This document shows positions 1 through 64,000 of a stretch of 64,000 nucleotides of DNA, piece after piece (positions within the stretch are counted from its first letter, which is position 1; each line of letters begins with the position of its first letter). Origin of the DNA: Nocardioides sp. Its GTDB lineage: Bacteria; Actinomycetota; Actinomycetes; Propionibacteriales; Nocardioidaceae. The position numbers were made by a program, and so were the translations under genes. The notes beneath the pieces are model-generated. The model worked only from the letters and a program-made list of their open reading frames with translations, searched no databases and was not told the DNA's origin. Location: contig NZ_JASBRN010000026.1 of the NCBI RefSeq assembly GCF_030149505.1, positions 1 to 64,000 of the forward strand, given 5' to 3'.

Positions 1-2554
1 CGTAGACGCGGACCAGATCGTTGACCCCGGGGGCCAGATCGTCGCCGTCGTCGCGGCTGAAGGTCAGCACGTCGATGACGACGCCGCCTTCACCGTGCGG
101 AACCTTGAGCGAGGTGTCGCGGACTTCGCGAGCCTTCTCCTTGAAGATCGCCCGGATGAGCTTCTCTTCAGCGGTGAGCTCGGTCTCGCCCTTCGGCGTG
201 ACCTTGCCGACGAGCACGTCGCCGGGGCCGACCTCGGCGCCGACGCGGATGATGCCGCGGTCGTCGAGGTCGGCGAGCATGTCCTCGCCGACGTTCGGGA
301 TGTCGCGGGTGATCTCCTCCGGACCCAGCTTGGTGTCGCGGGCGTCGACCTCGTGCTCCTCGATGTGGATCGAGGTGAGCACGTCCTCCTGCACGAGGCG
401 CTGCGACAGGATGATCGCGTCCTCGTAGTTGTGGCCCTGCCACGGCATGAAGGCGACCAGCAGGTTGGTGCCCAGCGCCATCTCGGCGTCGTCGGTGCAC
501 GGGCCGTCGGCGATCGGCGAGCCGACCTCGACCCGGTCGCCCTCGGCGACCAGCGGGCGCTGGTTGATGCAGGTGCCCTGGTTGGAGCGCTTGAACTTGG
601 CCAGGCGGTAGGAGGAGTAGGTGCCGTCGTCGTTCATCGTCTCGATGAGGTCGGCGGACACCTCCTTGACCACACCGGCGGCCTCGGCGACGACCACGTC
701 ACCCGCGTCGACCGCGGCGCGGTACTCGATGCCGGTGCCGACCAGCGGGCTGTCGCTGCGGATCAGCGGCACGGCCTGGCGCTGCATGTTGGCGCCCATG
801 AGCGCACGGTTGGCGTCGTCGTGCTCGAGGAAGGGGATCAGGGCCGTCGCGACCGACACCATCTGGCGCGGCGAGACGTCCATGTAGTCGACCTCGTCGG
901 CGAGGAGCTCGGAGACCTCCCCGTCGCGCTGGCGCACGAGCACGCGCTCGTCCACGAAGCGGCCGTCGGCGTCGAGCGCCGCGTTGGCCTGCGCGATGAC
1001 GACCCGGTCCTCGTCGTCGGCGGTGAGGTAGTCGATCTGGTCGGTGACCCGACCGTTCTCCACCTTGCGGTAGGGCGTCTCCACGAAGCCGAACGGGTTG
1101 ATCCGCCCGTAGGACGCGAGCGAGCCGATCAGGCCGATGTTCGGGCCCTCAGGGGTCTCGATCGGGCACATGCGGCCGTAGTGCGAGGGGTGGACGTCGC
1201 GGACCTCCATGCCGGCGCGGTCGCGGGAGAGACCACCCGGGCCGAGCGCGGAGAGACGGCGCTTGTGGGTCAGACCGGCGATCGGGTTGGTCTGGTCCAT
1301 GAACTGGCTCAGCTGCGAGGTGCCGAAGAACTCCTTCAGCGCCGCGACGACGGGCCGGATGTTGATCAGCGACTGCGGCGTGATCGCCTCGACGTCCTGG
1401 GTCGTCATCCGCTCGCGGACCACGCGCTCCATGCGCGCCAGGCCGGTGCGCAGCTGGTTCTGGATCAGCTCGCCCACGGTGCGCATGCGGCGGTTGCCGA
1501 AGTGGTCGATGTCGTCGGCGGAGATGTCGAGGGTGCCCTGGGGCGCCTCGATCTGCTCGCGGCCGTCGTGCAGCGCGACGATGTACTTGATCGCGGCGAC
1601 GACGTCGTCCACGGTCAGCGTCTGCTGGTCGAAGGCCTCGGTCAGGCCGAGCTTCTTGTTGATCTTGTAGCGACCGACCTTGGCCAGGTCGTAGCGCTTG
1701 GGGTTGAAGTAGTAGTTGTTCAGCAGCGTCTGCGCGGCCTCACGCGTCGGCGGCTCGCCCGGGCGCAGCTTGCGGTAGATGTCGAGCAGCGCGTCGTCCT
1801 GACCCTGGGTGTGGTCCTTCTCCAGGGTCAGCATCATCGACGCGTACTCGCCGAACTCCTCGCGGATCTGCTCGTTGGTCCAGCCGAGGGCCTTGAGCAG
1901 CACGGTGACGTTCTGCTTGCGCTTGCGGTCGAGGCGGACGCCGACCATGTCGCGCTTGTCGATCTCGAACTCCAGCCACGCGCCACGGCTCGGGATGAGC
2001 TTGGCGGTGTAGATGTCCTTGTCGGAGGTCTTGTCGGCGGTGCGCTCGAAGTAGACACCCGGGCTGCGGACCAGCTGGGAGACCACGACGCGCTCGGTGC
2101 CGTTGATGACGAAGGTGCCCTTGGGCGTCATGAGCGGGAAGTCGCCCATGAAGACCGTCTGGCCCTTGATCTCACCGGTGTCGTTGTTGGTGAACTCGGC
2201 GGAGACGTAGAGCGGCGCGGAGTAGGTGAAGTCCTTCTCCTTGCACTCGTCCACGGAGTACTTCGGGTCGTAGAAGACCGGGTTCTCGAACGAGAGCGAC
2301 ATGGTCTCGGAGAAGTCCTCGATCGGGGAGATCTCCTCGAAGATCTCCTGGAGACCGGACTTCTCGGAGACGTCCTCGCCCTCGGCCCGCCGACGCTCGA
2401 CCTCGGCGGTCCACTTGTCGTTGCCGACGAGCCAGTCGAAGCTGTCGGTCTGCAGGGAGAGGAGCTGGGGAACCTCGAGAGGTTCGGCGATCTTCGCGAA
2501 CGAGGTGCGGCGGGAGCCGGAGGGGTTGAGCGGGGTGGAGGCAGGCGCAGCCAA
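1..2554 (-). CDS. rpoB: RNA polymerase beta subunit, 3' end outside the window
   Basis: Beta subunit of RNA polymerase, forming much of the catalytic cleft and the rifampicin pocket. About 851 N-terminal codons are present; the gene runs off the left edge. The start is a TTG at 2552-2554, with GAAGGA six bases upstream, giving a typical actinobacterial N-terminus (a low-complexity start, then [20 protein letters not shown]). The rifampicin-resistance cluster is readable around 1225-1320: [20 protein letters not shown] then [10 protein letters not shown]. The Asp, His and Ser positions most often mutated in resistance (E. coli 516, 526, 531) are wild type, so the sequence shows no sign of resistance there. 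It is the last gene of the rplJL...rpoB region but has its own promoter, because an Mce operon lies between rplL and rpoB. rpoC is expected beyond position 1. Confidence 0.98.
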
Positions 2555-2642
2555 GAGGGATCCTTCGACGGGTCAACTCATCGATGGCGCACGGCCCCCC
2601 ACTTCGACAGCCACCGGACAGGCTGAAGAGCATTTGAGGGCA

Positions 2643-2684
2643 GGCGCAAAGCGCCACATTACCTGAACGTCGGGCACGCCACAA
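2643..2684 (-). promoter_or_regulatory. rpoB promoter with palindrome at the transcription start
   Basis: Reading the minus strand, a -35 TTGTGG (2679-2684) and a -10 TAATGT (2656-2661) are separated by exactly 17 bases, a good housekeeping sigma promoter. Directly below the -10 lies a perfect palindrome GGCGC-TTT-GCGCC (2643-2655), where the transcript would begin. It leaves a leader of about 95 bases before the TTG start. The palindrome could be an operator or a 5' hairpin; nothing in the sequence decides which. Confidence 0.7.
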
Positions 2685-2819
2685 GAACGGCGTCCACTCA
2701 GATCGACGTCCCGACGAGTGTGCGGCTCCGGGGCGCCGAGGTCAAGCACCCCGGGGGCACCGATGTGGACGGCCGCACCCGCCCCCGCACGCCCGAGAGC
2801 GAGCCTGCCCGGGCCGCGC

Positions 2820-3728
2820 TCAGTCCGCGATGGGGGTCGTGGCCAGGTCGTCGATGAGCCATTGTCCTTCGCTGGGGACCATCGTCACAGTGACTTGATC
2901 CTTGAAGACATCGGGCTCCTCGACCTGAGCATTCGTGCGCGCCCTGTCGACGAAGAGGAGGATCTGGACGCGGTCATTCCCGGCACGCGATACAGCGCTG
3001 TCCACCACCTGTACCGGACCCACCACTGTCTCGGTCCTGGGAGCGTTCTCGGCGATCACCTCGAACAGCGGGTCGTACTTCTCCTCCTGGTAGGCCGACG
3101 TCATGTAGGAGCGCGCCGCCGCGGCGTCCTCCTCCAGGGTGCGGTAGTCGTAGGAGAGCACCGGGACGATGGCGCGCACGGCCGCGGCCCTCGCCTCCTC
3201 GGCCGACTGCTCGACCAGCGCCCCACCCTCGTCGCTGACCGGCTCGCCCGCCTGGACGGAGGCGAGGGTGGCGGTCACCACCCCCAGGGTGGCCAGGACC
3301 GCGGCGAGGACGAGCAGCCAGGCCGGCACCAGCGGGAGGCGGGACGGCGCGGTCGACCCAGGGGTCTCGTGACTCGCTGCGCTCGCACCTCGACCAGCAG
3401 CCGAGGTGGCGGTCTTCTCCCGGCGCTGGAGGCGGGGTCGCTTCCCGGCCGCAGGGGTCTCGTGGCTCGCTCCGCTCGCACCTCGACCAGCGGAAGGGGT
3501 GCTCGCACCTCGACCAGCGGAGGGGGCTCCCCCACCCGCCAGCTCGGCGTCGTACGCCGCTCGCGACTGCTCGTCGAGCAGCACCTCCGCGGCCTGGTTC
3601 AGCGAGCGGAACCGTCGCTCGGTCGGGTCGAGGTCGGCGATGCCGGCCCGCCACGCGGCGCGGATCTCCTCGGGCGAGGCGTCGGGCTCGACGTCGAGGA
3701 CGTCGTACCAGCTCGGTCCGGCGCTCAC
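2820..3728 (-). CDS. J-like domain fused to Mce-associated membrane protein
   Basis: Last gene of the Mce operon, 302 residues; its GTG start overlaps the upstream stop by four bases (GTGA). Residues about 6-62 resemble a DnaJ J-domain (WYDVLDVEPDASPEEIRAAW, then LNQAAEVLLDEQSRAAYDAE). The HPD tripeptide that stimulates Hsp70 ATPase is absent; the region reads ADLDPTERR. Residues 63-130 are a low-complexity Ala/Gly/Ser/Arg linker encoded by an intergenic-type repeat. A transmembrane segment follows at about 132-156, then a periplasmic-side domain of the Mce-associated type ending in SEGQWLIDDL, which matches the closing motif of the upstream gene. The family is thought to assist assembly or stability of Mce complexes. 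A chaperone role through DnaK is doubtful without HPD. Confidence 0.8.
   Translation of the reverse strand: MSAGPSWYDVLDVEPDASPEEIRAAWRAGIADLDPTERRFRSLNQAAEVLLDEQSRAAYDAELAGGGAPSAGRGASTPSAGRGASGASHETPAAGKRPRLQRREKTATSAAGRGASAASHETPGSTAPSRLPLVPAWLLVLAAVLATLGVVTATLASVQAGEPVSDEGGALVEQSAEEARAAAVRAIVPVLSYDYRTLEEDAAAARSYMTSAYQEEKYDPLFEVIAENAPRTETVVGPVQVVDSAVSRAGNDRVQILLFVDRARTNAQVEEPDVFKDQVTVTMVPSEGQWLIDDLATTPIAD
3361..3520. repeat. GGTCGAGGTGCGAG-type repeat inside a coding region
   Basis: Three copies of one sequence lie within the linker of the J-like gene. Two are long, 3361-3398 and 3454-3492, each reading ggggtctcgtg then ctcgct and ctcgcacctcgaccagc. One is a short copy at 3501-3520 (GCTCGCACCTCGACCAGC). 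On the coding strand they give variants of AGRGASAASHETP. A related copy is intergenic at 28055-28070, so this is a dispersed repeat that has become part of a reading frame. Confidence 0.75.
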
Positions 3729-4447
3729 TGCTGCTCCTCCGGGGCCTCGTCGGTCGGCGGGACCGCCGGGTCGTCACCGGGCGCACCGGAGGCGGCGGGA
3801 TCCTCGAGGGACACGCCGGCACCCGTGACCGGGGCGAAGTCGTCGACCAGCCACTCCCCCGCAACCTTGACCAGGGTGACCCGGACCCGGAACGAAGCGG
3901 GCTCGGACTCGACCCGCTCGTCGGCCTGACGGCCGTTGCCGGGGTAGGTGTTGGTGAAGGCGCCGGCCACCAGTGCGGTCGCGGAGTCGGCGTCCATCGT
4001 CGAGACGCCGGTGCCGTAAACCTCGGCCTCACGACCGAGCTGGGCCTGCACGACGGTCTGCTCGGCCGTGCCGACCTGCGTGTCGAAATCGGCTCGGAAA
4101 GCCGGGGTGATCAGCTCGGCGACGCTCTCGCGGTACTCCGGCATGGTGCCGTCCTCGGCGAGGTCGTCGGGGCCGTAGGAGTTGACCCGGAGCATGAACT
4201 GCGAGGCGACGTCCATGACCCGCTCGCGCTCCGCGGCGACCACGTTGTCACCGGTCAGGACCGTGCCGACGCGCTCGGCCAGGTTGCCGGTCGCGCCGGA
4301 GGTGCGGGTGGCGACGAGGTAGCCGGTCCAGGCGAGCGAGCCCACGAGCACCAGGACCAGCGCGACCGTCAGCCCGAGACGGAACCCCCGCGACGCCGAC
4401 GCGGCGCTGGGGGTCCCGTCCTCGGGAGAGCTTTGCTCCACGGTCAC
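3725..4447 (-). CDS. Mce-associated membrane protein
   Basis: A 240-residue protein with one N-terminal transmembrane segment (FRLGLTVALVLVLVGSLAWT) and a soluble extracytoplasmic domain ending with a GEWLVDDF motif, as in the Mas/Mam proteins that follow mycobacterial mce genes. The GTG at 4445-4447 was chosen because it overlaps the MceF stop as GTGA, the same coupling used throughout this operon; a longer frame upstream would overlap MceF by 37 bases. The tail is acidic and Pro-rich. The family is inferred to stabilise or regulate the Mce transporter in the envelope; no enzyme motif is visible. Confidence 0.85.
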   Translation of the reverse strand: MTVEQSSPEDGTPSAASASRGFRLGLTVALVLVLVGSLAWTGYLVATRTSGATGNLAERVGTVLTGDNVVAAERERVMDVASQFMLRVNSYGPDDLAEDGTMPEYRESVAELITPAFRADFDTQVGTAEQTVVQAQLGREAEVYGTGVSTMDADSATALVAGAFTNTYPGNGRQADERVESEPASFRVRVTLVKVAGEWLVDDFAPVTGAGVSLEDPAASGAPGDDPAVPPTDEAPEEQQ

Positions 4448-5736
4448 CGACCCGACGTGAGGGGCTGGAGGTACAGCCACTTCCAGGACTCCTTCCCCAG
4501 GGTGCGAGGAGCCACCGTACCGGGGGAGGACTGGGACCCAGGGACCCGGTCGCCCCAGGTGAGGCGGCCGCTGTCCGGGTCGTAGGACGCCACCACGGGG
4601 GCGTCGTAGTCGGCCGGCGCGCGGAACCGGTCGTAGACGGTGTGCGCACCACGGGCGTTGGTGACCGTCGGCGGCTCGTCGCAGCGGGCCTGCTCGTTCA
4701 TCGGCCGGTTCTCGCCGTTCTGCGGCGGGCGCCGGTCGGTGCCCTCGTAACCCTCCCTGCAGATCGGTTGCGTGGTGAGGATCAGGCCGAAGTGCGCGTC
4801 GTAGAGTCCGGTCTCGGGTGTCTTGGAGACGACGGTGAAGCCGCCCTCCACCACGTAGGGGTAGATCACCAGGATCTGCTCGAGGCCGGGCAGACGGCGG
4901 CTCACGATCTCGCCCGTCGTGACGAGGTTGTTGACCAGGTCGCCCAGCTCCACCTCGTTGTCCTCGATCAGCTGCCGCAGCGCCACCGCCGCGGTCGAGC
5001 CGTTGTCGAGCAGCCGGTTGACCGCCGGGTCGGCATCGGCCAGAGCGCCGGTGAACAGTGACAGGTCCCGTGCGAAGGAGCGGATCGAGCTCTCGGAGTC
5101 GATCTGGCCTGTCAGCACGGTGTTGGCATCGCGGATCAGCGCCGTGGTGGTGTCGAAGTTGTCGTTGGCGGCGTTGATGAAGCCGTCTCCGGCATCCAGG
5201 ATCTTCTGCAGGTCCTTGCCGGTGCCGGCGAAAGCCGAGCCCAGCTCGGAGACCGTGGTGCGCAGGGCGTCGAGCTCGACCGAGCCCACCGTGGTGGCCA
5301 GGTTGGTCAGCAGCCTCTCGACCTGGATCGGGGTGCGGGTGTCCTCGACGGCGATCTCCGAGCCGTCCTCGAGGTAGGGCGCCTCGTCGGAGGTCGGCTG
5401 GAGCTCGACGTACTGCTCGCCGACGGCCGACTTGTTGCCCACCAGCGCCAGGGTCTCGGCGGGGATGTCGTCGAACTCGTTGTCGATCGCGAGGTCGACG
5501 TCGACCCCCTCGTCGGTCAGCGTCATCCGCTCCACGGTGCCGATCTTGACGCCGCGGTAGGTGACCTCACCGCCGGCGAAGATCCCACCCGAGGAGGCGA
5601 AGTGCGCGGTCACGGTGTAGCTGCTGTCGTATAAGAGTCGGTCGAGCTTGGCGTAGCGCGCGCCCGTGAAGCTGACTCCGACCAGCGTGATCACCACGAA
5701 GACCAGCAGCTGCACCTTGGTGCGACGGGTGATCAC
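4444..5736 (-). CDS. mceF: MCE family protein F
   Basis: Sixth Mce subunit of the importer, 430 residues. An N-terminal membrane anchor (VQLLVFVVITLVGVSFTGARY) is followed by an MlaD/MCE domain at about 40-120 (YTVTAHFASSGGIFAGGEVT, then RGVKIGTV), and a long helical region with an FxGxLAxxD-like stretch typical of Mce needle proteins. Mce proteins assemble as a heterohexamer forming a hydrophobic tunnel for lipids across the envelope. The GTG start overlaps the MceE stop by four bases. The C-terminal 100 residues are polar and less conserved. Confidence 0.93.
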   Translation of the reverse strand: MITRRTKVQLLVFVVITLVGVSFTGARYAKLDRLLYDSSYTVTAHFASSGGIFAGGEVTYRGVKIGTVERMTLTDEGVDVDLAIDNEFDDIPAETLALVGNKSAVGEQYVELQPTSDEAPYLEDGSEIAVEDTRTPIQVERLLTNLATTVGSVELDALRTTVSELGSAFAGTGKDLQKILDAGDGFINAANDNFDTTTALIRDANTVLTGQIDSESSIRSFARDLSLFTGALADADPAVNRLLDNGSTAAVALRQLIEDNEVELGDLVNNLVTTGEIVSRRLPGLEQILVIYPYVVEGGFTVVSKTPETGLYDAHFGLILTTQPICREGYEGTDRRPPQNGENRPMNEQARCDEPPTVTNARGAHTVYDRFRAPADYDAPVVASYDPDSGRLTWGDRVPGSQSSPGTVAPRTLGKESWKWLYLQPLTSGR

Positions 5737-7190
5737 GACACCACCATCCCCGGGACCATCAGGCCGACCAGGTCGGCGTCGTAGAGCTCGGTCAGCTGGG
5801 CGACGGTCGGGCCCTGCGGGGCCTTTCCGGCCGAGCCCGGCGCCGGACGGGGCAGCGGCAGGCCCGCGCCACTGTCTCCGCCGGACGTCCCGCCGAAGAT
5901 GTCACCGAGCAGAGGGAGCTCGATACCACCGAGACCGGGCAGGTCGGGGAGACCCGGCACCAGGTTGAGCAAGGTGCACACCACGACGTCGGCGTTCTTG
6001 GGTCTGGCGCACTCCTCTCGGAGCTCGAGCAGGAGCGTGACGCTGTTGAGCACCTTCTGGCAAGCCTCGGACTCCAGGTTGACGCTGGCGAGGCACTCGG
6101 CCACCGCGCCGACCACGGCTGTCGGGTTGAGCTCGGTCGGCAGGATCGTGGGCAGGCTCGTGGGCACGCCGTCCAGTCCCAGGGAGAGATCCACCTCCAG
6201 CTGGACCGAGAGGTTGGTGTAGTCGCCCATGTGCAGGTTCCGGGCCACCTGCGGATCGCGGCCGACCACCTCGTCCACGAAGGGGAAGGTGAGCGCCACG
6301 TTGAAAGCCTTGACGAAGGAGTCGCCGGAGTTGGCCAGCTCGGTGAGCACCGGCTGCAGCTGCCGGATGGTCTCGATGGTGGTGTCCTTGGACTGCTGGA
6401 TCACCCGGACACCCACGTCACCGAGCTCGTTGAGGGCCTGGAGCATCCGCACCAGGTCCTCGCGCTGGCTGTCCAGCGATCGCAGCGCACTGGGCAGCTC
6501 GTCGAGCGCGTCGTCGATGGTGTCCTGTTGCTGACGCACCGAGATCGCCAGCTGGTTGAGTCGCTGGATCGCCTCCACGACGTCGTCCTTGTTCTCGTCG
6601 AGCGTGCCAACCAGGGTGTCGACCTGCTGGAGCACCGAGCGGGCGGAGTCCTCGCGACCCTCCAGGGCGTTGTTGAGCTCGGAGGAGATGGTCTTCAGCT
6701 GCGCCACGCCGCCGCCATTGAGGACCAGGGACAGCGCCCCCAACACCTCCTCGACCTCGGGATTGCGACCGGTGCTCTCGATCTCGATGACGTCGCCGTC
6801 GCCGAGGCGCTCCTCGCTGCCACCAGAGGGCGGCACGTCGAGCTCGACGAACTTCTCACCGAGCAGGGAGGTCTGGCGCAGGCGCGCGACCGCGTCATCG
6901 GGCAGGTCGACGTCGCTGCGCAGCTCCATGGTCACCGTGGCGGTGTAGCCCTCGAGGTCCACGTCGGTCACCTTGCCGACCGTGATGTCGTTGACCTTCA
7001 CCGTGGACTTGGGGACCAGGTCGAGCACGTCGGCGAACTGCGCGGTGATCGTGATCGGGTCCTCGCCGGTGTCGGGACCACCCGGCAGCGGAAGGGAGTA
7101 AATGTCGAACTCGCAGGCCGACAGGGTCACCGAGGCGATCATCATGCCCAGCACGAACCGGGTGCGGCGCAGCGTCGTAGAGCGCGTCAT
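5733..7190 (-). CDS. mceE: MCE family lipoprotein E (LprN type)
   Basis: Fifth Mce subunit, 485 residues from the ATG at 7188-7190, which overlaps the MceD stop (ATGA). It begins with a signal peptide and lipobox (VTLSAC), so the mature protein is predicted to be lipid-anchored; MceE proteins are the lipoprotein member of the hexamer in mycobacteria. The MCE domain (ITITAQFADVLDLVPKSTVK) is followed by a long coiled, helical region from about 150 to 330 and a Pro/Gly-rich tail. A reading frame extends 51 codons upstream into mceD, but its Arg/Pro-rich sequence is shadow translation. Confidence 0.93.
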   Translation of the reverse strand: MTRSTTLRRTRFVLGMMIASVTLSACEFDIYSLPLPGGPDTGEDPITITAQFADVLDLVPKSTVKVNDITVGKVTDVDLEGYTATVTMELRSDVDLPDDAVARLRQTSLLGEKFVELDVPPSGGSEERLGDGDVIEIESTGRNPEVEEVLGALSLVLNGGGVAQLKTISSELNNALEGREDSARSVLQQVDTLVGTLDENKDDVVEAIQRLNQLAISVRQQQDTIDDALDELPSALRSLDSQREDLVRMLQALNELGDVGVRVIQQSKDTTIETIRQLQPVLTELANSGDSFVKAFNVALTFPFVDEVVGRDPQVARNLHMGDYTNLSVQLEVDLSLGLDGVPTSLPTILPTELNPTAVVGAVAECLASVNLESEACQKVLNSVTLLLELREECARPKNADVVVCTLLNLVPGLPDLPGLGGIELPLLGDIFGGTSGGDSGAGLPLPRPAPGSAGKAPQGPTVAQLTELYDADLVGLMVPGMVVS

Positions 7191-8335
7191 CGGGTCACCT
7201 CCACGAGACCGCCCAGCGTCGGGTCCGAGACCGGCGGGGCGAGCAGCGGCGCCGCCCCTGCGAGGGCCCCGGCGCGCGGCGTCTGGGACTGCAGCAGGTC
7301 GCACAGCGCTCGGGTCGGATCGATCTGGTTGACGGCCGTACACAGGATCAGGGCTGGATCGCTGGAGAGCTGGCCCGCGATGTTGGCGATGTTGGCGTTC
7401 GCGTCGAGGGTGCCGGCCTGCGGGTTGTAGGTCAGCGCGAGGTTGTTCAGCGCCAGCGGGGCGACCGCGAGGACCTCCTCGAGGTTGGCGCGCTGCTTGA
7501 CCAGCACGCGGGCGACCCGGTTGAGCTTGGCGATGTCACGACCCAGGACGGCCTCGTTGGTGTCCACGAAGTCCTTCACTCGACCCAGAGCGGTGCCGAG
7601 GTTGTCGAGGGAGGCCACGAGCTCGTCCCGTTCACCGGCCAGCAGGTCGCTCACCGAGGCGAGCGAGGTGTTGAACTGCCGCACGGTCTCGTCGTTCTCC
7701 GCCAGCGTGCCGACGAAGGCCTGCACCTCGGTCAGGGAGGAGAAGAGCTCCTCCTTGTTCTCGTCCAGGGTCACGCTGAGGTCGCTGAAGTCGGAGATGG
7801 TCTGGTTGAACCGGGCACCCTGACCCCCGAAGTTCTCCGCGGTGACCTCGAGCAGGTCGGTGAGCGCCCCGTCCTGGTTGGCGCCGTTGGGGCCCAGGGC
7901 AACGGTGAGGTCGTCGAGGCTGTCGTAGATGTCGTCGAGCTCGAGCGGGGTGGCGGTGCGGTCTACTCCCAGGACCTCGCCGGTCTCCAGCACCTCTCCA
8001 CCGGCGTAGGCCGGGGTGAGCTGGATGAACCGGTCGCCCACGATCGAGGGAGCGATGATCACCGCGGACGCGTCGGCGGGCAGCTGCACGTCGGCGTCGT
8101 AGCTCATGGTGACCAGGACCTCGGTGCCCGAGGGCGTCACCGAGTCGACGGTGCCGACGGGGACACCCAGGACGCGCACGTCGGAACCTTCGTAGACCGA
8201 GACGGTCCGAGGGAAGGATGCGGTGAGGGTCTTGCGCTCCTCGCCGCCGAAGATCGTCAGGGCGGCCGTGACGACCAGTGCGAGCACCACGAGGGGCACC
8301 GCGATCGTGCGCACGACCGACAGCACGCTACTCAT
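7187..8335 (-). CDS. mceD: MCE family protein D
   Basis: Fourth Mce subunit, 382 residues, with an N-terminal membrane anchor (VVRTIAVPLVVLALVVTAAL) and the MCE domain at about 35-115 (LTASFPRTVSVYEGSDVRVL). The helical region that follows carries the LAENDETVRQF stretch seen in Mce subunits. The ATG start overlaps the MceC stop by four bases. It is co-transcribed with the other Mce genes and should form part of the same substrate tunnel. The substrate cannot be read from the sequence; actinobacterial Mce systems import sterols, fatty acids or other lipids. Confidence 0.93.
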   Translation of the reverse strand: MSSVLSVVRTIAVPLVVLALVVTAALTIFGGEERKTLTASFPRTVSVYEGSDVRVLGVPVGTVDSVTPSGTEVLVTMSYDADVQLPADASAVIIAPSIVGDRFIQLTPAYAGGEVLETGEVLGVDRTATPLELDDIYDSLDDLTVALGPNGANQDGALTDLLEVTAENFGGQGARFNQTISDFSDLSVTLDENKEELFSSLTEVQAFVGTLAENDETVRQFNTSLASVSDLLAGERDELVASLDNLGTALGRVKDFVDTNEAVLGRDIAKLNRVARVLVKQRANLEEVLAVAPLALNNLALTYNPQAGTLDANANIANIAGQLSSDPALILCTAVNQIDPTRALCDLLQSQTPRAGALAGAAPLLAPPVSDPTLGGLVEVTR

Positions 8336-9312
8336 CCGAGGCCACCACCATTCAGCAGGTCGGGGACCGGGGGCAGGTTCTGGATGTAGATGTCGAACCA
8401 GGGACCGGTGCCCAGGGTGTTGGCGAAGACGCGGTAGAAGGGCGCCATCAACCGCAGCGAGTCGTCGATGTTGTCCTCGTTCTTGTTGAGCACGTCGAGC
8501 GTCTCCTCGAGACTCTCCAGCGCAGGCTGGAGATCGGCCTCGGTGTCCTGCACCAGGGCAGTCAGCTCGCGGGACAGCTGGGAGGTGGAGACCAGGAGCC
8601 GGTTGACGGCGTCGCGCCGGGCCACGAGCGCCTGGAAGAGCACGTCCGCATCCCGCATGAGCTCGATGATGTCCTCGTCGCGATCGTCGAGGACCGTCGA
8701 GACCCGGTCGAGGTTCTGCAACAGGCTGTTGATCTGGTCGTTCTTCTCCGCCACGTTGGCCGACAGGGCCGAGACGCCCTCGAGGGCCCCCTGGAACTCC
8801 TCGGGAGTGTTGCGGGTCAGGTCGGCTAGCACGGTCAGCGACTGGGCCAGCTGGTCGGTGTCGATGTCGCCCGCGGTCTCGGCGAGGCCCTCGAAGGCCT
8901 CCACGACGTCGTAGGGGGAGCTGGTGCGCTCGCGCGGGATCGTCGCACCCTCCTCCATCTGGCCGGAGCCGGCGGGCTCGATGGCCAGGAACATGTCCCC
9001 GAGCAGCGTCTTGACCTTGAGGTCGGCGCGCGAGGTCGGGCCGAACTGGGACTCGGTCTTGATGCGGAAGCCGACGCGCACCTGGTTGCCGTCGAGCTCG
9101 ATGCTCTCCACGGCACCCACGCGGACTCCGGCGATGCGGACCTCGTCGCCGACCTTGACGCCGCCGGCCTCGGAGAAGTTGGCGTAGTAGGTGTCCCCGC
9201 CGCCGATCAGCGGCAGGTCCTGGGCCCGGAAGCCGCCCACGAGGAGCAGCGCCAGCACGGCGATGCTGATAGCGCCGATGACGACCGGGTTGCGCTCACG
9301 GAAGGGCTTCAT
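8332..9312 (-). CDS. mceC: MCE family protein C
   Basis: Third Mce subunit, 326 residues, close to the family length. N-terminal anchor (VVIGAISIAVLALLLVGGF), MCE domain with the YYANFSEAGGVKVGDEVRIA motif, then a helical needle region. Near the C-terminus is FANTLGTGPWFDIYIQNLPP, the conserved block seen in MceB and MceC proteins (compare YGSYFNFYLCNFEG in the next gene upstream). The ATG overlaps the MceB stop as ATGA. Confidence 0.93.
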   Translation of the reverse strand: MKPFRERNPVVIGAISIAVLALLLVGGFRAQDLPLIGGGDTYYANFSEAGGVKVGDEVRIAGVRVGAVESIELDGNQVRVGFRIKTESQFGPTSRADLKVKTLLGDMFLAIEPAGSGQMEEGATIPRERTSSPYDVVEAFEGLAETAGDIDTDQLAQSLTVLADLTRNTPEEFQGALEGVSALSANVAEKNDQINSLLQNLDRVSTVLDDRDEDIIELMRDADVLFQALVARRDAVNRLLVSTSQLSRELTALVQDTEADLQPALESLEETLDVLNKNEDNIDDSLRLMAPFYRVFANTLGTGPWFDIYIQNLPPVPDLLNGGGLG

Positions 9313-10343
9313 CCGAGGTCACACCTCGCTCCACCCACGTTGTAGTCGACCGGGACCGGCGTGCCACCGGGGAGCCGGACCCGTCCCTCGAAGTTGCAGA
9401 GGTAGAAGTTGAAGTAGGAGCCGTAGATCGCGGTCCGACCCACCTTCTCCAGCTTGATCGGGAGCACCTGCAGCGCACGGTCGAGCTCACCCTTGTTGCG
9501 GTTGATGTTGTCGGTGAAGCGGCGCAGCTGCTTGATGTCGTTGGTGAAGGGCTTGCGGATGCCGGTGACCAGCGAGGCGGTCTCCTCCGACAGCGCCGAG
9601 ATCTGCTCGAGCGAGTCCAGGATCGGGCCGCGGTCCTGCTTGAGACCCTTGACCAGCTGCTTGAAGGTGAGGATCAGGTCGCTCAGCTCCTCGTCCCGGT
9701 CGGCCACCCGGTCCAGCACGTCGTCGAGGTTGACGATCAGGTCGGTGATGACCTCGTCGCGGTCCGCGAGCGTCTGGGTGACCGAGGCGGTCGAGGCCAG
9801 CAGGCTCTCGAGCGTGCCGCCCTCGCCTTGGAAGACCTGCACGATCTCGAAGGAGAGCTGGTTGAGGTCGTCGGGTGAGAGCGCCTGGAACAGCGGCTTG
9901 AAGCCGTTGAAGAGCACCGTGAGGTCGAGGGCGGGGCTGGTGTTGCGGACGTCGATGACCGCGTCCTCCTCCAGCGGCGTGGTGTCGCCCACCTGCTGGG
10001 TCAGCGAGATGTAGCGCTGCCCGACCAGGTTGCGGTAGCGGATGGCGGCGTTGGTGGCAAGGGTCACCGGCACGTCGGCGTCCACGTCGAAGCTGACCAG
10101 CGCCCGGGTGCGATCGACGATCTCGACGTCGGTGACACTGCCGACCTTCACACCCGCGACCCGCACGTCGTCGCCGGTGACCACGCCGGTGGCGTCGACG
10201 AACTCGGCCTTGTAGCTCTTGGACTCACCGAAGGTGAGGTTGCCGACCATGACCACCAGCAGGCTGGTGGCCAGGGTCGTGACCACGATGAAGACCAGCA
10301 GCCGGACGAGGTCGCCGGTGGTCTTGGCGTCGAGGAGCTTCAT
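9309..10343 (-). CDS. mceB: MCE family protein B
   Basis: Second Mce subunit, 344 residues. It has a membrane anchor (LVRLLVFIVVTTLATSLLVV), an MCE domain (YKAEFVDATGVVTGDDVRVA), a helical region and the C-terminal YGSYFNFYLCNFEGRVRLPG block typical of MceB. The start is an ATG overlapping the MceA stop by four bases. As in MceC, one Cys sits in the conserved tail. It belongs to the mceABCDEF set and has no catalytic function of its own. Confidence 0.93.
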   Translation of the reverse strand: MKLLDAKTTGDLVRLLVFIVVTTLATSLLVVMVGNLTFGESKSYKAEFVDATGVVTGDDVRVAGVKVGSVTDVEIVDRTRALVSFDVDADVPVTLATNAAIRYRNLVGQRYISLTQQVGDTTPLEEDAVIDVRNTSPALDLTVLFNGFKPLFQALSPDDLNQLSFEIVQVFQGEGGTLESLLASTASVTQTLADRDEVITDLIVNLDDVLDRVADRDEELSDLILTFKQLVKGLKQDRGPILDSLEQISALSEETASLVTGIRKPFTNDIKQLRRFTDNINRNKGELDRALQVLPIKLEKVGRTAIYGSYFNFYLCNFEGRVRLPGGTPVPVDYNVGGARCDLG

Positions 10344-11620
10344 CGCATGCTCACCTCCGCCCCACGGGCGAGGGGACCGAGCAGCAGCGGACCGAGGTCG
10401 GGGACCTCGTCGGTGCCCACGCCCAGGCCGGGGGCGAGCAGGGACTTCAGCAGGGCGGACTCACCGGGCGTGCCGGCGTACCCCTCGCTGCTGCGGAACC
10501 ACGGGCCAGGCGCGACGCGGCTCGTGCCCTTGCCGGTGGGCTCGTCGACACCGTCGTCGAAGTTGGGTTGGGCACGCACGGGGTTGTCCTGGTTCCAGGG
10601 CGGGTTCGGCAGGTTGAGGCAGGTCGGGCCACGACTCTCGCCGAAGCGCGCCTTGTCGTTGACGTTGTAGGGCCTGGGTTGGTTGCGCAACGTTTCCAGC
10701 ACGATGTGCAGAGTGAAGTCGCGGAACGCTTCAGCCAGGTTGGCGCCGGCGTTCACCAGGCCCTTGAGCAAGCAGGGGTACTGGGGCGCGTACTTGGCCA
10801 GCAACGTGACGGGGTCCCGACTGACATCTCCCAGGCGGATGAGGTTGTCCCCGTTGGTCTCGAGAAAGTCCTCCGCACTCCCGGAGAAGGCCGAGACGTC
10901 GTTGAACAGCGCGTTCAGGGTGTCCTCGCGACGCTCGAGAGTGCCGAGGGTGAGGATCTGATCGCGCAGGATCTGCCCGACTTCGGGCAGCACGTCGGCG
11001 TAGATGTCGGAGAACTCCGAGGTCAGGCGCAGGTCCTCGACCAGGGCCGGCAGCTGGGGGTTGAAGCGCTTGAGATAGCTGTCGAGGGTCTCGAGGTTGT
11101 CACCGAGCTGGTCACCTCGACCCTCCAGCGCCGTCGCCAGGGCGTTCAGGGTCATGTTGAGCTCGGCGGGCTGGACCGCGCGCAGCAGCGGGAACAAGTC
11201 GTTCAGCACCGCCTCGACCTCGGTCGCAATCTGGGTCTGCTCGATGACGTCACCGGCCTGGATGGACTCCCCGCTGGAGTTCTCGGGGATCTCCAGGGAG
11301 ACGTACTTCTCGCCGAAGAGCGTTTTGGGGATGATCTGACCAGTGACGTCGGCCGGGATCTGCTCCCGCTCGTCGGGGTAGAGACCCAGCGTGATCTCAG
11401 CTCCGTCACCGACGGGCTTGAAGTCGAGGACCTCACCGACGATGACGCCCCGGATCTTGACGTCGCCGCGCTCGGGCAACTGGAGGCCGAGGGTCGACGA
11501 CTGCAGCGTCACCTCGTCGTACTCGGCGAACTGCTTGGTGAACACGGCGTAGGTGAGGTAGACGCCGGTGACCAGGAGCGCCAGGAAGACGACCCCGAGG
11601 ATCTTGAACTGCTTCAGCAT
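10340..11620 (-). CDS. mceA: MCE family protein A
   Basis: First Mce subunit, 426 residues. An N-terminal membrane anchor (LGVVFLALLVTGVYLTYAVF) precedes the MCE domain (VTLQSSTLGLQLPERGDVKI, then RGVIVGEV). The long helical part contains the GSAEDFLETNGDNLIRLGDV block. The ATG start lies four bases after the YrbE4B stop. The C-terminal 90 residues are Pro/Gly-rich and probably disordered. MceA is normally the first of six subunits after the two permeases, matching the order here. Confidence 0.93.
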   Translation of the reverse strand: MLKQFKILGVVFLALLVTGVYLTYAVFTKQFAEYDEVTLQSSTLGLQLPERGDVKIRGVIVGEVLDFKPVGDGAEITLGLYPDEREQIPADVTGQIIPKTLFGEKYVSLEIPENSSGESIQAGDVIEQTQIATEVEAVLNDLFPLLRAVQPAELNMTLNALATALEGRGDQLGDNLETLDSYLKRFNPQLPALVEDLRLTSEFSDIYADVLPEVGQILRDQILTLGTLERREDTLNALFNDVSAFSGSAEDFLETNGDNLIRLGDVSRDPVTLLAKYAPQYPCLLKGLVNAGANLAEAFRDFTLHIVLETLRNQPRPYNVNDKARFGESRGPTCLNLPNPPWNQDNPVRAQPNFDDGVDEPTGKGTSRVAPGPWFRSSEGYAGTPGESALLKSLLAPGLGVGTDEVPDLGPLLLGPLARGAEVSMR

Positions 11621-11624
11621 CGCC

Positions 11625-12458
11625 CTATCCCGCCAGTCTCACGGTCGTGGTGGTGCCCCAGATCGCCATCGACAGGAACAGGTCGATCACGTTGACGGCC
11701 ACGATGGACGTCCGGACCGCCCGGCCCACGGCCACGCCCACGCCGGCTGGTCCACCGGAGGCGGTGTAGCCGTAGTAGCAGTGGATCAGGATGACGACGA
11801 CGGCGAAGACCAGCACCTTGCCGAAGGACCACAGCACGTCGCCGGGCGGCAGGAACTGGTTGAAGTAGTGGTCGTAGGTGCCGGCGCTCTGGCCGTAGAA
11901 CTGCGTGACCGTCAGCCGGGTCGCGAAGTACGACGACAGCAGGCCCACGACGTAGAGCGGGATGATCGCGATCAGGCCGCCGACGATGCGGGTGGAGACG
12001 AGGTACTGCATCGAGGGGATGGCCATCACCTCGACGGCGTCGATCTCCTCGGAGATGCGCATGGCGCCCAGCTGGGCGGTGAAGCCGCAGCCGACCGTGG
12101 CCGCGAGCGCGATGCCCGCGACCAGCGGGGCGATCTCGCGGGTGTTGAAGTAGGCCGAGACGAAGCCCGCGAAGGGCGCCGTGCCGATCTGGTCGAGCGC
12201 GGCGTAGCCGGAGAGACCGACCTGGCCGCCGGTGAAGAAGGTCATCGAGAGGATGACGCCCACGGTGCCGCCGATGACGGCGAGCGAGCCCGAGCCGAGG
12301 GTGACCTCGGCGAGGATCCGCAGGACCTCCTTCTGGTAGCGCACGGCGGCCTGCGGGGCCGCGGCGAGCGCACGGAGGTAGAAGGAGAGCTGCTTGCCCA
12401 GGTCGTCGAGCGACGACAGGGGGCGCGTGTAGACCGACTTGAGGTTCGCCATCGTCAT
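11625..12458 (-). CDS. yrbE4B: MlaE/YrbE family ABC permease B
   Basis: Integral membrane permease of the Mce importer, 277 residues. The ATG at 12456-12458 shares one base with the upstream TGA (TGATG); an in-frame TTG lies one codon earlier. The MlaE signature region is readable: TREIAPLVAGIALAATVGCG and ISEEIDAVEVMAIPSMQYLV. Several hydrophobic helices span residues about 55-270. It pairs with YrbE4A to form the membrane domain driven by the ATPase at 13260-14213. Confidence 0.94.
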   Translation of the reverse strand: MTMANLKSVYTRPLSSLDDLGKQLSFYLRALAAAPQAAVRYQKEVLRILAEVTLGSGSLAVIGGTVGVILSMTFFTGGQVGLSGYAALDQIGTAPFAGFVSAYFNTREIAPLVAGIALAATVGCGFTAQLGAMRISEEIDAVEVMAIPSMQYLVSTRIVGGLIAIIPLYVVGLLSSYFATRLTVTQFYGQSAGTYDHYFNQFLPPGDVLWSFGKVLVFAVVVILIHCYYGYTASGGPAGVGVAVGRAVRTSIVAVNVIDLFLSMAIWGTTTTVRLAG

Positions 12459-13243
12459 CAACCCGTCTTCGGGGGGACGACCTGGAGGTAGATCGCACTG
12501 ATGACGAAGTTGACGATGAACAGCAGGACGAACGTGATGACGACCGACTCGTTGACCGCGTCACCCACGCCCTTGGGTCCTCCCCCTGCGTTCATGCCCT
12601 TGTAGGCCGCCACGACCGCGGCGATGAGACCGAAGATCGCGGCCTTGACCAGGCCGACCCATAGGTCGGGCAGCTGGGCCAGCGCGGTGAAGCTGGCGAT
12701 GTAGGCGCCTGGTGTGCCGTCCTGGAGCACCACGTTGAAGACGTAGCCGCCGGCCACGCCGACCACGGAGACGAGGCCGTTGAGGAAGACCGCGACCAGG
12801 ATGGCGGCGAGCACGCGGGGGACGACCAGGCGCTGGATCGGGTCGATGCCCAGCACCATCATGGCGTCGAGCTCCTCGCGGATCTTGCGGGCGCCGAGGT
12901 CGGCGGCGATCGCGGAGCCGCCGGCACCGGCGATGAGCAGCGCCGTCGCGATGGGAGCGGCCTGCTGGACCACGGCGAGCACCGAGGCCGAGCCGGTGAA
13001 GGACTGGGCACCGAACTGCTTGATCAGTCCGCCGACCTGCAGCGCGATGACCGCGCCGAAGGGGATGGCCACCAGCGCGGTGGGAACGATCGTGACCGAC
13101 GCGATGAACCAGGCCTGCTGGATGAACTCCCGCAGCTGGAAGGGGCGACGGAACAGGCCTCGCAGCACGTCGAGGGCGAAGGCGAAGAGCTTGCCTGCCG
13201 CTCCGACGGGGGCGAGCGCCCTGGTCGCGGTGATGGACGCCAC
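12458..13243 (-). CDS. yrbE4A: MlaE/YrbE family ABC permease A
   Basis: First permease of the Mce importer, 261 residues, GTG start 16 bases after the ATPase stop. The MlaE family hallmarks are present: QQAAPIATALLIAGAGGSAI and IREELDAMMVLGIDPIQRLV, the coupling region that contacts the ATPase. Five to six hydrophobic helices are visible. It ends one base short of being fully separate from yrbE4B, so the two should be translated together. Confidence 0.94.
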   Translation of the reverse strand: MASITATRALAPVGAAGKLFAFALDVLRGLFRRPFQLREFIQQAWFIASVTIVPTALVAIPFGAVIALQVGGLIKQFGAQSFTGSASVLAVVQQAAPIATALLIAGAGGSAIAADLGARKIREELDAMMVLGIDPIQRLVVPRVLAAILVAVFLNGLVSVVGVAGGYVFNVVLQDGTPGAYIASFTALAQLPDLWVGLVKAAIFGLIAAVVAAYKGMNAGGGPKGVGDAVNESVVITFVLLFIVNFVISAIYLQVVPPKTG

Positions 13244-13259
13244 TGGTGTCTCGTGCTCC

Positions 13260-14213
13260 TCAGGCGCCCGTGGTCATGGTCATGTTCTCCTCGAACGAGC
13301 CCGGCGGCGGGGTCACGCCGTGCTCGCGGCACCAGGCGCCGGGCTCCCGCTGGGAGCGGCGCGGGATGCCGTTGGAGGGCTCGAGCTGCAGCGGGATCGG
13401 CGGCAGCGGGGGCAGCTCCTGGTCGGCCTCGGCGGCGAGCTCGTCGGCGTCCTTCTCCTCGGACATGCCGATCGGGCCGACGCGCTGGGCGTTGAGGAAC
13501 TGGCGCACCACGGGCTCCTCGGAGGAGAGCAGCATCTCGCGCGGGCCGAACATCGCCAGGTGCTTGTGGTAGAGCAGCCCGATGTTGTCGGGCACCGTGC
13601 GTGCGGTGTTGATGTCGTGGGTGACGATGAGGAACGTCGCGTCGATCTGGGCGTTGAGGTCGACGATGAGCTGGTTCAGGAACGCGGTGCGCACCGGGTC
13701 CAGGCCGGAGTCGGGCTCGTCGAACAGGACGATCTCGGGGTCCAGCACCAGCGCGCGGGCCAGGCCGGCGCGCTTGCGCATGCCGCCGGAGATCTCGCCG
13801 GGCCGCTTGTCCTCGGCGCCGAGGAGACCGACGAGGTCCATCTTCTCCATCACGATGGAGCGGATCTCGGACTCGGACTTCTTGGTGTGCTCGCGCAGCG
13901 GGAAGGCGACGTTGTCGTAGAGGTTCATCGAGCCGAACATCGCGCCGTCCTGGAACAGCACGCCGAACAGCTTGCGGATCTCGTAGAGCTCCTTCTCCGA
14001 GCAGGAGGCGATGTCGGTGCCCTCGATGATGATCGAGCCCTGGTCGGGCTTGAGCAGCCCGATGAGGGTCTTGAGGAAGACCGACTTGCCGGTGCCGGAG
14101 GGACCGAGCATCACGCAGATCTCGCCCGCGGGGACGGTCAGGGTGACATCACCCCAGATGAGCTGCTTGCCGAAGGACTTGCTCAGGTGCTCGACCTTGA
14201 TCTCCACGCCCAT
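13260..14213 (-). CDS. mceG: Mce importer ATP-binding protein (MceG/Mkl, MlaF type)
   Basis: ATPase that energises Mce lipid import, 317 residues. Walker A GPSGTGKS (37-44), Q-loop FQDGAMFGSM, signature ISGGM (141-145), Walker B IVLFDEPDSGLDP (161-173) and switch His at 199. The ATG at 14211-14213 was chosen over an upstream frame because it has AAGGAG nine bases before it and begins the conserved MGVEIKVEHLSKSFG. The C-terminal 60 residues are an extension beyond the ATPase fold, Pro-rich, ending in a Met/Thr-rich tail. In Mycobacterium this gene (mkl, Rv0655) also sits between rplL and rpoB but alone, serving remote mce operons. Confidence 0.94.
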   Translation of the reverse strand: MGVEIKVEHLSKSFGKQLIWGDVTLTVPAGEICVMLGPSGTGKSVFLKTLIGLLKPDQGSIIIEGTDIASCSEKELYEIRKLFGVLFQDGAMFGSMNLYDNVAFPLREHTKKSESEIRSIVMEKMDLVGLLGAEDKRPGEISGGMRKRAGLARALVLDPEIVLFDEPDSGLDPVRTAFLNQLIVDLNAQIDATFLIVTHDINTARTVPDNIGLLYHKHLAMFGPREMLLSSEEPVVRQFLNAQRVGPIGMSEEKDADELAAEADQELPPLPPIPLQLEPSNGIPRRSQREPGAWCREHGVTPPPGSFEENMTMTTGA

Positions 14214-14281
14214 GTACGTGTGCTCCTTCGTCCTGCTGCTCCCGGCGCTGCCTCCCTCGTGGCTGCGCACACCCACGAGTA

Positions 14282-14336
14282 ACAACGCCGTTGTCGCCGC
14301 GAGGTTACGGCACTTTGTCACGCTCGTCACTGTGAC
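14282..14336 (-). promoter_or_regulatory. Promoter and dyads upstream of the Mce operon
   Basis: On the minus strand a GTGACG hexamer and a TAACCT hexamer stand 17 bases apart, a plausible -35/-10 pair for the operon. Two dyads flank them: GTCAC-T-GTGAC at 14326-14336, which overlaps the -35, and ACAACG-C-CGTTGT at 14282-14294, downstream of the -10. Either could bind a repressor. No regulator gene lies beside this operon. Confidence 0.5.
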
Positions 14337-14400
14337 TCCGTGGTTTGGGACACAACCTTGACCGACGTCCCACGGCACGTCGATGACCTGCGCAAATGCA

Positions 14401-14437
14401 CCTCGGCCCCGCCCCCACGAGGGGGACGGGGCCGAGG
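14401..14437 (-). terminator. Terminator after rplL
   Basis: A hairpin with a 16-17 base stem (CCTCGGCCCCG / CGGGGCCGAGG plus a run of C paired with G) and an ACGA loop lies 41 bases beyond the rplL stop. It separates the rplJL transcript from the downstream Mce operon. No long T run follows, as is usual in high-GC actinobacteria. Confidence 0.8.
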
Positions 14438-14477
14438 TGGTGGCCGGCGCCCGAGGAGCCGGGCTACGGCCGGTGGG

Positions 14478-14870
14478 TCACTTGACCGAGACGGTGGCGC
14501 CGGCGGCCTCGAGGGCCTCCTTCGCCTTGTCGGCAGCGTCCTTGGTGACCTTCTCGAGGATCGGCTTGGGGGCGGCCTCGACGAGCTCCTTGGCCTCCTT
14601 CAGGCCGAGGGAGGTGAGGGCGCGCACCTCCTTGATGACGTTGATCTTCTTGTCACCAGCGGCCTCGAGGACCACGTCGAACTCGTCCTGCTCGGCAGCG
14701 GCGTCGTCGCCACCGCCGGCACCGCCGGCGGCGGGGGCGGCGGCCACGGCGACCGGGGCAGCGGCGGTGACGCCGAAGGTCTCCTCGAACTGCTTCACGA
14801 ACTCGGAGAGCTCGATGAGGGTCATCTCCTTGAACGCGTCGAGGAGCTCGTCAGTGCTCAGCTTCGCCAT
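14478..14870 (-). CDS. rplL: 50S ribosomal protein L7/L12
   Basis: Stalk protein of the 50S subunit that recruits translation GTPases; 130 residues, normal family length. N-terminal dimerisation domain ([20 protein letters not shown]), an Ala/Gly-rich hinge at about 38-58, and the C-terminal factor-binding domain with [20 protein letters not shown]. The ATG at 14868-14870 starts MAKLS; the longer frame upstream is Arg-rich and lies in the rplJ-rplL spacer. It follows rplJ by 83 bases in the same transcript. Confidence 0.98.
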
Positions 14871-14953
14871 GGTGGCGTTCCTTCCGTGTGGTGGTCGCGA
14901 CCTCGTGGTCGCCACCGGGTTTCAGGTGGTGGTGTGCCGGGGTGAGCGGGTGC

Positions 14954-15631
14954 TCAGGCCTCGGCGGTGTCGCCCTCGTCGGAGGTCTCGGCGGCGTCGG
15001 CGGCCGGGGCCTCGTCAGCGGGGGCCTCGTCCGCGGCGTCCGCGGCAGGGGCCTCCTCGGCGGCGGCCGGGCTGTCCACATCGGACGTGGCGGCACCACC
15101 TGCGAGGATCGAGGGGTCCTGCTCGGCCTTGGCCTGGAGCGCACCCGCGAGACGGGCGGCCTGGGCCAAGGGCGCGTTGAGCAGGTAGACGGCCTGGCTG
15201 AGCGACGCGAGCATCGCACCAGCCATCTTGCCCAGGAGCACCTCACGCGACTCGAGGCTCGCCAGCTTGGCGATCTCGTCCGCGTCGAGGGGCTTGCCGT
15301 CCAGGACACCACCCTTGATCACGAGGGTGGGGTTGGCCTTGGCAAAGTCACGCAGGCCCTTGGCGGCCTCGACCACGTCGCCGTTGATGAAGGCGATCGC
15401 GGTGGGGCCGGTCAGCAGGTCGTCGAAGCCGGAGATGCCGACCTCGTTGGCGGCCAGCTTGGCCAGCGTGTTCTTGACCACGGCGTACGTGGCGTTCTCG
15501 CCGAGGGAGCGGCGGAGGTCCTGCAGCTCCTTCACGGTGAGACCGCGGTACTCGGTCAGCACGGCACCAGCGGAGGCGTTGAACGACTCAACGATCTCCG
15601 CGACGGCCGCCTGCTTGTCTGCCCGCGCCAT
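14954..15631 (-). CDS. rplJ: 50S ribosomal protein L10
   Basis: L10 anchors L7/L12 dimers at the stalk base and is an autoregulator in many bacteria. The 225-residue product starts at ATG 15629-15631 ([20 protein letters not shown]) with GAGGAG just upstream. The conserved [15 protein letters not shown] and LTGPTAIAF blocks are present. Compared with the usual length of about 175, it has an Ala/Glu/Asp-rich acidic tail of roughly 50 residues (from [13 protein letters not shown]), common in Nocardioides-type L10. It is the first gene of the rplJ-rplL transcript. Confidence 0.98.
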
Positions 15632-15850
15632 GGGTCTCCTCACTTCTGCTGGATAGACCGCGCCAAGCACCCGTGCAAATCACGAACGCCCCGAGCGCGG
15701 GCGCTCAGGGCGTGGAACCGGCGGACCGGGACTGGCTCTGCTCACCTGCGCAGGTCGCCCGCTCTCGCGGGGCCTTCGGACCGGCTGCCGGAGCAGCCCG
15801 CCGACCGGCGGTCTCTGGTTACGAGCGTGAACTGTACGGCGGTCCACGCT
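15632..15850 (-). promoter_or_regulatory. Structured rplJ leader, possible L10 autoregulatory RNA
   Basis: The region upstream of rplJ is rich in inverted repeats on the transcribed strand. It holds a 12-base self-complementary ACCTGCGCAGGT (15744-15755), and closer to the gene a hairpin CGCCCTGAGCGC / GCGCTCGGGGCG (15687-15712) with a two-base tip and one G-T pair. Leaders of rplJ operons commonly carry an L10(L12)4 binding site, and the layout fits. I cannot confirm the kink-turn signature by eye. Confidence 0.55.
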
Positions 15851-15898
15851 CGCCCACCAAATCCGTCGGCCCTCCCCCGGGCTGGCAGGATCGGCACC

Positions 15899-17182
15899 AT
15901 GACCGACCGCGCCCCGCTGTCCTCGCTGTCCGCCGACGAGCTCGCCGCCTTCCTGGCCGAGAAGCAGGCGGCGTACGCCGCCCTCAAGGAGCGCGGGCTG
16001 ACGCTGGACCTCACCCGCGGCAAGCCGGCCAGCGACCAGCTCGACCTCTCCGAGGCACTGCTCTCGCTGCCCACCGGCCACACCGACCGCTCCGGCGCGG
16101 ACGTCCGCAACTACGGCGGCCTCGAGGGCCTGCTCGAGCTGCGCGAGATGTTCGCCGAGCTGCTCGGGGTCGAGACCGCCCAGGTCATCTGCGGCGGCAA
16201 CTCCAGCCTCACGATGATGCACCAGGCGCTCGTCGACCTCCTGCTCTGGGGCGGCCCCGGCTCCGAGCGCCCCTGGAAGGACGAGCCGGTCGTCAAGTTC
16301 GTCTGCCCGGTCCCCGGCTACGACCGCCACTTCTCCATGCTGGCCGACTTCGGCATCGAGATGGTCACGGTCCCCATGGACGAGGACGGGCCCGACGTCG
16401 ACGCCGTCCGCGCCCTCGTCGCCGACGACCCCGCCGTCAAGGGGCTGTGGATCGTCCCGACCTACGCCAACCCCACCGGCGCGGTCTGCTCGGTCGAGGT
16501 CGCCACCGCCCTCATGTCCATGCCCACCGCCGCCCCGGACTTCCGGGTCTTCTGGGACAACGCCTACGCGCTGCACCACCTGACCGACACCGAGGTCAAG
16601 AGCGCCGACGCCCTGTCCATCGCCGCCGCCAACGGTCACCCCGACCGCCCGATCATGTTCGCCTCGACCTCGAAGATCACCTTCGCCGGCGCCGGCGTGG
16701 CCGTGATGGCCATGTCGGAGACCAACAAGGCCTGGTTCCTGAAGCACCTCGGCATGGCCTCCATCGGCCCCGACAAGGTCAACCACCTGCGCCACGTCGA
16801 GTTCTTCGGCGACGCCGACGGTGTCCGCGCCCACATGCGCAAGCACCGCGAGCTCATCGCCCCGAAGTTCGCCGCCGTCCAGGACGCCCTGGCCAGCGAG
16901 CTCGAGGGCCTCGAGGTCGCCGAGTGGACCCAGCCCACCGGCGGCTACTTCGTCAACCTCGACGTCATGGACGGCACCGCCACCCGGGTCGTGCAGCTGG
17001 CCAAGGAGGCCGGCATCGCCCTCACCCCCGCCGGCGCCTCCTTCCCCCACGGCCAGGACCCCCGCGACCGCAACATCCGCCTCGCTCCGACCTTCCCGCC
17101 CCTGGACCAGGTCGAGACCGCCATGGCCGGCGTCGCCACCTGTGTGGCCCTCGCCGCCGCCGAGGCGCTCACCAAGCGGTAG
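15899..17182 (+). CDS. Aspartate aminotransferase, subgroup Ic (Rv3722c-like)
   Basis: PLP-dependent aminotransferase of 427 residues, in the actinobacterial aspartate aminotransferase family (Pfam aminotransferase 12897 type) whose M. tuberculosis member Rv3722c is the main aspartate-forming enzyme. Visible blocks: LTLDLTRGKPASDQLDLSEA near the N-terminus, VRNYGGLEGLLELREMFAEL, YANPTGAVCS, the FWDNAYALHHL region, and MFASTSKITFAGAGVAVMA with the PLP-binding Lys. The ATG at 15899 sits seven bases after a CAGGAT -10-like hexamer, so the transcript is probably leaderless. It is the only plus-strand gene between rplJ and rplA and is transcribed divergently from rplJ. Confidence 0.93.
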   Translation: MTDRAPLSSLSADELAAFLAEKQAAYAALKERGLTLDLTRGKPASDQLDLSEALLSLPTGHTDRSGADVRNYGGLEGLLELREMFAELLGVETAQVICGGNSSLTMMHQALVDLLLWGGPGSERPWKDEPVVKFVCPVPGYDRHFSMLADFGIEMVTVPMDEDGPDVDAVRALVADDPAVKGLWIVPTYANPTGAVCSVEVATALMSMPTAAPDFRVFWDNAYALHHLTDTEVKSADALSIAAANGHPDRPIMFASTSKITFAGAGVAVMAMSETNKAWFLKHLGMASIGPDKVNHLRHVEFFGDADGVRAHMRKHRELIAPKFAAVQDALASELEGLEVAEWTQPTGGYFVNLDVMDGTATRVVQLAKEAGIALTPAGASFPHGQDPRDRNIRLAPTFPPLDQVETAMAGVATCVALAAAEALTKR

Positions 17183-17231
17183 ACGACAGCCACCCCGCGA
17201 CACAGCCCACCCGGCCCCGACCACCGCGCAC

Positions 17232-17460
17232 AGCGGGGGTCGGGGCCGGTGCGTCGCCCCCGGCGCCGACGGGCGGGCGCACGGACGTGGGGCAGGCCCG
17301 AGCGCGCCCCCGGAGGAGCGTGGATGGGACTGGCCCCCTTCTCGTGAGGGACGAACGAGAAGGGTGGGTGCGACGAAGGGGGTGGGCTCGGGCCTGCCCC
17401 ACGTCCGCCGGGGCCCGCCCGACGGCGCCGCGCCGCGGCGCACCGGCCCCGACCCCCGCC
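17232..17460. repeat. Large palindromic structured element, copy A
   Basis: A roughly 230-base inverted structure fills the gap between the convergent aminotransferase and rplA genes. Outer arms (17232-17303 and 17387-17460) pair with few mismatches, including a perfect 22-base segment containing GTGGGGCAGGCCCGAGC. Inside is an asymmetric loop: GGAGGAGCGTGGATGGGA on the 5' side (from 17312) and TGGGTGCGACGAAGGGGG on the 3' side (17365-17382). The innermost hairpin CCCTTCTCGT / ACGAGAAGGG (17336-17364) has a nine-base loop. The same layout with a different stem sequence recurs at 41169-41308. Together with the hairpin at 17511-17544 this accounts for the gene-free stretch 17183-17569. Confidence 0.85.
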
Positions 17461-17510
17461 CCACCGACCCCCGCCCCACCGACAACTCCCACCACCCCGT
17501 CGAGCGACAC

Positions 17511-17544
17511 GAAGGCCCGGCCCCCGCGAGGGGGCCGGGCCTTC
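17511..17544. terminator. Terminator after rplA
   Basis: A perfect 15-base stem GAAGGCCCGGCCCCC / GGGGGCCGGGCCTTC closed by a GCGA tetraloop lies 25 bases past the rplA stop. Being symmetrical, it can act on both strands and may also stop transcription from the aminotransferase gene. Confidence 0.85.
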
Positions 17545-17569
17545 GGCGTACTGCTGTGTCCGGGTGGAC

Positions 17570-18292
17570 TCAGGCGCTGGGCGCCTCGTCCTCGACGGCG
17601 ACGTTCTTCACGCGGTTGGGGTCGACCTGGATGCCGGGGCCCATCGTCGTGGAGACGGTGATCTTCTTGATGTAGCGGCCCTTGGAGCTGGCCGGCTTGA
17701 GCCGCAGCACCTCCTCGAGGGCGGCGGCGTAGTTCTCGGCGAGGTTGACCTCGGAGAAGGACGCCTTGCCGATGATGAAGTGCAGGTTGGCGTGGCGGTC
17801 GACACGGAACTCGATCTTGCCGCCCTTGATGTCCGTCACGGCCTTGGCCGGGTCGGGGGTGACCGTGCCGGTCTTGGGGTTCGGCATGAGGCCACGGGGA
17901 CCGAGCACGCGGCCGAGGCGGCCGACCTTGCCCATGAGGTCCGGGGTCGCGACCACGGCGTCGAAGTCGAGGTAGCCGCCGGCCACCTTCTCGATCAGCT
18001 CGTCGCCACCGACCTCGTCCGCACCGGCGTCGAGGGCGGCCTGCGCCTTGTCACCGACGGCGAAGACGAGGACCTTGGCGGTCTTGCCGGTGCCGTGGGG
18101 CAGGTTGACGGTGCCGCGCACCATCTGGTCGGCCTTGCGGGGGTCGACGCCGAGACGCATGACGACGTCGACGGTCTCGTCGAACTTCTTCTTCGAGGAG
18201 GTCTTGGCGATCTTGATCGCGGCGAGCGGGGCGAAGACCTCGTTCTTGTCGAACGAGGCGGCCGCTGCGCGGTAGGTCTTGCTGCGCTGCAT
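17570..18292 (-). CDS. rplA: 50S ribosomal protein L1
   Basis: L1 stalk protein that binds 23S rRNA and assists release of deacylated tRNA; 240 residues, normal length. Conserved blocks: [52 protein letters not shown] and NPKTGTVT. The ATG at 18290-18292 starts MQRSKTYR and has AAGGA eight bases upstream. A frame reading through from rplK is a shadow. It lies 113 bases after rplK. Confidence 0.98.
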
Positions 18293-18405
18293 GTCTGGGT
18301 TCCTTCTTCTGTGATCCAGGTGTGGTCGCTCGGGCCAGCGCGGCCCTGCCACAGGGGTACGACGTCGGCTGACGTCGGTGTCCGACCGGGCGGAGCCCGG
18401 GGACG

Positions 18406-18834
18406 TCAGTCGGTCGTGATGCCCATCGAGCGGGCGGTGCCCTCGACGATCTTCATGGCGGCCTCGACGTCGTTGGCGTTGAGGTCGGGCAGCTTGGTCT
18501 GGGCGATCTCGCGCACCTGGTCCTTGGTCAGCGAGCCGACCTTGTCCTTGTGCGGGACCGAGGAACCCTTCTGCAGGCCGGCGGCCTTCTTGATCAGCTC
18601 GGAGGCCGGCGGCGTCTTCGTGATGAAGTCGAAGGTCCGGTCCTCGTAGATCGTGATCTCGACCGGGATGACGTTGCCGCGCAGGGACTCGGTCTGGGCG
18701 TTGTACGCCTTGCAGAAGTCCATGATGTTGACGCCGTGGGGACCGAGGGCGGTACCGACCGGCGGGGCCGGCGAGGCGGCGCCGGCCTGGAGCTGCACCT
18801 TGACCAGGGCAGCGATCTTCTTCTTCGGAGGCAT
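18406..18834 (-). CDS. rplK: 50S ribosomal protein L11
   Basis: L11 binds the GTPase-associated centre of 23S rRNA and is the thiostrepton-binding and stringent-response sensing protein. 142 residues, normal length: [20 protein letters not shown] with the [11 protein letters not shown]-like block ([20 protein letters not shown]) and a C-terminal rRNA-binding domain ending [23 protein letters not shown] start at 18832-18834. Order nusG-rplK-rplA is standard. Confidence 0.98.
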
Positions 18835-18964
18835 GCTGCTTCTCTTTCCTACTCGTGGTCATGTCGAGGACGCCGTGTGCGTCCTCTGCCACCTGCGCCC
18901 CGCGGGGCGCAGCGAACAGTGTGGGACGGGAGGGTTCCCCGACCCAAATCCGGGCGGGGCCGGC

Positions 18965-19822
18965 TCAGACCTTCTGCACCTGGCTGAAGGAGAGCTCGAC
19001 GGGGGTCTCGCGACCGAAGATCTCCACGAGCGCCTTGACGCGCTGGCTCTCGGCATTGATCTCGGTGATCGTGGCGTGGAGCGTGGCGAAGGGCCCGTCG
19101 ACGACCATGACGGAGTCGGAGACGGCGAAGTCGGCCACCTCGACCGGCTTCTTGGCGGTGGTGGCGCTGCCGGCGGGGGCGGTGCCAGCGGCGACGGCCT
19201 CGGCCTGGGCACGGGCCACGACCGCGGGGGCGAGCATGTCCTCGACCTCACCCATGGTCAGCGGCACCGGCTGGTGGGAGTTGCCGACGAAGCCGGTGAC
19301 CGAGGGCGTGTGGCGCACCGCGGACCAGGACTCGTCGGTGAGGTCCATGCGGACCAGCACGTAGCCGGGGAGGACGGTGCGCTTGACCATCTTGCGCTGG
19401 CCGTTCTTGATCTCCGCGACCTCCTCGGTGGGGACCACGATCTCGTGGATGTAGTCCTCCATGTTGAGGGAGATGGCGCGGTTCTCCAGGTTCTGCTTCA
19501 CCCGGTTCTCCATGCCGGAGTAGGTGTGCACGACGAACCAGTCGCCCGGCTTGGCCCACAGCTCGCGGCGGAAGCGCTCGAGCGGGTCGTCCTCGTCGGG
19601 CTCGTCCGCGGCGTCCTCGTCGTCGGCGTCGGCGTCGTCGGCCTGGTCCTCGGCGTCGGAGGCCTCGACGTCGAGGTCGGCGTCCGCCCCGTCGCCGTCG
19701 ACCTCGTCGGCCTGGGCGGTCGCGTCGTCGGCGCCCTCGGGGGCGTCGGTGTCGGCGGCGCCCGCGTCCAGGGACTCGTCGGTCTCGGCGGGGTCGAACT
19801 GCTCAGTCACGTCCTGCTCCAT
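18965..19822 (-). CDS. nusG: Transcription antitermination factor NusG with acidic extension
   Basis: NusG links RNA polymerase to Rho or ribosomes. The NGN domain begins near residue 92 ([20 protein letters not shown]), with [20 protein letters not shown] and TPSVTGFVG, and the C-terminal KOW domain reads [20 protein letters not shown]. The N-terminal 85 residues are an unusually acidic Asp/Glu/Ala-rich extension with about half acidic residues in places, much longer than in E. coli (181 residues in total there). Two adjacent Met codons (19825 and 19822) begin it; the second is used here. Some actinobacterial NusG proteins have acidic extensions of this kind, but this one is long. Confidence 0.95.
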
Positions 19823-19895
19823 CACGTCGTACGTCGCTCCCGGCGCTGCGGCCGGGGACGGTGCGGGCGGCTGCCCGCGGGTGGTCGGTGGGGCC

Positions 19896-20129
19896 CTACT
19901 CGGCGTTGCCGCCGAAGACGGCGAAGGCCAGGCGACCCAGACCGAGGTCCAGGGAGGCGATGATGGCCATCATCACCAGCACGAAGACCATCACCACGAA
20001 GAAGTAGGTGACCAGCTGCTCCTGCGTCGGGTAGACGACCTTGCGCAGCTCGGCGACGACCTGCCGGTAGAAGGTCACCGGGCTGGTGCGCGCGGGCTTC
20101 TCGTCGCGGACCGCGTTCTGTTCGCTCAC
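19896..20129 (-). CDS. secE: Preprotein translocase subunit SecE
   Basis: Essential small subunit clamping SecY in the Sec translocon; 77 residues. The GTG at 20127-20129 was chosen ([20 protein letters not shown]) with GGAGAGG upstream; a longer frame runs through the tRNA gene and is not real. The amphipathic helix [20 protein letters not shown] and one transmembrane segment ([20 protein letters not shown]) are the single-span SecE pattern. It lies between tRNA-Trp and nusG, as in Mycobacterium. Confidence 0.95.
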
Positions 20130-20236
20130 GCCGGTCACCTCTCCCTGTCCTCGTGCTGCTGGCTGGTGCTGCCTGGTCCTGCTCGATCGGTGCTGCTGGT
20201 GCTGCTGCGCCACCGGCCGGGACCGGTGACGTGGAG

Positions 20237-20309
20237 CAGGGCACGAGGGACTTGAACCCCCAACCTTCGGTTTTGGAGACCGATGCTCTGCCAGTTGAGC
20301 TAGTGCCCT
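20237..20309 (-). tRNA. trpT: tRNA-Trp (CCA)
   Basis: 73 bases with a full cloverleaf: acceptor AGGGCAC/GTGCCCT, anticodon stem TCGGT/ACCGA with loop CTCCAAA (anticodon CCA), and T-arm GGGGG-TTCAAGT-CCCTC. Discriminator G. The 3' CCA is not encoded. It is upstream of secE on the same strand, as in other Actinobacteria. Confidence 0.97.
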
Positions 20310-20487
20310 CCGACGACCTCCCCGGGGGCATGCCGAAGCATGCGGGGAGACCACCAAGCGGGGAGTCTACGGGTCGGCTCCGCGCGCCGTCCAAACGCCT
20401 CGCGCCGGGAGCCGTCGGGCAGGTGGCGTCGGACCGGTGCCGGGGAGGCGGGGCCGGCCGTCGGCGTGCGCCGCCTAGGGTGGCGCC

Positions 20488-21522
20488 GTGCGCGACCTCC
20501 ACACCCTGCCCAAGGCGCACCTGCACCTGCACTTCACCGGCTCGATGCGCCACCAGACGTTGCTGGAGCTGGCCGAGCGCGACCGGATCGCGCTGCCGGA
20601 CTCGCTGGTCGAGGAGTGGCCGCCGCACCTGTCGGCGGCCGACGAGAAGGGCTGGTTCCGCTTCCAGCGGCTCTACGACGTGGCGCGCTCGGTGCTGCGG
20701 ACCGAGGGGGACGTGCGACGGCTCGTGCTCGAGGCCGCCGAGGACGACGTGCGCGACGGCGGACGCTGGCTGGAGATCCAGGTCGACCCCAGCGGCTACG
20801 CGGCACGCTTCGGCGGGATCACCGCGTTCACCGACCTCGTGCTGGACGCGGTCGCCGACGCCTCGCGCACGACCGGGCTGGGGATGGCGGTGGTCATCGC
20901 CGCCAACCGCACCCGGCACCCGATGGATGCGCGGACACTGGCGCGGCTGGCGGCGCAGTACGCCGGTCGCGGGGTCGTCGGGTTCGGGCTGTCCAACGAC
21001 GAGCGGCGTGGCACGACCTCGGAGTTCGGCCCGGCCTTCGCGATCGCTGAGCGGGCCGGGCTGGCGCTGGTCCCCCACGGCGGCGAGCTGCTCGGAGCCG
21101 ACCACGTGAGCACCTGCCTGGACCACCTGCACGCGGACCGGTTGGGCCACGGGGTGCGCTCGGCCGAGGACCCGGCCGTGCTGGAGCGGGTCGTGGCGGC
21201 CGGGGTGGCGCTCGAGGTCTGCCCGGTCTCCAACGTGGCGCTCGGCGTCTACTCCGACCTCACCTCGGTGCCGCTGCCGGACCTGCTGGCGGCGGGCGCG
21301 ACCGTCGCGCTGGGGGCCGACGACCCGCTGCTCTTCGGGTCCCAGCTGGCCGCGCAGTACGCCACGATGCGTGCCGCCCACGACCTCGACGACGCGACGC
21401 TCGCCGAGCTGGCCCGGATGTCGGTGCGGGCCTCGCGGGCACCCTCGGACGTGCGGCAGCGGGTGCTGGCCGAGATCGACGCCTGGCTCGCCGCCGAGGA
21501 CACCTCGGGCGAGCGGACCTGA
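20488..21522 (+). CDS. add: Adenosine deaminase family protein
   Basis: Zinc hydrolase converting (deoxy)adenosine to inosine in purine salvage; 344 residues. Metal ligands HLHLH at 11-15, catalytic HGGE at 197-200, GHG at 220-222, VCPVSN at 244-249 and a GADDP motif at 276-280 (the usual form is S/T-x-DDP). Start is the GTG at 20488, six bases after TAGGGT, which suggests a leaderless message. The fold family also includes adenine deaminases and 6-aminodeoxyfutalosine deaminases, so the exact substrate is not certain. It is divergent from tRNA-Trp. Confidence 0.88.
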   Translation: MRDLHTLPKAHLHLHFTGSMRHQTLLELAERDRIALPDSLVEEWPPHLSAADEKGWFRFQRLYDVARSVLRTEGDVRRLVLEAAEDDVRDGGRWLEIQVDPSGYAARFGGITAFTDLVLDAVADASRTTGLGMAVVIAANRTRHPMDARTLARLAAQYAGRGVVGFGLSNDERRGTTSEFGPAFAIAERAGLALVPHGGELLGADHVSTCLDHLHADRLGHGVRSAEDPAVLERVVAAGVALEVCPVSNVALGVYSDLTSVPLPDLLAAGATVALGADDPLLFGSQLAAQYATMRAAHDLDDATLAELARMSVRASRAPSDVRQRVLAEIDAWLAAEDTSGERT

Positions 21523-21618
21523 CGGCTGCCCCGGCGGGTCGGGAGCCGGCCCGGCCCCGGCCCCGGCGGGCAACCCCACGGGCGGACGCCCCGGCGGGGG
21601 CGGTGAGAGGATGCCGAC

Positions 21619-22152
21619 GTGAGCGAGTCGGACGACCAGAACACGCCCTGGACCCACCAGCCCTACGGCAGCGGACCGGGCGAGCCCGACCGCAGCCCCC
21701 AGGAGCCGCCGCGGCAGCCCGAGCAGGCCCAGCCTCCGGCGTACCCGACCAACCCCTACGGCGACCCGCAGGCGGGTCCCGGCCAGCCGTACCAGCAGCC
21801 GTACGCCCAGCCCGGCTACCCGCAGCAGGGCTACGGCCAGGGGTACGCGCAGGGGTACGCGCAGCCGTTCCCCTCGACGCCCAACCACCCCTCCGCCAAC
21901 ACCGCGCTCGTGCTGGGGATCGTCGCGCTCGGCGGCGGCTTTGTGTGCGGCCTGCCGATCCTGGCCGGGCCCTTCGCGTGGTACGTGGGCGCGAAGGTGA
22001 AGCGCGAGATCGACGCCGAGCCGATGCGCTACGGCGGCCGCAGCGAGGCGAACGCGGGCATGATCCTCGGGATCGTGGCGACCTCGCTGCTGGCGCTGGC
22101 GGTGCTCACCATCGTGGTGGTCATCGCGATCGCGGCCGGCACGTCGGTCTAG
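21619..22152 (+). CDS. DUF4190-type membrane protein
   Basis: A 177-residue protein with a Pro/Gln/Tyr/Gly-rich cytoplasmic N-terminus (about 1-88, with repeats such as YGQGYAQGYAQ) and two hydrophobic segments: TALVLGIVALGGGFVCGLPI at about 94-113 and MILGIVATSLLALAVLTIVV near the end. Between them sits a short loop with a VGAKVKREIDAEP stretch. This is the DUF4190 pattern, common and functionally unknown in Actinobacteria. GTG start, six bases after GAGGAT. Confidence 0.75.
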   Translation: MSESDDQNTPWTHQPYGSGPGEPDRSPQEPPRQPEQAQPPAYPTNPYGDPQAGPGQPYQQPYAQPGYPQQGYGQGYAQGYAQPFPSTPNHPSANTALVLGIVALGGGFVCGLPILAGPFAWYVGAKVKREIDAEPMRYGGRSEANAGMILGIVATSLLALAVLTIVVVIAIAAGTSV

Positions 22153-22179
22153 CTCATCGACCGGAAGTGACGACTCGGG

Positions 22180-22215
22180 GGTTCGTTCCTGACGGGTCGG
22201 CGGTTCGTTCCTGAC
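22180..22215. repeat. Short direct repeat between convergent genes
   Basis: GGTTCGTTCCTGAC occurs twice, at 22180-22193 and 22202-22215, 22 bases apart, in the 74-base gap between the convergent DUF4190 and murB genes. No hairpin terminator is evident here. Confidence 0.6.
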
Positions 22216-22226
22216 TGCTCGGCGGG

Positions 22227-23297
22227 TCAGAGCTCGCAGCCGAGGAGCACCGGCTCGTTGACGAGTCGTACGCCGAAGCGCTGCTCGACCCGGTCGCGCA
22301 CCTCGCGGGCGAGGGCCAGCAGGTCGGCGGTCGTGGCACCGCCGCGGTTGGTGAGCGCGAGGGTGTGCTTGGTCGACAGGGTGGCCCGGCCACCGGTGAC
22401 CTCCGCGCCCCAGCCCTTGCCGAGCCCGGCGTGCTCGATCAGCCACGCGGCGCTGGTCTTGACGGTGCCGTCGGGCTGCGGCCAGACGGGCGCACCCGCG
22501 GGCACGTCGGCGGGGTCGAGGACGGGGTTGGTGAAGAAGGAGCCGGCGCTCCACGTGTCGTGGTCGGGCTCGTCGAGGACCATCCCCTTGCCGCGGCGCA
22601 GCGCGAGGACCGCGGCGCGCACGTCGGCGAGAGGAGCGCGGGCTCCGGTCTCGACCCCGAGGGCGCGGGCCAGCTCGGCGTACGCGACCGGGGCGCCGAG
22701 GGTGCCCAGGCGCAGCTGGAAGGTCACCGAGACCACGACGTACCGGCCGGGCTCGGCCTTGAAGCGGGAGTGGCGGTAGCCGAAGCCGCAGTCGGCGTGG
22801 GCGAAGGTGCGCCAGGCGCGCTCGACCCGGTCCCAGGTGCGCACCGACGCGACGGTCTGGGAGACGTCCTGGCCGTAGGCACCGACGTTCTGGACGGGCG
22901 TGGCCCCGACGGAGCCCGGGATGCCGGAGAGCGCCTCGACGCCGACCCAGCCCCGCTCGACCGCGGTGGCGACGAAGCCGTCCCAGGACTCCCCCGCGGC
23001 GACGGTGACCATCGCACCGCCGCAGGTCGGGGCTGCGTCGGAGGGCCCGTCGACGTCGGAGGCGATCCCGGTGGTGGCGACCTCGACGACCGTGCCGGCG
23101 AATCCCTCGTCGGCCACGACCAGGTTGCTGCCGCCGCCGAGCACGAGCAGGGGCTCGCCGGCCTCGTCGGCGGCGCGGACCGCGGCGACGAGCTCGTCGT
23201 CGGTGCGGGCGACCACCCAGCGCCGCGCCGGGCCGCCGAGGCGCAGGGTGGTGCGCTCGGCCAGGAGCCGCTCGGTCGCCGGGGCGAGGTCAGGCAC
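22227..23297 (-). CDS. murB: UDP-N-acetylenolpyruvoylglucosamine reductase
   Basis: FAD-dependent reductase making UDP-MurNAc for peptidoglycan; 356 residues. FAD-binding domain with TTLRLGGPARRWVVA and LLVLGGGSNLVVAD, then the GWVGVEALSGIPGSVGATPV and NVGAYGQDV blocks. The SAGSFFTNPVL block carries the catalytic Ser, and the C-terminus has LIEHAGLGKGWGAEVTGGRA followed by a type I ending. GTG start overlapping the hadB stop region by eight bases, so it is translationally coupled to the dehydratase genes, an unusual partner for murB. Confidence 0.96.
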   Translation of the reverse strand: MPDLAPATERLLAERTTLRLGGPARRWVVARTDDELVAAVRAADEAGEPLLVLGGGSNLVVADEGFAGTVVEVATTGIASDVDGPSDAAPTCGGAMVTVAAGESWDGFVATAVERGWVGVEALSGIPGSVGATPVQNVGAYGQDVSQTVASVRTWDRVERAWRTFAHADCGFGYRHSRFKAEPGRYVVVSVTFQLRLGTLGAPVAYAELARALGVETGARAPLADVRAAVLALRRGKGMVLDEPDHDTWSAGSFFTNPVLDPADVPAGAPVWPQPDGTVKTSAAWLIEHAGLGKGWGAEVTGGRATLSTKHTLALTNRGGATTADLLALAREVRDRVEQRFGVRLVNEPVLLGCEL

Positions 23298-23670
23298 GGC
23301 GCAGGACCGCCTTCGGCATGCCGAGGACCTTCTGCCCCTCGTGGGTGACGGTGAGCGCGACGGTGGTCAGGCCGTCCTCGCCGCCCTTCTCCTCACCGGC
23401 CACGACAACCTCGGCGCCGCCCTCGGCGGGCACGACGACCGGGGAGGTGAACTTGCAGCCGAGGGAGACGACCTCGTGGTCGGGGAACCAGTCGGCGACG
23501 GCGCGGGCGGCCAGGGCCAGGGTGTACATCCCGTGGGCGATCACGCCGGGCAGGCCGACGGAGGCGGCGACGGCCTCGTCCTGGTGGATCGGGTTGTGGT
23601 CGCCGCTGGCGGCGGCGTACGCCACGAGGTCGGCGCGGGTGATGGTGAAGGTGCGCGGCTCCAGGCTCAT
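23290..23670 (-). CDS. hadB: MaoC-type hydroxyacyl dehydratase, HadB-like subunit
   Basis: Hydratase-2 hotdog subunit of 126 residues with the catalytic YAAASGDHNPIHQDEAVAAS motif (Asp and His of the hydratase-2 signature) and GVIAHGMYTLALAARAVADW. In Mycobacterium HadB is the catalytic subunit paired with HadA or HadC to dehydrate 3-hydroxyacyl-ACP during fatty acid or mycolate elongation. The ATG at 23668-23670 overlaps the hadA stop (ATGA). Only one partner (HadA-like) is encoded here. Confidence 0.9.
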   Translation of the reverse strand: MSLEPRTFTITRADLVAYAAASGDHNPIHQDEAVAASVGLPGVIAHGMYTLALAARAVADWFPDHEVVSLGCKFTSPVVVPAEGGAEVVVAGEEKGGEDGLTTVALTVTHEGQKVLGMPKAVLRRA

Positions 23671-24074
23671 GCCCCGCCCCCGTCCGCGCGGTGGACCAGG
23701 GTCGCGCCGGTCGTGCAGACCAGGGCCCCGGTGGCGTCGGTGACCTCGCTCGTGGTGCCGATGATGTCGTTGCCACCGATCTGGCGCAGCGAGGTGACGG
23801 TGAGGGTCGCGGTCAGCTCGTCGCCCTCGACCACCGGGCGCTCGTAGGCGAAGCGCTGCTCGCCGTGGACGATGCGGTGCAGCGCGACCTGCTCGGCCTC
23901 GAGGAAGGCGTTCATCGCCTCGAAGGCCGTCACGATCGGGAAGGTCGCCGGCGCCGGACCGCCGGTCCACGCACCGCCCGTCGCGGCCGCGAAGGCGCGC
24001 AGGGCCTCGGCGGTCACGGCATAGGGTCGGGTGGGTGGGAAGCTCCGACCGACGATCGAGGGGTCCACGGGCAT
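23667..24074 (-). CDS. hadA: MaoC-type dehydratase, HadA-like subunit
   Basis: A 135-residue FAS1-type dehydratase N-domain protein (UPF0336): MPVDPSIVGRSFPPTRPYAV, HGEQRFAYERPVVEGDELTA and SLRQIGGNDIIGTTSEVTDA. It lacks the catalytic Asp/His signature, as non-catalytic substrate-binding subunits of HadAB do. ATG start six bases after TAGGTT (minus strand), so probably leaderless. The start region overlaps the divergent lipoprotein start by 40 bases. Confidence 0.9.
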   Translation of the reverse strand: MPVDPSIVGRSFPPTRPYAVTAEALRAFAAATGGAWTGGPAPATFPIVTAFEAMNAFLEAEQVALHRIVHGEQRFAYERPVVEGDELTATLTVTSLRQIGGNDIIGTTSEVTDATGALVCTTGATLVHRADGGGA

Positions 24075-25123
24075 GGCTCCAACCTAGGCGATCCCGTGCG
24101 GCCGCCCTGCTGCTGGTCGCGGCCCTCGTCGGGTGCAGCGGCGCCACCTCCGGACCGGTCGGCACGGGGCCGGGTGGCACGGGTCCGGGCGACGGCGAGG
24201 CCTCGGGCCCGGTGCGGCTCTCCGACTGCCGCCCGCTCGAGGCGGGCGCGGTGCGCGGCCGGCCGCCGGCGTACCTCCCGGACGGGGTGGGGCTGGAGCC
24301 CCTGCCGGTCTCCGACGCCGTCTGCGCGGGCGTGTGGGCGCCGCGGGCCGCGGCCGCGCTGGTGCCGCAGGGCGTGGCGGTGCGGGGCGGGACGGCTTGG
24401 TTGACGGGGTACGACGAGGGCGAGCCCGGCAGCCTGTGGTGCCGGGTCGTGCGGCTGGACCTGCGCACCGGCGCGCTGCTGGCCGACCGCCGGCGCGTCA
24501 GCGGTCGCGTCGGCGCGGGCCCCGAGGTCGGCTGCCGCCACGGCGGGGGCGTCGCGCTGGACCGGCACGGGCTGTGGCTGACCGAGAGCGCGCGGCTGTG
24601 GCTGATGGACCCCCGCAGCCTCGAGGTGCTGCGGGGCTGGCGGCTGGCCGACCCCGTGCAGGGGTCCTTCGGGCTGATCGACGACCGGGGCCGGATCGGG
24701 CTGGGTCGCTTCCGTCCCAGCCGCGTGCACCCGGGCCGGGCAGCGCTGGACTGGTTCGACCTCTCCCGGGTGCTCGCGCCCGGGGTGGTCGAGCTGGGCC
24801 TCGACGACGCGGTCTCGTCGAGGAAGGTGCCTTCGCACGCCCAGGGCGCGGTGTGGGCCCGGATGGGTGGGCGCACGGGCGTGTGGTTCGCCCGCTCGCA
24901 CACGCGCTGCGGGGTGCTCGAGGGGCCGGGCGGGGTGCGCCGGGCGTTCCTGCCGGGCGCCGAGGGGATGGCCGCCGGTCCCGGGAGCCTGTGGGCGGTC
25001 AGCGAGTCCGCGGCGCGGAGCTTCTGGCGGCTGGGCGGGCGGCCGGTCGTGCCGACGCTGAGCCGGCTCGACACCGGGCGGCTGCGGGAGTGGCCCGAGC
25101 CGACCTGCGACCCGGGGGACTGA
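24035..25123 (+). CDS. Secreted lipoprotein of unknown function
   Basis: A 362-residue predicted lipoprotein: Arg-rich N-terminus, hydrophobic core AAALLLVAALVGC with lipobox Cys near residue 34, then a Gly/Pro-rich linker. The mature part has several Trp-containing short repeats (GGTAWLTGYDE, RHGLWLTESARLWLMDPRSL, GSLWAVSES) suggestive of a beta-propeller-like fold, and four to six Cys that could pair. GTG start, seven bases after a TAGGGT -10, giving a leaderless transcript whose 5' end overlaps the divergent hadA start. No catalytic motif recognised. Confidence 0.7.
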   Translation: MGSSDRRSRGPRAWLQPRRSRAAALLLVAALVGCSGATSGPVGTGPGGTGPGDGEASGPVRLSDCRPLEAGAVRGRPPAYLPDGVGLEPLPVSDAVCAGVWAPRAAAALVPQGVAVRGGTAWLTGYDEGEPGSLWCRVVRLDLRTGALLADRRRVSGRVGAGPEVGCRHGGGVALDRHGLWLTESARLWLMDPRSLEVLRGWRLADPVQGSFGLIDDRGRIGLGRFRPSRVHPGRAALDWFDLSRVLAPGVVELGLDDAVSSRKVPSHAQGAVWARMGGRTGVWFARSHTRCGVLEGPGGVRRAFLPGAEGMAAGPGSLWAVSESAARSFWRLGGRPVVPTLSRLDTGRLREWPEPTCDPGD

Positions 25124-25199
25124 GGCCGCACCGGGCGGCACGGCACGGAGCGGTCGCGACCGGCCGCGGGCCGCTGTCGGCGTACCCCTGGGAACGCCG

Positions 25200-25229
25200 A
25201 CGGCCCGCCAGGAGGACCTGGCGGGCCGT
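25200..25229. terminator. Terminator after rpmG
   Basis: Perfect 13-base stem ACGGCCCGCCAGG / CCTGGCGGGCCGT with an AGGA loop, 20 bases past the rpmG stop and about 75 bases past the convergent lipoprotein stop; it can serve both. Confidence 0.85.
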
Positions 25230-25249
25230 GCGGTGCGAGTGCGCTGGGG

Positions 25250-25420
25250 TCAGCGGGTCTCGCGGTGGTCGGTGTGGGTGCGGCAACGCGGGCAGAACTT
25301 CTTCATCTCCATGCGGTCGGGGTTGTTCCGACGGTTCTTCTTGGTGATGTAGTTCCGCTCCTTGCAGTCCACGCAGGCGAGCGTGATCTTGGGGCGAACG
25401 TCAGAGCTCTTGCTGGCCAC
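25250..25420 (-). CDS. rpmG: 50S ribosomal protein L33, zinc-binding form
   Basis: 56-residue L33. Two CxxC pairs (CVDC near 15-18 and CPRC near 43-46) mark it as the zinc-binding C+ form. Sequence core: [20 protein letters not shown] and [23 protein letters not shown] start at 25418-25420 with AAGGA six bases upstream. It follows tRNA-Thr and tRNA-Met on the same strand, the order also seen in Mycobacterium. Too short for most gene-length cut-offs. Confidence 0.97.
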
Positions 25421-25460
25421 GGGATGTCCTTGCTGATCGGAGGCGGTGCGGGATCTGTGG

Positions 25461-25534
25461 TAGCGGGGGCGGGACTCGAACCCGCGACACCACGATTATG
25501 AGCCGTGTGCTCTAACCACCTGAGCTACCCCGCC
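25461..25534 (-). tRNA. metT: tRNA-Met (CAT)
   Basis: 74 bases: acceptor GGCGGGG/CCCCGCT (G1-T72 wobble), D-arm GCTCAGGTGGTTAGAGC, anticodon loop CTCATAA (anticodon CAT), T-arm GCGGG-TTCGAGT-CCCGC, discriminator A. The layout matches elongator tRNA-Met of Actinobacteria; an Ile2 tRNA also reads CAT but is less likely from position. Confidence 0.95.
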
Positions 25535-25583
25535 ACATGGATGAGGGTCGACCCCGGTCTGCACCGGCGACGACCCGACCCAG

Positions 25584-25656
25584 AGCCCCTTTACGGAATC
25601 GAACCGTAGACCTTCTCCTTACCATGGAGACGCTCTGCCGACTGAGCTAAAGGGGC
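25584..25656 (-). tRNA. thrT: tRNA-Thr (GGT)
   Basis: 73 bases: acceptor GCCCCTT/AAGGGGC, anticodon stem TCTCC/GGAGA with loop ATGGTAA (anticodon GGT), T-arm CTACGG-TTCGATT-CCGTA, discriminator T. Upstream of tRNA-Met and rpmG in one apparent transcript. Confidence 0.96.
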
Positions 25657-25704
25657 AACGACGCAGAACCATACAGAGTCTTCGGCGTAGGAGAAAATCG
25701 GGGC

Positions 25705-26493
25705 ATGGCCCAGCCCTTCTTCGTCCCCGACGGCACCCTCGACGACGGTTCCGAACGGTTCATCACGACCCTCTCCGCAGCCGGTCCGTGGGCCCCCGGC
25801 GCCCAGCACGGTGGGCCCCCGGCGGGCCTGCTCACCCGGGCGCTCGAGCGGCTGCCCGAGGCGGCCGACCGGGTGGTGGGGCGGTTCACGATGGAACTGC
25901 TCGGGCCGGTCCCGGTGGCGCCGCTGCTGTCCTCGGCCCGGGTCCTGCGGCGGGGCCGGTCGGTGCTGATGGCCGAGTCGGTGCTGCACGACCCGTCCGC
26001 CGGGCGCGACGTGGCCTCGGCCCGCGCATGGCTCTTCCCCCGCGGCACCGGCCCCGCCGAGGTCGGGCCCGCTCCCGCGCACGGACCGGCCGACGGCGTG
26101 GTCAAGGCCTCCCCCGGGACCTGGCACCCGGGCTACGTCGAGGCGGTCGAGTGGCGGTGGGTCTCCGGGTCCGTCGACACCCTCGGCCCCGGCACCGCCT
26201 GGATGCGCGCGCCCGAGCTGGTCGAGGGCGAGACCACCTCGCCGCTGGCGCGGATGATGACGTGCGTCGACTCCGCCTCGGGGGTCAGCGCCGCGCTCGA
26301 CGTCACCCAGTGGGGCTTCCAGAACACCGAGCTCACCGTGCACGTGCTGCGCGAGCCGGTCGGCGAGTGGGTCTGCCTCGACGCCGAGACCACCCTCGGG
26401 CCCGGCTCGGTCGGGGTCGCCACGTCCACCGTGCACGACCGGCTCGGGCCGGTCGCCCGATCGGCGCAGGCGCTCCTCGTCGTACGCCGCTGA
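25705..26493 (+). CDS. Acyl-CoA thioesterase family protein (double hotdog)
   Basis: 262-residue protein of the TesB-like double-hotdog type. The N-terminal half reads APGAQHGGPPAGLLTRALER, where HGGPPA is typical of the actinobacterial thioesterase-like family, then FTMELLGPVPVAPLLSSARV and LRRGRSVLMAESVLHD. The second half has WGFQNTELTVHVLREPVGEW and ends with SAQALLVVRR. It likely hydrolyses acyl-CoAs, substrate unknown. Divergent from the tRNA-Thr transcript and separated from the next gene by tandem palindromes. Confidence 0.83.
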   Translation: MAQPFFVPDGTLDDGSERFITTLSAAGPWAPGAQHGGPPAGLLTRALERLPEAADRVVGRFTMELLGPVPVAPLLSSARVLRRGRSVLMAESVLHDPSAGRDVASARAWLFPRGTGPAEVGPAPAHGPADGVVKASPGTWHPGYVEAVEWRWVSGSVDTLGPGTAWMRAPELVEGETTSPLARMMTCVDSASGVSAALDVTQWGFQNTELTVHVLREPVGEWVCLDAETTLGPGSVGVATSTVHDRLGPVARSAQALLVVRR

Positions 26494-26509
26494 GGGCTGG
26501 TCCTGGGTC

Positions 26510-26603
26510 GCCGAGCCGGCGCGTTCTTCCGGAAACGTGCGCCGGCTCGGCGTCGGCGTGGGTCGAACCGGCGCGTTCTTCCGGAAACGTGCGCCGGCTC
26601 GGC
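26510..26603. repeat. Tandem TTCCGGAA-centred palindromic repeats
   Basis: Two near-identical palindromes lie in tandem between the convergent thioesterase and amidase genes. Copy 1 (26510-26551) pairs GCCGAGCCGGCGC with GCGCCGGCTCGGC around a TTCCGGAA centre. Copy 2 (26561-26603) starts GGTCGAACCGGCGC and ends GCGCCGGCTCGGC around the same centre. Related copies are at 29827-29870 and, degenerate, at 29890-29942 and 44555-44606. The pair can also work as a terminator. Confidence 0.85.
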
Positions 26604-26611
26604 GCGGTGGG

Positions 26612-28015
26612 TCAGCGCCGGGCGAGCGTGGGGAACGGGACGGCCTGCTCGAGCTCGTAGGCCAGCTCCAGCAGCAGCGCCTCGCGGCCGGAGCCGGCGC
26701 CCAGCATCATCCCCAAGGGCAGCCCGTCCGGGGTGGTCGCCAGCGGCAGGGAGACGGCCGGGTCCCCCGAGGCGTTGTGCCAGGGCGTGAAGACGACCCA
26801 CTCCAGGAGCCGCTCCATGACCTGGTCGAAGCCGGGCTCGGGAGAGAGGTGGCCGACCGGCGGCGTGGCCGTGGCCAGCGTGGGGCAGAGGGTGACGTCC
26901 CACCGCTGGTGGAACTGCGCGGAGATCGCCGTGGTGCGGCGCAGGCGGGCGATGGCGCCGGGCACGCGGTGGGCGTTGCGGCGCGCGTGCCGGGCCAGTC
27001 CCAGGGTGAGCGGGTCGAGCCGCTCCTTGTCGAAGGTCCGGCCGTGGTTGCGCCGGCCACCGGCGACCAAGGCCCCGGCGAGCACCGACCAGTAGAGGAG
27101 GAAGTCGTCGGGGAAGGTGTCCGGCACCGGGGCCGCGACCTCCTCCACGTGGTGGGCGAGGTCCTCCAGCACCCGCGCGGTGCGCCAGGTCGCCTCGATC
27201 GCGTCGGGGCCGGCGGTGCGGCCCGCCCCGGAGGTGGAGACCGCGACCCGCAGCCGCTGGCGTCCGGGGCGGGTGATGTCGCCGATCGGGCGCAGCCGCA
27301 GCGGGCGGTAGACCTTCTCGGACTCGCGCAGGAACGCCGCGGTGTCGCGCACCGAGCGGGTCACGACCCCGTCGCTGACGATCCGCACCGGTTGGCCGCG
27401 GAGCATGGCGTCCTGGGCGAGCCGGCCGCGGGTCGGCTTGAGGCCGACCAGGCCGTTGACCGCCGCGGGGATCCGGATCGAGCCGCCGCCGTCGTTGGCG
27501 TGGGCGATCGGGACGGCACCGGCGGCGACGAGGGCCGCGGCCCCGGCCGAGGAAGCACCGGCGGTGCGGTCGGGGTCCCACGGGTTGCGCACGGGGCCGA
27601 GCCGGGGGTGCTCGACGGCGGCATTGAAGCCGTACTCCGAGAGGCGGGTCTTGCCGAGGGTGACCAGCCCCGTGGCGTGGTACATCCGGGCGAAGTCCCC
27701 GTCGCGGGACGCCGGCCTGCCGACGTACGCGTCGGTGCCCTGGAGGGTCGGCAGGCCCTCGACGTCGACGTTGTCCTTCAGGAAGCTGGGTACGCCGGCG
27801 AAGTAGCCGCCGCGCAGGGCGCGGGCCTCCGCACGGGCCCGGTCGTAGGCGCGCCAGGCGACCGCGCCCAGCGCCGGGTCGACCGCCTCGGTCCGCGCGA
27901 CGGCGGCCTCGACGACCTCGGGCGCGGAGACCTCGCCGCGGTGGAGGGCCTCGACCAGCCCGACGGCGTCGTGGGTCCCGAGGGCGTCGTCGGTGAAGGC
28001 GTGCACGCGTGGCAT
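26612..28015 (-). CDS. Amidase-signature family hydrolase
   Basis: 467 residues. The Ser-cisSer-Lys triad is visible: Lys80 (VPSFLKDNVDV), Ser155/156 ([16 protein letters not shown]) and Ser179 in NDGGGSIRIPAAVNGLVGLK. The family hydrolyses amides or aryl acylamides; it lacks the partner genes of GatA (gatB, gatC are not adjacent), so a stand-alone amidase is more likely than the Glu-tRNA amidotransferase. ATG start eight bases after TAGCGT on the minus strand. The C-terminal part (NASGDPAVSLPLATTPDGLP) fits the family. Confidence 0.9.
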   Translation of the reverse strand: MPRVHAFTDDALGTHDAVGLVEALHRGEVSAPEVVEAAVARTEAVDPALGAVAWRAYDRARAEARALRGGYFAGVPSFLKDNVDVEGLPTLQGTDAYVGRPASRDGDFARMYHATGLVTLGKTRLSEYGFNAAVEHPRLGPVRNPWDPDRTAGASSAGAAALVAAGAVPIAHANDGGGSIRIPAAVNGLVGLKPTRGRLAQDAMLRGQPVRIVSDGVVTRSVRDTAAFLRESEKVYRPLRLRPIGDITRPGRQRLRVAVSTSGAGRTAGPDAIEATWRTARVLEDLAHHVEEVAAPVPDTFPDDFLLYWSVLAGALVAGGRRNHGRTFDKERLDPLTLGLARHARRNAHRVPGAIARLRRTTAISAQFHQRWDVTLCPTLATATPPVGHLSPEPGFDQVMERLLEWVVFTPWHNASGDPAVSLPLATTPDGLPLGMMLGAGSGREALLLELAYELEQAVPFPTLARR

Positions 28016-28054
28016 GCCGCTGCACGCTAGCCGCCGGAACGGGTCGTCGGGGCC

Positions 28055-28090
28055 GGTGGTCGAGGTGCGAACCGCCGCTCTCGGCGGTCG
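28055..28090. repeat. Intergenic copy of the GGTCGAGGTGCGA repeat
   Basis: GGTGGTCGAGGTGCGA at 28055-28070 is the reverse complement of the core of the repeat at 3361-3520. It is followed by a hairpin ACCGCCG / CGGCGGT (28071-28088). It lies in the 82-base gap between lrgB and the amidase gene on the same strand. Confidence 0.6.
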
Positions 28091-28097
28091 GGCGTCG

Positions 28098-28793
28098 TCA
28101 GCGCAGGAAGAGCGGGACGAGCAGCGGCAGCAGCAGGCTGGTGGCGAGGGCGGTGAGACCCATGGCCAGGCCGGAGAAGGCGCCCTCGACGGGGTGCTCG
28201 TGCAGCATCCGCGAGGTGCCGATGCCGTGGGAGACCGCGCCGGTGGCCAGGCCGCGCGCCCGGTGCTCGCGCACGCGCAGCCACGTGAGGACCGTGGGGG
28301 CGGCGACGGCGCCGAGGATGCCGGCGGTGATCCCGATCGCGGCCGTCAGCGGGGCGACCCCCTCGATGGTCCGCGACAGCGCGATCGCCACGGGCGCGGT
28401 CGTGGCCTTGGGGGCGACGGTGCGGGCCAGCAGCTCGTCGCCGCCGAGCAGCTGCACGAGCAGCATCGCCGAGCCGACGGAGACGACGACCCCGACCAGG
28501 AGGCCGGCGACCAGCGGCAACGCGTAGCCGCGCAGGCGGCCGAGCTGGCGGTGAAGCGGCACGGCTAGGGCGACCGTCGCGGGGCCGAGCAGGAAGGTCA
28601 CGATCGTGGTGCCCTCGGCGTACGTCGCGTAGTCGACGTCGAGCAGCACCAGTGCGGCGGCGAGCAGGACGACGCCGACCAGCACGGGCTGGGCCACGGG
28701 GTGCCCGGTGCGGTCGCGCAGGTGCACGCCGAGGCGGTAGGCCAGCAGCGTGGCAACCAGCCAGGTCAGCGGGTGGGCGAGGAACCAGCTCAC
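28098..28793 (-). CDS. lrgB: LrgB family membrane protein
   Basis: 231-residue integral membrane protein with about six hydrophobic segments and the LrgB hallmarks: GPATVALAVPLHRQLGRLRG, RTVAPKATTAPVAIALSRTI and ARGLATGAVSHGIGTSRMLH. LrgA/LrgB act like a holin/antiholin or, in other bacteria, as pyruvate or glycolate carriers. GTG start overlapping the lrgA stop by four bases (GTGA). Confidence 0.9.
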   Translation of the reverse strand: MSWFLAHPLTWLVATLLAYRLGVHLRDRTGHPVAQPVLVGVVLLAAALVLLDVDYATYAEGTTIVTFLLGPATVALAVPLHRQLGRLRGYALPLVAGLLVGVVVSVGSAMLLVQLLGGDELLARTVAPKATTAPVAIALSRTIEGVAPLTAAIGITAGILGAVAAPTVLTWLRVREHRARGLATGAVSHGIGTSRMLHEHPVEGAFSGLAMGLTALATSLLLPLLVPLFLR

Positions 28794-29143
28794 CGGGCCC
28801 GCTCCCGGGTCAGCAGCTGGGCGGTCCAGCCGACCGCAGCCAGCCCGAGCAGCCACGAGACGACCAGGGCGACCACGATCGCCGGGCCGTCCTGGCGCAG
28901 GACCGCGCCGTAGACCACCACCCCGACCCCGGCGGGCACGAAGAGCAGCTGCAGGTGCGGCAGGAGCGCGTCGGCCGCCTGGTGGACCGAGCTGCCCTCG
29001 GGCGGACGGCGCACGAGCAGGACGAGCAGGAGCACGACCATGCCGACGACCGGGCCCGGCACGGGCGCGTCGAGCGCGTGGACGACGACCTCGCCGACCA
29101 GCTGGCACCCCAGGAGCCAGGTCAGGCCGGACACGACGCGCAC
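28790..29143 (-). CDS. lrgA: CidA/LrgA family membrane protein
   Basis: 117 residues, four hydrophobic segments, with the CidA/LrgA motif VPGPVVGMVVLLLVLLVRR and HLQLLFVPAGVGVVVYGAVL. GTG start at 29141-29143. Works with the overlapping downstream lrgB as a membrane pair. Confidence 0.88.
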   Translation of the reverse strand: MRVVSGLTWLLGCQLVGEVVVHALDAPVPGPVVGMVVLLLVLLVRRPPEGSSVHQAADALLPHLQLLFVPAGVGVVVYGAVLRQDGPAIVVALVVSWLLGLAAVGWTAQLLTRERAR

Positions 29144-29201
29144 GCCCGCGAGTGTGGCAGCCGGGCGGCCCGCCGGCGCAACCGTCGCCGCCCCGTGGCG
29201 C

Positions 29202-29783
29202 TCAGCCGCGCCGGTGGCAGCCGAGCAGGTGCGGGTCGAAGACCCCGGTCGCCTCCATCAGCGCGAACATCGTGGTCGGCCCGACGAAGGTGAAGCCGCG
29301 ACGCTTGAGCTCCTTCGACAGCGCCGATGACTCCGCCGAGGTCGTCTGCTGCTCGGAGGTGTCCTGCGGCGCGGGCGCGGTCGAGGGCGCGTGCGCACGC
29401 ACGAGCCGCTCCAGCGCACCCCCGCCCTCGGCCTCGACGAGGTCGAGCGTCGCCCGGGCGTTGGTGATCGCCGCCCGCACCTTCGCGCGGTTGCGCACGA
29501 TCCCGGCGTCGGCCATGAGCCGGGCGACGTCGCCGCCGTCGTACGCCGCCACGCGCGCCGACTCGAAGCCGTCGAAGGCCGCGCGGAAGGCCGGCCGCTT
29601 GCGCAGGATCGTCGCCCACGACAGCCCGGACTGGAACGCCTCGAGCGTCAGCCGCTCGAACCAGGCCGCGTCACCCTCGATCGCCCGGCCCCACTCCTGG
29701 TCGTGGTAGTCCCGCATCAGACCGGGCTCCGCCCCGGCCCAGGGGCAGCGGGGCAGGCCGTCCTCGCCGGTCAGGGGTCCCAT
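29202..29783 (-). CDS. tag: DNA-3-methyladenine glycosylase I
   Basis: Base-excision repair enzyme removing 3-methyladenine; 193 residues. Zinc ligands of the TAG family are visible: Cys13 (PRCPWAG), His27 (DYHDQEWG) and the C-terminal His and Cys in DPHLLGCHRRG. The FERLTLEAFQSGLSWATILR block contains the catalytic Glu. An insertion of about 20 residues (HAPSTAPAPQDTSEQQTTSA) precedes the last helix, probably a disordered loop. ATG start. Confidence 0.95.
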   Translation of the reverse strand: MGPLTGEDGLPRCPWAGAEPGLMRDYHDQEWGRAIEGDAAWFERLTLEAFQSGLSWATILRKRPAFRAAFDGFESARVAAYDGGDVARLMADAGIVRNRAKVRAAITNARATLDLVEAEGGGALERLVRAHAPSTAPAPQDTSEQQTTSAESSALSKELKRRGFTFVGPTTMFALMEATGVFDPHLLGCHRRG

Positions 29784-29826
29784 GGGCGGTCAGCGTGCCA
29801 CGCGTCGCCGACGGCCGGGCTCTTGG

Positions 29827-29950
29827 TGGTCGAACCGGCGCACATTTCCGGAAGGACGCGCCGGCTCGGCACAGAGCACACCGGCCACGGGAGCCGAGTC
29901 ATGCTCGAACCAGTGCCGAGTCACGGTCGAACCAGCGCCGAGTGAACGCG
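29827..29950. repeat. TTCCGGAA palindrome followed by degenerate half copies
   Basis: A full copy (GGTCGAACCGGCGC, TTCCGGAA centre, GCGCCGGCTCGGC) spans 29827-29870. It is followed by a run of shorter units of the form TCGAACCAGCGCCGAGTCA between about 29890 and 29942. They fill the 207-base gap between tag and the pirin gene. Confidence 0.75.
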
Positions 29951-29990
29951 CCAGCCGGGCCGGGTCCGCTGGCGCAGTCGCGCGGTCTCG

Positions 29991-30986
29991 TCAGGAGCGG
30001 GGGCGCAGGCGGGCGTTGGGGAGGGCCGGGGAGGGGATGGGGGCGAGGTGGTCGCCGGGGACGATGCCGAAGCGGCCGTCGGCGACCTCCTGGGAGTCGC
30101 CGACGCGGCTGCCGTCGCGGGTGATCTGCGCCTGCCACTCCTCGCGGTAGCCCGCGACCTCCTCGTGGGTGGCGCCGATGAAGTTCCAGAACATCACGAT
30201 CGACTCTCCGAGCGGCTCGCCGCCGAGCAGCAGGGCCCGGACCGGCTCCTCGCCAGCCCGCAGCCGCACGGTCGCGCAGCCGGTCGGCACGTGGACCAGG
30301 TCCGAGGGCGTGCCCGGGACCCCCTCGACCTCGACCTGGCCGGCGTCGACGAGCACCCCGTGCTCGTGGGCCGGGTCGACCGCGACAACCAGGGAGGTGC
30401 CGGGCTCCAGCAGCAGCTCCGCGCCGACGAGCGGCGAGAACGTCTCCACCGGCGACGTGTCGCCGAGCAGGGAGCCGAGGAAGACGCGCGCCTCCCAGTT
30501 CTCCCCCGCGACCGGCTCGGGCGCGTAGTGGCGGAAGGTGGGCTCGGTGCCCCGCGCCTCGGCGGGCAGCGCCACCCACAGCTGGGCGCCGTGCAGCACG
30601 CTGGTGGCCGCCGTCGAGACCTCGGAGTGCGAGATCCCGCGGCCCGCGGTCATGAGGTTGAGCTCGCCGGGGCGCACCATCGCGTGGTGGCCGGCGGAGT
30701 CGCGGTGCTCGATCTCGCCGGTGAAGAGCCAGGAGACCGTCTGCAGGCCGGTGTGCGGGTGCGGGGCGACGACCATCCCCCCGGTCTCGGCGACGTCATC
30801 GGGTCCGTAGTGGTCCACGAAGCACCAGGCGCCGATCATCGTGCGGCCGCGCTGGGGCAGCGTGCGCCGCACGGTCATCGCCCGCGGCCCGCCGAGCGGG
30901 ACCTCGCGCGCGGTCATGACGCTCACACCGGACTCGTCACCACTCGCGCACTCCACCTCCTCGCTGGGTCGGTCCAACCGGGTCAC
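29991..30986 (-). CDS. Pirin family protein
   Basis: 331-residue bicupin. The N-terminal cupin has the pirin signature HPHTGLQTVSWLFTGEIEHR with the metal-binding His residues, followed by GELNLMTAGRGISHSE. The second cupin ends with MFWNFIGATHEEVAGYREEW. Pirins are iron-binding quercetinase-like or regulatory proteins. The GTG at 30984-30986 overlaps the upstream oxidoreductase stop (GTGA), so the two are coupled; a later ATG (MTAREV) could be an alternative start. Confidence 0.9.
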   Translation of the reverse strand: MTRLDRPSEEVECASGDESGVSVMTAREVPLGGPRAMTVRRTLPQRGRTMIGAWCFVDHYGPDDVAETGGMVVAPHPHTGLQTVSWLFTGEIEHRDSAGHHAMVRPGELNLMTAGRGISHSEVSTAATSVLHGAQLWVALPAEARGTEPTFRHYAPEPVAGENWEARVFLGSLLGDTSPVETFSPLVGAELLLEPGTSLVVAVDPAHEHGVLVDAGQVEVEGVPGTPSDLVHVPTGCATVRLRAGEEPVRALLLGGEPLGESIVMFWNFIGATHEEVAGYREEWQAQITRDGSRVGDSQEVADGRFGIVPGDHLAPIPSPALPNARLRPRS

Positions 30987-33394
30987 GACAGCTGCTCCGG
31001 CGAGACCGTGCGCTTGTCCTCGTCGCCGCGACCCGAGGGCACCACGTGGCCGGCATCGCTGGCCAACAGCGTCGTGGAGTCGTGGGTGGCCGGGTCGAGC
31101 CGGACCACGATCGACTTCGAGGTCGGGGTGTTGCTGCCCAGGGCCGTGCTGGCCAGCGGCACGAGCGGGTTGGTCTCGGGGTAGTAGGCCGCCGCGCAGC
31201 CGCGCGGCTGGTCGTAGGAGACGACCCGGAAGGCCGGGGCCTGCCGCTCGACGAGCGACGCGGTCTCGTCGTCGGGGTCGCGCCACTCGCTGACCAGGTC
31301 GACGAGCTGGCCGTCCTCGAGCCCGAGCGCAGCGATGTCCTCGGGGTGGACGAACACGACCCGGCGCCCGCCCTTGACGCCGCGGTAGCGGTCGTCGAGG
31401 CCGTAGATCGTGGTGTTGAACTGGTCGTGGCTGCGCATCGTCTGCAGCAGCAGCCGCCCCTCCGGCACGTGCAGCACGTCGAGCGGGCTGACGGCGAAGA
31501 CGGCCTTGCCCTGCGGGGTCGGGAACGTGCGGCTGTCGCGGGGCGGGTGCGGCAGGACGAAGCCGCCGGGCTGGTCGACCTTCTCGGCGTACGCCGCCGC
31601 GCCGGGCACCACGCGGGAGATGCGGTGCCGGATCTCGGTGTAGTCCGCGCGCAGCTGCTCCCACGGGACCGGGTGGTCGGCGCCGAGGGCCGCGAGGGCG
31701 ATCCCGCAGACGATGTCGACCTCCGAGCGCAGGTGCTCCGAGGCCGGCTCGAGCGGCCCGTGGGAGGCGTGGACCGCGGACATGGAGTCCTCGACGGTGA
31801 CCCGCTGCTTGCGGCCACCGGTGAGGTCGCGCTCGCTGCGACCCAGCGCCGGCAGGATCAGGGCCTCGCGGCCGTGCACCACGTGGGAGCGGTTGAGCTT
31901 GGTGGAGACGTGCACCGTCAGCGCCGCGCGGCGGAAGGCCTCCTCGGTGACGGCGGTGTCGGAGACGGCCGAGACGAAGTTGCCCCCCATGCCGATGAAG
32001 ACCGAGGCGTCACCCTCGTGGAGGGCGGTCACCGAGGCGACGGTGTCCAGGCCGTGCTCCCGCGGCACCGGGATGCCGAACTCCTGCTCCAGGGCGGCGA
32101 GGAAGTGCTCCGGCGAGCGCTCCCAGATGCCCATGGTGCGGTCGCCCTGCACGTTGGAGTGGCCGCGCACCGGGCAGAGCCCGGCCCCGGGCTTGCCGAT
32201 GTTGCCCTGGAGGAAGGCGACGTTGGCGAGCTCCTTGACGGTGGCCACGGAGTTGCGGTGCTGGGTGATCCCCATGGCCCAGCAGGTGACGGTGGCCGAG
32301 GAGTCGGCGAACATCCGGGCCGCTTCCTCGATCTGCTCCCAGGTCAGCCCGGTCGCCCGCAGGACGGCGTCGCGGTCGAGGGTGCGCAGGTGCGCGGCGT
32401 ACTCCTCGAAGCCGACGGTGTGGGTCGCGATGAAGTCGTGGTCCAGGGCGTCCCACTCCAGCAGCAGGGAGCCGATCGCCTGGAAGAGCGCGAGGTCGCC
32501 GTTGATCCGCACCGGGAGGTGCAGGTCGGCCAGGGCGGTGCCGTTGCCGACAACGCCGCGGGGCACCTGCGGGTTCTTGAACCGCACCAGCCCGGCCTCG
32601 CGCAGCGGGTTGATCGCGAGGATCTTCCCGCCGTTGCGCTTGACCTTCTCGAGCGCGGAGAGCATCCGGGGGTGGTTGGTGCCGGGGTTCTGCCCGGCGA
32701 TGACGACCAGCTCGGCGGTCTCGACGTCGTGCAGGCTCACCGACCCCTTGCCGATGCCGATCGACTCCGCCAGCGCCACCGAGGTGGACTCGTGGCACAT
32801 GTTGGAGCAGTCCGGGAGGTTGTTGGTGCCGAAGGAGCGCGCGAGGAGCTGGTAGACGAACGCCGCCTCGTTGGAGGTCTTCCCGGAGGTGTAGAAGATC
32901 GCCTCGTCGGGACTCGACAGCGCACGCAGGTGGCGCCCGATCGTCGCGAACGCCTCGTCCCAGGTGACCGGCTCGTAGTGGGTGCCGCCCGGTCGCAGCA
33001 CCACCGGCTCGGTGATCCGGCCCTGCTGGCCTAGCCAGTAGTCGGTGCGGTGGGCCAGCTCCGCGACCGGGTGCTCGGCGAAGAAGGACCGGTCGACGCG
33101 CCGCAGCGTGGCCTCCTCCGTGACCGCCTTGGCGCCGTTCTCGCAGAACTCCGCCGTGTGCCGGTGCCCCGCCTCGGGGTCCGGCCACGCGCATCCCTGG
33201 CAGTCGAAGCCGTCGACCTGGTTGAGCCGCAGCAGGGTCCGGGCCGTCCGGATCGGGCCCATCTGCTCCACCGCGCGCTTCATCGCCACGGCCACGGCGG
33301 TCGTGCCGGCGGCAGCGTCCTTGGGCTTGGTGACCTCGAGCTCGCGCTCGTCGACGTCGTGGCGGGGTGCGGTGAAGGACCATCCGAGAGGCAT
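30983..33394 (-). CDS. FdhF/YdeP family molybdopterin oxidoreductase
   Basis: 803-residue cytoplasmic molybdoenzyme of the YdeP branch. N-terminal Fe-S region FDCQGCAWPDPEAGHRHTAE then FCENGAKA; the likely Mo-ligand Cys lies in SNMCHESTSVALAESIGIGK; cofactor-binding blocks GQNPGTNHPRMLSALEKVKR, AINPLREAGLVRFKNPQVPR and LQGNIGKPGAGLCPVRGHSN; C-terminal dinucleotide domain with TMRSHDQFNTTIYGLDDRYR. Start at ATG 33392-33394 (MPLGWSF), six bases after CATGAT; a frame 13 codons longer is less likely. The family contributes to acid resistance in E. coli and resembles formate dehydrogenase, but its substrate is not established. Confidence 0.92.
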   Translation of the reverse strand: MPLGWSFTAPRHDVDERELEVTKPKDAAAGTTAVAVAMKRAVEQMGPIRTARTLLRLNQVDGFDCQGCAWPDPEAGHRHTAEFCENGAKAVTEEATLRRVDRSFFAEHPVAELAHRTDYWLGQQGRITEPVVLRPGGTHYEPVTWDEAFATIGRHLRALSSPDEAIFYTSGKTSNEAAFVYQLLARSFGTNNLPDCSNMCHESTSVALAESIGIGKGSVSLHDVETAELVVIAGQNPGTNHPRMLSALEKVKRNGGKILAINPLREAGLVRFKNPQVPRGVVGNGTALADLHLPVRINGDLALFQAIGSLLLEWDALDHDFIATHTVGFEEYAAHLRTLDRDAVLRATGLTWEQIEEAARMFADSSATVTCWAMGITQHRNSVATVKELANVAFLQGNIGKPGAGLCPVRGHSNVQGDRTMGIWERSPEHFLAALEQEFGIPVPREHGLDTVASVTALHEGDASVFIGMGGNFVSAVSDTAVTEEAFRRAALTVHVSTKLNRSHVVHGREALILPALGRSERDLTGGRKQRVTVEDSMSAVHASHGPLEPASEHLRSEVDIVCGIALAALGADHPVPWEQLRADYTEIRHRISRVVPGAAAYAEKVDQPGGFVLPHPPRDSRTFPTPQGKAVFAVSPLDVLHVPEGRLLLQTMRSHDQFNTTIYGLDDRYRGVKGGRRVVFVHPEDIAALGLEDGQLVDLVSEWRDPDDETASLVERQAPAFRVVSYDQPRGCAAAYYPETNPLVPLASTALGSNTPTSKSIVVRLDPATHDSTTLLASDAGHVVPSGRGDEDKRTVSPEQLS

Positions 33395-33567
33395 GGCCCC
33401 ATCATGCGCGGCTCGACCCAGGCGGCAGCCCACCCATGGGGTACGGACCAGTCACGGCGGCCTGGTGTCGGACCTTCCCGCCGGGCTCCCCCCGCCGCTA
33501 GCGTGCTGGCCACGACCGACCCACCTGCCGAGCCAGCGTGGCCCGGCCCCCACCAGGAGGTCCACCG

Positions 33568-34458
33568 ATGTCGAGCACCCCACCGCCTCCCCCGCCCCCG
33601 CCGCCCCCGCCGGGCGAGCCGCCCATGGGCGGAGGCGCCGACGGCCCACCGCCGCCCCCGCCGCCGCCTCCGGGTGGTCCGGGCGGCTACGGGCCGGGCG
33701 GGTACGGCCCCGGCGGTGGCGGTCCGGGCTCCGGCGGCCAGCCGGCGTACGGCGGCCCGCCCGCCCCGGCGTACAGCGTCGGCGACGCGCTCTCCTTCGG
33801 CTGGGCGAAGTTCCAGGCCAACGTGGGCCCGATCGTGCTGTCGGCGGTGGTCCTGCTGGTGGGTGTCGGCGCGGTCGCCGTGCTCGGCAGCCTGGTCACC
33901 GGCGCGCTGGCCGGCGACGTCGAGTGCGGTGTCAACGACGAGGGCCGCTACGTCTGCGACGGCGGCACCGGCTTCGTGGCCGGGCTCGTGATCCAGGCCC
34001 TGCTCACCGCGGTGGTGCTGGTGGTCTTCCAGATCATCGCGGCCGGACTGATCCGCGCTGCGCTGAAGGTGACCGACGGCGGCTCCTGGGAGTTCTCCGA
34101 GGTGCTGCGCACCGACAAGATCGGCAAGGTCGTCGTGACCGCGCTGATCGTCGGCGCCATCACCTTCGTCGGGACGCTCCTGTGCTACTTCCCCGGGCTC
34201 GTGGCGGGCTTCATGCTCTCCTACAGCCTCTACTTCGTCGTCGACCGCGACCTCGAGCCGATGGCGGCGGTCAAGGCCAGCTTCGAGCTCACGAAGAACA
34301 ACCTCGGCAACACGCTGGTCTGGTACATCGTGGGCGCGATCGTCGCGTTCGCCGGCTTCCTGGCCTGCGGCATCGGCGCGCTGGTCAGCCTGCCGGTGGT
34401 GCTGCTGGGCACGGCCTACACGTACCGCACGCTCACGGGCGGCGCGGTGGTGCGCTGA
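33568..34458 (+). CDS. Proline-rich multi-span membrane protein
   Basis: 296 residues from the ATG at 33568, preceded by AGGAGG at an ideal seven bases. Residues 1-65 are almost only Pro, Gly, Tyr and Ser, including an uninterrupted run of about twelve Pro. The rest holds four to six hydrophobic segments, for example IVLSAVVLLVGVGAVAVLGS, LVIQALLTAVVLVVFQIIAA and YIVGAIVAFAGFLACGIGAL, with a DLEPMAAVKASFELTKNNLG loop. That loop resembles the glycerophosphodiester phosphodiesterase membrane domain or DUF975 families. Function unknown. Confidence 0.75.
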   Translation: MSSTPPPPPPPPPPPGEPPMGGGADGPPPPPPPPPGGPGGYGPGGYGPGGGGPGSGGQPAYGGPPAPAYSVGDALSFGWAKFQANVGPIVLSAVVLLVGVGAVAVLGSLVTGALAGDVECGVNDEGRYVCDGGTGFVAGLVIQALLTAVVLVVFQIIAAGLIRAALKVTDGGSWEFSEVLRTDKIGKVVVTALIVGAITFVGTLLCYFPGLVAGFMLSYSLYFVVDRDLEPMAAVKASFELTKNNLGNTLVWYIVGAIVAFAGFLACGIGALVSLPVVLLGTAYTYRTLTGGAVVR

Positions 34459-34474
34459 GGGCACCGGGCCTCGA

Positions 34475-34522
34475 GAGCGGCTGCGCCGCGGGACCGGTCC
34501 ACCGGCCCGTGCGCAGCCGCTC
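34475..34522. terminator. Hairpin after the proline-rich membrane protein gene
   Basis: A perfect 12-base stem GAGCGGCTGCGC / GCGCAGCCGCTC encloses a 24-base loop that holds its own GGACCGGTCC palindrome. It begins 17 bases after the stop codon and probably ends that transcript. Confidence 0.7.
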
Positions 34523-34680
34523 CCGCGTTCCTCGCCGCTCCGTCGATCGCGTGACCCGTCACACATCAGGGTGAAAGGGGGGTTGGCCGGTGCGACCCCA
34601 CGGGTAAGGAACGCGGTGAGGCAACAGGTGTCCACCCAGATCACCGCCTCGCCGCACCATCCCCCACCAGAAGGGTCGAC

Positions 34681-35742
34681 ATGAGAACGCGACGCACGAC
34701 ACGGATGACCATGGCCCTGGCCACAGCGGTCGCCACCGCCCTGCCACTGATCGCCCTGCAGCCTGCGCCCGGCCAGGCGGCACCGGCACGCAGTGGTGAT
34801 GGGGTCCAGAAGTACCAGCACCGCGCCAAGGTCGGTGCGCAGATCCTGCGGGTGCTCGTCCTGGACCAGACCCCCGGCATCGAGGGGGGCAAGGTCGTCG
34901 ACCTCCGTGTGGGTCGCGCGTCGTCGATGCTCAACACCCGCAAGGCCACCCCGTCGGTCTCGACCTCGAAGAGCCTCGGTGGCCGTGGCCTCGCCGACAA
35001 CGACCTCTCCGGCCTGCTGACCGCGCTGGTCGCCAAGGCCGGCCCGACCAAGGGCACCGACGAAATCCCCAGCCAGACGCTGGTGCCGGTCCCCGCCGAG
35101 CCCCTGCTGTCGGTGGGCGCCAGCACCGGCGAGGCCATGGCCCGCTGGGCCGGCAAGCGCTCCTGCGTGCCCGGCGGCCAGGACGCGACCTCGTCGATGT
35201 CCTCGACCGCCGACGCGACCGTGCTGCCCGGCGCCATCCCCGGCACCGGCTCGCTGCTGGCGCTCGACGGGACGGCCTCGGCGATGCAGCGCACGCAGTA
35301 CCTCCCGCGCGGTGACCGGTCCGGCCTGAAGGGGGTGGCCACGACCGGTCTGGCCGACCTCGAGCTCTTCGGCGGCGCTGTGGGCATCGAGGTCAGCTCC
35401 GACCCGAAGATGGTCGCGACCGCGACCGGCCGGCCCGGGGGCGCGAGGATCGACTACACCCCGGCGGTCCTGGAGATCACCGGCCCCGACGGCCAGCCCG
35501 TTCCGATCCCCACCGACGGTGCGCCGGCCGAGATCTCCTTCCCCGAGAACCCGCTGCTGGGCCTGACCCTGCAGTTCCCGGGCGTCATCAAGGAGAAGGT
35601 CACCGAGAACGGCCGGATGGCCAAGGCCAAGTCGGTCACCCTGCGCGCCGTGCTCTCGCTCGGCGGCCAGGTGATCGCCGACGTGGCGGTCGCCCCGCTG
35701 CAGACCAAGGTCAAGGTCCCCCGGGGTGGCATCTCCTGCTGA
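34681..35742 (+). CDS. Secreted protein of unknown function
   Basis: 353 residues with an Arg-rich start and a Sec-type signal peptide (MTMALATAVATALPLIALQP, cleavage probably after GQAA). The mature part is rich in Ser, Thr, Gly and Val with regular beta-type patterns (LTLQFPGVIKEKVTENGRMA, LRAVLSLGGQVIADVAVAPL) and has only two Cys, one the last residue (GISC). AAGGG lies five bases before the ATG. No membrane anchor or sorting signal is visible, so it is probably released or wall-associated. Family not recognised. Confidence 0.75.
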   Translation: MRTRRTTRMTMALATAVATALPLIALQPAPGQAAPARSGDGVQKYQHRAKVGAQILRVLVLDQTPGIEGGKVVDLRVGRASSMLNTRKATPSVSTSKSLGGRGLADNDLSGLLTALVAKAGPTKGTDEIPSQTLVPVPAEPLLSVGASTGEAMARWAGKRSCVPGGQDATSSMSSTADATVLPGAIPGTGSLLALDGTASAMQRTQYLPRGDRSGLKGVATTGLADLELFGGAVGIEVSSDPKMVATATGRPGGARIDYTPAVLEITGPDGQPVPIPTDGAPAEISFPENPLLGLTLQFPGVIKEKVTENGRMAKAKSVTLRAVLSLGGQVIADVAVAPLQTKVKVPRGGISC

Positions 35743-35783
35743 CCCGCTGACCCGCAGCACAGCAGCCCTGGAGCAGCGGCTGC

Positions 35784-35814
35784 CGACGACCCCGCCGCCC
35801 TGGCGGGGTCGTCG
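35784..35814. terminator. Bidirectional terminator between secreted protein gene and eda
   Basis: Perfect 12-base stem CGACGACCCCGC / GCGGGGTCGTCG with a seven-base loop, 42 bases beyond the secreted protein stop and 37 bases beyond the convergent eda stop. Confidence 0.85.
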
Positions 35815-35850
35815 TGCTTCCGGGCCGGTCCGGCCGACGTCGTACCCGCC

Positions 35851-36468
35851 TCAGCGCAGGGCGGCCGCCTCGCGTGCGAGGCGCTCGACCCGGGCCCAGT
35901 CGCCGGCGGCCAGGGCGTCACGGGGGGTCAGCCAGGACCCGCCGACGCAGCCGACGTTGGGCAGCGCGAGGTAGCCGGGGGCCGAGGCGGCGGTGATGCC
36001 GCCGGTGGGGCAGAAGCGGGCAGCGGAGAGCGGCGAGGCCAGCGAGGAGAGGTACGCCGTGCCGCCGGACGCCTCGGCGGGGAAGAACTTCATCTCCGTC
36101 ACGCCGGCCTCGAGCACGCGAAGCACCTCGGAGACCGTGGCGGTCCCGGGGAGGAACGGCAGCCCGGTGCCGAGCATCGCCTGCAGCAGGTCCGGCGTCG
36201 TCCCCGGCGAGACCAGGAAGCCGGCACCGGCCTCGGCCGCCGCCTCGGCCTGGGCCGGGGTGCAGACCGTGCCGACTCCCAAGGTGATCTCCGGGACCTC
36301 GGCGGCGATGGCCCGCACGGCGTCGAGTGCGACCGGCGTGCGCAGCGTCAGCTCGACGACCGGCAGGCCTCCGGCCACCAGGGCGCGCGCCAGTGGGACG
36401 GCGTGGTCGAGCTCCTCCACGACGACGACCGGCACGACCGGGACGAGGTCGAGCAGCGAGTCAGACAT
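35851..36468 (-). CDS. eda: KDPG aldolase
   Basis: 2-keto-3-deoxy-6-phosphogluconate aldolase of the Entner-Doudoroff pathway; cleaves KDPG to pyruvate and glyceraldehyde 3-phosphate. 205 residues. Catalytic Glu39 (VVELTLRT), Schiff-base Lys127 ([14 protein letters not shown]), and [20 protein letters not shown] for phosphate binding. The ATG at 36466-36468 overlaps the edd stop by eight bases, coupling the two enzymes that act in sequence. Confidence 0.96.
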
Positions 36469-38353
36469 GGGCGGGGACCCCCTGGTCGACCGGGACCGCG
36501 GGGAAGACGCTGGCTCCCTGGTCGGCGGGCCCGACGGTGGCGCGGAACATCGCGAAGAGCTCGCGGCCGGTCCCGGCGAACTCCTGCGCCGTCGGGGCCG
36601 CGCCCGTGGCCGGGCGCGCGAGCACGGTCTCGACGTCGGCGACGGTGAGCAGCCCCGCGTCGGCGTCGACGGTCACCAGGTCGCCGTCCCGCAGTCGCGC
36701 CAGGACGCCGCCGAGCGCAGCCTCGGGCGTGACGTGGATGGCGGCCGGGACCTTGCCCGAGGCCCCGGACATCCGACCGTCGGTGACGACCGCGACCCGC
36801 TGGCCGCGGTCCTGGAGCACCCCCAGCGCGGGGGTCAGCTTGTGCAGCTCGGGCATGCCGTTGGCGGCCGGGCCCTGGTAGCGGATGACCGCCACCAGGT
36901 CGCGCCCGTCGAGGGCCCCGCCGGCGAAGGCCTGCAGGAAGTCGGCCTGGTCGTCGAAGACCAGCGCCGGGGCCGTGACGACTCGGTGCTCGGGCGCGAC
37001 GGCCGAGGTCTTGATGACGGCCTGGCCCAGTGGCCCGGTCAGCACCCGCAGGCCGCCGTCGGCGGAGAACGGGTGGTCCGCCGGGCGCAGCACGTCGGTG
37101 TCGAGGGAGGTGTTCCGGCCGTCGACCCACTCGACGCCGCCGTCGGCGGTGAGCCGCGGCTCCTGGGTGTAGCGGCGCAGGCCGGGTCCCGCGACGGTCT
37201 GCACGTCCTCGTGCAGCAGCCCCGCGTCGAGCAGGGTCCGCACCAGGAAGGCGATGCCGCCGGCGGCTTGGAAGTGGTTCACGTCGGCGGAGCCGTTGGG
37301 ATAGATCCGGCACAGCAGCGGCACGACGGCGGAGAGGTCGGAGAGGTCCTGCCAGGTCAGCTCCACGCCGGCCGCGCGGGCCATCGCCACCAGGTGCATC
37401 GTGTGGTTGGTCGAGCCGCCGGAGGCCAGCAGCGCCACGCAGGCGTTGACCAGGACGCGCTCGTCGACGAGCTCCCCGATCGGCGAGGCCCCCCGCTGCC
37501 CGGTCTGCTGGCGGTGGGCCAGCTCCGTGACCCGGGCTGCGGCCGCGTCGGTGAGGGCGGTGCGCAGCGGGGTGCCGGGGTTGACGAAGGAGGCGCCCGG
37601 CAGGTGCAGGCCCATGACCTCCATCAGCAGCTGGTTGGAGTTGGCGGTGCCGTAGAAGGTGCAGGTGCCGGCAGAGTGGTACGACGCCGCCTCGGCCTCG
37701 AGCAGCTCCTCGCGGGAGGCCAGCCCCTCGGCGTACCGCTGGCGGACCGCGGCCTTCTCCTTGTTGGGCAGGCCCGACTCCATGGGCCCGGCCGGCACGA
37801 GCACGGTCGGGAGGTGCCCGAAGGACAGCGCACCCATCACCAGGCCGGGGACGATCTTGTCGCAGACGCCCAGCAGCAGGGCACCGTCGAACATGTCGTG
37901 GGAGAGCGCGATGGCGGTCGACATGGCGATGACGTCGCGGGAGTAGAGCGAGAGCTGCATGCCGGCGCGACCCTGCGTGACGCCGTCGCACATGGCTGGG
38001 ACGCCGCCGGCGACCTGGGCGATGCCGCCGGCGCGGACGACCGACCTCTTGAGGGCGGGTGGGTAGGTCTCGAACGGCTGGTGCGCCGAGAGCATGTCGT
38101 TGTAGGAGGTGACGATCGCGAGGTTGGGCTTGACCGTGCCGCGCAACGCCGCCTTGTCGACCGGGCCGGCCGCGGCGAAGCCGTGCGCGAGGTTGGCGCA
38201 GGCCAGCCGCCCGCGCGCAGGTCCGGTCTCGGCGGCGGCCCGGGTGCGCTGGAGGTAGGCCCTGCGGGTCGCGGCGCTGCGCTCGACGACGCGCTCGGTG
38301 ACGGCCGCCACGACGGGGTGGAGGCGCTGGCGGTCCTGGCGTCCGGTGCTCAC
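36461..38353 (-). CDS. edd: 6-phosphogluconate dehydratase
   Basis: Entner-Doudoroff enzyme converting 6-phosphogluconate to KDPG, an Fe-S dehydratase of the IlvD/Edd family; 630 residues. Visible: [50 protein letters not shown] (cluster Cys residues), [40 protein letters not shown] and [20 protein letters not shown]. Start is a GTG at 38351-38353 overlapping the zwf stop (GTGA); the frame continues upstream through zwf in another reading frame but that part is shadow. Confidence 0.96.
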
Positions 38354-39867
38354 TGGTCGGTCTCCTGCCAGGCTCGGCCGTCGCGCTCCAGGAGCGCCGC
38401 TGCGGCGAAGGGGCCGGGGGTCCCGGCGGGGTAGCGGCGCGGGGCCTCCGGCGACTCCGCCCACCGGTCGAGGACGGGCGCCACCCACTGCCAGGCCGCC
38501 TCGACCTCGTCGCGACGCATGAACAACGTCGGGTTGCCGCGCACGACGTCCATGAGCAGCCGCTCGTAGGCGTCGGGGCTGCGCTGGTCGAAGGCGGTGG
38601 CGTAGGACAGGTCGAGGGAGACCGGGCGCAGCCGGATGCCGCCGGGGCCGGGCTCCTTGGCCGTCAGGTGCAGGCGCATGCCCTCGTCGGGCTGGACGCA
38701 GATGTGCAGCCGGTTGGCCGTCGTGGTGCCTTCCGAGCCCGGGAACATCGCGTGCGGGGGCTCCTTGAAGACCACGACGATCTCCGAGACGCGGCGGTCC
38801 ATCCGCTTGCCGGTGCGCAGGTAGAACGGGACGCCCGCCCAGCGCCAGTTCTGCACCTCGGCCTTCAGGGCCACGAAGGTCTCGGTGCTGCTCCCGGCCC
38901 CGCCGAGCGCGCCCAGGTCGTCCTGGTAGGAGGCGGCCCGCTCCCCCTCGACCAGCCCGGCGACGTACTGGCCCCGGACGGTGTCGCGGTCCACGTCGGC
39001 CGGGCCGAGCGGCTTCAGCGCCTGGAGCACCTTGAGCTTCTCGTCGCGGACGTTCTCGCGGCCGACGTACGTCGGCGGCTCCATCGCCACGAGGCACAGC
39101 AGCTGCAGGAGGTGGTTCTGCACCATGTCGCGCAGGGCGCCCGCGTGGTCGTAGTAGCCCCCGCGGGTGCCGACCCCGACGGTCTCGGAGACGGTGATCT
39201 GCACGTGGTCGACCCACTGGGAGTTCCACAGCGGCTCGAGGAAGGTGTTGGCGAAGCGCGTGACCAGGAGGTTCTGGACGCTCTCCTTGCCGAGGTAGTG
39301 GTCGATGCGGAAGACCTGGTGCTCGGCGAACACCCGGCCGACCGCGTCGTTGACCTCGCGGGCCGAGGCGAGGTCGTGCCCGATCGGCTTCTCCAGCACG
39401 ACGCGTGCCCGCTCGTCGACGACGTCGATCTCGGCGAGGCGCTCGCAGGTCGGGCCGAAGAGGCGCGGCGCGACGGCGAGGTAGAAGACGCGGACCGTCT
39501 CGTCCTCGCGGGGCCGGTCCTTGAGCAGGCCGTGCAGCAGGTGCCAGTCGTCGGGGGTGTCGGAGTCCAGGCAGAGGTGGTGCAGGCGGCCGAGCAGACG
39601 GGTGATCGCCGCCTCCTCCAGCAGCGCGGGCTCGACGAAGCGCTCGAGCGCGGCGCGGACCTCGCGGCGGTAGCCGGCGTCGTCGATCTCGGAGCGGGAG
39701 ACGCCGATGATGCGGGTGTCCGCGGGCAGGTGACCCTCGAGGTCGCGGTGGTAGAGCGCGGGCAGCAGCTTGCGCAGCGCGAGGTCACCGGTCCCGCCGA
39801 AGACGGTGAAGTCGCAGACCGGCGGGAGGGTCGCGGTCACGGCGGTCGGGTCGGCCGGGGGATGCAT
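38350..39867 (-). CDS. zwf: Glucose-6-phosphate 1-dehydrogenase
   Basis: Oxidises glucose 6-phosphate to 6-phosphogluconolactone, feeding the Entner-Doudoroff enzymes encoded downstream; 505 residues from ATG 39865-39867. NADP-binding FGGTGDLA at 23-30, EKPIGHD at 159-165, and catalytic RIDHYLGKE at 187-195. The C-terminal half has the usual [20 protein letters not shown] block. No lactonase gene is in the operon. First gene of zwf-edd-eda, divergent from the ROK regulator. Confidence 0.97.
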
Positions 39868-39901
39868 GGGTCCTACGGTCGCAGGACTTTTGGATCGATA
39901 C

Positions 39902-39940
39902 AAGCACTCTTAGGTCATTTTCTGACTTAAGTGTGTGCTT
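39902..39940. promoter_or_regulatory. Candidate operator between zwf and the ROK regulator
   Basis: In an A/T-rich pocket between the divergent genes, AAGCAC-TCTTAGGTCA is mirrored, imperfectly and with a two-base gap, by TGACTTAAGTGTGTGCTT around a TTTTC centre. A dyad of this size placed between a repressor gene and its likely target operon suggests an operator. It overlaps the expected promoters of both. Confidence 0.6.
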
Positions 39941-39950
39941 CACTCGCCGC

Positions 39951-41141
39951 GTGGTCACCGACGAGACCTGGGTCGACACCTCCCCGGGCGGCCTGCTGCA
40001 CCTGCTCCGCACCGGGCGCGCCGCCACGCGCGCCGACCTCGTGCGGCTGACCGGGCTCTCCCGTGGCGCCGTGACGGCACGGGTCGGCGCCCTCGCGGCG
40101 GCCGGGCTGCTGCTGGAGGGCGCCGACCTCGCCTCGACCGGGGGACGGCCGGCGGCCGCCCTGCGCCTGGACCCCGACGCCGGGGTGGTGCTCGCCGTGG
40201 CCGTCGGGCGCTCCCGCAGCCAGGTCGGCGTCTTCGACCTGGCCGGTCGGGAGGTCGCCGGCGACACCCGCGACCACGAGCCCGGCACCGGTGCCCGCGA
40301 CCTGATGCCCGACGTCGCCGCCCGGCTCGGCTCCCTGCTCGACGGCCTCGTCGCCCCCTCGGCGCCTCGCGCGCGGGTGCTCGGCGTCGGGCTGAGCCTG
40401 CCGGGCTCCGTCGACCCGGCCACGGCCACCGCCACCGACGCCCCCGTGATGCGCGGCTGGGACGGGGTCGCCCTCGCCCCCTACCTGTCCCCCGTCACCG
40501 ACGCCCCGGTGCACCTCGACAACGACACGTCGGTCCTGGTGCGCTCGGAGCTCTTCGGCCGGGTCCCGGTGGCCCGGGACATGCTGGTGCTCAAGGCCTC
40601 GACCGGCCTGGCGCTGGGCATCGTGGCCGACGGTCGGCTGGTCGGCGAAGGTCGCGGCACCACCGGCGAGCTCGGGCACACCCGGGTCGAGGAGGCCGGC
40701 GACCTGCTGTGCCGCTGCGGGGCGACCGGTTGCCTGGAGACGGTGGCCGGCGGCTGGGCGCTGGTGGCGCGGCTGCAGGAGGCGGGTCGCTCCGACGTAC
40801 GCCACGTGCGCGACCTCGCCGCGCTCGCCCTCGCCGGCGACCCCGAGGCCCGCCAGCTGCTGCGCGAGGCCGGCCGGCACCTCGGCGAGACCCTGGCCGT
40901 CGCCGTCAACCTGCTGCACCCCGAGGCGGTCGTCGTCGGCGGGGACATGGCCACCGCCTTCGACCTGCTCACCGCCGGGATCCGCGAGTCCCTCCATGCC
41001 CGCGCCCACCCGGCCGCCGCCCGGGCCCTGCGCTTCGTGCCGGCCACCCACGGCGAGGCCGCCGGGTTGCACGGGTGCGCGGCCCTGGCCATCGACCGAG
41101 CCCTGGACCCCCGCGCCGTGGACGCGCTCCTGCGGGAGTGA
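39951..41141 (+). CDS. ROK family transcriptional regulator
   Basis: 396 residues from the GTG at 39951. N-terminal winged helix (TRADLVRLTGLSRGAVTARV) is followed by a ROK sugar-kinase-like fold: VHLDNDTSVLVRSELFGRVP and the zinc-binding CRCGATGCLE motif. It belongs to the NagC/XylR-type repressors that respond to sugars. Divergence from zwf-edd-eda makes it the likely regulator of Entner-Doudoroff flux. A GTG six codons earlier (39933) is an alternative start but would overlap the candidate operator. Confidence 0.9.
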   Translation: MVTDETWVDTSPGGLLHLLRTGRAATRADLVRLTGLSRGAVTARVGALAAAGLLLEGADLASTGGRPAAALRLDPDAGVVLAVAVGRSRSQVGVFDLAGREVAGDTRDHEPGTGARDLMPDVAARLGSLLDGLVAPSAPRARVLGVGLSLPGSVDPATATATDAPVMRGWDGVALAPYLSPVTDAPVHLDNDTSVLVRSELFGRVPVARDMLVLKASTGLALGIVADGRLVGEGRGTTGELGHTRVEEAGDLLCRCGATGCLETVAGGWALVARLQEAGRSDVRHVRDLAALALAGDPEARQLLREAGRHLGETLAVAVNLLHPEAVVVGGDMATAFDLLTAGIRESLHARAHPAAARALRFVPATHGEAAGLHGCAALAIDRALDPRAVDALLRE

Positions 41142-41168
41142 GGGCGCACGCCTGGTCGGCAGAGACAG

Positions 41169-41308
41169 CGGGCGCGCGGGGACGCGGCCGGCCCGAGGCG
41201 CCCCCCGAGGAGCGTGGGTGGGGCTGGCGGGCCGTTCGTGTGGAACGCGCGAACGGCCTGGTAGCGACGAAGGGGGCGCCTCGGGCCGGACGCGGCACCG
41301 CGCGCCCC
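41169..41308. repeat. Large palindromic structured element, copy B
   Basis: Second copy of the element at 17232-17460, again between convergent genes (ROK regulator and hmgA). Outer arms 41169-41206 and 41272-41308 pair over about 37 bases, with the 18 next to the core perfect (CCGGCCCGAGGCGCCCCC). The conserved internal loop is CGAGGAGCGTGGGTGGGG on the 5' side (from 41206) and TGGTAGCGACGAAGGGGG on the 3' side (41259-41276). The inner hairpin is GGCCGTTCG / CGAACGGCC (41230-41258) with an 11-base loop. Stem sequences differ from copy A but remain paired. Confidence 0.85.
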
Positions 41309-41331
41309 TTCCCCGCCAACCCGCAGCGGCC

Positions 41332-42507
41332 TCAGCCCCGGTCGCGGGCCCAGGTCCAGGCGTACTCCGGGTCCTCCACCGCCAGGGCGGCCTCGCCGAG
41401 CTCGAGCGGGGCGAAGGTGTCGACCATCACGGCGGTCTCCTCGAAGCGCTCGGCACCGAGGCTGGCCTCGATCGCGGAGGGCTGCGGGCCGTGGGCGTGG
41501 CCACCGGGGTGCAGTGAGATCGAGCCGAGCCCGATGTCGGAGCCCTTGCGGGCCTCGTAGTCGCCGGCGACGTAGAACATGACCTCGTCGCTGTCGACGT
41601 TGGAGTGGTAGTAGGGCACCGGCACGGCGAGCGGGTGGTAGTCGACCTTGCGCGGCAGGAACGCGCAGACCACGAAGTTCCAGCCCTCGAAGACCTGGTG
41701 CACCGGCGGCGGCTGGTGGACCTTGCCGGTGATCGGCATGTAGTCCTCGATGTTGAGCGTGTAGGGGTAGAGGCAGCCGTCCCAGCCGACCACGTCGAAG
41801 GGGTGGGTCGCGTACGTCATCCGGGTGCCGACGATCCCCTGGCTGGTGCGGTGCTTGACCAGCACCGGCACGTCGGTGCCCTCGCGCAGCAGCGGCTCGG
41901 CGGGGCCGTGCAGGTCGCGCTCGCAGTACGGCGCGTGCTCGAGCAGCTGGCCGAACCGGCTCAGGTAGCGCTTGGGCGGCGCGACGTGACTGCTGGCCTC
42001 CGTGGCGTAGAGCCGGCTGGGCTCAGCCGGGACCCAGCGGTGGGTAGTGGCGCGCGGGACCACCACGAAGTCGCCGGCTCGGTAGGGGACGGCGCCGAAC
42101 ACCGTCTCGACCACCCCGGAACCGGACTCGACGAAGACACACTCGTCGCCGATCGCGTCGCGGTAGTAGGCGCTCGGCTCGGTGCCGGTCACGACGTAGG
42201 TGAGCCGCACGTCGTTGTTGGCCAGCACGGTCCGGCGGTCGGCGACGGCGTCGGTGCCGGTCTCGAGGTCGTGCAGCCGCAGGTGCCGCGGGGCGAGCGG
42301 GTGGTTGGGGGTGCGGGACTGGTCCGGCAGCTCCCAGACCTCGCTCGCGGTGAGGGCCGAGGGGACGCCTCGGTGGTAGAGCAGGGAGGAGTCGGAGGAG
42401 AACCCCTCCTCCCCCATCAGCTCCTCGCGGTAGAGGCGACCCTCGGCGTCGCGGTGCTGGGTGTGGCGGGTCCGGGGGACGTCGCCGACACTGCGGTAGT
42501 AGGCCAT
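41332..42507 (-). CDS. hmgA: Homogentisate 1,2-dioxygenase
   Basis: Iron(II) ring-cleaving dioxygenase of tyrosine/phenylalanine catabolism producing maleylacetoacetate; 391 residues. Cupin-type core with PYYHSNVDSDEVMFYVAGD (His and Glu iron ligands) and ISLHPGGHAHGPQPSAIEAS (further His ligands); YKEE-like N-terminal region is shortened compared with animal enzymes of about 445 residues, as in other bacterial small forms. ATG at 42505-42507. Divergent from the fahA pair, sharing a control region. Confidence 0.94.
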   Translation of the reverse strand: MAYYRSVGDVPRTRHTQHRDAEGRLYREELMGEEGFSSDSSLLYHRGVPSALTASEVWELPDQSRTPNHPLAPRHLRLHDLETGTDAVADRRTVLANNDVRLTYVVTGTEPSAYYRDAIGDECVFVESGSGVVETVFGAVPYRAGDFVVVPRATTHRWVPAEPSRLYATEASSHVAPPKRYLSRFGQLLEHAPYCERDLHGPAEPLLREGTDVPVLVKHRTSQGIVGTRMTYATHPFDVVGWDGCLYPYTLNIEDYMPITGKVHQPPPVHQVFEGWNFVVCAFLPRKVDYHPLAVPVPYYHSNVDSDEVMFYVAGDYEARKGSDIGLGSISLHPGGHAHGPQPSAIEASLGAERFEETAVMVDTFAPLELGEAALAVEDPEYAWTWARDRG

Positions 42508-42532
42508 GCTGTCTCCCGACGCTTCGAGCGGA

Positions 42533-42549
42533 CGTCCGACTATCGGACG
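42533..42549. promoter_or_regulatory. Operator-like dyad between hmgA and the fahA pair
   Basis: CGTCCGA-CTA-TCGGACG is a perfect seven-base inverted repeat with a three-base spacer, in the 76-base space between divergent tyrosine-degradation genes. A -10-like TACAGT stands six bases before the GTG at 42584. The dyad is well placed to control both directions; the regulator (IclR and other families use such sites) is not encoded next to it. Confidence 0.7.
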
Positions 42550-42583
42550 AACCAGGGCGCTATTCGTTCGCTACAGTAGCGCG

Positions 42584-43417
42584 GTGACCCGTTTCGAGGA
42601 ACCGTCCACCGACCCCTTCTGGGTCGGCCTCATCGACGACGCCGCCACCTTCCCGCCTGGCGACGCCCCGCTGGAGCAGGCGCTCGCGGCGTACGCCGGA
42701 CGCTCCGGCCCCGCGGCGCGGCTGGTCCGCTCGCTGGTCGTGCGCGACACCGACCTGCCGGCCGTGCCGAGCGGGACGCCGGTGTCGGTCGTACTGACGG
42801 GGGGCGCCGGCCAGGTGCTGGGCCCCGCTCGGTTGTGCGCCCAGCGCGACCTGCCGCTCGCCGGCCTGGAGATCGCCCTGCGCGACGTCGAGGACCCCGC
42901 CGGCAACGCCCGCCGCGTGGTGGCCGCCGTCGACGCGGCCCGCGCCGAGGGCGTCCTCGACGAGGACACCCGGGTCTTCGTCGAGCTGCCCGCGACCGAC
43001 CCCACGCACTCCTGGCTGGCCGCCGCCGACGAGGTCGCCGCAGCCGAGCTGCGGCTCAAGCTGCGCACCGGCGGCCTGGACGCCGAGGCGTTCCCGACGC
43101 CGGAGCGGCTGGCCGCCTGGATCGATGCCGCGCTCGACCGGGAGCTGCCGTTCAAGTGCACCGCGGGCCTGCATCGCGCGCTGCCCCACACCTCCCCGGA
43201 GGGCTGGCGGCACCACGGGTTCGTGGCGGTGCTCGCCGCGACCCGGGTCGCCTTCGACGGCGCCTCGCGCGCCGAGGTGGTCGAGGTGCTGACCTCCGGG
43301 GATGCCCCCGACCTGCTGGCGCTGGAGCTGACCGGTGCGCGCCGGTGGTTCTCCTCCTTCGGCTCGTGCAGCGTCGAGGAGCCCCTGGCCGACCTCCGCG
43401 AGATGGTGGACCTGTGA
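42584..43417 (+). CDS. Conserved protein in the homogentisate cluster, function unknown
   Basis: 277 residues from the GTG at 42584, which sits six bases after TACAGT (leaderless). No family was recognised with certainty. The chain alternates strands and helices in a way that suggests an alpha/beta barrel: VSVVLTGGAGQVLGPARLCA, TRVFVELPATDPTHSWLAAA, LRLKLRTGGLDAEAFPTPER, LPFKCTAGLHRALPHTSPEG. The Lys/Arg and KCTAGLH segments look like anion or substrate sites. It overlaps the fahA start by four bases, so it is co-translated with the last enzyme of the pathway. The step between HmgA and FahA (maleylacetoacetate isomerisation) has no other candidate here. Confidence 0.7.
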   Translation: MTRFEEPSTDPFWVGLIDDAATFPPGDAPLEQALAAYAGRSGPAARLVRSLVVRDTDLPAVPSGTPVSVVLTGGAGQVLGPARLCAQRDLPLAGLEIALRDVEDPAGNARRVVAAVDAARAEGVLDEDTRVFVELPATDPTHSWLAAADEVAAAELRLKLRTGGLDAEAFPTPERLAAWIDAALDRELPFKCTAGLHRALPHTSPEGWRHHGFVAVLAATRVAFDGASRAEVVEVLTSGDAPDLLALELTGARRWFSSFGSCSVEEPLADLREMVDL

Positions 43418-44541
43418 GCACTCCTCCTTCCGACGTCCTCGGCGGCTTCGGCCTCGACCACCTGCCCTACGGGGTCTTCTCCGTCGACGGCGGCCCGCGC
43501 CGGGTCGGCGTACGACGGGGCGAGGAGGTCCTCGACCTGGCGCACGCGACCGGTCGACCCGAGCTGGCCGAGCCCTCGCTCAACGCCCTCATGGCGCGCG
43601 GGCCCTCGACCTGGCGCCAGCTGCGCGAGCAGGCGCTCGACCTCGCGCCCGACCTGCCGGGCATCCCGCTCTCCGACGTGGTCATGCACCTGCCGTTCGA
43701 GGTGGCCGACTACGTCGACTTCTACGCCTCCGAGCACCACGCCACCAACCTCGGCCGGATGTTCCGCCCCGGCTCCGAGCCGCTGCTGCCGAACTGGAAG
43801 CACCTGCCGGTCGGCTACCACGGCCGCGCGGGCACCGTCGTGCCGAGCGGCACCCCCGTGGTCCGGCCCTCGGGGCTGCGCCCGGTGGGGCCAGGCGAAC
43901 CGCCGTCCTTCGGCCCGACCCGGCGCCTGGACATCGAGGCCGAGCTCGGCTTCGTCGTCGGCGCGCCCTCGGCCCTCGGCTCGCGCGTCCCGGCCGCCGC
44001 GCTGGCCGACCACGTCTTCGGGGTCGTCGGGCTCAACGACTGGTCCGCACGCGACATCCAGGCCTACGAGTACGTCCCGCTCGGACCGTTCCTGGGCAAG
44101 TCGTTCGCGACCTCGATCAGCTGCTGGGTCACGCCGCTGGCCGCGCTCGAGGCGGCGTGGTGCGACCTGCCCGGCCAGGACCCCGAGCCGGCGGCGTACC
44201 TCGAGTCGGGGCGCACGCGCGGCCTCGACATCGACGTGGAGGTCGTGCTCGACGGGGAGGTCGTCAGCCGACCGACGTACGCCTCGACCTACTGGTCGCC
44301 CGCGCAGATGCTGGCCCACCTCACGGTCAACGGCGCCAGCGTGCGCACCGGCGACCTGTTCGCCAGCGGGACGATCAGCGGTCCCGCGCCGGGCCAGGAG
44401 GGCTCCTTCATCGAGCTGTGGCGCGGCGAGCGGTTCCTCGAGGACGGCCAGGAGGTCGTGCTGCGCTACTCCGCGCCGTCGACCTCCGGCGGGCGGCTGT
44501 CCCTGGGCGAGGTCGCGGGGCGGGTCGAGCCGGCGCGCTGA
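43414..44541 (+). CDS. fahA: Fumarylacetoacetase
   Basis: Hydrolyses fumarylacetoacetate to fumarate and acetoacetate, the last step of tyrosine degradation; 375 residues. Conserved YVDFYASEHHATNLGRMFRP, LPVGYHGRAGTVVPSGTPVV, RRLDIEAELGFVVG and LNDWSARDIQAYEYVPLGPF then LGKSFATSISCW blocks. GTG start overlapping the previous stop as GTGA. Length is a little under the roughly 420 residues of eukaryotic enzymes. Confidence 0.95.
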   Translation: MSTPPSDVLGGFGLDHLPYGVFSVDGGPRRVGVRRGEEVLDLAHATGRPELAEPSLNALMARGPSTWRQLREQALDLAPDLPGIPLSDVVMHLPFEVADYVDFYASEHHATNLGRMFRPGSEPLLPNWKHLPVGYHGRAGTVVPSGTPVVRPSGLRPVGPGEPPSFGPTRRLDIEAELGFVVGAPSALGSRVPAAALADHVFGVVGLNDWSARDIQAYEYVPLGPFLGKSFATSISCWVTPLAALEAAWCDLPGQDPEPAAYLESGRTRGLDIDVEVVLDGEVVSRPTYASTYWSPAQMLAHLTVNGASVRTGDLFASGTISGPAPGQEGSFIELWRGERFLEDGQEVVLRYSAPSTSGGRLSLGEVAGRVEPAR

Positions 44542-44554
44542 GTCGGCCGTTGAG

Positions 44555-44606
44555 CAGGCCACCGTCGAACCAGCGCCGAGTCACCGTCGAAGTGGTGCCG
44601 AGTGGG
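44555..44606. repeat. Degenerate copies of the CGAACCAGCGCCGAG repeat
   Basis: Two adjacent units, CCGTCGAACCAGCGCCGAG and CCGTCGAAGTGGTGCCGAG, between fahA and the deazaflavin oxidoreductase gene. They match the half copies at 29890-29942 and the arms of the TTCCGGAA palindromes. Confidence 0.6.
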
Positions 44607-44668
44607 CGGGCGGACCGGTGGTCGGATCCCTGCGACCCCGGGACGGAACCTGTTCTAGATTTCGGGCC

Positions 44669-45136
44669 ATGGGACTCCTGACCCCGCTGGCCGTGAAGAT
44701 CGGCGCCATCGAGTGGATGCCGAAGCTGCTCCCCCAGATCGTGTGGGTCGACAAGAACCTGCAGAAGGCCTCGCGCGGGCGGGTCAGCGTGCTCGACCTC
44801 GCCGGCCTGCCCAACCTCATGCTCACCGTCGTCGGCCGCAAGAGCGGCATCCCGCGCCAGACCCCGCTGCTGTGCGTGCCCGACGGTGACACCTGGCTGA
44901 TCGCCGGGTCCTACTTCGGCGGCCCGAAGATGCCGGTGTGGGTCGTCAACCTGCGGGCCGCGCGCACCGCCCACATCCGCTTCGGCAGGGTCGAGACCGA
45001 CGTGACCGCCGAGGAGCTCTCCGGCGAGGACCGCGCCGCCGCGTGGCGCACGATGCTCGCCACCTGGCCGAACTACGCCAAGTACGAGGAGCGCACCGAC
45101 CGGCTGATCCCGGTCTTCCGCCTGCGCCGGGCCTGA
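44669..45136 (+). CDS. Deazaflavin (F420)-dependent nitroreductase family protein
   Basis: 155 residues from ATG 44669, seven bases after TAGATT. The Ddn/FDOR-A family pattern is visible: LMLTVVGRKSGIPRQTPLLC (F420 phosphate-binding region), TWLIAGSYFGGPKMPVWVVN, LRAARTAHIRFG and AAWRTMLATWPNYAKYEERT. Members use reduced F420 to reduce quinones or nitro compounds; the substrate cannot be read here. Confidence 0.88.
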   Translation: MGLLTPLAVKIGAIEWMPKLLPQIVWVDKNLQKASRGRVSVLDLAGLPNLMLTVVGRKSGIPRQTPLLCVPDGDTWLIAGSYFGGPKMPVWVVNLRAARTAHIRFGRVETDVTAEELSGEDRAAAWRTMLATWPNYAKYEERTDRLIPVFRLRRA

Positions 45137-45162
45137 GGGACGGCGGCGCGCGACCCGCTCCG

Positions 45163-45202
45163 GGGCTCCAGGGCTCCAGGGCTCCGGGGCTCCGGGGCTC
45201 CG
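45163..45202. repeat. Eight-base tandem repeat
   Basis: Five consecutive copies of GGGCTCC(A/G): the first two end in A, the last three in G. It lies just after the deazaflavin gene and before the sulfatase gene. The unit length (8) is not a multiple of three and no reading frame depends on it. Confidence 0.85.
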
Positions 45203-45305
45203 ACGCCCGAGGGTGACGGACCGGGAGCGGCCGGGGGCCGGAACGCGCCACGCGCTGGGGCGCGTGGCTCTGGCGGCGCCCGGAGCCGGCGGCCTACCGT
45301 CGAGC

Positions 45306-47042
45306 GTGCTCCCGTTCCCTGGTTCCCCACGCGCTCGGCGCCCGCTCCTCGGCCTCGCCTCGGCGACCGCCGGGCTGGTCGCGCTGGCGACGGTCGGCGC
45401 CGGCGTCCAGGTAGCCCCCGCGCCTCCCGCAGCCACCGCAGCGACGACGGCCGCGGCCCAGGCGGCCGAGCCCGACCCCCGCCCCAACATCGTGGTGGTC
45501 GTCGCCGACGACATGCGCGTCGACGACCTGCGCTGGGCGCCCCGCACGCGCCGGTTGGTGGGGGCCGACGGCATCTCGATGGAGAACTCCTTCGCGCCGT
45601 ACCCCCTCTGCTGCCCCCAGCGCGCGACCTTCCTGACCGGGCAGCACGCGCACAACCACGGGGTCTACTGGCACGAGCCGCCGTCGGGGTACGCCGCGTT
45701 CGACGACTCCCGGACCATCGCCACGTCGCTGCGCGCAGCCGGCTACCGCACGGGCTTCCTCGGCAAGTACCTCAACCGCTACGGCCTCGACCGGTCCAGG
45801 GTCAGCGGCCAGCCCTCCCACCGCTACGTGCCCGCCGGGTGGGACGAGTGGCGCGGGGCGGTGGAGAACCCCGGTGACGCGGGGTTCCACGGCGGCACCT
45901 ACGTCTACACCGACATCGCCTTCAACCACGACGGGAAGATCGACAACCGCTACCGCGGGCGCTACAGCACCCAGGTGATCGGCGACCTCGCCGTCGACAT
46001 GGTCCGGCGCTCCGACCGGCACCGGCAGCGCACGGGCGAGCCGTTCTTCCTGCTGGTCAACCACGTGGCCCCGCACCACGGCGCTCCCCGCGACCCCGAC
46101 GACCCGCAGCCGCTGGGCGGGTCCGAGGACTCCACGCAGGACTTCCCCTCGCCGTACGTCCCGCCCGCGGAGCGGGGGCGCTTCGACGACGTCATCGATC
46201 GAGCGCCCGGGATCGCCCGCTCCGGCGCTCCGACGGAGAAGGACGTCTCCGACAAGCCTCGCCAGGTCCGCAACCTCCCGCCGCTGAGCCGTGCCGACCT
46301 CCGCGCCATGCGCGAGGTGGCCCGCCAGCGGGCCGAGGCGATCCACGTGATGGATCGGCAGGTGGCGCGACTGGTGACCTCGCTCAAGCGGACGGGCGAG
46401 TGGGAGCGCACGGTCGTCGTGTTCACCTCCGACAACGGTCTGCTGCAGGGCGAGCACCGCTTCCGCACCGGGAAGGTCTGGTCCTACGAGCCGTCGCTAC
46501 GGGTGCCGCTGCTCCTCACCGGGCCGGGGCTGCGGGGGAAGGGCCCCCTGGGCGACAAGCGCTACGACCCGGTCGACACCCCGGACCTCACCGCGACCCT
46601 GCTCGACCTCGCGGGTGCCGAACCCCCGCGCCGCCCGGACGGTACGTCGGTGCTGCCGACCCTGCTCGAGGGCGACCGTGGCTGGGACGTGCCCGTGCTG
46701 ACCGAGGCCACGCACACCTCGGGGGGCTCGGAGCGGGGCTTCGGGGAGCGCAGCTCGATCGGGGTCCGGACGGGTCGGTGGAGCATGACCCGCTACCGCG
46801 ACGGCTTCGTCGAGCTCTACGACCTCGTCCGAGACCCGCTGCAGCACGAGAACCTCGCCCGCTCCCGCGAGCACCGGGACGTCCTGGCCGCGCTCACCAC
46901 CTCCTGGCGCGAGGTCAAGGACTGCGCGGGCGCCGGCTGCCAGGCGCCGCTGCCCGAGTCCCTCGCCATGACCGCGGACGAGGTCGCGGACGCGACCCGC
47001 CGCTACTGGAAGGCGATCGACCGGACCTACGCATACCGCTGA
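45306..47042 (+). CDS. Secreted sulfatase, formylglycine type
   Basis: 578 residues from the GTG at 45306, five bases after TACCGT; a GTG at 45213 is an alternative but has no suitable signal before it. Signal region with RARRPLLGLASATAGLVALA. Sulfatase core: PNIVVVVADDMRVDDLRWAP (metal-binding Asp pair), CCPQR at about 102-106 (C-x-P-x-R with the Cys that becomes formylglycine), FLGKYLNRYG, VVFTSDNGLLQGEHRF. The C-terminal domain reads GVRTGRWSMTRYRDGFVELY, then DLVRDPLQHENLA. Acts outside the membrane on sulfate esters, perhaps glycans. Confidence 0.92.
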   Translation: MLPFPGSPRARRPLLGLASATAGLVALATVGAGVQVAPAPPAATAATTAAAQAAEPDPRPNIVVVVADDMRVDDLRWAPRTRRLVGADGISMENSFAPYPLCCPQRATFLTGQHAHNHGVYWHEPPSGYAAFDDSRTIATSLRAAGYRTGFLGKYLNRYGLDRSRVSGQPSHRYVPAGWDEWRGAVENPGDAGFHGGTYVYTDIAFNHDGKIDNRYRGRYSTQVIGDLAVDMVRRSDRHRQRTGEPFFLLVNHVAPHHGAPRDPDDPQPLGGSEDSTQDFPSPYVPPAERGRFDDVIDRAPGIARSGAPTEKDVSDKPRQVRNLPPLSRADLRAMREVARQRAEAIHVMDRQVARLVTSLKRTGEWERTVVVFTSDNGLLQGEHRFRTGKVWSYEPSLRVPLLLTGPGLRGKGPLGDKRYDPVDTPDLTATLLDLAGAEPPRRPDGTSVLPTLLEGDRGWDVPVLTEATHTSGGSERGFGERSSIGVRTGRWSMTRYRDGFVELYDLVRDPLQHENLARSREHRDVLAALTTSWREVKDCAGAGCQAPLPESLAMTADEVADATRRYWKAIDRTYAYR

Positions 47043-47073
47043 CCGTGCGCGCCCCCACACCTAGGCTCGTCCG

Positions 47074-48009
47074 GTGACGCAGCTCGGCCAGTACCCCGAC
47101 CCCACCCACGTCGTCGCCCACCTCAGCGACCCCCACCTGCTCGCCGCCGGCCAGCTGCAGTACGGCGTCGTCGACCCCGAGCGCGGGCTGGTCGCGGCCC
47201 TGGAGCGCCTCGGCCGGATCGACCCGCCCCCGCAGGCGCTGGTCTTCACCGGGGACCTCGCCGACAAGGCCGAGCCCGAGGCGTACGCCCGGCTGCGCGA
47301 GCTGGTCGAGCCCGTGGCGGCAGGCATGGGAGCCGAGGTCGTGTGGACCATGGGCAACCACGACGCCCGCGAGCCCTACGCCCGCGGCCTGTTCGGACCC
47401 GACGCCGACCCTACGGTGCCGCAGGACCGGGTGCACGAGGTCGACGGGCTGCGGATCGTCGCGCTGGACACGTCGATCCCCGACTACCACCACGGCGAGC
47501 TGCGGCCCGAGCAGCTGGCGTGGCTGGCCGACCTGCTGGCCACCCCCGCCCCGCACGGGACGATCATGGCGATGCACCACCCGCCGATCCCGGTGCCGAT
47601 GCTGCCGCCGGCGCAGATCATCGAGCTGGCCGACCAGCACCTGCTGGCCGAGGTGGTACGCGGCACCGACGTGCGCGCGATCCTGGGCGGGCACTTCCAC
47701 TTCACCAGCCACAGCCTCTTCGCCGGCGTACCCGTCTCGGTGGCCTCGGCGACCTGCTACACCTCCGACCTCACCCCGGCGGACCGCTACCTCTCCGGCG
47801 TCGACGGGCACCAGTCGGTCAACCTGCTGCACGTCTACGAGGACCGGGTCGTGCACACGGTCGTGCCGACCACCGAGGCCCCCGAGGTCGACGGCTACCC
47901 GCTCTCGGTGCGGCCGCAGGTGCTCGCGCTCTCCGACCACGACCGGCGCGAGCTGCTCTCGCGCAAGGGCGTGGACCTGGCCGCGCTCGTCGAGCAGCTG
48001 GGTCTCTGA
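47074..48009 (+). CDS. Calcineurin-like phosphodiesterase (Rv0805-like)
   Basis: 311-residue class III phosphodiesterase. Metal-binding motifs in order: HLSDPHL, FTGDLADKAE, WTMGNHDA, MAMHHPPIP and GGHFHFTSHS. The family includes M. tuberculosis Rv0805 and E. coli CpdA, hydrolysing cyclic nucleotides among other phosphodiesters. GTG start six bases after TAGGCT. Downstream of the sulfatase by 31 bases, with its own -10. Confidence 0.9.
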   Translation: MTQLGQYPDPTHVVAHLSDPHLLAAGQLQYGVVDPERGLVAALERLGRIDPPPQALVFTGDLADKAEPEAYARLRELVEPVAAGMGAEVVWTMGNHDAREPYARGLFGPDADPTVPQDRVHEVDGLRIVALDTSIPDYHHGELRPEQLAWLADLLATPAPHGTIMAMHHPPIPVPMLPPAQIIELADQHLLAEVVRGTDVRAILGGHFHFTSHSLFAGVPVSVASATCYTSDLTPADRYLSGVDGHQSVNLLHVYEDRVVHTVVPTTEAPEVDGYPLSVRPQVLALSDHDRRELLSRKGVDLAALVEQLGL

Positions 48010-48032
48010 ACAGCCGCTGCCCGCGACACCGG

Positions 48033-49580
48033 TCAGGCGGTACGCCGTCGGCGCGCCCCCGCGCGGTGCAGCAGCAGCCCCGCCAGGGCCGCCGGGGCGA
48101 GCAGGGCCAGGCCGGCCGCGCTCCCGGTGCTCTCCGCGCCGGTCGCGAGCCGCGGACGGAGGTCGCGCGGCTTCAGCGGCTTGACCGTGCCGATGGTGCT
48201 GCCGTCGTACCGGAAGACGTCGAAGCCGCGCACGAGGTCGTTGGAGTAGCCGAAGAACGACCCGTCGCGCTTGATCCTGTTGGTCTTGAACGACCAGGAG
48301 TCGGAGTCGGCCATCACGTAGGAGCCGACCTCGGTCATGCCGGCGCCGTCGCCGAAGGCGAGGTTGAGCGGCCCGGCGAGCGGGTCGGTGGCGGCGTCAG
48401 CGAGACCGGAGAGGTCGATGACGCGCACGCCCTGGGCGTACCAGGAGATCGTCATGAGCTGCTGGCGCTCGTAGATGCGGAGCACGTGGGAGGTGCAGGT
48501 CGCCCCGTCCTGGAAGGTGAAGGCCGGGATGAACCAGGCGCCGATCTTGACCGGTGCGGCCTCGAGGTCACCGGTGATGTCGTAGAGGTGCAGACCGCCG
48601 CCGGGGCACTCCAGCGACGCGGCCGCTCCGGCGCGCTCGTCGGTGACCACGAGGATGGTGCGCTCCACGCCGTCGGAGCCGGTGAGGGTGACGGGGTCGG
48701 CCTGGTGGGAGACGTTGACCGCCGGGTCGATGATCTGGCCGATCATCTCCGGGTTCGCCGGGTCGGTGGTGTCGAGGACCAGCGTCTGGCTCAGGGCCGC
48801 GGAGTAGGCCCGGGTGCCGTCGGCACTGAAGGTGATGTCGTGGGACTCCGAGCCGAGCGAGGTGGGCACGAACGGGATCGGGAAGTCCTGGACGAAGCGC
48901 GGCTTCGCCGGGGCGCTGATGTCGTAGATCGTGATGAAGGGCTCCGTGCCCGAGGTCAGCAGGTCGGAGTTGGAGTTGTAGAGGTACTCCCCGCTCGGGT
49001 GGATGGTCATGTTGTGCGAGCCGGCGGCAACGGGCAGGAAGCTCACTGACTGCGGCCGCGTGGGCTGCGTGAGGTCGACGATGACCGTGCCCGCGTCGTC
49101 GGCAGTCAGGTCGAGGTCGCGCCCGCACCGGGACGCGGCGCCCGCCTCGCCGACGCTGCCGTCGGCGGTGTAGCTGGCCAGGACCCGGCCGCGGTTGGTC
49201 CACACCTGGATGTCGCCCTGGGAGATGTCGCAGTCGTAGACCGCGGCGATCCTCGGCTTGCGCGGCCGGGTGATGTCGACGATCTGCAGCCCCTTCGACA
49301 GGGTGCCGGCCAGGGCGTACTCCTTGTCCCCCAGCCGCAGGAACTCGATGTCCGAACCGCCCTGCGCCTCGCCGGTGTCGTCGTACTGCAGGTTGGCGAC
49401 GAACTCCATCGCCACGCCCTCGCCCTGGGTCTCCACCCGCTCGCCGCGGGTGTTGGTGGGGACGTCGCCGGCCTGGTGGGCCACGGCACCGGGAGCCGCG
49501 ACCAGCGGGGCCAGGGCGACGAGGGCGACGGCCAGCAGGGAGCGGGCCGAGCGGGCGGTGGGGCGGGCGGCACGAGACAT
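48033..49580 (-). CDS. LVIVD-repeat surface protein
   Basis: 515-residue exported protein. Signal peptide (ARSLLAVALVALAPLVAAPG, cleavage after AVA). Beta-propeller-like repeats of LVIVD type: KGLQIVDITRPRKPRIAAVY, GTVIVDLTQPTRPQSVSFLP, FITIYDISAPAKPRFVQDFP, TLVLDTTDPANPEMIGQIID and LHLYDITGDLEAAPVKIGAW. A C-terminal hydrophobic stretch with basic tail (GLALLAPAALAGLLLHRAGA, then RRRR) probably anchors it in the membrane. ATG start at 49578-49580. Function unknown. Confidence 0.85.
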   Translation of the reverse strand: MSRAARPTARSARSLLAVALVALAPLVAAPGAVAHQAGDVPTNTRGERVETQGEGVAMEFVANLQYDDTGEAQGGSDIEFLRLGDKEYALAGTLSKGLQIVDITRPRKPRIAAVYDCDISQGDIQVWTNRGRVLASYTADGSVGEAGAASRCGRDLDLTADDAGTVIVDLTQPTRPQSVSFLPVAAGSHNMTIHPSGEYLYNSNSDLLTSGTEPFITIYDISAPAKPRFVQDFPIPFVPTSLGSESHDITFSADGTRAYSAALSQTLVLDTTDPANPEMIGQIIDPAVNVSHQADPVTLTGSDGVERTILVVTDERAGAAASLECPGGGLHLYDITGDLEAAPVKIGAWFIPAFTFQDGATCTSHVLRIYERQQLMTISWYAQGVRVIDLSGLADAATDPLAGPLNLAFGDGAGMTEVGSYVMADSDSWSFKTNRIKRDGSFFGYSNDLVRGFDVFRYDGSTIGTVKPLKPRDLRPRLATGAESTGSAAGLALLAPAALAGLLLHRAGARRRRTA

Positions 49581-49628
49581 GGGTGGTCCTTGCGGAGTAC
49601 GTCGCGGGGTCGGTGCCCCCACAACGCA

Positions 49629-49660
49629 GGACCGCCCCGCGTGGTTACGCGGGGCGGTCC
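49629..49660. terminator. Terminator after the collagen-like gene
   Basis: Perfect 13-base stem GGACCGCCCCGCG / CGCGGGGCGGTCC with loop TGGTTA, 54 bases past the minus-strand stop at 49715 and upstream of the LVIVD gene. Confidence 0.85.
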
Positions 49661-49714
49661 GTGGGTGCTGCGTGCTCGAGCCGGGGCGAGCCGGCTCGAG
49701 CGGGTGGCGCTGGG

Positions 49715-50443
49715 TCAGCCGGTGACGATGACGTAGAAGGCCTTGCGGTTGCCGTCGGTGGTCACCGAGCCGTCCGACAGGCGCGGGGAGACCACGAAGG
49801 AGTTGGCGTTCTGGGCGTCGGCCGGGGCGCAGTTGGTCGGGATCGGGACGCCGGTGTTGCCCATGAAGTTGCAGCGGCTGACGCTGATCTCGCCCGAGAA
49901 CTCGGCGTTGGCGTCGGGGCCCGGCGCGCGACCGTTGGTGTTCATGTTGCCGTCCTGGTCGACGGTGTTCTGCAGGACGATGCTGGCCACGATGCCGTTG
50001 TCGGAGAGGTCCTCGCCGGCGTTGATGTAGACGTTGCCGTTGGCGCGCAGGGCGTTCGAGGGCTGGCCGTCGGGCGCGGTGTTGGGCAGGGTCGGGTAGG
50101 CGGCCACCATCGTGAAGCCACCGGACTGGGCGAGGATCTCGCCGTTGGCGCCGACGAGCAGCCACCGGCCGACGCCGTCCTCACCCGCGGGACCGGCGGG
50201 ACCCTGGGGGCCCTCGGGGCCGGCGGGCAGCTGGCCGCCGAAGTCCTTGGCGCGCAGCGAGCCGTCACGGATGTCCTTGCCGCGCAGGGAGTCGTCGCGG
50301 ACGTCCTTCGTGGTCACCGTGCCGTCGACGATGTCGCTCCCGCTGATCTGCATGGCGGCGTACGACGTGCCGCTCATCGCCACCAGCAGGGCGAAGGAGG
50401 AGACGACCATCGAGGCCGAGGGACGGGGGAGGGAGCGCTTCAT
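49715..50443 (-). CDS. Secreted protein with short collagen-like region
   Basis: 242 residues from ATG 50441-50443, with GGAAAGG six bases upstream. Signal peptide (SMVVSSFALLVAMSGTSYAA), then a repeat of the form D-x-x-L-R-x-K-D (VRDDSLRGKDIRDGSLRAKD), a short G-x-y run (GPEGPQGPAGPAGEDG), and a C-terminal domain of beta strands with two Cys (SRCNFMGNTGVPIPTNCAPA). Proteins of this design are frequent in Nocardioides and Solirubrobacter-type actinobacteria; function unknown. Confidence 0.82.
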   Translation of the reverse strand: MKRSLPRPSASMVVSSFALLVAMSGTSYAAMQISGSDIVDGTVTTKDVRDDSLRGKDIRDGSLRAKDFGGQLPAGPEGPQGPAGPAGEDGVGRWLLVGANGEILAQSGGFTMVAAYPTLPNTAPDGQPSNALRANGNVYINAGEDLSDNGIVASIVLQNTVDQDGNMNTNGRAPGPDANAEFSGEISVSRCNFMGNTGVPIPTNCAPADAQNANSFVVSPRLSDGSVTTDGNRKAFYVIVTG

Positions 50444-50583
50444 GGTGCACCTTTCCGAGGCGTGGGTCGGCCGGTCGGCCTGACCTGCATTCGGAGTGGT
50501 GCGGGTCACGGATGGGAGCGCTGCTTAACTTTCTTGACGGCCTCCCCGACCGGGCACAGGCGCCGTAGGCGGGCCCGTCCGTG

Positions 50584-51741
50584 TCACCAGCGGCCACGGG
50601 TGCCGATCGCTGCCAGGGCGGTCGTCACCGGGACGGCCGCCACCAGGCCGAGGGTCGCGACGACGGAGCGGACGATCTCCTGCGCGACGATCTGGTCGGT
50701 GAGCACGCCGCCGAGCGGCTCGCTGTTGGCCACGATGAGGATGAGCAGGGGCAGCGAGGAGCCGGCGTACGCCAGGACGATGGTGTTGACGACCGAGGCG
50801 ATGTGCGAGCGGCCGACCCGGGCGCCGGCGCGGTAGAGGTCGCGGCCGCGGTAGTCGGGGTTGGCGCGGGCGATCTCGGCGACGGTGGCCGCCTGGGTGA
50901 CCGTGACGTCGTCGAGCACGCCGAGCGAGCCGATCACGATGCCGGCGAGCAGCAGGCCCTCGAGGTTGACCGAGTAGCTCTGGCCGAGCGCGGTGGAGAG
51001 GTCGTCGGTGACCCCGGTGAGGTGCATGGCCGAGACCGCCAGCGCCGACAGGGCGCCGGTGAGCGCGAGGGCGACGAGGGTCCCGACCACGGCCACCGAC
51101 GTGGACGGTGAGAACCCGTGGGTGAGGTAGAGGACGGTCAGGGCGATGACCGCGGTGCCCACGATGGCGACGACCAGCGGCGGGTCCCCGCCGAGGATGG
51201 CGGGCACGACGAAGAGCACCAGCACCAGGAAGGTGACGGCGAGACCGACCAGCGCGCTGAGCCCGCGCCAGCGGCCGAAGGCGACGAGCGCCACGGCGAA
51301 CGCGATCCCGAGGATCCACAGCTGGGTGCCGCGCTGGTGGTCCACGACCGCCCAGGTCGTGCCGTCGGGGGTGTCGGTGGCGATCAGCAGGACGTCGTCG
51401 CCCTCGTCGAGCTCCGGGGCACCCTGGCCGTTGGGCAGCGGGACCCGCTCCTGCTCGCCCGCGCGGTCACCGTCGGTGAAGCGGACGAGCGCGGTGCCGC
51501 AGCCGTTGACCTCGCCGGACAGCTCCTCCACGCAGGACTCGGGGGCGATCGCCTCGACGGTGCCCGCGACCTGGGCCAGGCTGCCGGGCCCGTCCGGGGC
51601 CGACACCGGATCCGGCCACATCCACGCCATCGCGACGAGGGAGAGCACCGCCAGCGGGGCGATGGCGCCGAGCATCCAGCGGTGCAGGCGGCGCTCCTGG
51701 GGCGACAGCGACTCCGCGCGGTGGGAGTGGTGGGCGCCCAT
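50584..51741 (-). CDS. YibE/F family membrane protein
   Basis: 385 residues from ATG 51739-51741, seven bases after TAGGGT (leaderless). One N-terminal membrane anchor, an OB-like extracytoplasmic loop with Cys pairs (ESCVEELSGEVNGCGTALVR), then about seven membrane spans. The YibE/F core is clear: TVLYLTHGFSPSTSVAVVGT, LLLAGIVIGSLGVLDDVTVT and IASVVNTIVLAYAGSSLPLL. Function of the family is not settled. Divergent from the molybdate operon. Confidence 0.88.
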   Translation of the reverse strand: MGAHHSHRAESLSPQERRLHRWMLGAIAPLAVLSLVAMAWMWPDPVSAPDGPGSLAQVAGTVEAIAPESCVEELSGEVNGCGTALVRFTDGDRAGEQERVPLPNGQGAPELDEGDDVLLIATDTPDGTTWAVVDHQRGTQLWILGIAFAVALVAFGRWRGLSALVGLAVTFLVLVLFVVPAILGGDPPLVVAIVGTAVIALTVLYLTHGFSPSTSVAVVGTLVALALTGALSALAVSAMHLTGVTDDLSTALGQSYSVNLEGLLLAGIVIGSLGVLDDVTVTQAATVAEIARANPDYRGRDLYRAGARVGRSHIASVVNTIVLAYAGSSLPLLILIVANSEPLGGVLTDQIVAQEIVRSVVATLGLVAAVPVTTALAAIGTRGRW

Positions 51742-51850
51742 GGGCCCCACCCTAGGGCCTGCCACCGCGCCTCCGCGCCCGCCCGCAGTCGCCGCGTCCT
51801 CGCCTCGCGATGCTGTACGGGCACGCATCCTCGGCACTAACGTGATCTCT

Positions 51851-52258
51851 GTGCCGAAGATGAGGATCAGGGATGCCGCCGCCTACCTCGGCGTCAGCGA
51901 CGACACGCTGCGCCGGTGGATCGACGCCGGCACGCTGTCCGCCTCGGTGGACGAGGCCGGCCGCAAGGTCGTCGACGGGCACGAGCTGGCCCTGGTCGCC
52001 CGCACCCACGCCGCTCCTCCACCGCTGCCCGACGGCCTGGCCAGCTCGGCGCGCAACCGGTTCGTCGGGCTCGTGACCGACATCCGCACCGATCCAGTCA
52101 TGGCGCAGGTGGAGCTGCAGTGCGGCCCGTTCCGGGTCGTCTCGCTGATGTCCAGCGAGTCCGTGCGCGACCTCGGCCTGGAGCTCGGGTCGGTGGCCGT
52201 GGCGGTCATCAAGTCCACCAACGTCGTCGTCGAGACCCCGCCGGTGGCGGCGCCGTGA
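51851..52258 (+). CDS. HTH and TOBE domain molybdopterin-binding regulator
   Basis: 135 residues: an excisionase/MerR-like helix-turn-helix ([20 protein letters not shown]) at 4-50 and a C-terminal Mop/TOBE domain ([37 protein letters not shown]) that binds molybdate in this family. The GTG at 51851 was chosen because it stands exactly seven bases after TAACGT at 51838-51843, the leaderless pattern of this genome; ATG 51860 is an alternative. First gene of the operon with modABC, overlapping modA by four bases; likely a molybdate-sensing regulator in place of ModE. Confidence 0.85.
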
Positions 52259-53019
52259 TCCCGCGCCGGGCAGCGGGGCGGGCAGCACTCGCACTCTCAC
52301 TCACCGCGGTCCTCTCCACCGCCGCGTGCGGAGGCGAGGAGGGGGAGCGGGTGCTCACCGTCTACGCCGCCGCCTCGCTCACCTCCACCTTCACCGAGCT
52401 CGCCGAGCGGTTCGAGGCCGACAACCCGGGCGTCACCGTCGCGCTGAGCTTCGCTGGCTCCTCCGACCTGGTCGCGCAGGTCATCAGCGGCGCCCCGGCC
52501 GACGTCCTCGCCTCCGCCGACCTGGCGACCATGGACCAGCTCACCGCCGAGGACCTCCAGGGCTCGGAGCCCGAGGTCTTCGCGACCAACACGCTGCAGA
52601 TCGCCGTCCCGCCGGACAACCCGGGGGAGGTCTCCGGCCTGGCCGACCTGGCCGAGGAGGACCTGGCCGTCGTCGTCTGCGCGCCCGAGGTGCCCTGCGG
52701 CGCGGCGGCGGTGGCACTCGCCGGGGAGGCCGGCACCACCCTGGCACCCGACAGCGAGGAGCAGTCGGTGGCCGACGTGCTTGGGAAGGTGCGGGCCGGG
52801 GAGGCCGACGCGGGCCTGGTCTACGTCACCGACGTGGTCGCCGCTGCCAGCGACGTGCTGGGCATCGACGTGCCGGAGGCCGCGGCCGTGGTCAACGACT
52901 ACCCCGTGGCCACGGTCGCGGGCAGCGACGAGGCCGAGCTGGCCCAGGCCTTCGTCGACCTGGTGCTGGGCGAGGAGGGCCGGCAGGTCCTGGCCGACGC
53001 GGGGTTCGGCACACCGTGA
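52255..53019 (+). CDS. modA: Molybdate-binding lipoprotein of ABC transporter
   Basis: 254 residues: signal peptide and lipobox STAAC near residue 25, then the periplasmic-binding fold with [47 protein letters not shown] and [11 protein letters not shown] blocks typical of ModA. It captures molybdate or tungstate outside the membrane for ModB/ModC. GTG start overlapping the upstream stop as GTGA. Confidence 0.95.
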
Positions 53020-53840
53020 CTCCGATGCCCCCCAGCACCCGACTGCGTACGACGTGGGGCGGCAGCGACGTCGGAGTCCCGCGCTGGATCCTCCTCCCCG
53101 CCGCCGCGGGGGCGGCGTTCGTGCTGCTCCCGCTGCTCGCGATCGTGCTGCAGGTCGACTGGCGGGCCTTCCCGTCCCTGGTGACCTCCGAGGCGTCCCG
53201 GGCCGCCCTGCTGCTGAGTCTGCGCACCTCGGCGGCCAGCACGGTGCTGTGCGTGCTGCTGGGTGTCCCGATGGCCACGGCCCTGGCCCGCACCCGCTTC
53301 CCGGGGCAGTCGCTGCTGCGCGCCCTGGTGCTGCTGCCGCTCGTGCTGCCGCCCGTCGTCGGCGGCATCGCCCTGCTCTACACCTTCGGCCGGCGCGGGC
53401 TGCTCGGGGAGACCCTGGAGGTCCTGGGCCTGGAGGTGGCCTTCTCGACCGCGGCCGTGGTGATGGCGCAGACCTTCGTGGCGCTGCCGTTCCTGGTGGT
53501 CAGCCTCGAGGGCGCGCTGCGCACGGCCGGGCACCGCTACGAGATCGTGGCCGCGTCGCTGGGCGCCCGCCCGACCACCGTCTTCCGCCGGGTCACGCTG
53601 CCGCTCGTGCTGCCCGGGCTGGTGTCCGGGGCGGTGCTGGCCTTCGCCCGGGCGCTCGGGGAGTTCGGCGCGACCATCACCTTCGCCGGCAGTCTCCAGG
53701 GCACCACCCGGACGCTGCCGCTGGAGATCTACCTGCGCCGCGAGACCGACGCCGACGCGGCCGTGGCGCTCTCGCTCGTGCTGGTCGTGGTGGCCGTCGT
53801 GGTGATCGGGACCGCCGGGCAGGGTCGGGTGCGCCGATGA
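53016..53840 (+). CDS. modB: Molybdate ABC transporter permease
   Basis: 274 residues with six hydrophobic segments and the permease coupling motif around [31 protein letters not shown]. Other ModB-type blocks are [20 protein letters not shown] and [23 protein letters not shown] start overlapping the modA stop by four bases. Confidence 0.95.
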
Positions 53841-54895
53841 CCTTCGAGCTGGAGGCCGAGGTCCCCGAACGCGGGGTCGAGCTGGCGCTGCGCGTCGCGC
53901 CCGGGGAGACCGTCGCGCTCCTCGGACCCAACGGCGCGGGCAAGTCCACGGCCCTCGCGGTCGCGGCCGGCCTGCTCCGACCGGCCCGCGGCCGAGTCGC
54001 CCTCGACGGTCGCCCGTTGACAGTCACCGGCGGGGGCGGTCAGCAGGCGTCGTGCGTGCCCCCGCACGCGCGCCGGATCGCCCTGCTCGCCCAGGACCCG
54101 CTGCTCTTCCCGCACTTGGACGTGCGCGCCAACGTCGAGTTCGCGCCCCGCGCGCAGGGTGCCGGCAGGGCCGCCGCCCGCGAGGCGGCCCAGCGGTGGC
54201 TCGCGACGGTCGGCGTCGCCGACCTCGCCGAGCGTCGACCCGGCGAGCTCTCCGGCGGGCAGGCCCAGCGCGTGGCGCTGGCCCGCGCCCTGGCCGCGGA
54301 CCCGCTGCTGCTGATGCTCGACGAGCCGATGGCCGCCCTCGACGTGGCCGTGACGCCGGCGGTGCGCCAGGTGCTGCGCACGGTGCTGGCCGGGCGCAGC
54401 GCCCTGCTGGTCACCCACGACGTGCTGGACGCGCTGCTGCTCGCCGACCGGGTCGTGGTGCTGGAGGACGGCCGGGTCGTGGAGGAGGGCCCCACCTCCG
54501 AGGTGCTGTCCCGCCCCCGCAGCGCCTTCGCGGCCCGGATCGCCGGGCTCAACATCCTCACCGGCACCTGGCGCGAGGGGCGGGTGCACTGCGAGGACGG
54601 CTCCGTCGTCGCCGGGATGAGCAGCGACCCCGCGCCGACCACCGGCGCCCGGGCGGTCGCGGTCTTCTCCCCCGGCGCCGTCTCGGTCTACCGAGAGACA
54701 CCCGGCGGCAGTCCTCGCACGGTGCTGCACGCCCGGGTCACCCAGATCGAGCCGCACGGCGACCGCGTCCGGATCCGCACCACGCGGGCCGCCGCGGACG
54801 TGACGCCGCAGGCCGCGGCCGAGCTGGACCTCACCCCCGGCGCCGAGGTGCTGCTGAGCATCAAGGCCACCGAGATCACCGTCTACCCGGCCTGA
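53837..54895 (+). CDS. modC: Molybdate ABC transporter ATP-binding protein
   Basis: 352 residues. Walker A GPNGAGKS at 30-37, signature LSGGQ at 138-142, Walker [14 protein letters not shown] around 157-169, switch His in [11 protein letters not shown]. The C-terminal 65 residues form a TOBE/Mop domain ([20 protein letters not shown], then [13 protein letters not shown]) that binds molybdate. ATG start overlapping the modB stop. No terminator hairpin is evident in the 79 bases to the convergent exporter gene. Confidence 0.95.
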
Positions 54896-54974
54896 CTGCG
54901 AGCAGAGCCCGGCAACCGCGGTGGGAGAGCAGACTGGGCCGGTCGTGCTGCTCCGTGAGCCTCCACCGCTCGGC

Positions 54975-56522
54975 TCAGCTGACGGTGCGCTCTTGGTCAG
55001 GCTCCTTGCGTGACGGCGCAAGCTTGAAGCACAAGGCCGCACCGCCCGTCAGCGCCAGACATGCCACCCACAGCGCGGCGGAGTAGCCGTCGGCGAAGGA
55101 GCCGAGAGCGCTCTGGGCAAGATCCGCTCCCTGTGCGCCGAGCTGGTCGGCCACTCCCAACGCCTGGGTGAGACCCTCCTCGGCCGTTTCCGCTGCAGAC
55201 CCAGGCAGCGGCTGCGTCGCGGGGGCGAGCCGGTCGCTGTACACCGCAAGGAGGATGGACGCGGCGACAGCACTCCCGAGGGCTCCGCCCACCTCCCGAG
55301 TGACGTCGTTGACGGCTGCCGACAGCGTGCGGCGGTCCTCCGGCAGACCCTCGATGATGAGGCTGGTCCCTGGCGTGATGGCCAGCCCGAAGCCGAAGCC
55401 GAACACCACGAGAGAGGCTGCGAAGAACCAGAGCGACAGCGAGGCATCTGCCAGTGTCGCGAACGACGCGTAGCAGCCTGCCATCAGCAGCATGCCCACA
55501 GTCGACATGGCTCGAGCCCCCCACCGTGTCAGGAGGTAAGGCCCGAACCGGGACGCCGGGGCGATGCCCACGGCCATCGGCAGCAGCCACAGCGCGGACT
55601 GCAGAGGAGTCTGCCCCTCGACGTACTGCAACCACTGCGGAGCGAGGAAGAAGAACCCGAAGGCCGCGAAGAACTGCAGGAACACGAGCAGGCTGCCCGC
55701 GGCCACTCCTGGGTGCCTGAAGAGCCGGACGTCGAGCATGGGTCGGTCTAAGCGCAGCTCGACGACCACAAAGGCCCCGAGGAGGGCAGTTCCGGCCACG
55801 AGGCCGCCCAACGTGAGCGGGTCGGTCCATCCTTGTTCGGGGCCTTCGATGATGCCGTAGACGAGCAGGAAGAGGCCGGCGGCCGACAGCACCCCGCCCG
55901 CGATGTCCTGCCGCAGATCTGGGTTGCGTGACTGCGGGACGATGACGCCGCAGGCAAGGGCCGCGAGCACGGCAGCAGCTCCGTAGACCACCTGGATGCT
56001 CGACCACCCAGACCCCTCGAGCAACAGCCCTGCGGCGACGATGCCGACCATCGCGCCGGCGCCGGACACCCCGGCCCACACAGAGATGGCCAGCGAACGC
56101 TTGTCCTCGGGATAGGCATCGACCAGCACGGACAGGGTGGCAGGCATGACGGCTGCGGCGCCCACGCCGGCCAGGCCCCGCAGGGCGATGATGACAACGG
56201 GGTCCGTGGTGAGGGCCGAGCCCAGGCTGGCCAGGCCGAAGAGGAGAAGTCCCACGACCAGAAACGGTCGACGCCCGAACCGATCTGCAGCGAAACCGAT
56301 GGGCAGCAGAAGAGCCGCGAAGACCAGAGCGTAGGCGTTGACTATCCAGGTGAGCTGGGTCTGGGTTGCCCCGGTGTCCACCGCCAGGTCCGGCAGAGCG
56401 AGGGAGAGCGAGGACGTTGCGCCGATCACCAGAGCCAAGGCGATACACATCACGGAGAGAAGGAGCCCGAGCCGGGGGGCCTGCCCCCGTCCGACATCGT
56501 TCTGCTCGGCGACAAGACTCAT
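54975..56522 (-). CDS. MFS multidrug exporter, 14-span DHA2 family
   Basis: 515 residues from ATG 56520-56522 (MSLVAEQNDV) with GAGGA upstream; an ATG 21 codons earlier is possible. About 14 membrane spans. The DHA2 motif A is GFAADRFGRRPFLVVGLLLF; motif C-like regions are VSGAGAMVGIVAAGLLLEGS and LRGLAGVGAAAVMPATLSVL. Exports hydrophobic drugs or metabolites with proton exchange. Same strand as the P450 gene 174 bases upstream, so the two may work together on one compound. Confidence 0.92.
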   Translation of the reverse strand: MSLVAEQNDVGRGQAPRLGLLLSVMCIALALVIGATSSLSLALPDLAVDTGATQTQLTWIVNAYALVFAALLLPIGFAADRFGRRPFLVVGLLLFGLASLGSALTTDPVVIIALRGLAGVGAAAVMPATLSVLVDAYPEDKRSLAISVWAGVSGAGAMVGIVAAGLLLEGSGWSSIQVVYGAAAVLAALACGVIVPQSRNPDLRQDIAGGVLSAAGLFLLVYGIIEGPEQGWTDPLTLGGLVAGTALLGAFVVVELRLDRPMLDVRLFRHPGVAAGSLLVFLQFFAAFGFFFLAPQWLQYVEGQTPLQSALWLLPMAVGIAPASRFGPYLLTRWGARAMSTVGMLLMAGCYASFATLADASLSLWFFAASLVVFGFGFGLAITPGTSLIIEGLPEDRRTLSAAVNDVTREVGGALGSAVAASILLAVYSDRLAPATQPLPGSAAETAEEGLTQALGVADQLGAQGADLAQSALGSFADGYSAALWVACLALTGGAALCFKLAPSRKEPDQERTVS

Positions 56523-56696
56523 CGGGATCGATTCCTCACTGGCTCGACTACGGGCGGCGCTCGTGGATTCGATCGCGCTTTCCATAGACGTTAGGCAGAC
56601 GACGACGAACCGACCGGGTGAGGCGCCCGGCTGGACTCCGGTGGCGCCCCGCCACTGGTGTGATCGGACTTCGCGACGTCTGACCTCGGCGTCTGA

Positions 56697-57908
56697 TCAG
56701 TGGCCCCGCACGGGCTGCACGGGGAGCGAAGCAAAGCCACGGATCGGCCCTGACTGCAGCCGCTCCGCGGCACCCAGGTCGACCTCCCAGTCGCGGTGTC
56801 GCGTCACCAGGGCGGTGAGTGCTACGCGTGCCTCGAGCCGTGCAAGTGAGGCCCCGAGGCAGAAGTGGACACCGTGTCCCAGTGCCAGCTGCCGCTCGGT
56901 GCTGCGATAGATGTCGAACTTGTCAGCCTCGGGGAACACCCGATCGTCTCGATTGGCCGAGCCGTACAGGAGCAGTACGACGTCTCCCGCAGCGATCGCC
57001 TGGTCGTGCACGACCGTGGGTCGCGTGATCGTCCGTGACAGCCCTTGCACCGGCGAGTCGAAGCGCAGGAGCTCCTCGACGGCACGCGGCATCAGGTCTG
57101 GTGCATCCGCAAGCTCATGGCGCGCACCATGCTCGGCCGAGAGCACGACAAGACTGTTGGTCAGGAGGTTGGTCGTCGTCTCGTGCCCAGCCACAAGCAG
57201 GAGCAGGCAGAAGCCCAGCAGCTCGTCCTGGGTCAGGCGCTGGCCGTCGACCTCGGCACCGACCAGGGCGCTCATCAGGTCGTCACACGGTCGCGCCTGC
57301 CGTTCGGCGAGGAAGGAGCGGAAATAGTCGTAGAGGGAGGCGGCAGCCTCGAGTGCGCCACCCCCCCGACCGTCGTGGGGTGAGGATTGGACGAGCTGGG
57401 TCGACCACCGGCGGAAGCTGTCACGGTCCTCTCGCGGAACACCGAGCAGGTCAGCGATGACGATCGCCGGCAGCGGGCCGGCGAAGGCTGCCACGGCATC
57501 CCACGTCGGGTGATCGTCAGCGGCGTCGAGCAGGTCCTGCACGAGGTCGTTGACACTGGGCTCGAGCGAAGCGATGCGGCGCGGGGTGAAGGCTCGGCTG
57601 ACGATGCGGCGCAACGCCGTGTGCCGAGGCGGGTCCGTCATGATGAGCATGGGCAGGAAGAGGTCGGCCATGTCAGGCGCCCCTGCCGTGGGGAAGACTC
57701 CCGACGCCGAGGAGTAGGTCAGCGGGTCCTGGAGCGCGGCCGCGACGTCGTCGTACCTGCTGAGGACCCAGCACCCGGACTTCTCGCACCAATAGAGGGG
57801 GAACTCCTCCCGCAGAGCCCGGTAGATCGGGTACGGGTCGGCTATCACGGCCGGGTCGAAGGGGTCGTAGTCGACCGACGTCCTGCCCACGGGACACGTC
57901 CTCGTCAT
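56697..57908 (-). CDS. Cytochrome P450
   Basis: 403-residue soluble bacterial P450. I-helix oxygen-binding AGHETT at 240-245, ExxR at 279-282 (EELLR), heme-binding GHGVHFCLG with proximal Cys350. The B-C region has MTDPPRHTALRRIVSRAFTP. Start is the ATG at 57906-57908 with AGGGAG five bases upstream; an earlier in-frame start 10 codons up lacks such a site. Redox partners (ferredoxin, reductase) are not adjacent. Divergent from a TetR regulator. Substrate unknown; sterols, terpenoids or macrolides are possible for this class. Confidence 0.95.
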   Translation of the reverse strand: MTRTCPVGRTSVDYDPFDPAVIADPYPIYRALREEFPLYWCEKSGCWVLSRYDDVAAALQDPLTYSSASGVFPTAGAPDMADLFLPMLIMTDPPRHTALRRIVSRAFTPRRIASLEPSVNDLVQDLLDAADDHPTWDAVAAFAGPLPAIVIADLLGVPREDRDSFRRWSTQLVQSSPHDGRGGGALEAAASLYDYFRSFLAERQARPCDDLMSALVGAEVDGQRLTQDELLGFCLLLLVAGHETTTNLLTNSLVVLSAEHGARHELADAPDLMPRAVEELLRFDSPVQGLSRTITRPTVVHDQAIAAGDVVLLLYGSANRDDRVFPEADKFDIYRSTERQLALGHGVHFCLGASLARLEARVALTALVTRHRDWEVDLGAAERLQSGPIRGFASLPVQPVRGH

Positions 57909-57910
57909 CG

Positions 57911-57946
57911 TTGCTCCCTGGAGCAAGTTGGACACCATATTTGGAC
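57911..57946. promoter_or_regulatory. Control region between P450 and TetR genes
   Basis: A 16-base dyad TTGCTCC-CT-GGAGCAA (57911-57926) covers the P450 ribosome-binding site, and TTGGAC occurs twice 13 bases apart (57928-57933 and 57941-57946) in an A/T-richer stretch. The dyad is the better operator candidate for the adjacent TetR protein. Confidence 0.45.
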
Positions 57947-58030
57947 TTTGAGTACAACATAGGATGGGTCCCGCCGTCGATCCTCACGCCGGCAGGGGAT
58001 GCCACCGAACACCGCCCGCAGGGAGCGCCC

Positions 58031-58708
58031 ATGGCCAGGAAGCTGCCGTCGAAGATCGCGAGCCAGCTGTATGCTGCGGCGGAGCTGATCGCGGAGCGCG
58101 GACTCGAGGCGACGCGCATGGACGACATCTCCGAGGCCACGGGCATCCCCAAGGCGACCTTGTACTACCACCTGGAGGGCAAGAACGCCGTCCTCGAGTT
58201 CTTGCTGGCCGACCTGCTCGATCTCATCGGCGGTGCCGTTGCCGTAGCTGCGTCGGGCGGTGGCACCGCATCGGAGCGGCTCCGCGCCGCGATCTCCGCA
58301 CAGATCTCGGTCATGCTCGAGCACCCGCACCTGTGTCAGGCCCTCGTGGGCGACCTGGGTCGCGCCACTCGCCTGCCGGACCTGGCTCTCGCACTCGAAG
58401 CCGCTTTCCTCAGTCCCATCCAGCACCTCCTCGAGCAAGGCGTGTCCGACGGCTCACTACGTCCGGTCGACGACCCAGCCACGGCAGCATCGAGCATCTT
58501 CGGGGCGGTCACCATGACCGGCTTGAGCGTCACGGCCAGCGGCCATCGGGTGCGTGCCGCCTCGGATGCGGCATCGCTGTCGGAGTGGGTCTACCGATTG
58601 CTGGCGGAAGGAGTCGTTACCAACCCTGGGGTTGACGCAGGCTCGATCGCGTCGAGGCATCTCGGCTCGACGTCACCAGACCCAGGTACCGCAGCCCCAC
58701 CTCCGTGA
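58031..58708 (+). CDS. TetR family regulator beside the P450
   Basis: 225 residues from ATG 58031 with GGGAG upstream. N-terminal helix-turn-helix MDDISEATGIPKATLYYHLE is the TetR_N signature; the C-terminal ligand domain is variable (SASGHRVRAASDAASLSEWV). It is divergent from the P450 and MFS exporter genes and probably represses them until a ligand binds. Its last 92 bases overlap the convergent second TetR gene. Confidence 0.9.
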   Translation: MARKLPSKIASQLYAAAELIAERGLEATRMDDISEATGIPKATLYYHLEGKNAVLEFLLADLLDLIGGAVAVAASGGGTASERLRAAISAQISVMLEHPHLCQALVGDLGRATRLPDLALALEAAFLSPIQHLLEQGVSDGSLRPVDDPATAASSIFGAVTMTGLSVTASGHRVRAASDAASLSEWVYRLLAEGVVTNPGVDAGSIASRHLGSTSPDPGTAAPPP

Positions 58709-59273
58709 TCTTCTGCGCCGTCTGGCCCCTGGACATGGTGGGCAGTGCGAGGTGGCTGACCGTGAGCCGGACCAACGCGTCAGCAATGTCTGCGACCTCG
58801 TCGCCGTCGACACCGGAGACGTGAACCGAGAGCCAGTTCGCCAGGGACACCGAAGCGAGCTCGAGGAGCTGGGCGGAGGTCGTGAGGAGAGGCAGGATCC
58901 CCGTCGAGGCACCTGCCTCGTCATCTCGGCTCGGGATCAAGACGGATCGCAACAAGGGACTCCTCTCGGCCTCGTCCAGGACGTACGCGACAGACGCCCC
59001 CAACGCAGCCGCAGGGTCGGTCCCCTGGAGGGCTAGGACACCGTCGATGCCTGCGATGAAGCGCGACGCCTCCCTCAGTACGACAGCCTCGCCCAACCCA
59101 GGCTTGTCACCGAACTCCTTGTAGAGCAGAGCGCGCGAGATGCCGACCTGTTCGGCGACCTCACCCATGCGCACACGATCCCATCCCCGTTCCGCGATGA
59201 GGTCGTGAGCTACCTCGAGCACCTCCTCGCGCACACGGGCCCTGTAGCGCTGACGCATTGGCGAGGCGGACAC
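58617..59273 (-). CDS. TetR family regulator divergent from the BtrH-like gene
   Basis: 218 residues. Helix-turn-helix MGEVAEQVGISRALLYKEFG; C-terminal domain about 60-200. GTG start at 59273 or ATG five codons later (59258). The 3' end overlaps the convergent TetR gene by 92 bases. It is divergent from the BtrH-like/transglutaminase pair, its most likely target. The Arg-rich start (MRQRYRARVREEVLEVAHDL) is typical of the family. Confidence 0.9.
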   Translation of the reverse strand: MSASPMRQRYRARVREEVLEVAHDLIAERGWDRVRMGEVAEQVGISRALLYKEFGDKPGLGEAVVLREASRFIAGIDGVLALQGTDPAAALGASVAYVLDEAERSPLLRSVLIPSRDDEAGASTGILPLLTTSAQLLELASVSLANWLSVHVSGVDGDEVADIADALVRLTVSHLALPTMSRGQTAQKITEVGLRYLGLVTSSRDASTRSSLRQPQGW

Positions 59274-59286
59274 CGAGACAGAATAG

Positions 59287-59297
59287 CGACAATGTCG
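59287..59297. promoter_or_regulatory. Small dyad between TetR and BtrH-like genes
   Basis: CGACA-A-TGTCG, 14 bases upstream of the TetR start and 31 bases before the ATG at 59329. Short, but perfect and in the only shared control region of the divergent pair. Confidence 0.4.
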
Positions 59298-59328
59298 GAT
59301 CGAGGATCTCTGTCACTGCACGCAGCCC

Positions 59329-60474
59329 ATGACAAAGCTTGTGCCAATGCCTACGATCTGGACAATTGAGCCCTACTGTCTACCGGGAAGCGCCAACGTG
59401 GTCCTGACAAGCAACATCTCCATGCTCGACTACCCTCACCGCCGCGGCGGGCACTGCGGCTCGGGCGCTATGCGTGACCTCCTCGAGTGGGCCGGCCTCG
59501 GCTGGGATGGCCCACCGGACGAAGGCCTGGTCTTCGCGCTCAGCGGCTCCCTGGACCTCTCCTACGTCAGGGACACGACACTGATGCCTCCGGTCTACCT
59601 GGTCGGTCGCGGCGGCGATCTCGAGACCGACCTGCCCCGCCGACTCGGAGCTCGGGTCTCGGTGCACGCCACCGACGACGCGCACGACGGATGGGCCTTG
59701 GTGCGCGAGGCCATCGATGACGGCCGCCCCGCACTGGTGTGGGCGGACATCGCCGAACTTCCCTACCTGCGGGTTCGCCTCCAGATGAGTCGCCACGACA
59801 TCGTGGTGATCGGCTACGACGACGAGCGGCGAGTGGCGCACGTGGTGGACAACGACCGCGACGACGTCCAGCTAGTGCCGTACGAGGCTCTTGCGCGGGC
59901 GCGCGCATCCCAGGGGTTTCCCGTCCCCACGCGCCACACCTACTTCGACATCACCTGGCCCGACCGTCTCCCCGACCTTGCGTCGGCAGCCGCCGAAGCC
60001 TTCTCCCAGTCGGCCGCCGCGATGTCCTCCTCGACCGGCCCCTCGATCGTCAGCGACCGCCCGTCCGCCGTCGGATCCACCGGACTGGCCGCTGTGGATC
60101 TCTTCGCCGAGGACATCGCCGGATGGTCGGAGGTCTTCGACGACGACGTCCTCGACCTGGTCCTTCATGGCCTGAGCGCATTCATCGAGAAGGCCGGTAC
60201 GGGTGGCGGGCTCTTTCGTCGACTACTCTCCGCCGGCGCCGCCGACGTAGCACGCCTCACCGGGGACTTGCGAGCCCACGAGGTCGCTACCGCCGCTCAT
60301 CGCAGCGCCGAGAGGTGGTCGCTCGTGGCGTCGCTGGCGCGCCAGGAGGGCACGGCACAAAGCCGGCTCGACGCGGCTGCCTCTGCGGCTGCCACTCTGC
60401 CTGAGCTGGAGCGAGAGCTCGTCAGCGCTCTCGAGGCCGCCGGCACCTCGACTGAACACCGGTCTGGCTCATGA
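59329..60474 (+). CDS. BtrH-like acyltransferase with DUF4872-type C-terminus
   Basis: 381 residues. The N-terminal part matches the BtrH_N family: YPHRRGGHCGSGAMRDLLEW with the probable nucleophile Cys43, then RHDIVVIGYDDERRVAHVVD giving candidate His156 and Asp174 of a papain-like triad. BtrH moves an acyl group from an acyl carrier protein to an aminoglycoside in butirosin synthesis. The second half (about 210-381) is helical and resembles DUF4872. No carrier protein, aminoglycoside or nonribosomal enzyme genes are nearby, so the acyl donor and acceptor are unknown. ATG 59329 or 59347 may be the start. Divergent from a TetR gene. Confidence 0.78.
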   Translation: MTKLVPMPTIWTIEPYCLPGSANVVLTSNISMLDYPHRRGGHCGSGAMRDLLEWAGLGWDGPPDEGLVFALSGSLDLSYVRDTTLMPPVYLVGRGGDLETDLPRRLGARVSVHATDDAHDGWALVREAIDDGRPALVWADIAELPYLRVRLQMSRHDIVVIGYDDERRVAHVVDNDRDDVQLVPYEALARARASQGFPVPTRHTYFDITWPDRLPDLASAAAEAFSQSAAAMSSSTGPSIVSDRPSAVGSTGLAAVDLFAEDIAGWSEVFDDDVLDLVLHGLSAFIEKAGTGGGLFRRLLSAGAADVARLTGDLRAHEVATAAHRSAERWSLVASLARQEGTAQSRLDAAASAAATLPELERELVSALEAAGTSTEHRSGS

Positions 60475-61145
60475 GCGGCGACGCACCGCACGTGGACGAA
60501 GCGCTCGCTCCGGGTCACTTCGTGGACAGCGATCACGCGGACGTACGTGCCTTCACGGAGACGGTCCTCGGAGGGGCGCAGGATCCTCACGAGCGCATCC
60601 GCCTGCTGTTCGCTGCGGTCCGGGACCACCTGCGCTACGACCCCTACAGCGTGACCGCAGATCCCGCCGACTACCGAGCCAGTGCGATTCTGGCCGGCGG
60701 ACCAACCTGGTGCGTACCGAAGGCGGTTCTCCTCACGGCGTGCTTGCGCGCCGCCGGCATCCCCGCGATGTTGGGCTTCTCGGACGTGCGCAACCACCTC
60801 AACAGCGCGTCCCTCCTGGAGCTGATGGGGACTGATCTCTTCGTCTTCCACGGCTGGACCGCGACCCACGTCGACGGCGAGTGGCGCAAGGGGTCCCCGG
60901 CGTTCAACGCCGAGCTGTGTCGTCGCTTCGGGGTGGCACCCCTGGACTTCGACGGCACCCAGGATGCCCTGCTCCACGCCGCCGACGGCGAGGGACGCCG
61001 CCACATGGAGTACGTCCGCGAGCGGGGCACGTACCTCGATCTGCCCTTCGACACCGTGATGACGACACTCGTGGAGACCTACGGCCCTGCCATGATGCGC
61101 CCGCACCGCGGCAAAGCCCCCGAGGATCCGGCGTTCCGTCCGTAA
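60471..61145 (+). CDS. Transglutaminase-like protein coupled to the BtrH-like gene
   Basis: 224 residues. Transglutaminase-core pattern: GGPTWCVPKAVLLTACLRAA with probable Cys81, then FVFHGWTATHVDGEWRKGSP with His127. The third catalytic position, normally Asp, reads Ser/Asn here (KGSPAFNAEL). The ATG overlaps the BtrH-like stop as ATGA, so the products are made together and probably act on one substrate. Proteins of this family cleave or transfer amide bonds. Downstream of it, on the other strand, is a PlsC-type acyltransferase gene. Confidence 0.8.
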   Translation: MSGDAPHVDEALAPGHFVDSDHADVRAFTETVLGGAQDPHERIRLLFAAVRDHLRYDPYSVTADPADYRASAILAGGPTWCVPKAVLLTACLRAAGIPAMLGFSDVRNHLNSASLLELMGTDLFVFHGWTATHVDGEWRKGSPAFNAELCRRFGVAPLDFDGTQDALLHAADGEGRRHMEYVRERGTYLDLPFDTVMTTLVETYGPAMMRPHRGKAPEDPAFRP

Positions 61146-61169
61146 AGACGGGGTGGCGCACCGGCACGG

Positions 61170-61895
61170 TCAATGAGACCGAGCCGGCTCACCGCTGAGC
61201 TCTCGCACCATGGAGGCGAGCGCCTCCTCGAGCCGACCGAGGCCGATCTGTACGGCGCTGACCGGATCCCGCTGCCTGAGGTCATCGAGGCGAATGGGTT
61301 CACCGACGGCGATCACGACGCGGGTCCGGCGACCGAGGTGAAGTCTGCGGCTGTAGGCCGGCAGGATCGCCTGCGCTCCCCACTGCGCCACGGGCACAAG
61401 CGGGACCGAAGCCTCCAGGGCGATCCTGACCGCACCGGACTTCATCGACATGGGCATCCCGTCCGGACGCCGCGTGATGGACCCTTCGGGGTAGACAAGG
61501 AGCAAACGGCCCTCTCGGGCTGCTCTCACCGCGTCGCCGTACGCTCCCTGCCCTGCGTCGCGGTCGACCTCCACATGCCCGGCGGCACGGAACCACCACC
61601 CGACGATCGGCACTCGGAAGAGCGCATTCTTGGCTAAGAAGCGCGGTACGCGGCCGTGCGCCAACAGCATTTCTGCAACGAGCAGCGGATCGATGTGCGA
61701 GACATGGTTGGCCGCCATCACGGCGCCGCCGGATCGGGGGATGCGATCAGCGCGACGCCAGTCCGCCTGACGCAAGGCGACGAGCGCTGGCTTGCAGACG
61801 ATGAGGGCGAGCCACCAGGCGCCACCGAACTTCTCGCGCCTCGCGAAGCGACTTGACAAGGCAGACCGTGAACCCATGACCCGTACGGTAGACAT
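61170..61895 (-). CDS. PlsC-type lysophospholipid acyltransferase
   Basis: 241 residues from ATG 61893-61895, which has GGAGG six bases upstream; frames running further upstream have no such site. Acyltransferase motifs: NHVSHIDPLL (H-x4-D), VEVDRDAGQGA, and LLVYPEGSITR (EGS). It transfers acyl groups to lysophosphatidate or a related acceptor at the membrane (one hydrophobic stretch, AWWLALIVCKPALVALRQAD). Convergent with the transglutaminase gene, 24 bases apart; divergent from the hotdog gene. Confidence 0.9.
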   Translation of the reverse strand: MSTVRVMGSRSALSSRFARREKFGGAWWLALIVCKPALVALRQADWRRADRIPRSGGAVMAANHVSHIDPLLVAEMLLAHGRVPRFLAKNALFRVPIVGWWFRAAGHVEVDRDAGQGAYGDAVRAAREGRLLLVYPEGSITRRPDGMPMSMKSGAVRIALEASVPLVPVAQWGAQAILPAYSRRLHLGRRTRVVIAVGEPIRLDDLRQRDPVSAVQIGLGRLEEALASMVRELSGEPARSH

Positions 61896-61959
61896 TCTCG
61901 ACCTCCGCGTCTGCCCCGCAACAAAGATGTCATGATGTCTATCGCACGCCGCATACCGA

Positions 61960-61971
61960 AAAGGATCCTTT
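61960..61971. promoter_or_regulatory. Palindrome over the hotdog gene ribosome-binding site
   Basis: AAAGGATCCTTT is a perfect 12-base palindrome three bases before the ATG at 61975, and includes its AAGGA ribosome-binding sequence. A protein bound here, or a hairpin in the message, could shut translation or transcription of the gene. Confidence 0.45.
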
Positions 61972-61974
61972 GCC

Positions 61975-62544
61975 ATGACTGACGCATCACGTGAGGTCGA
62001 CAAGACGCCACACGACGACCCGCGCGCCATGGCGGACCGATCCCGGCACCCGGGTTCGTCGCTCGACATGTGGCTCCGATCGATGGGGCGACCCGAGCCG
62101 AAGCCTGGGGGGCGACTGCCCTCGCACTCCCCTACCTGCGCGGGTTGCGGCAGGGACAATCCCGCCGGTCTCGCACTGGAGGTCGACGCGACGGAGGCCG
62201 GGGTGAGCGCCGTTCATAGGTTCGACCACCGCCAAGAGGGCGCTCCGGGCATCACCCACGGTGGCCTGGTGGCGGCAGCATTCGACGACCTCTTCGGGTT
62301 CCTGCTGTACCGCGTGGGCGAACTCGCGGTCACCAGGACCCTGACCGTGGACTACCTCCGGCCCGTACTGCTCGGCGTGGACTATCACTTCACGGCGACC
62401 GTCCGCGAGCGAGCGGGACGACGACTGCACGTGGAGGCCGCAGCGACCCAGATCGACGGACCTCAGGTGGCTGCGGCACACGCCACTTTCATCATCGTGG
62501 ACGTCGAGCACTTCGCCCAGGGACGCGCCTCTCTTCCTCAGTGA
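61975..62544 (+). CDS. PaaI-family hotdog thioesterase with Cys pair
   Basis: 189 residues: an N-terminal linker, a CAGCGRDNPAGLAL segment (Cys-x-x-Cys-Gly, seen in a group of actinobacterial hotdog proteins), and the hotdog fold with PGITHGGLVAAAFDDLFGFL, where HGG and the catalytic Asp are typical of PaaI/YdiI enzymes. Then TRTLTVDYLRPVLLGVDYHF. Likely hydrolyses acyl-CoAs. Convergent with a TetR gene one base away (stop codons at 62544 and 62546). Confidence 0.85.
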   Translation: MTDASREVDKTPHDDPRAMADRSRHPGSSLDMWLRSMGRPEPKPGGRLPSHSPTCAGCGRDNPAGLALEVDATEAGVSAVHRFDHRQEGAPGITHGGLVAAAFDDLFGFLLYRVGELAVTRTLTVDYLRPVLLGVDYHFTATVRERAGRRLHVEAAATQIDGPQVAAAHATFIIVDVEHFAQGRASLPQ

Positions 62545-62545
62545 C

Positions 62546-63226
62546 CTACTCCACGACGAACGGCGCCAGCTCGGCGTCCGGATCCAGATCGATACCGCGA
62601 TCGGCGAGAGCGTCGTGCAGCAAGAGCAGGACGTGCCGCGACAGTCGCTTGGCCATCGACTCCAAGGTCTCGTCGCGCTGGTCGAGCCCCCAGATGATGG
62701 TGGCGTCGACCAGGCCCATCACCCCGACAAGGATTCCCTCGGGAAACGTGCTCGGCGCGGCGTTGGTGTAGCCACGCGCCGCCTCTGCGATCTCGTCCAG
62801 CAACCGCGAGCGCCCCATGCGGGCCCGGTGCAGGGTCCGGCTCTGCCCACGTGCCGCCAGGAAGCGGTAGAGGTGAGGATGGCCATCGGCCCAGGTGGCG
62901 CAGGCAAGGACAAGGCCTTCCACGACATGCGACGGCGTCCCACGCCGGGTCAGGTGCGGCCTCAGGCAAGAGTTGAGGTCGTGGGCAGCCAGTCGCACGA
63001 CTTCCGCATCGAGGTCATCCCGACTGGAGAAGTATCGGTACACGTGCGGCCGCGGTATCCCGGCCCGCTCCGCGATCGTCGCTGTACCCGCATGTGGACC
63101 CACCTCGTCGACGACCTCGAGTGCGGCCTCAGCCACCGCCAGCCGCCGAAGGGCACGGTTGGCGTCGCCGCTCGAGGAGGACCGCCGCCGGGACGTGGAG
63201 TCCACCCATCGTCCCACCTCGACCAT
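62546..63226 (-). CDS. TetR family regulator divergent from acyl-CoA dehydrogenase
   Basis: 226 residues from ATG at 63226, six bases after TAGGCT on the minus strand. Helix-turn-helix GTATIAERAGIPRPHVYRYF; C-terminal domain with CLRPHLTRRGTPSHVVEGLV. The short divergent space to the dehydrogenase gene contains a clear dyad (63321-63335), which makes this regulator its likely controller. Confidence 0.9.
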   Translation of the reverse strand: MVEVGRWVDSTSRRRSSSSGDANRALRRLAVAEAALEVVDEVGPHAGTATIAERAGIPRPHVYRYFSSRDDLDAEVVRLAAHDLNSCLRPHLTRRGTPSHVVEGLVLACATWADGHPHLYRFLAARGQSRTLHRARMGRSRLLDEIAEAARGYTNAAPSTFPEGILVGVMGLVDATIIWGLDQRDETLESMAKRLSRHVLLLLHDALADRGIDLDPDAELAPFVVE

Positions 63227-63320
63227 GGGCGCAGCCTAGGCCGACGTGCGACAGAGGTCGACCACGATGCGGACGCATGCATGGAACACCTTGTACCCCC
63301 AGAAAGGAGGTGGTGATATT

Positions 63321-63335
63321 GGTACATCCTGTACC
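63321..63335. promoter_or_regulatory. Operator-like dyad upstream of acyl-CoA dehydrogenase
   Basis: GGTACA-TCC-TGTACC is a perfect inverted repeat with a three-base spacer, 22 bases before the ATG at 63357. A further half site TTGTACC lies at 63291-63297. It sits in the divergent space shared with the TetR gene. Confidence 0.75.
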
Positions 63336-63356
63336 CAAGCACTGAGAGCCTTCGTG

Positions 63357-64000
63357 ATGACCCGACGCCCGCCCTGGATGAACGCCGACCTCGACGACCT
63401 GCGCGACCTGGCACGCACGTTCTGCGAGAAAGAGATCAAGCCGCACATCGAGACGTTCATCGCTGACAAGCATGTCGATCGGCAGCTGTGGAACCGCGCC
63501 GGCGAGGTCGGTCTGCTATGCCTGTCCATCCCCGAGGAGTACGGCGGCGGCGGCGGAACCTTCGCCCATGAGGCCATCCTCATCGAGGAGCAGGCACGAG
63601 TGGGCGACAGCTCCTGGGGCGCATCGCTCCACAACGGCATCGTGGCGCACTACCTGCTCGCCTACGGCACGGAGGAGCAGAAGCTGGAGTGGCTGCCCAA
63701 GATGGCGTCCGGCGAGGTCGTCGGAGCTATCGCCATGACCGAGCCCGGAACCGGGTCGGACCTGCAGAACATCAAGACCAAGGCGCTGCGCGAGGGCGAC
63801 GAGTACGTCGTCAGCGGTTCGAAGACCTTCATCACCAACGGTTCGCAGGCCGACCTCGTGCTGACCGTCGTGAAGACCGACCCCGACGACCGCGCAGGCG
63901 GCATCTCCCTGATGCTGATCCCTACCGACACTCCGGGCTTTTCGCGAGGGCGGGTCCTGGACAAGATCGGGATGAAGGGACAGGACACCTCCGAGCTGTT
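63357..64000 (+). CDS. Acyl-CoA dehydrogenase, 3' end outside the window
   Basis: N-terminal 214 codons of an acyl-CoA dehydrogenase (FAD flavoprotein of fatty acid or side-chain beta-oxidation): DLDDLRDLARTFCEKEIKPH, LLCLSIPEEYGGGGG, GAIAMTEPGTGSDLQNIKTK (flavin region) and YVVSGSKTFITNGSQADLVL. The reading frame is open at the right edge. ATG at 63357 follows a GTG in frame at 63354. Controlled by the adjacent TetR, judging by the dyad before it. Confidence 0.93.
   Translation, partial: MTRRPPWMNADLDDLRDLARTFCEKEIKPHIETFIADKHVDRQLWNRAGEVGLLCLSIPEEYGGGGGTFAHEAILIEEQARVGDSSWGASLHNGIVAHYLLAYGTEEQKLEWLPKMASGEVVGAIAMTEPGTGSDLQNIKTKALREGDEYVVSGSKTFITNGSQADLVLTVVKTDPDDRAGGISLMLIPTDTPGFSRGRVLDKIGMKGQDTSEL

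Follow-up and report, generated by a model that had tools for sequence, protein, structure and literature searches.

Here, we describe a dispersed palindromic repeat of Nocardioides-type actinobacteria, two copies of which (A and B) lie in the window, the whole stretch of 64,000 nucleotides of Nocardioides sp. DNA that was analysed. We consider it probable, if well short of certain, that this repeat is mobile now or was so recently and that it acts as folded single-stranded DNA. The G-rich strand folds into a long hairpin in which a variable outer stem and a variable inner stem flank a fixed internal loop (5' GTGGWTGGGYCTGG, 3' TGGTW'), and in most copies the apex consists of tandem G.A/A.G pairs closed by a GNA triloop. 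According to our model, the working form would be single-stranded DNA exposed during replication or repair, and the fixed loop would be recognized by a protein. Terminator-like palindromes at gene ends may be invaded or displaced by copies, whose arms may remain complementary through a combination of selection for the fold with replacement or copying from one arm to the other.

Two copies of the element in the window

The features of copy B and its neighborhood are as follows:

41169-41308, plus strand: copy B, entire palindromic element (match to model R1 at 41185-41293, 104.3 bits)
41170-41205, plus strand: outer 5' arm, an inverted repeat 92% complementary to 41272-41307 (36 nt)
41207-41213, plus strand: 5' side (GAGGAGC) of the outer-stem zone of tandem G.A pairs, predicted from the alignment to pair with 41264-41271
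41214-41227, plus strand: 5' part of the conserved core (GTGGGTGGGGCTGG; family core GTGGWTGGGYCTGG)
41228-41258, plus strand: variable inner hairpin including the apex, from sequence and fold
41259-41263, plus strand: 3' part of the conserved core (TGGTA), from the family alignment
41264-41271, plus strand: 3' side (GCGACGAA) of the tandem G.A zone, pairing predicted
41272-41307, plus strand: outer 3' arm, inverted repeat with 41170-41205
39933-41141, plus strand: called ORF upstream of copy B and converging on it, ROK-like by eye
41332-42507, minus strand: called ORF downstream of copy B, converging, homogentisate dioxygenase-like by eye

Copy A is arranged as follows:

17291-17399, plus strand: copy A, element (R1 match, 112.8 bits)
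17320-17333, plus strand: 5' part of the conserved core (GTGGATGGGACTGG)
17365-17369, plus strand: 3' part of the conserved core (TGGGT)
17233-17253, plus strand: 5' arm (GCGGGGGTCGGGGCCGGTGCG) of a second palindrome enclosing copy A, exact complement of 17439-17459
17439-17459, plus strand: 3' arm of this second palindrome

The preliminary description had claimed that copy B keeps the internal-loop strings of copy A and that its stems differ yet still pair. Both statements hold for copies A and B and for the larger sample of copies analysed below, in which the loop is nearly invariant. Within the window, the string GAGGAGCGTGG (41207-41217) recurs exactly once, at 17313, and so does the string GCGACGAAGGGGG (41264-41276), at 17370. 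The inner stem of copy B is formed by GGCCGTTCG (41230-41238) paired with CGAACGGCC (41250-41258), and that of copy A by CCCTTCTCGT and ACGAGAAGGG. Folded as RNA, copy B reaches −119.3 kcal/mol (z = −7.4; none of 200 shuffles was as good), and its complementary strand folds more weakly than this G-rich strand (−107.7 kcal/mol, z = −5.9). Copy A lies inside the second perfect palindrome with its 21-nt arms. At the site of copy A, the core is found in the same direction in the genome of the window (G000) and in the relatives G143, G167 and G016, the outer arms of G167 and G016 being unlike those of G000 and G143; a separate hairpin on the rplA side is conserved there as well.

Anatomy of the family

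Across the aligned copies, the shared core sits between the variable outer stem and the variable inner hairpin, and the internal loop is nearly invariant, as are four GG tracts in the core. The W and W' positions pair as A-T in 40, as T-A in 23 and as C-G in one of 81 copies and are not Watson-Crick in the other 17. In the subtype of the window, the core-proximal zone of the outer stem has GGAGGAGC opposite GCGACGAA, an arrangement that may represent tandem G.A/A.G pairs interrupted by G-C pairs; this zone is Watson-Crick in other subtypes. A C-G pair beside the core is replaced by G-C in G167 and G016.

The apex was compared in 87 distinct copies, each with at least 11 paired arm positions; a small number of these are likely false matches. 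It is a GNA triloop in 77 (GAA 37, GGA 27, GCA 11, GTA 2), and the triloop is missing in 10, copy B included. DNA minihairpins of the GCGAAGC type are described as extraordinarily stable. The apex of copy B, TGTGGAACGCG, is without the GA/GA pairs typical of most copies, and copy B carries G at a position that in 77 of 81 distinct copies is A, T or C and faces a base mostly complementary to it (A 45, T 29, C 6, G 1); copy B is a slightly degenerate member of the family.

Copy number and spread

The two loop strings occur 20-60 nt apart 14 times in the 4.17-Mb genome of the window, and the pattern read backwards does not occur there at all, placing their association above chance. A search of this genome with R1, a model built from 11 copies, gave 28 places at E ≤ 1, of which 25 were below 2e-4. 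Because some of these 25 places are the two contig ends of one copy (the ends of C77 and C41 both match one G143 locus), the genome has somewhat more than 20 copies. Seven contigs of the assembly (C6, C25, C41, C62, C77, C78 and C86) end within a copy; the repeat probably breaks the assembly.

An exact search of 58 relatives with the strict strings recovered the own genome only, plus one likely chance match in G026, and the models found diverged copies. The core model R2, built from 26 diverse copies, had matches in 27 of 215 genomes of the genus, the own one included; at the level of the class, 11 of 394 genomes gave matches, the 6 from outside the genus being weak. R1 had matches in 16 of 196 genomes of the genus. 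A strict core pattern was found in 29 stretches of named genomes, including two Jatrophihabitans MAGs and one Nocardioidaceae MAG. Copies cluster, as in G167 where three lie within 320 nt. Altogether, the spread across the genus is patchy and multicopy. A viral origin was rejected, one strict core pattern having no match in viral contigs.

Covariation and the folding strand

When further copies were aligned and covariation was scored, neither unpaired stems nor freely varying loops, which the preliminary description had named as evidence against it, appeared. In alignment A3, whose rows were pre-selected for pairing (at least 13 paired positions), 22 of 25 pairs had double changes and the score was 0.502 compared with 0.130 for the shuffled alignment and at most 0.137 for slid structures; alignments A2 and A4 were model-fitted. 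For a permutation test of pairing, copies were picked by core sequence alone, 6 of 29 loci (set A) and 4 of 14 (set B) were excluded for short flanks, duplication or regex, and duplex energies were calculated over 30-nt arms. The mean energy of an arm with its own partner was −54.3 versus −30.9 with others among 23 copies from named genomes and −51.3 versus −38.8 among 10 copies from the own genome, and the own partner ranked first in its row for 16 of the 23 and 8 of the 10 copies, respectively. The corresponding values for the inner stems were −17.4 versus −13.3 and −19.4 versus −12.2. For arms and inner stems alike, in both sets, none of 10,000 permutations reached the sum of the own partners. 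Another pairing test, which was blurred by register shifts, gave a mean of 8.75 of 14 against 6.4 in the control.

Mismatches were tallied in the arm regions of 93 copies that lie away from the core. A.G mismatches outnumber C.T mismatches by 272 to 29, which shows that folding takes place on the G-rich strand; G.T mismatches number 134 versus 88 for A.C (P = 0.002), and all of these counts, like the P value, derive from related copies that are not independent. One strand, not both, is adapted to fold, which is compatible with RNA or single-stranded DNA. The small excess of G.T leans weakly to DNA over RNA.

Stems are replaced as units at some orthologous sites

We aligned 16 pairs of orthologous sites from G000 and G143. 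Many pairs are nearly identical, e.g., L035/L093, the site of copy A, and L029/L091 shows one clean double change. At 5 of the 16 sites, the inner stem is wholly different (L038/L087, the site of copy B; L031/L084; L030/L095; L053/L096; and L050/L089, for which the contig holds just the 3' half), and in four of these, L053/L096 being the exception, numerous differences extend to the outer arms. In L030, the 5' loop has been converted to the exact complement of its own 3' side, as in quasi-palindrome correction. Based on the wholesale replacement of inner stems at these five sites, base-by-base compensation is not the full explanation; replacement of units or arm-to-arm copying can also yield paired changes. 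The preliminary description had taken paired stem changes around a fixed loop as the mark of selection on structure: the pairing and the fixed loop are real, but base-by-base selection does not follow from two copies of an element whose stems can be swapped as wholes. That description also falls short of recognizing the element as a dispersed palindromic repeat. More generally, paired changes among repeat copies alone do not prove a functional RNA, since stems can be replaced or copied as units.

Site occupancy is largely common to G000 and G143, arguing that movement is slow or past. No exact pair of occupied and empty sites with a target duplication was found. At two sites checked closely, insertion of the element into an otherwise unchanged host palindrome was not seen; there, the element-free relative has a different sequence, in one case with a different palindrome.

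Genomic context and copies within an operon and a gene

Gene neighbors were called from codon usage, and 10 contig-edge copies of the own genome were excluded from the count. The remaining 16 own-genome copies comprise 10 between convergent genes, among them both window copies, 1 between divergent genes and 5 beside tandem genes, of which 3 are sense and 2 antisense; in G177 and G190, all 15 copies are convergent or antisense. A search for genes that recur beside copies gave, apart from broad families, only the shared loci infB-rbfA and pabB. One copy adjoins a small SRP RNA gene and a tRNA gene (L005:1060-1150 and L005:1318-1403), and a short string, AACCAGCGCCGAGTCA, is found repeatedly in the neighborhood of some own-genome and G143 copies (flanks of L036 and L032).

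In pabB (Chorismate_bind), the element lies in a linker and is read in frame, in the sense direction in G141, G158 and G212 and antisense in G143; in G000, the site is divided between contig ends. The matches in G141 (36.0 bits) and G158 (44.1 bits) are weak. Among pabB linkers from 24 genomes, 20 are without the element. A check of pabB at 30 loci detected the core in G141, G158 and G212 but not at another 25 (24 genomes); the matches in G143 and G000 start past the linker. Several element-free linkers (L266, L252, L259, L257 and L258) contain long inserts of other kinds, which gives the linker the appearance of a general hot spot for insertion.

In the gap between infB and rbfA, the element is antisense in G070, G121, G151 and G475, the last from another family. 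This gap could be parsed in 19 of 30 genomes (G151 is among the other 11), and it holds the element in 3 (G070, G121 and G475) and other sequence in 16, in many cases a simple palindrome. The copies of G070 and G121 are identical across 82 nt, compared with 557 of 600 positions in infB, 336 of 399 in rbfA and 17 of 26 and 46 of 54 in the rest of the gap. That the copy is more alike than its flanks suggests constraint or recent exchange, and no other finding weighs as heavily against a purely selfish element. Movement and cost could be tested at two clean sites, the pabB linker and the infB-rbfA gap.

Mobile neighbors and possible nesting

The Y1 (HUH) transposase domain PF01797 was found in none of 36 genomes, 18 of them carriers of the element, with controls positive in 5 of 14. 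In the own-genome copy on contig C33, the apex is cut by an insertion sequence (IS) of the IS110 family (PF01548 and PF02371), both halves of the element being present, and the G143 orthologue has no IS. The own genome holds one full copy of this IS, and 5 of 13 other genomes hold only diverged or very short matches; we therefore rejected it as the mobilizer and take it to be a visitor. The analysis turned up no mobilizer of the element.

One copy in G016 and G167 has matching 13-nt tandem units next to it in both arms (L112:1420-1760 and L225:2385-2640), GGCCGGACGACGG on the 5' side and CCCCGGCGGGAGG on the 3' side, which pair as a helix with a repeated internal loop. Together with the palindrome that encloses copy A, these units suggest that elements may nest. 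Many copies in G177, G190 and G209 (L206-L217 and L242-L244) lie beside a second palindromic repeat, GTTTCGACACGCTCGCTGGCGCTCGCTGCTCAACCAGCGG and its variants, in composite intergenic mosaics.

The apex motif GAGCGAGGNACGAGCG occurs 318 times in 66 of the 394 class genomes, compared with 9 times for the pattern read backwards. The exact motif is absent from the genome of the window, whose own apex is TGAGGNACGAGCG. For 23 motifs in 19 loci, many, not all, lie within long palindromes with other arms and loops. Loci from other actinomycete families (L348 and L350-L353) have variable perfect arms and a different fixed loop (AGGGGTAGGC...GGCGGGCGGGG) with the same GAGCGAGGNACGAGCG apex. The palindromes that bear this motif may form one superfamily. 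We tentatively raise the possibility, which we hold to be less than even, that this is an actinomycete superfamily of mobile DNA hairpins recognized via folded single-strand features (tandem sheared G.A pairs, a GNA triloop and a G-rich internal loop, possibly folded as a two-tier quadruplex) by a recombinase that has no relation to Y1 enzymes. Insertion of such hairpins into palindrome apices, with nesting, would then account for the copy-specific arms.

Alternative explanations

A structured RNA, either a 3' UTR element or a small RNA whose fixed loop binds a protein or ligand and whose stems compensate, would account for the covariation around the loop, the clean double change at L029/L091, the interspecies switch from C-G to G-C next to the core, the gene end preceding most own-genome copies and the identical infB-rbfA copies in two species. 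However, because copies lie in either direction in tandem contexts, are patchy and multicopy, are present or absent in frame in pabB and in one case have an apex split by an IS, we do not read the element as a regulatory RNA. The antisense position in the infB-rbfA operon, the occurrence of both directions in pabB, the lack of a matching Rfam family and a G.T count just 1.5 times that of A.C likewise speak against an RNA, which we regard as unlikely. The fixed core common to Jatrophihabitans, the copies in coding sequence and the strand bias of the mismatches are left unexplained if the copies are bidirectional terminators or mRNA 3'-end hairpins whose drifting arms are re-paired by quasi-palindrome correction with the core as a passive passenger, and the rplA-side hairpin conserved separately at the site of copy A is a further point against this explanation. 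It finds support in the 10 of 16 own-genome copies between convergent genes, the simple palindromes, different in sequence, that many relatives carry between infB and rbfA and the arm-corrected loop of L030; nevertheless, we hold it to be improbable.

Very improbable, in our estimate, is a chromosome-organizing or replication-related site recognized as a cruciform or G-quadruplex. The nearly invariant GG tracts of the core would suit such a site, and counts made by hand from copy positions and dnaA place copies in one strand sense relative to replication in 9 of 9 cases in G177 and 6 of 6 in G190 (3 clusters). However, the counts are 8 of 12 in G167, 5 of 8 in G422, 1 of 1 in G070, 0 of 1 in G130 and 0 of 1 in G141, giving a total of 29 of 38 that are not independent, and most of the genus is without the element. 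We favor a mobile or formerly mobile repeat that acts as folded single-stranded DNA.

Relation to known systems

Rfam gave no match at the element in the window at the gathering threshold or at six loci with E values up to 5; the element resembles Rfam structured RNA motifs in having covarying stems around a conserved internal loop and differs from them in matching no Rfam model. A limited literature search found no description of this repeat family, a term search of PMC3733652 gave no actinobacterial match, and four apex-type strings had one unrelated match only. Miniature elements of the MITE type are likewise small, non-coding and multicopy and have no enzyme of their own; here, however, no terminal inverted repeats of a parent transposon with these arms and no target duplication were seen. 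Rickettsia palindromic elements (RPEs) are, according to PMC10969869, palindromic repeats of ~100-150 nt that occur both between genes and in frame inside them. The copies in pabB are similar in lying in frame within a protein gene and being absent from orthologues. The RPEs, compared here by description, differ in organism and sequence, and the present element has so far been found in one gene only (pabB) and has copy-specific arms and a fixed loop.

REPs are described by Tobes and Pareja (2006, PMC1525189) as short palindromic repeats at gene ends that are targets of IS110-type insertion sequences. The element shares with REPs and BIMEs, which are associated with RAYT (TnpA-REP), the features of short extragenic palindromes at gene ends, multiple copies, clustering and an IS110-type insertion. 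However, the hairpin is much longer, its fixed part is an internal loop, and the absence of a Y1 transposase from all 36 genomes led us to reject REP/RAYT proper. If our model is correct, the palindromic repeats of actinobacteria gain a family whose spread does not depend on the Y1 enzyme associated with REPs.
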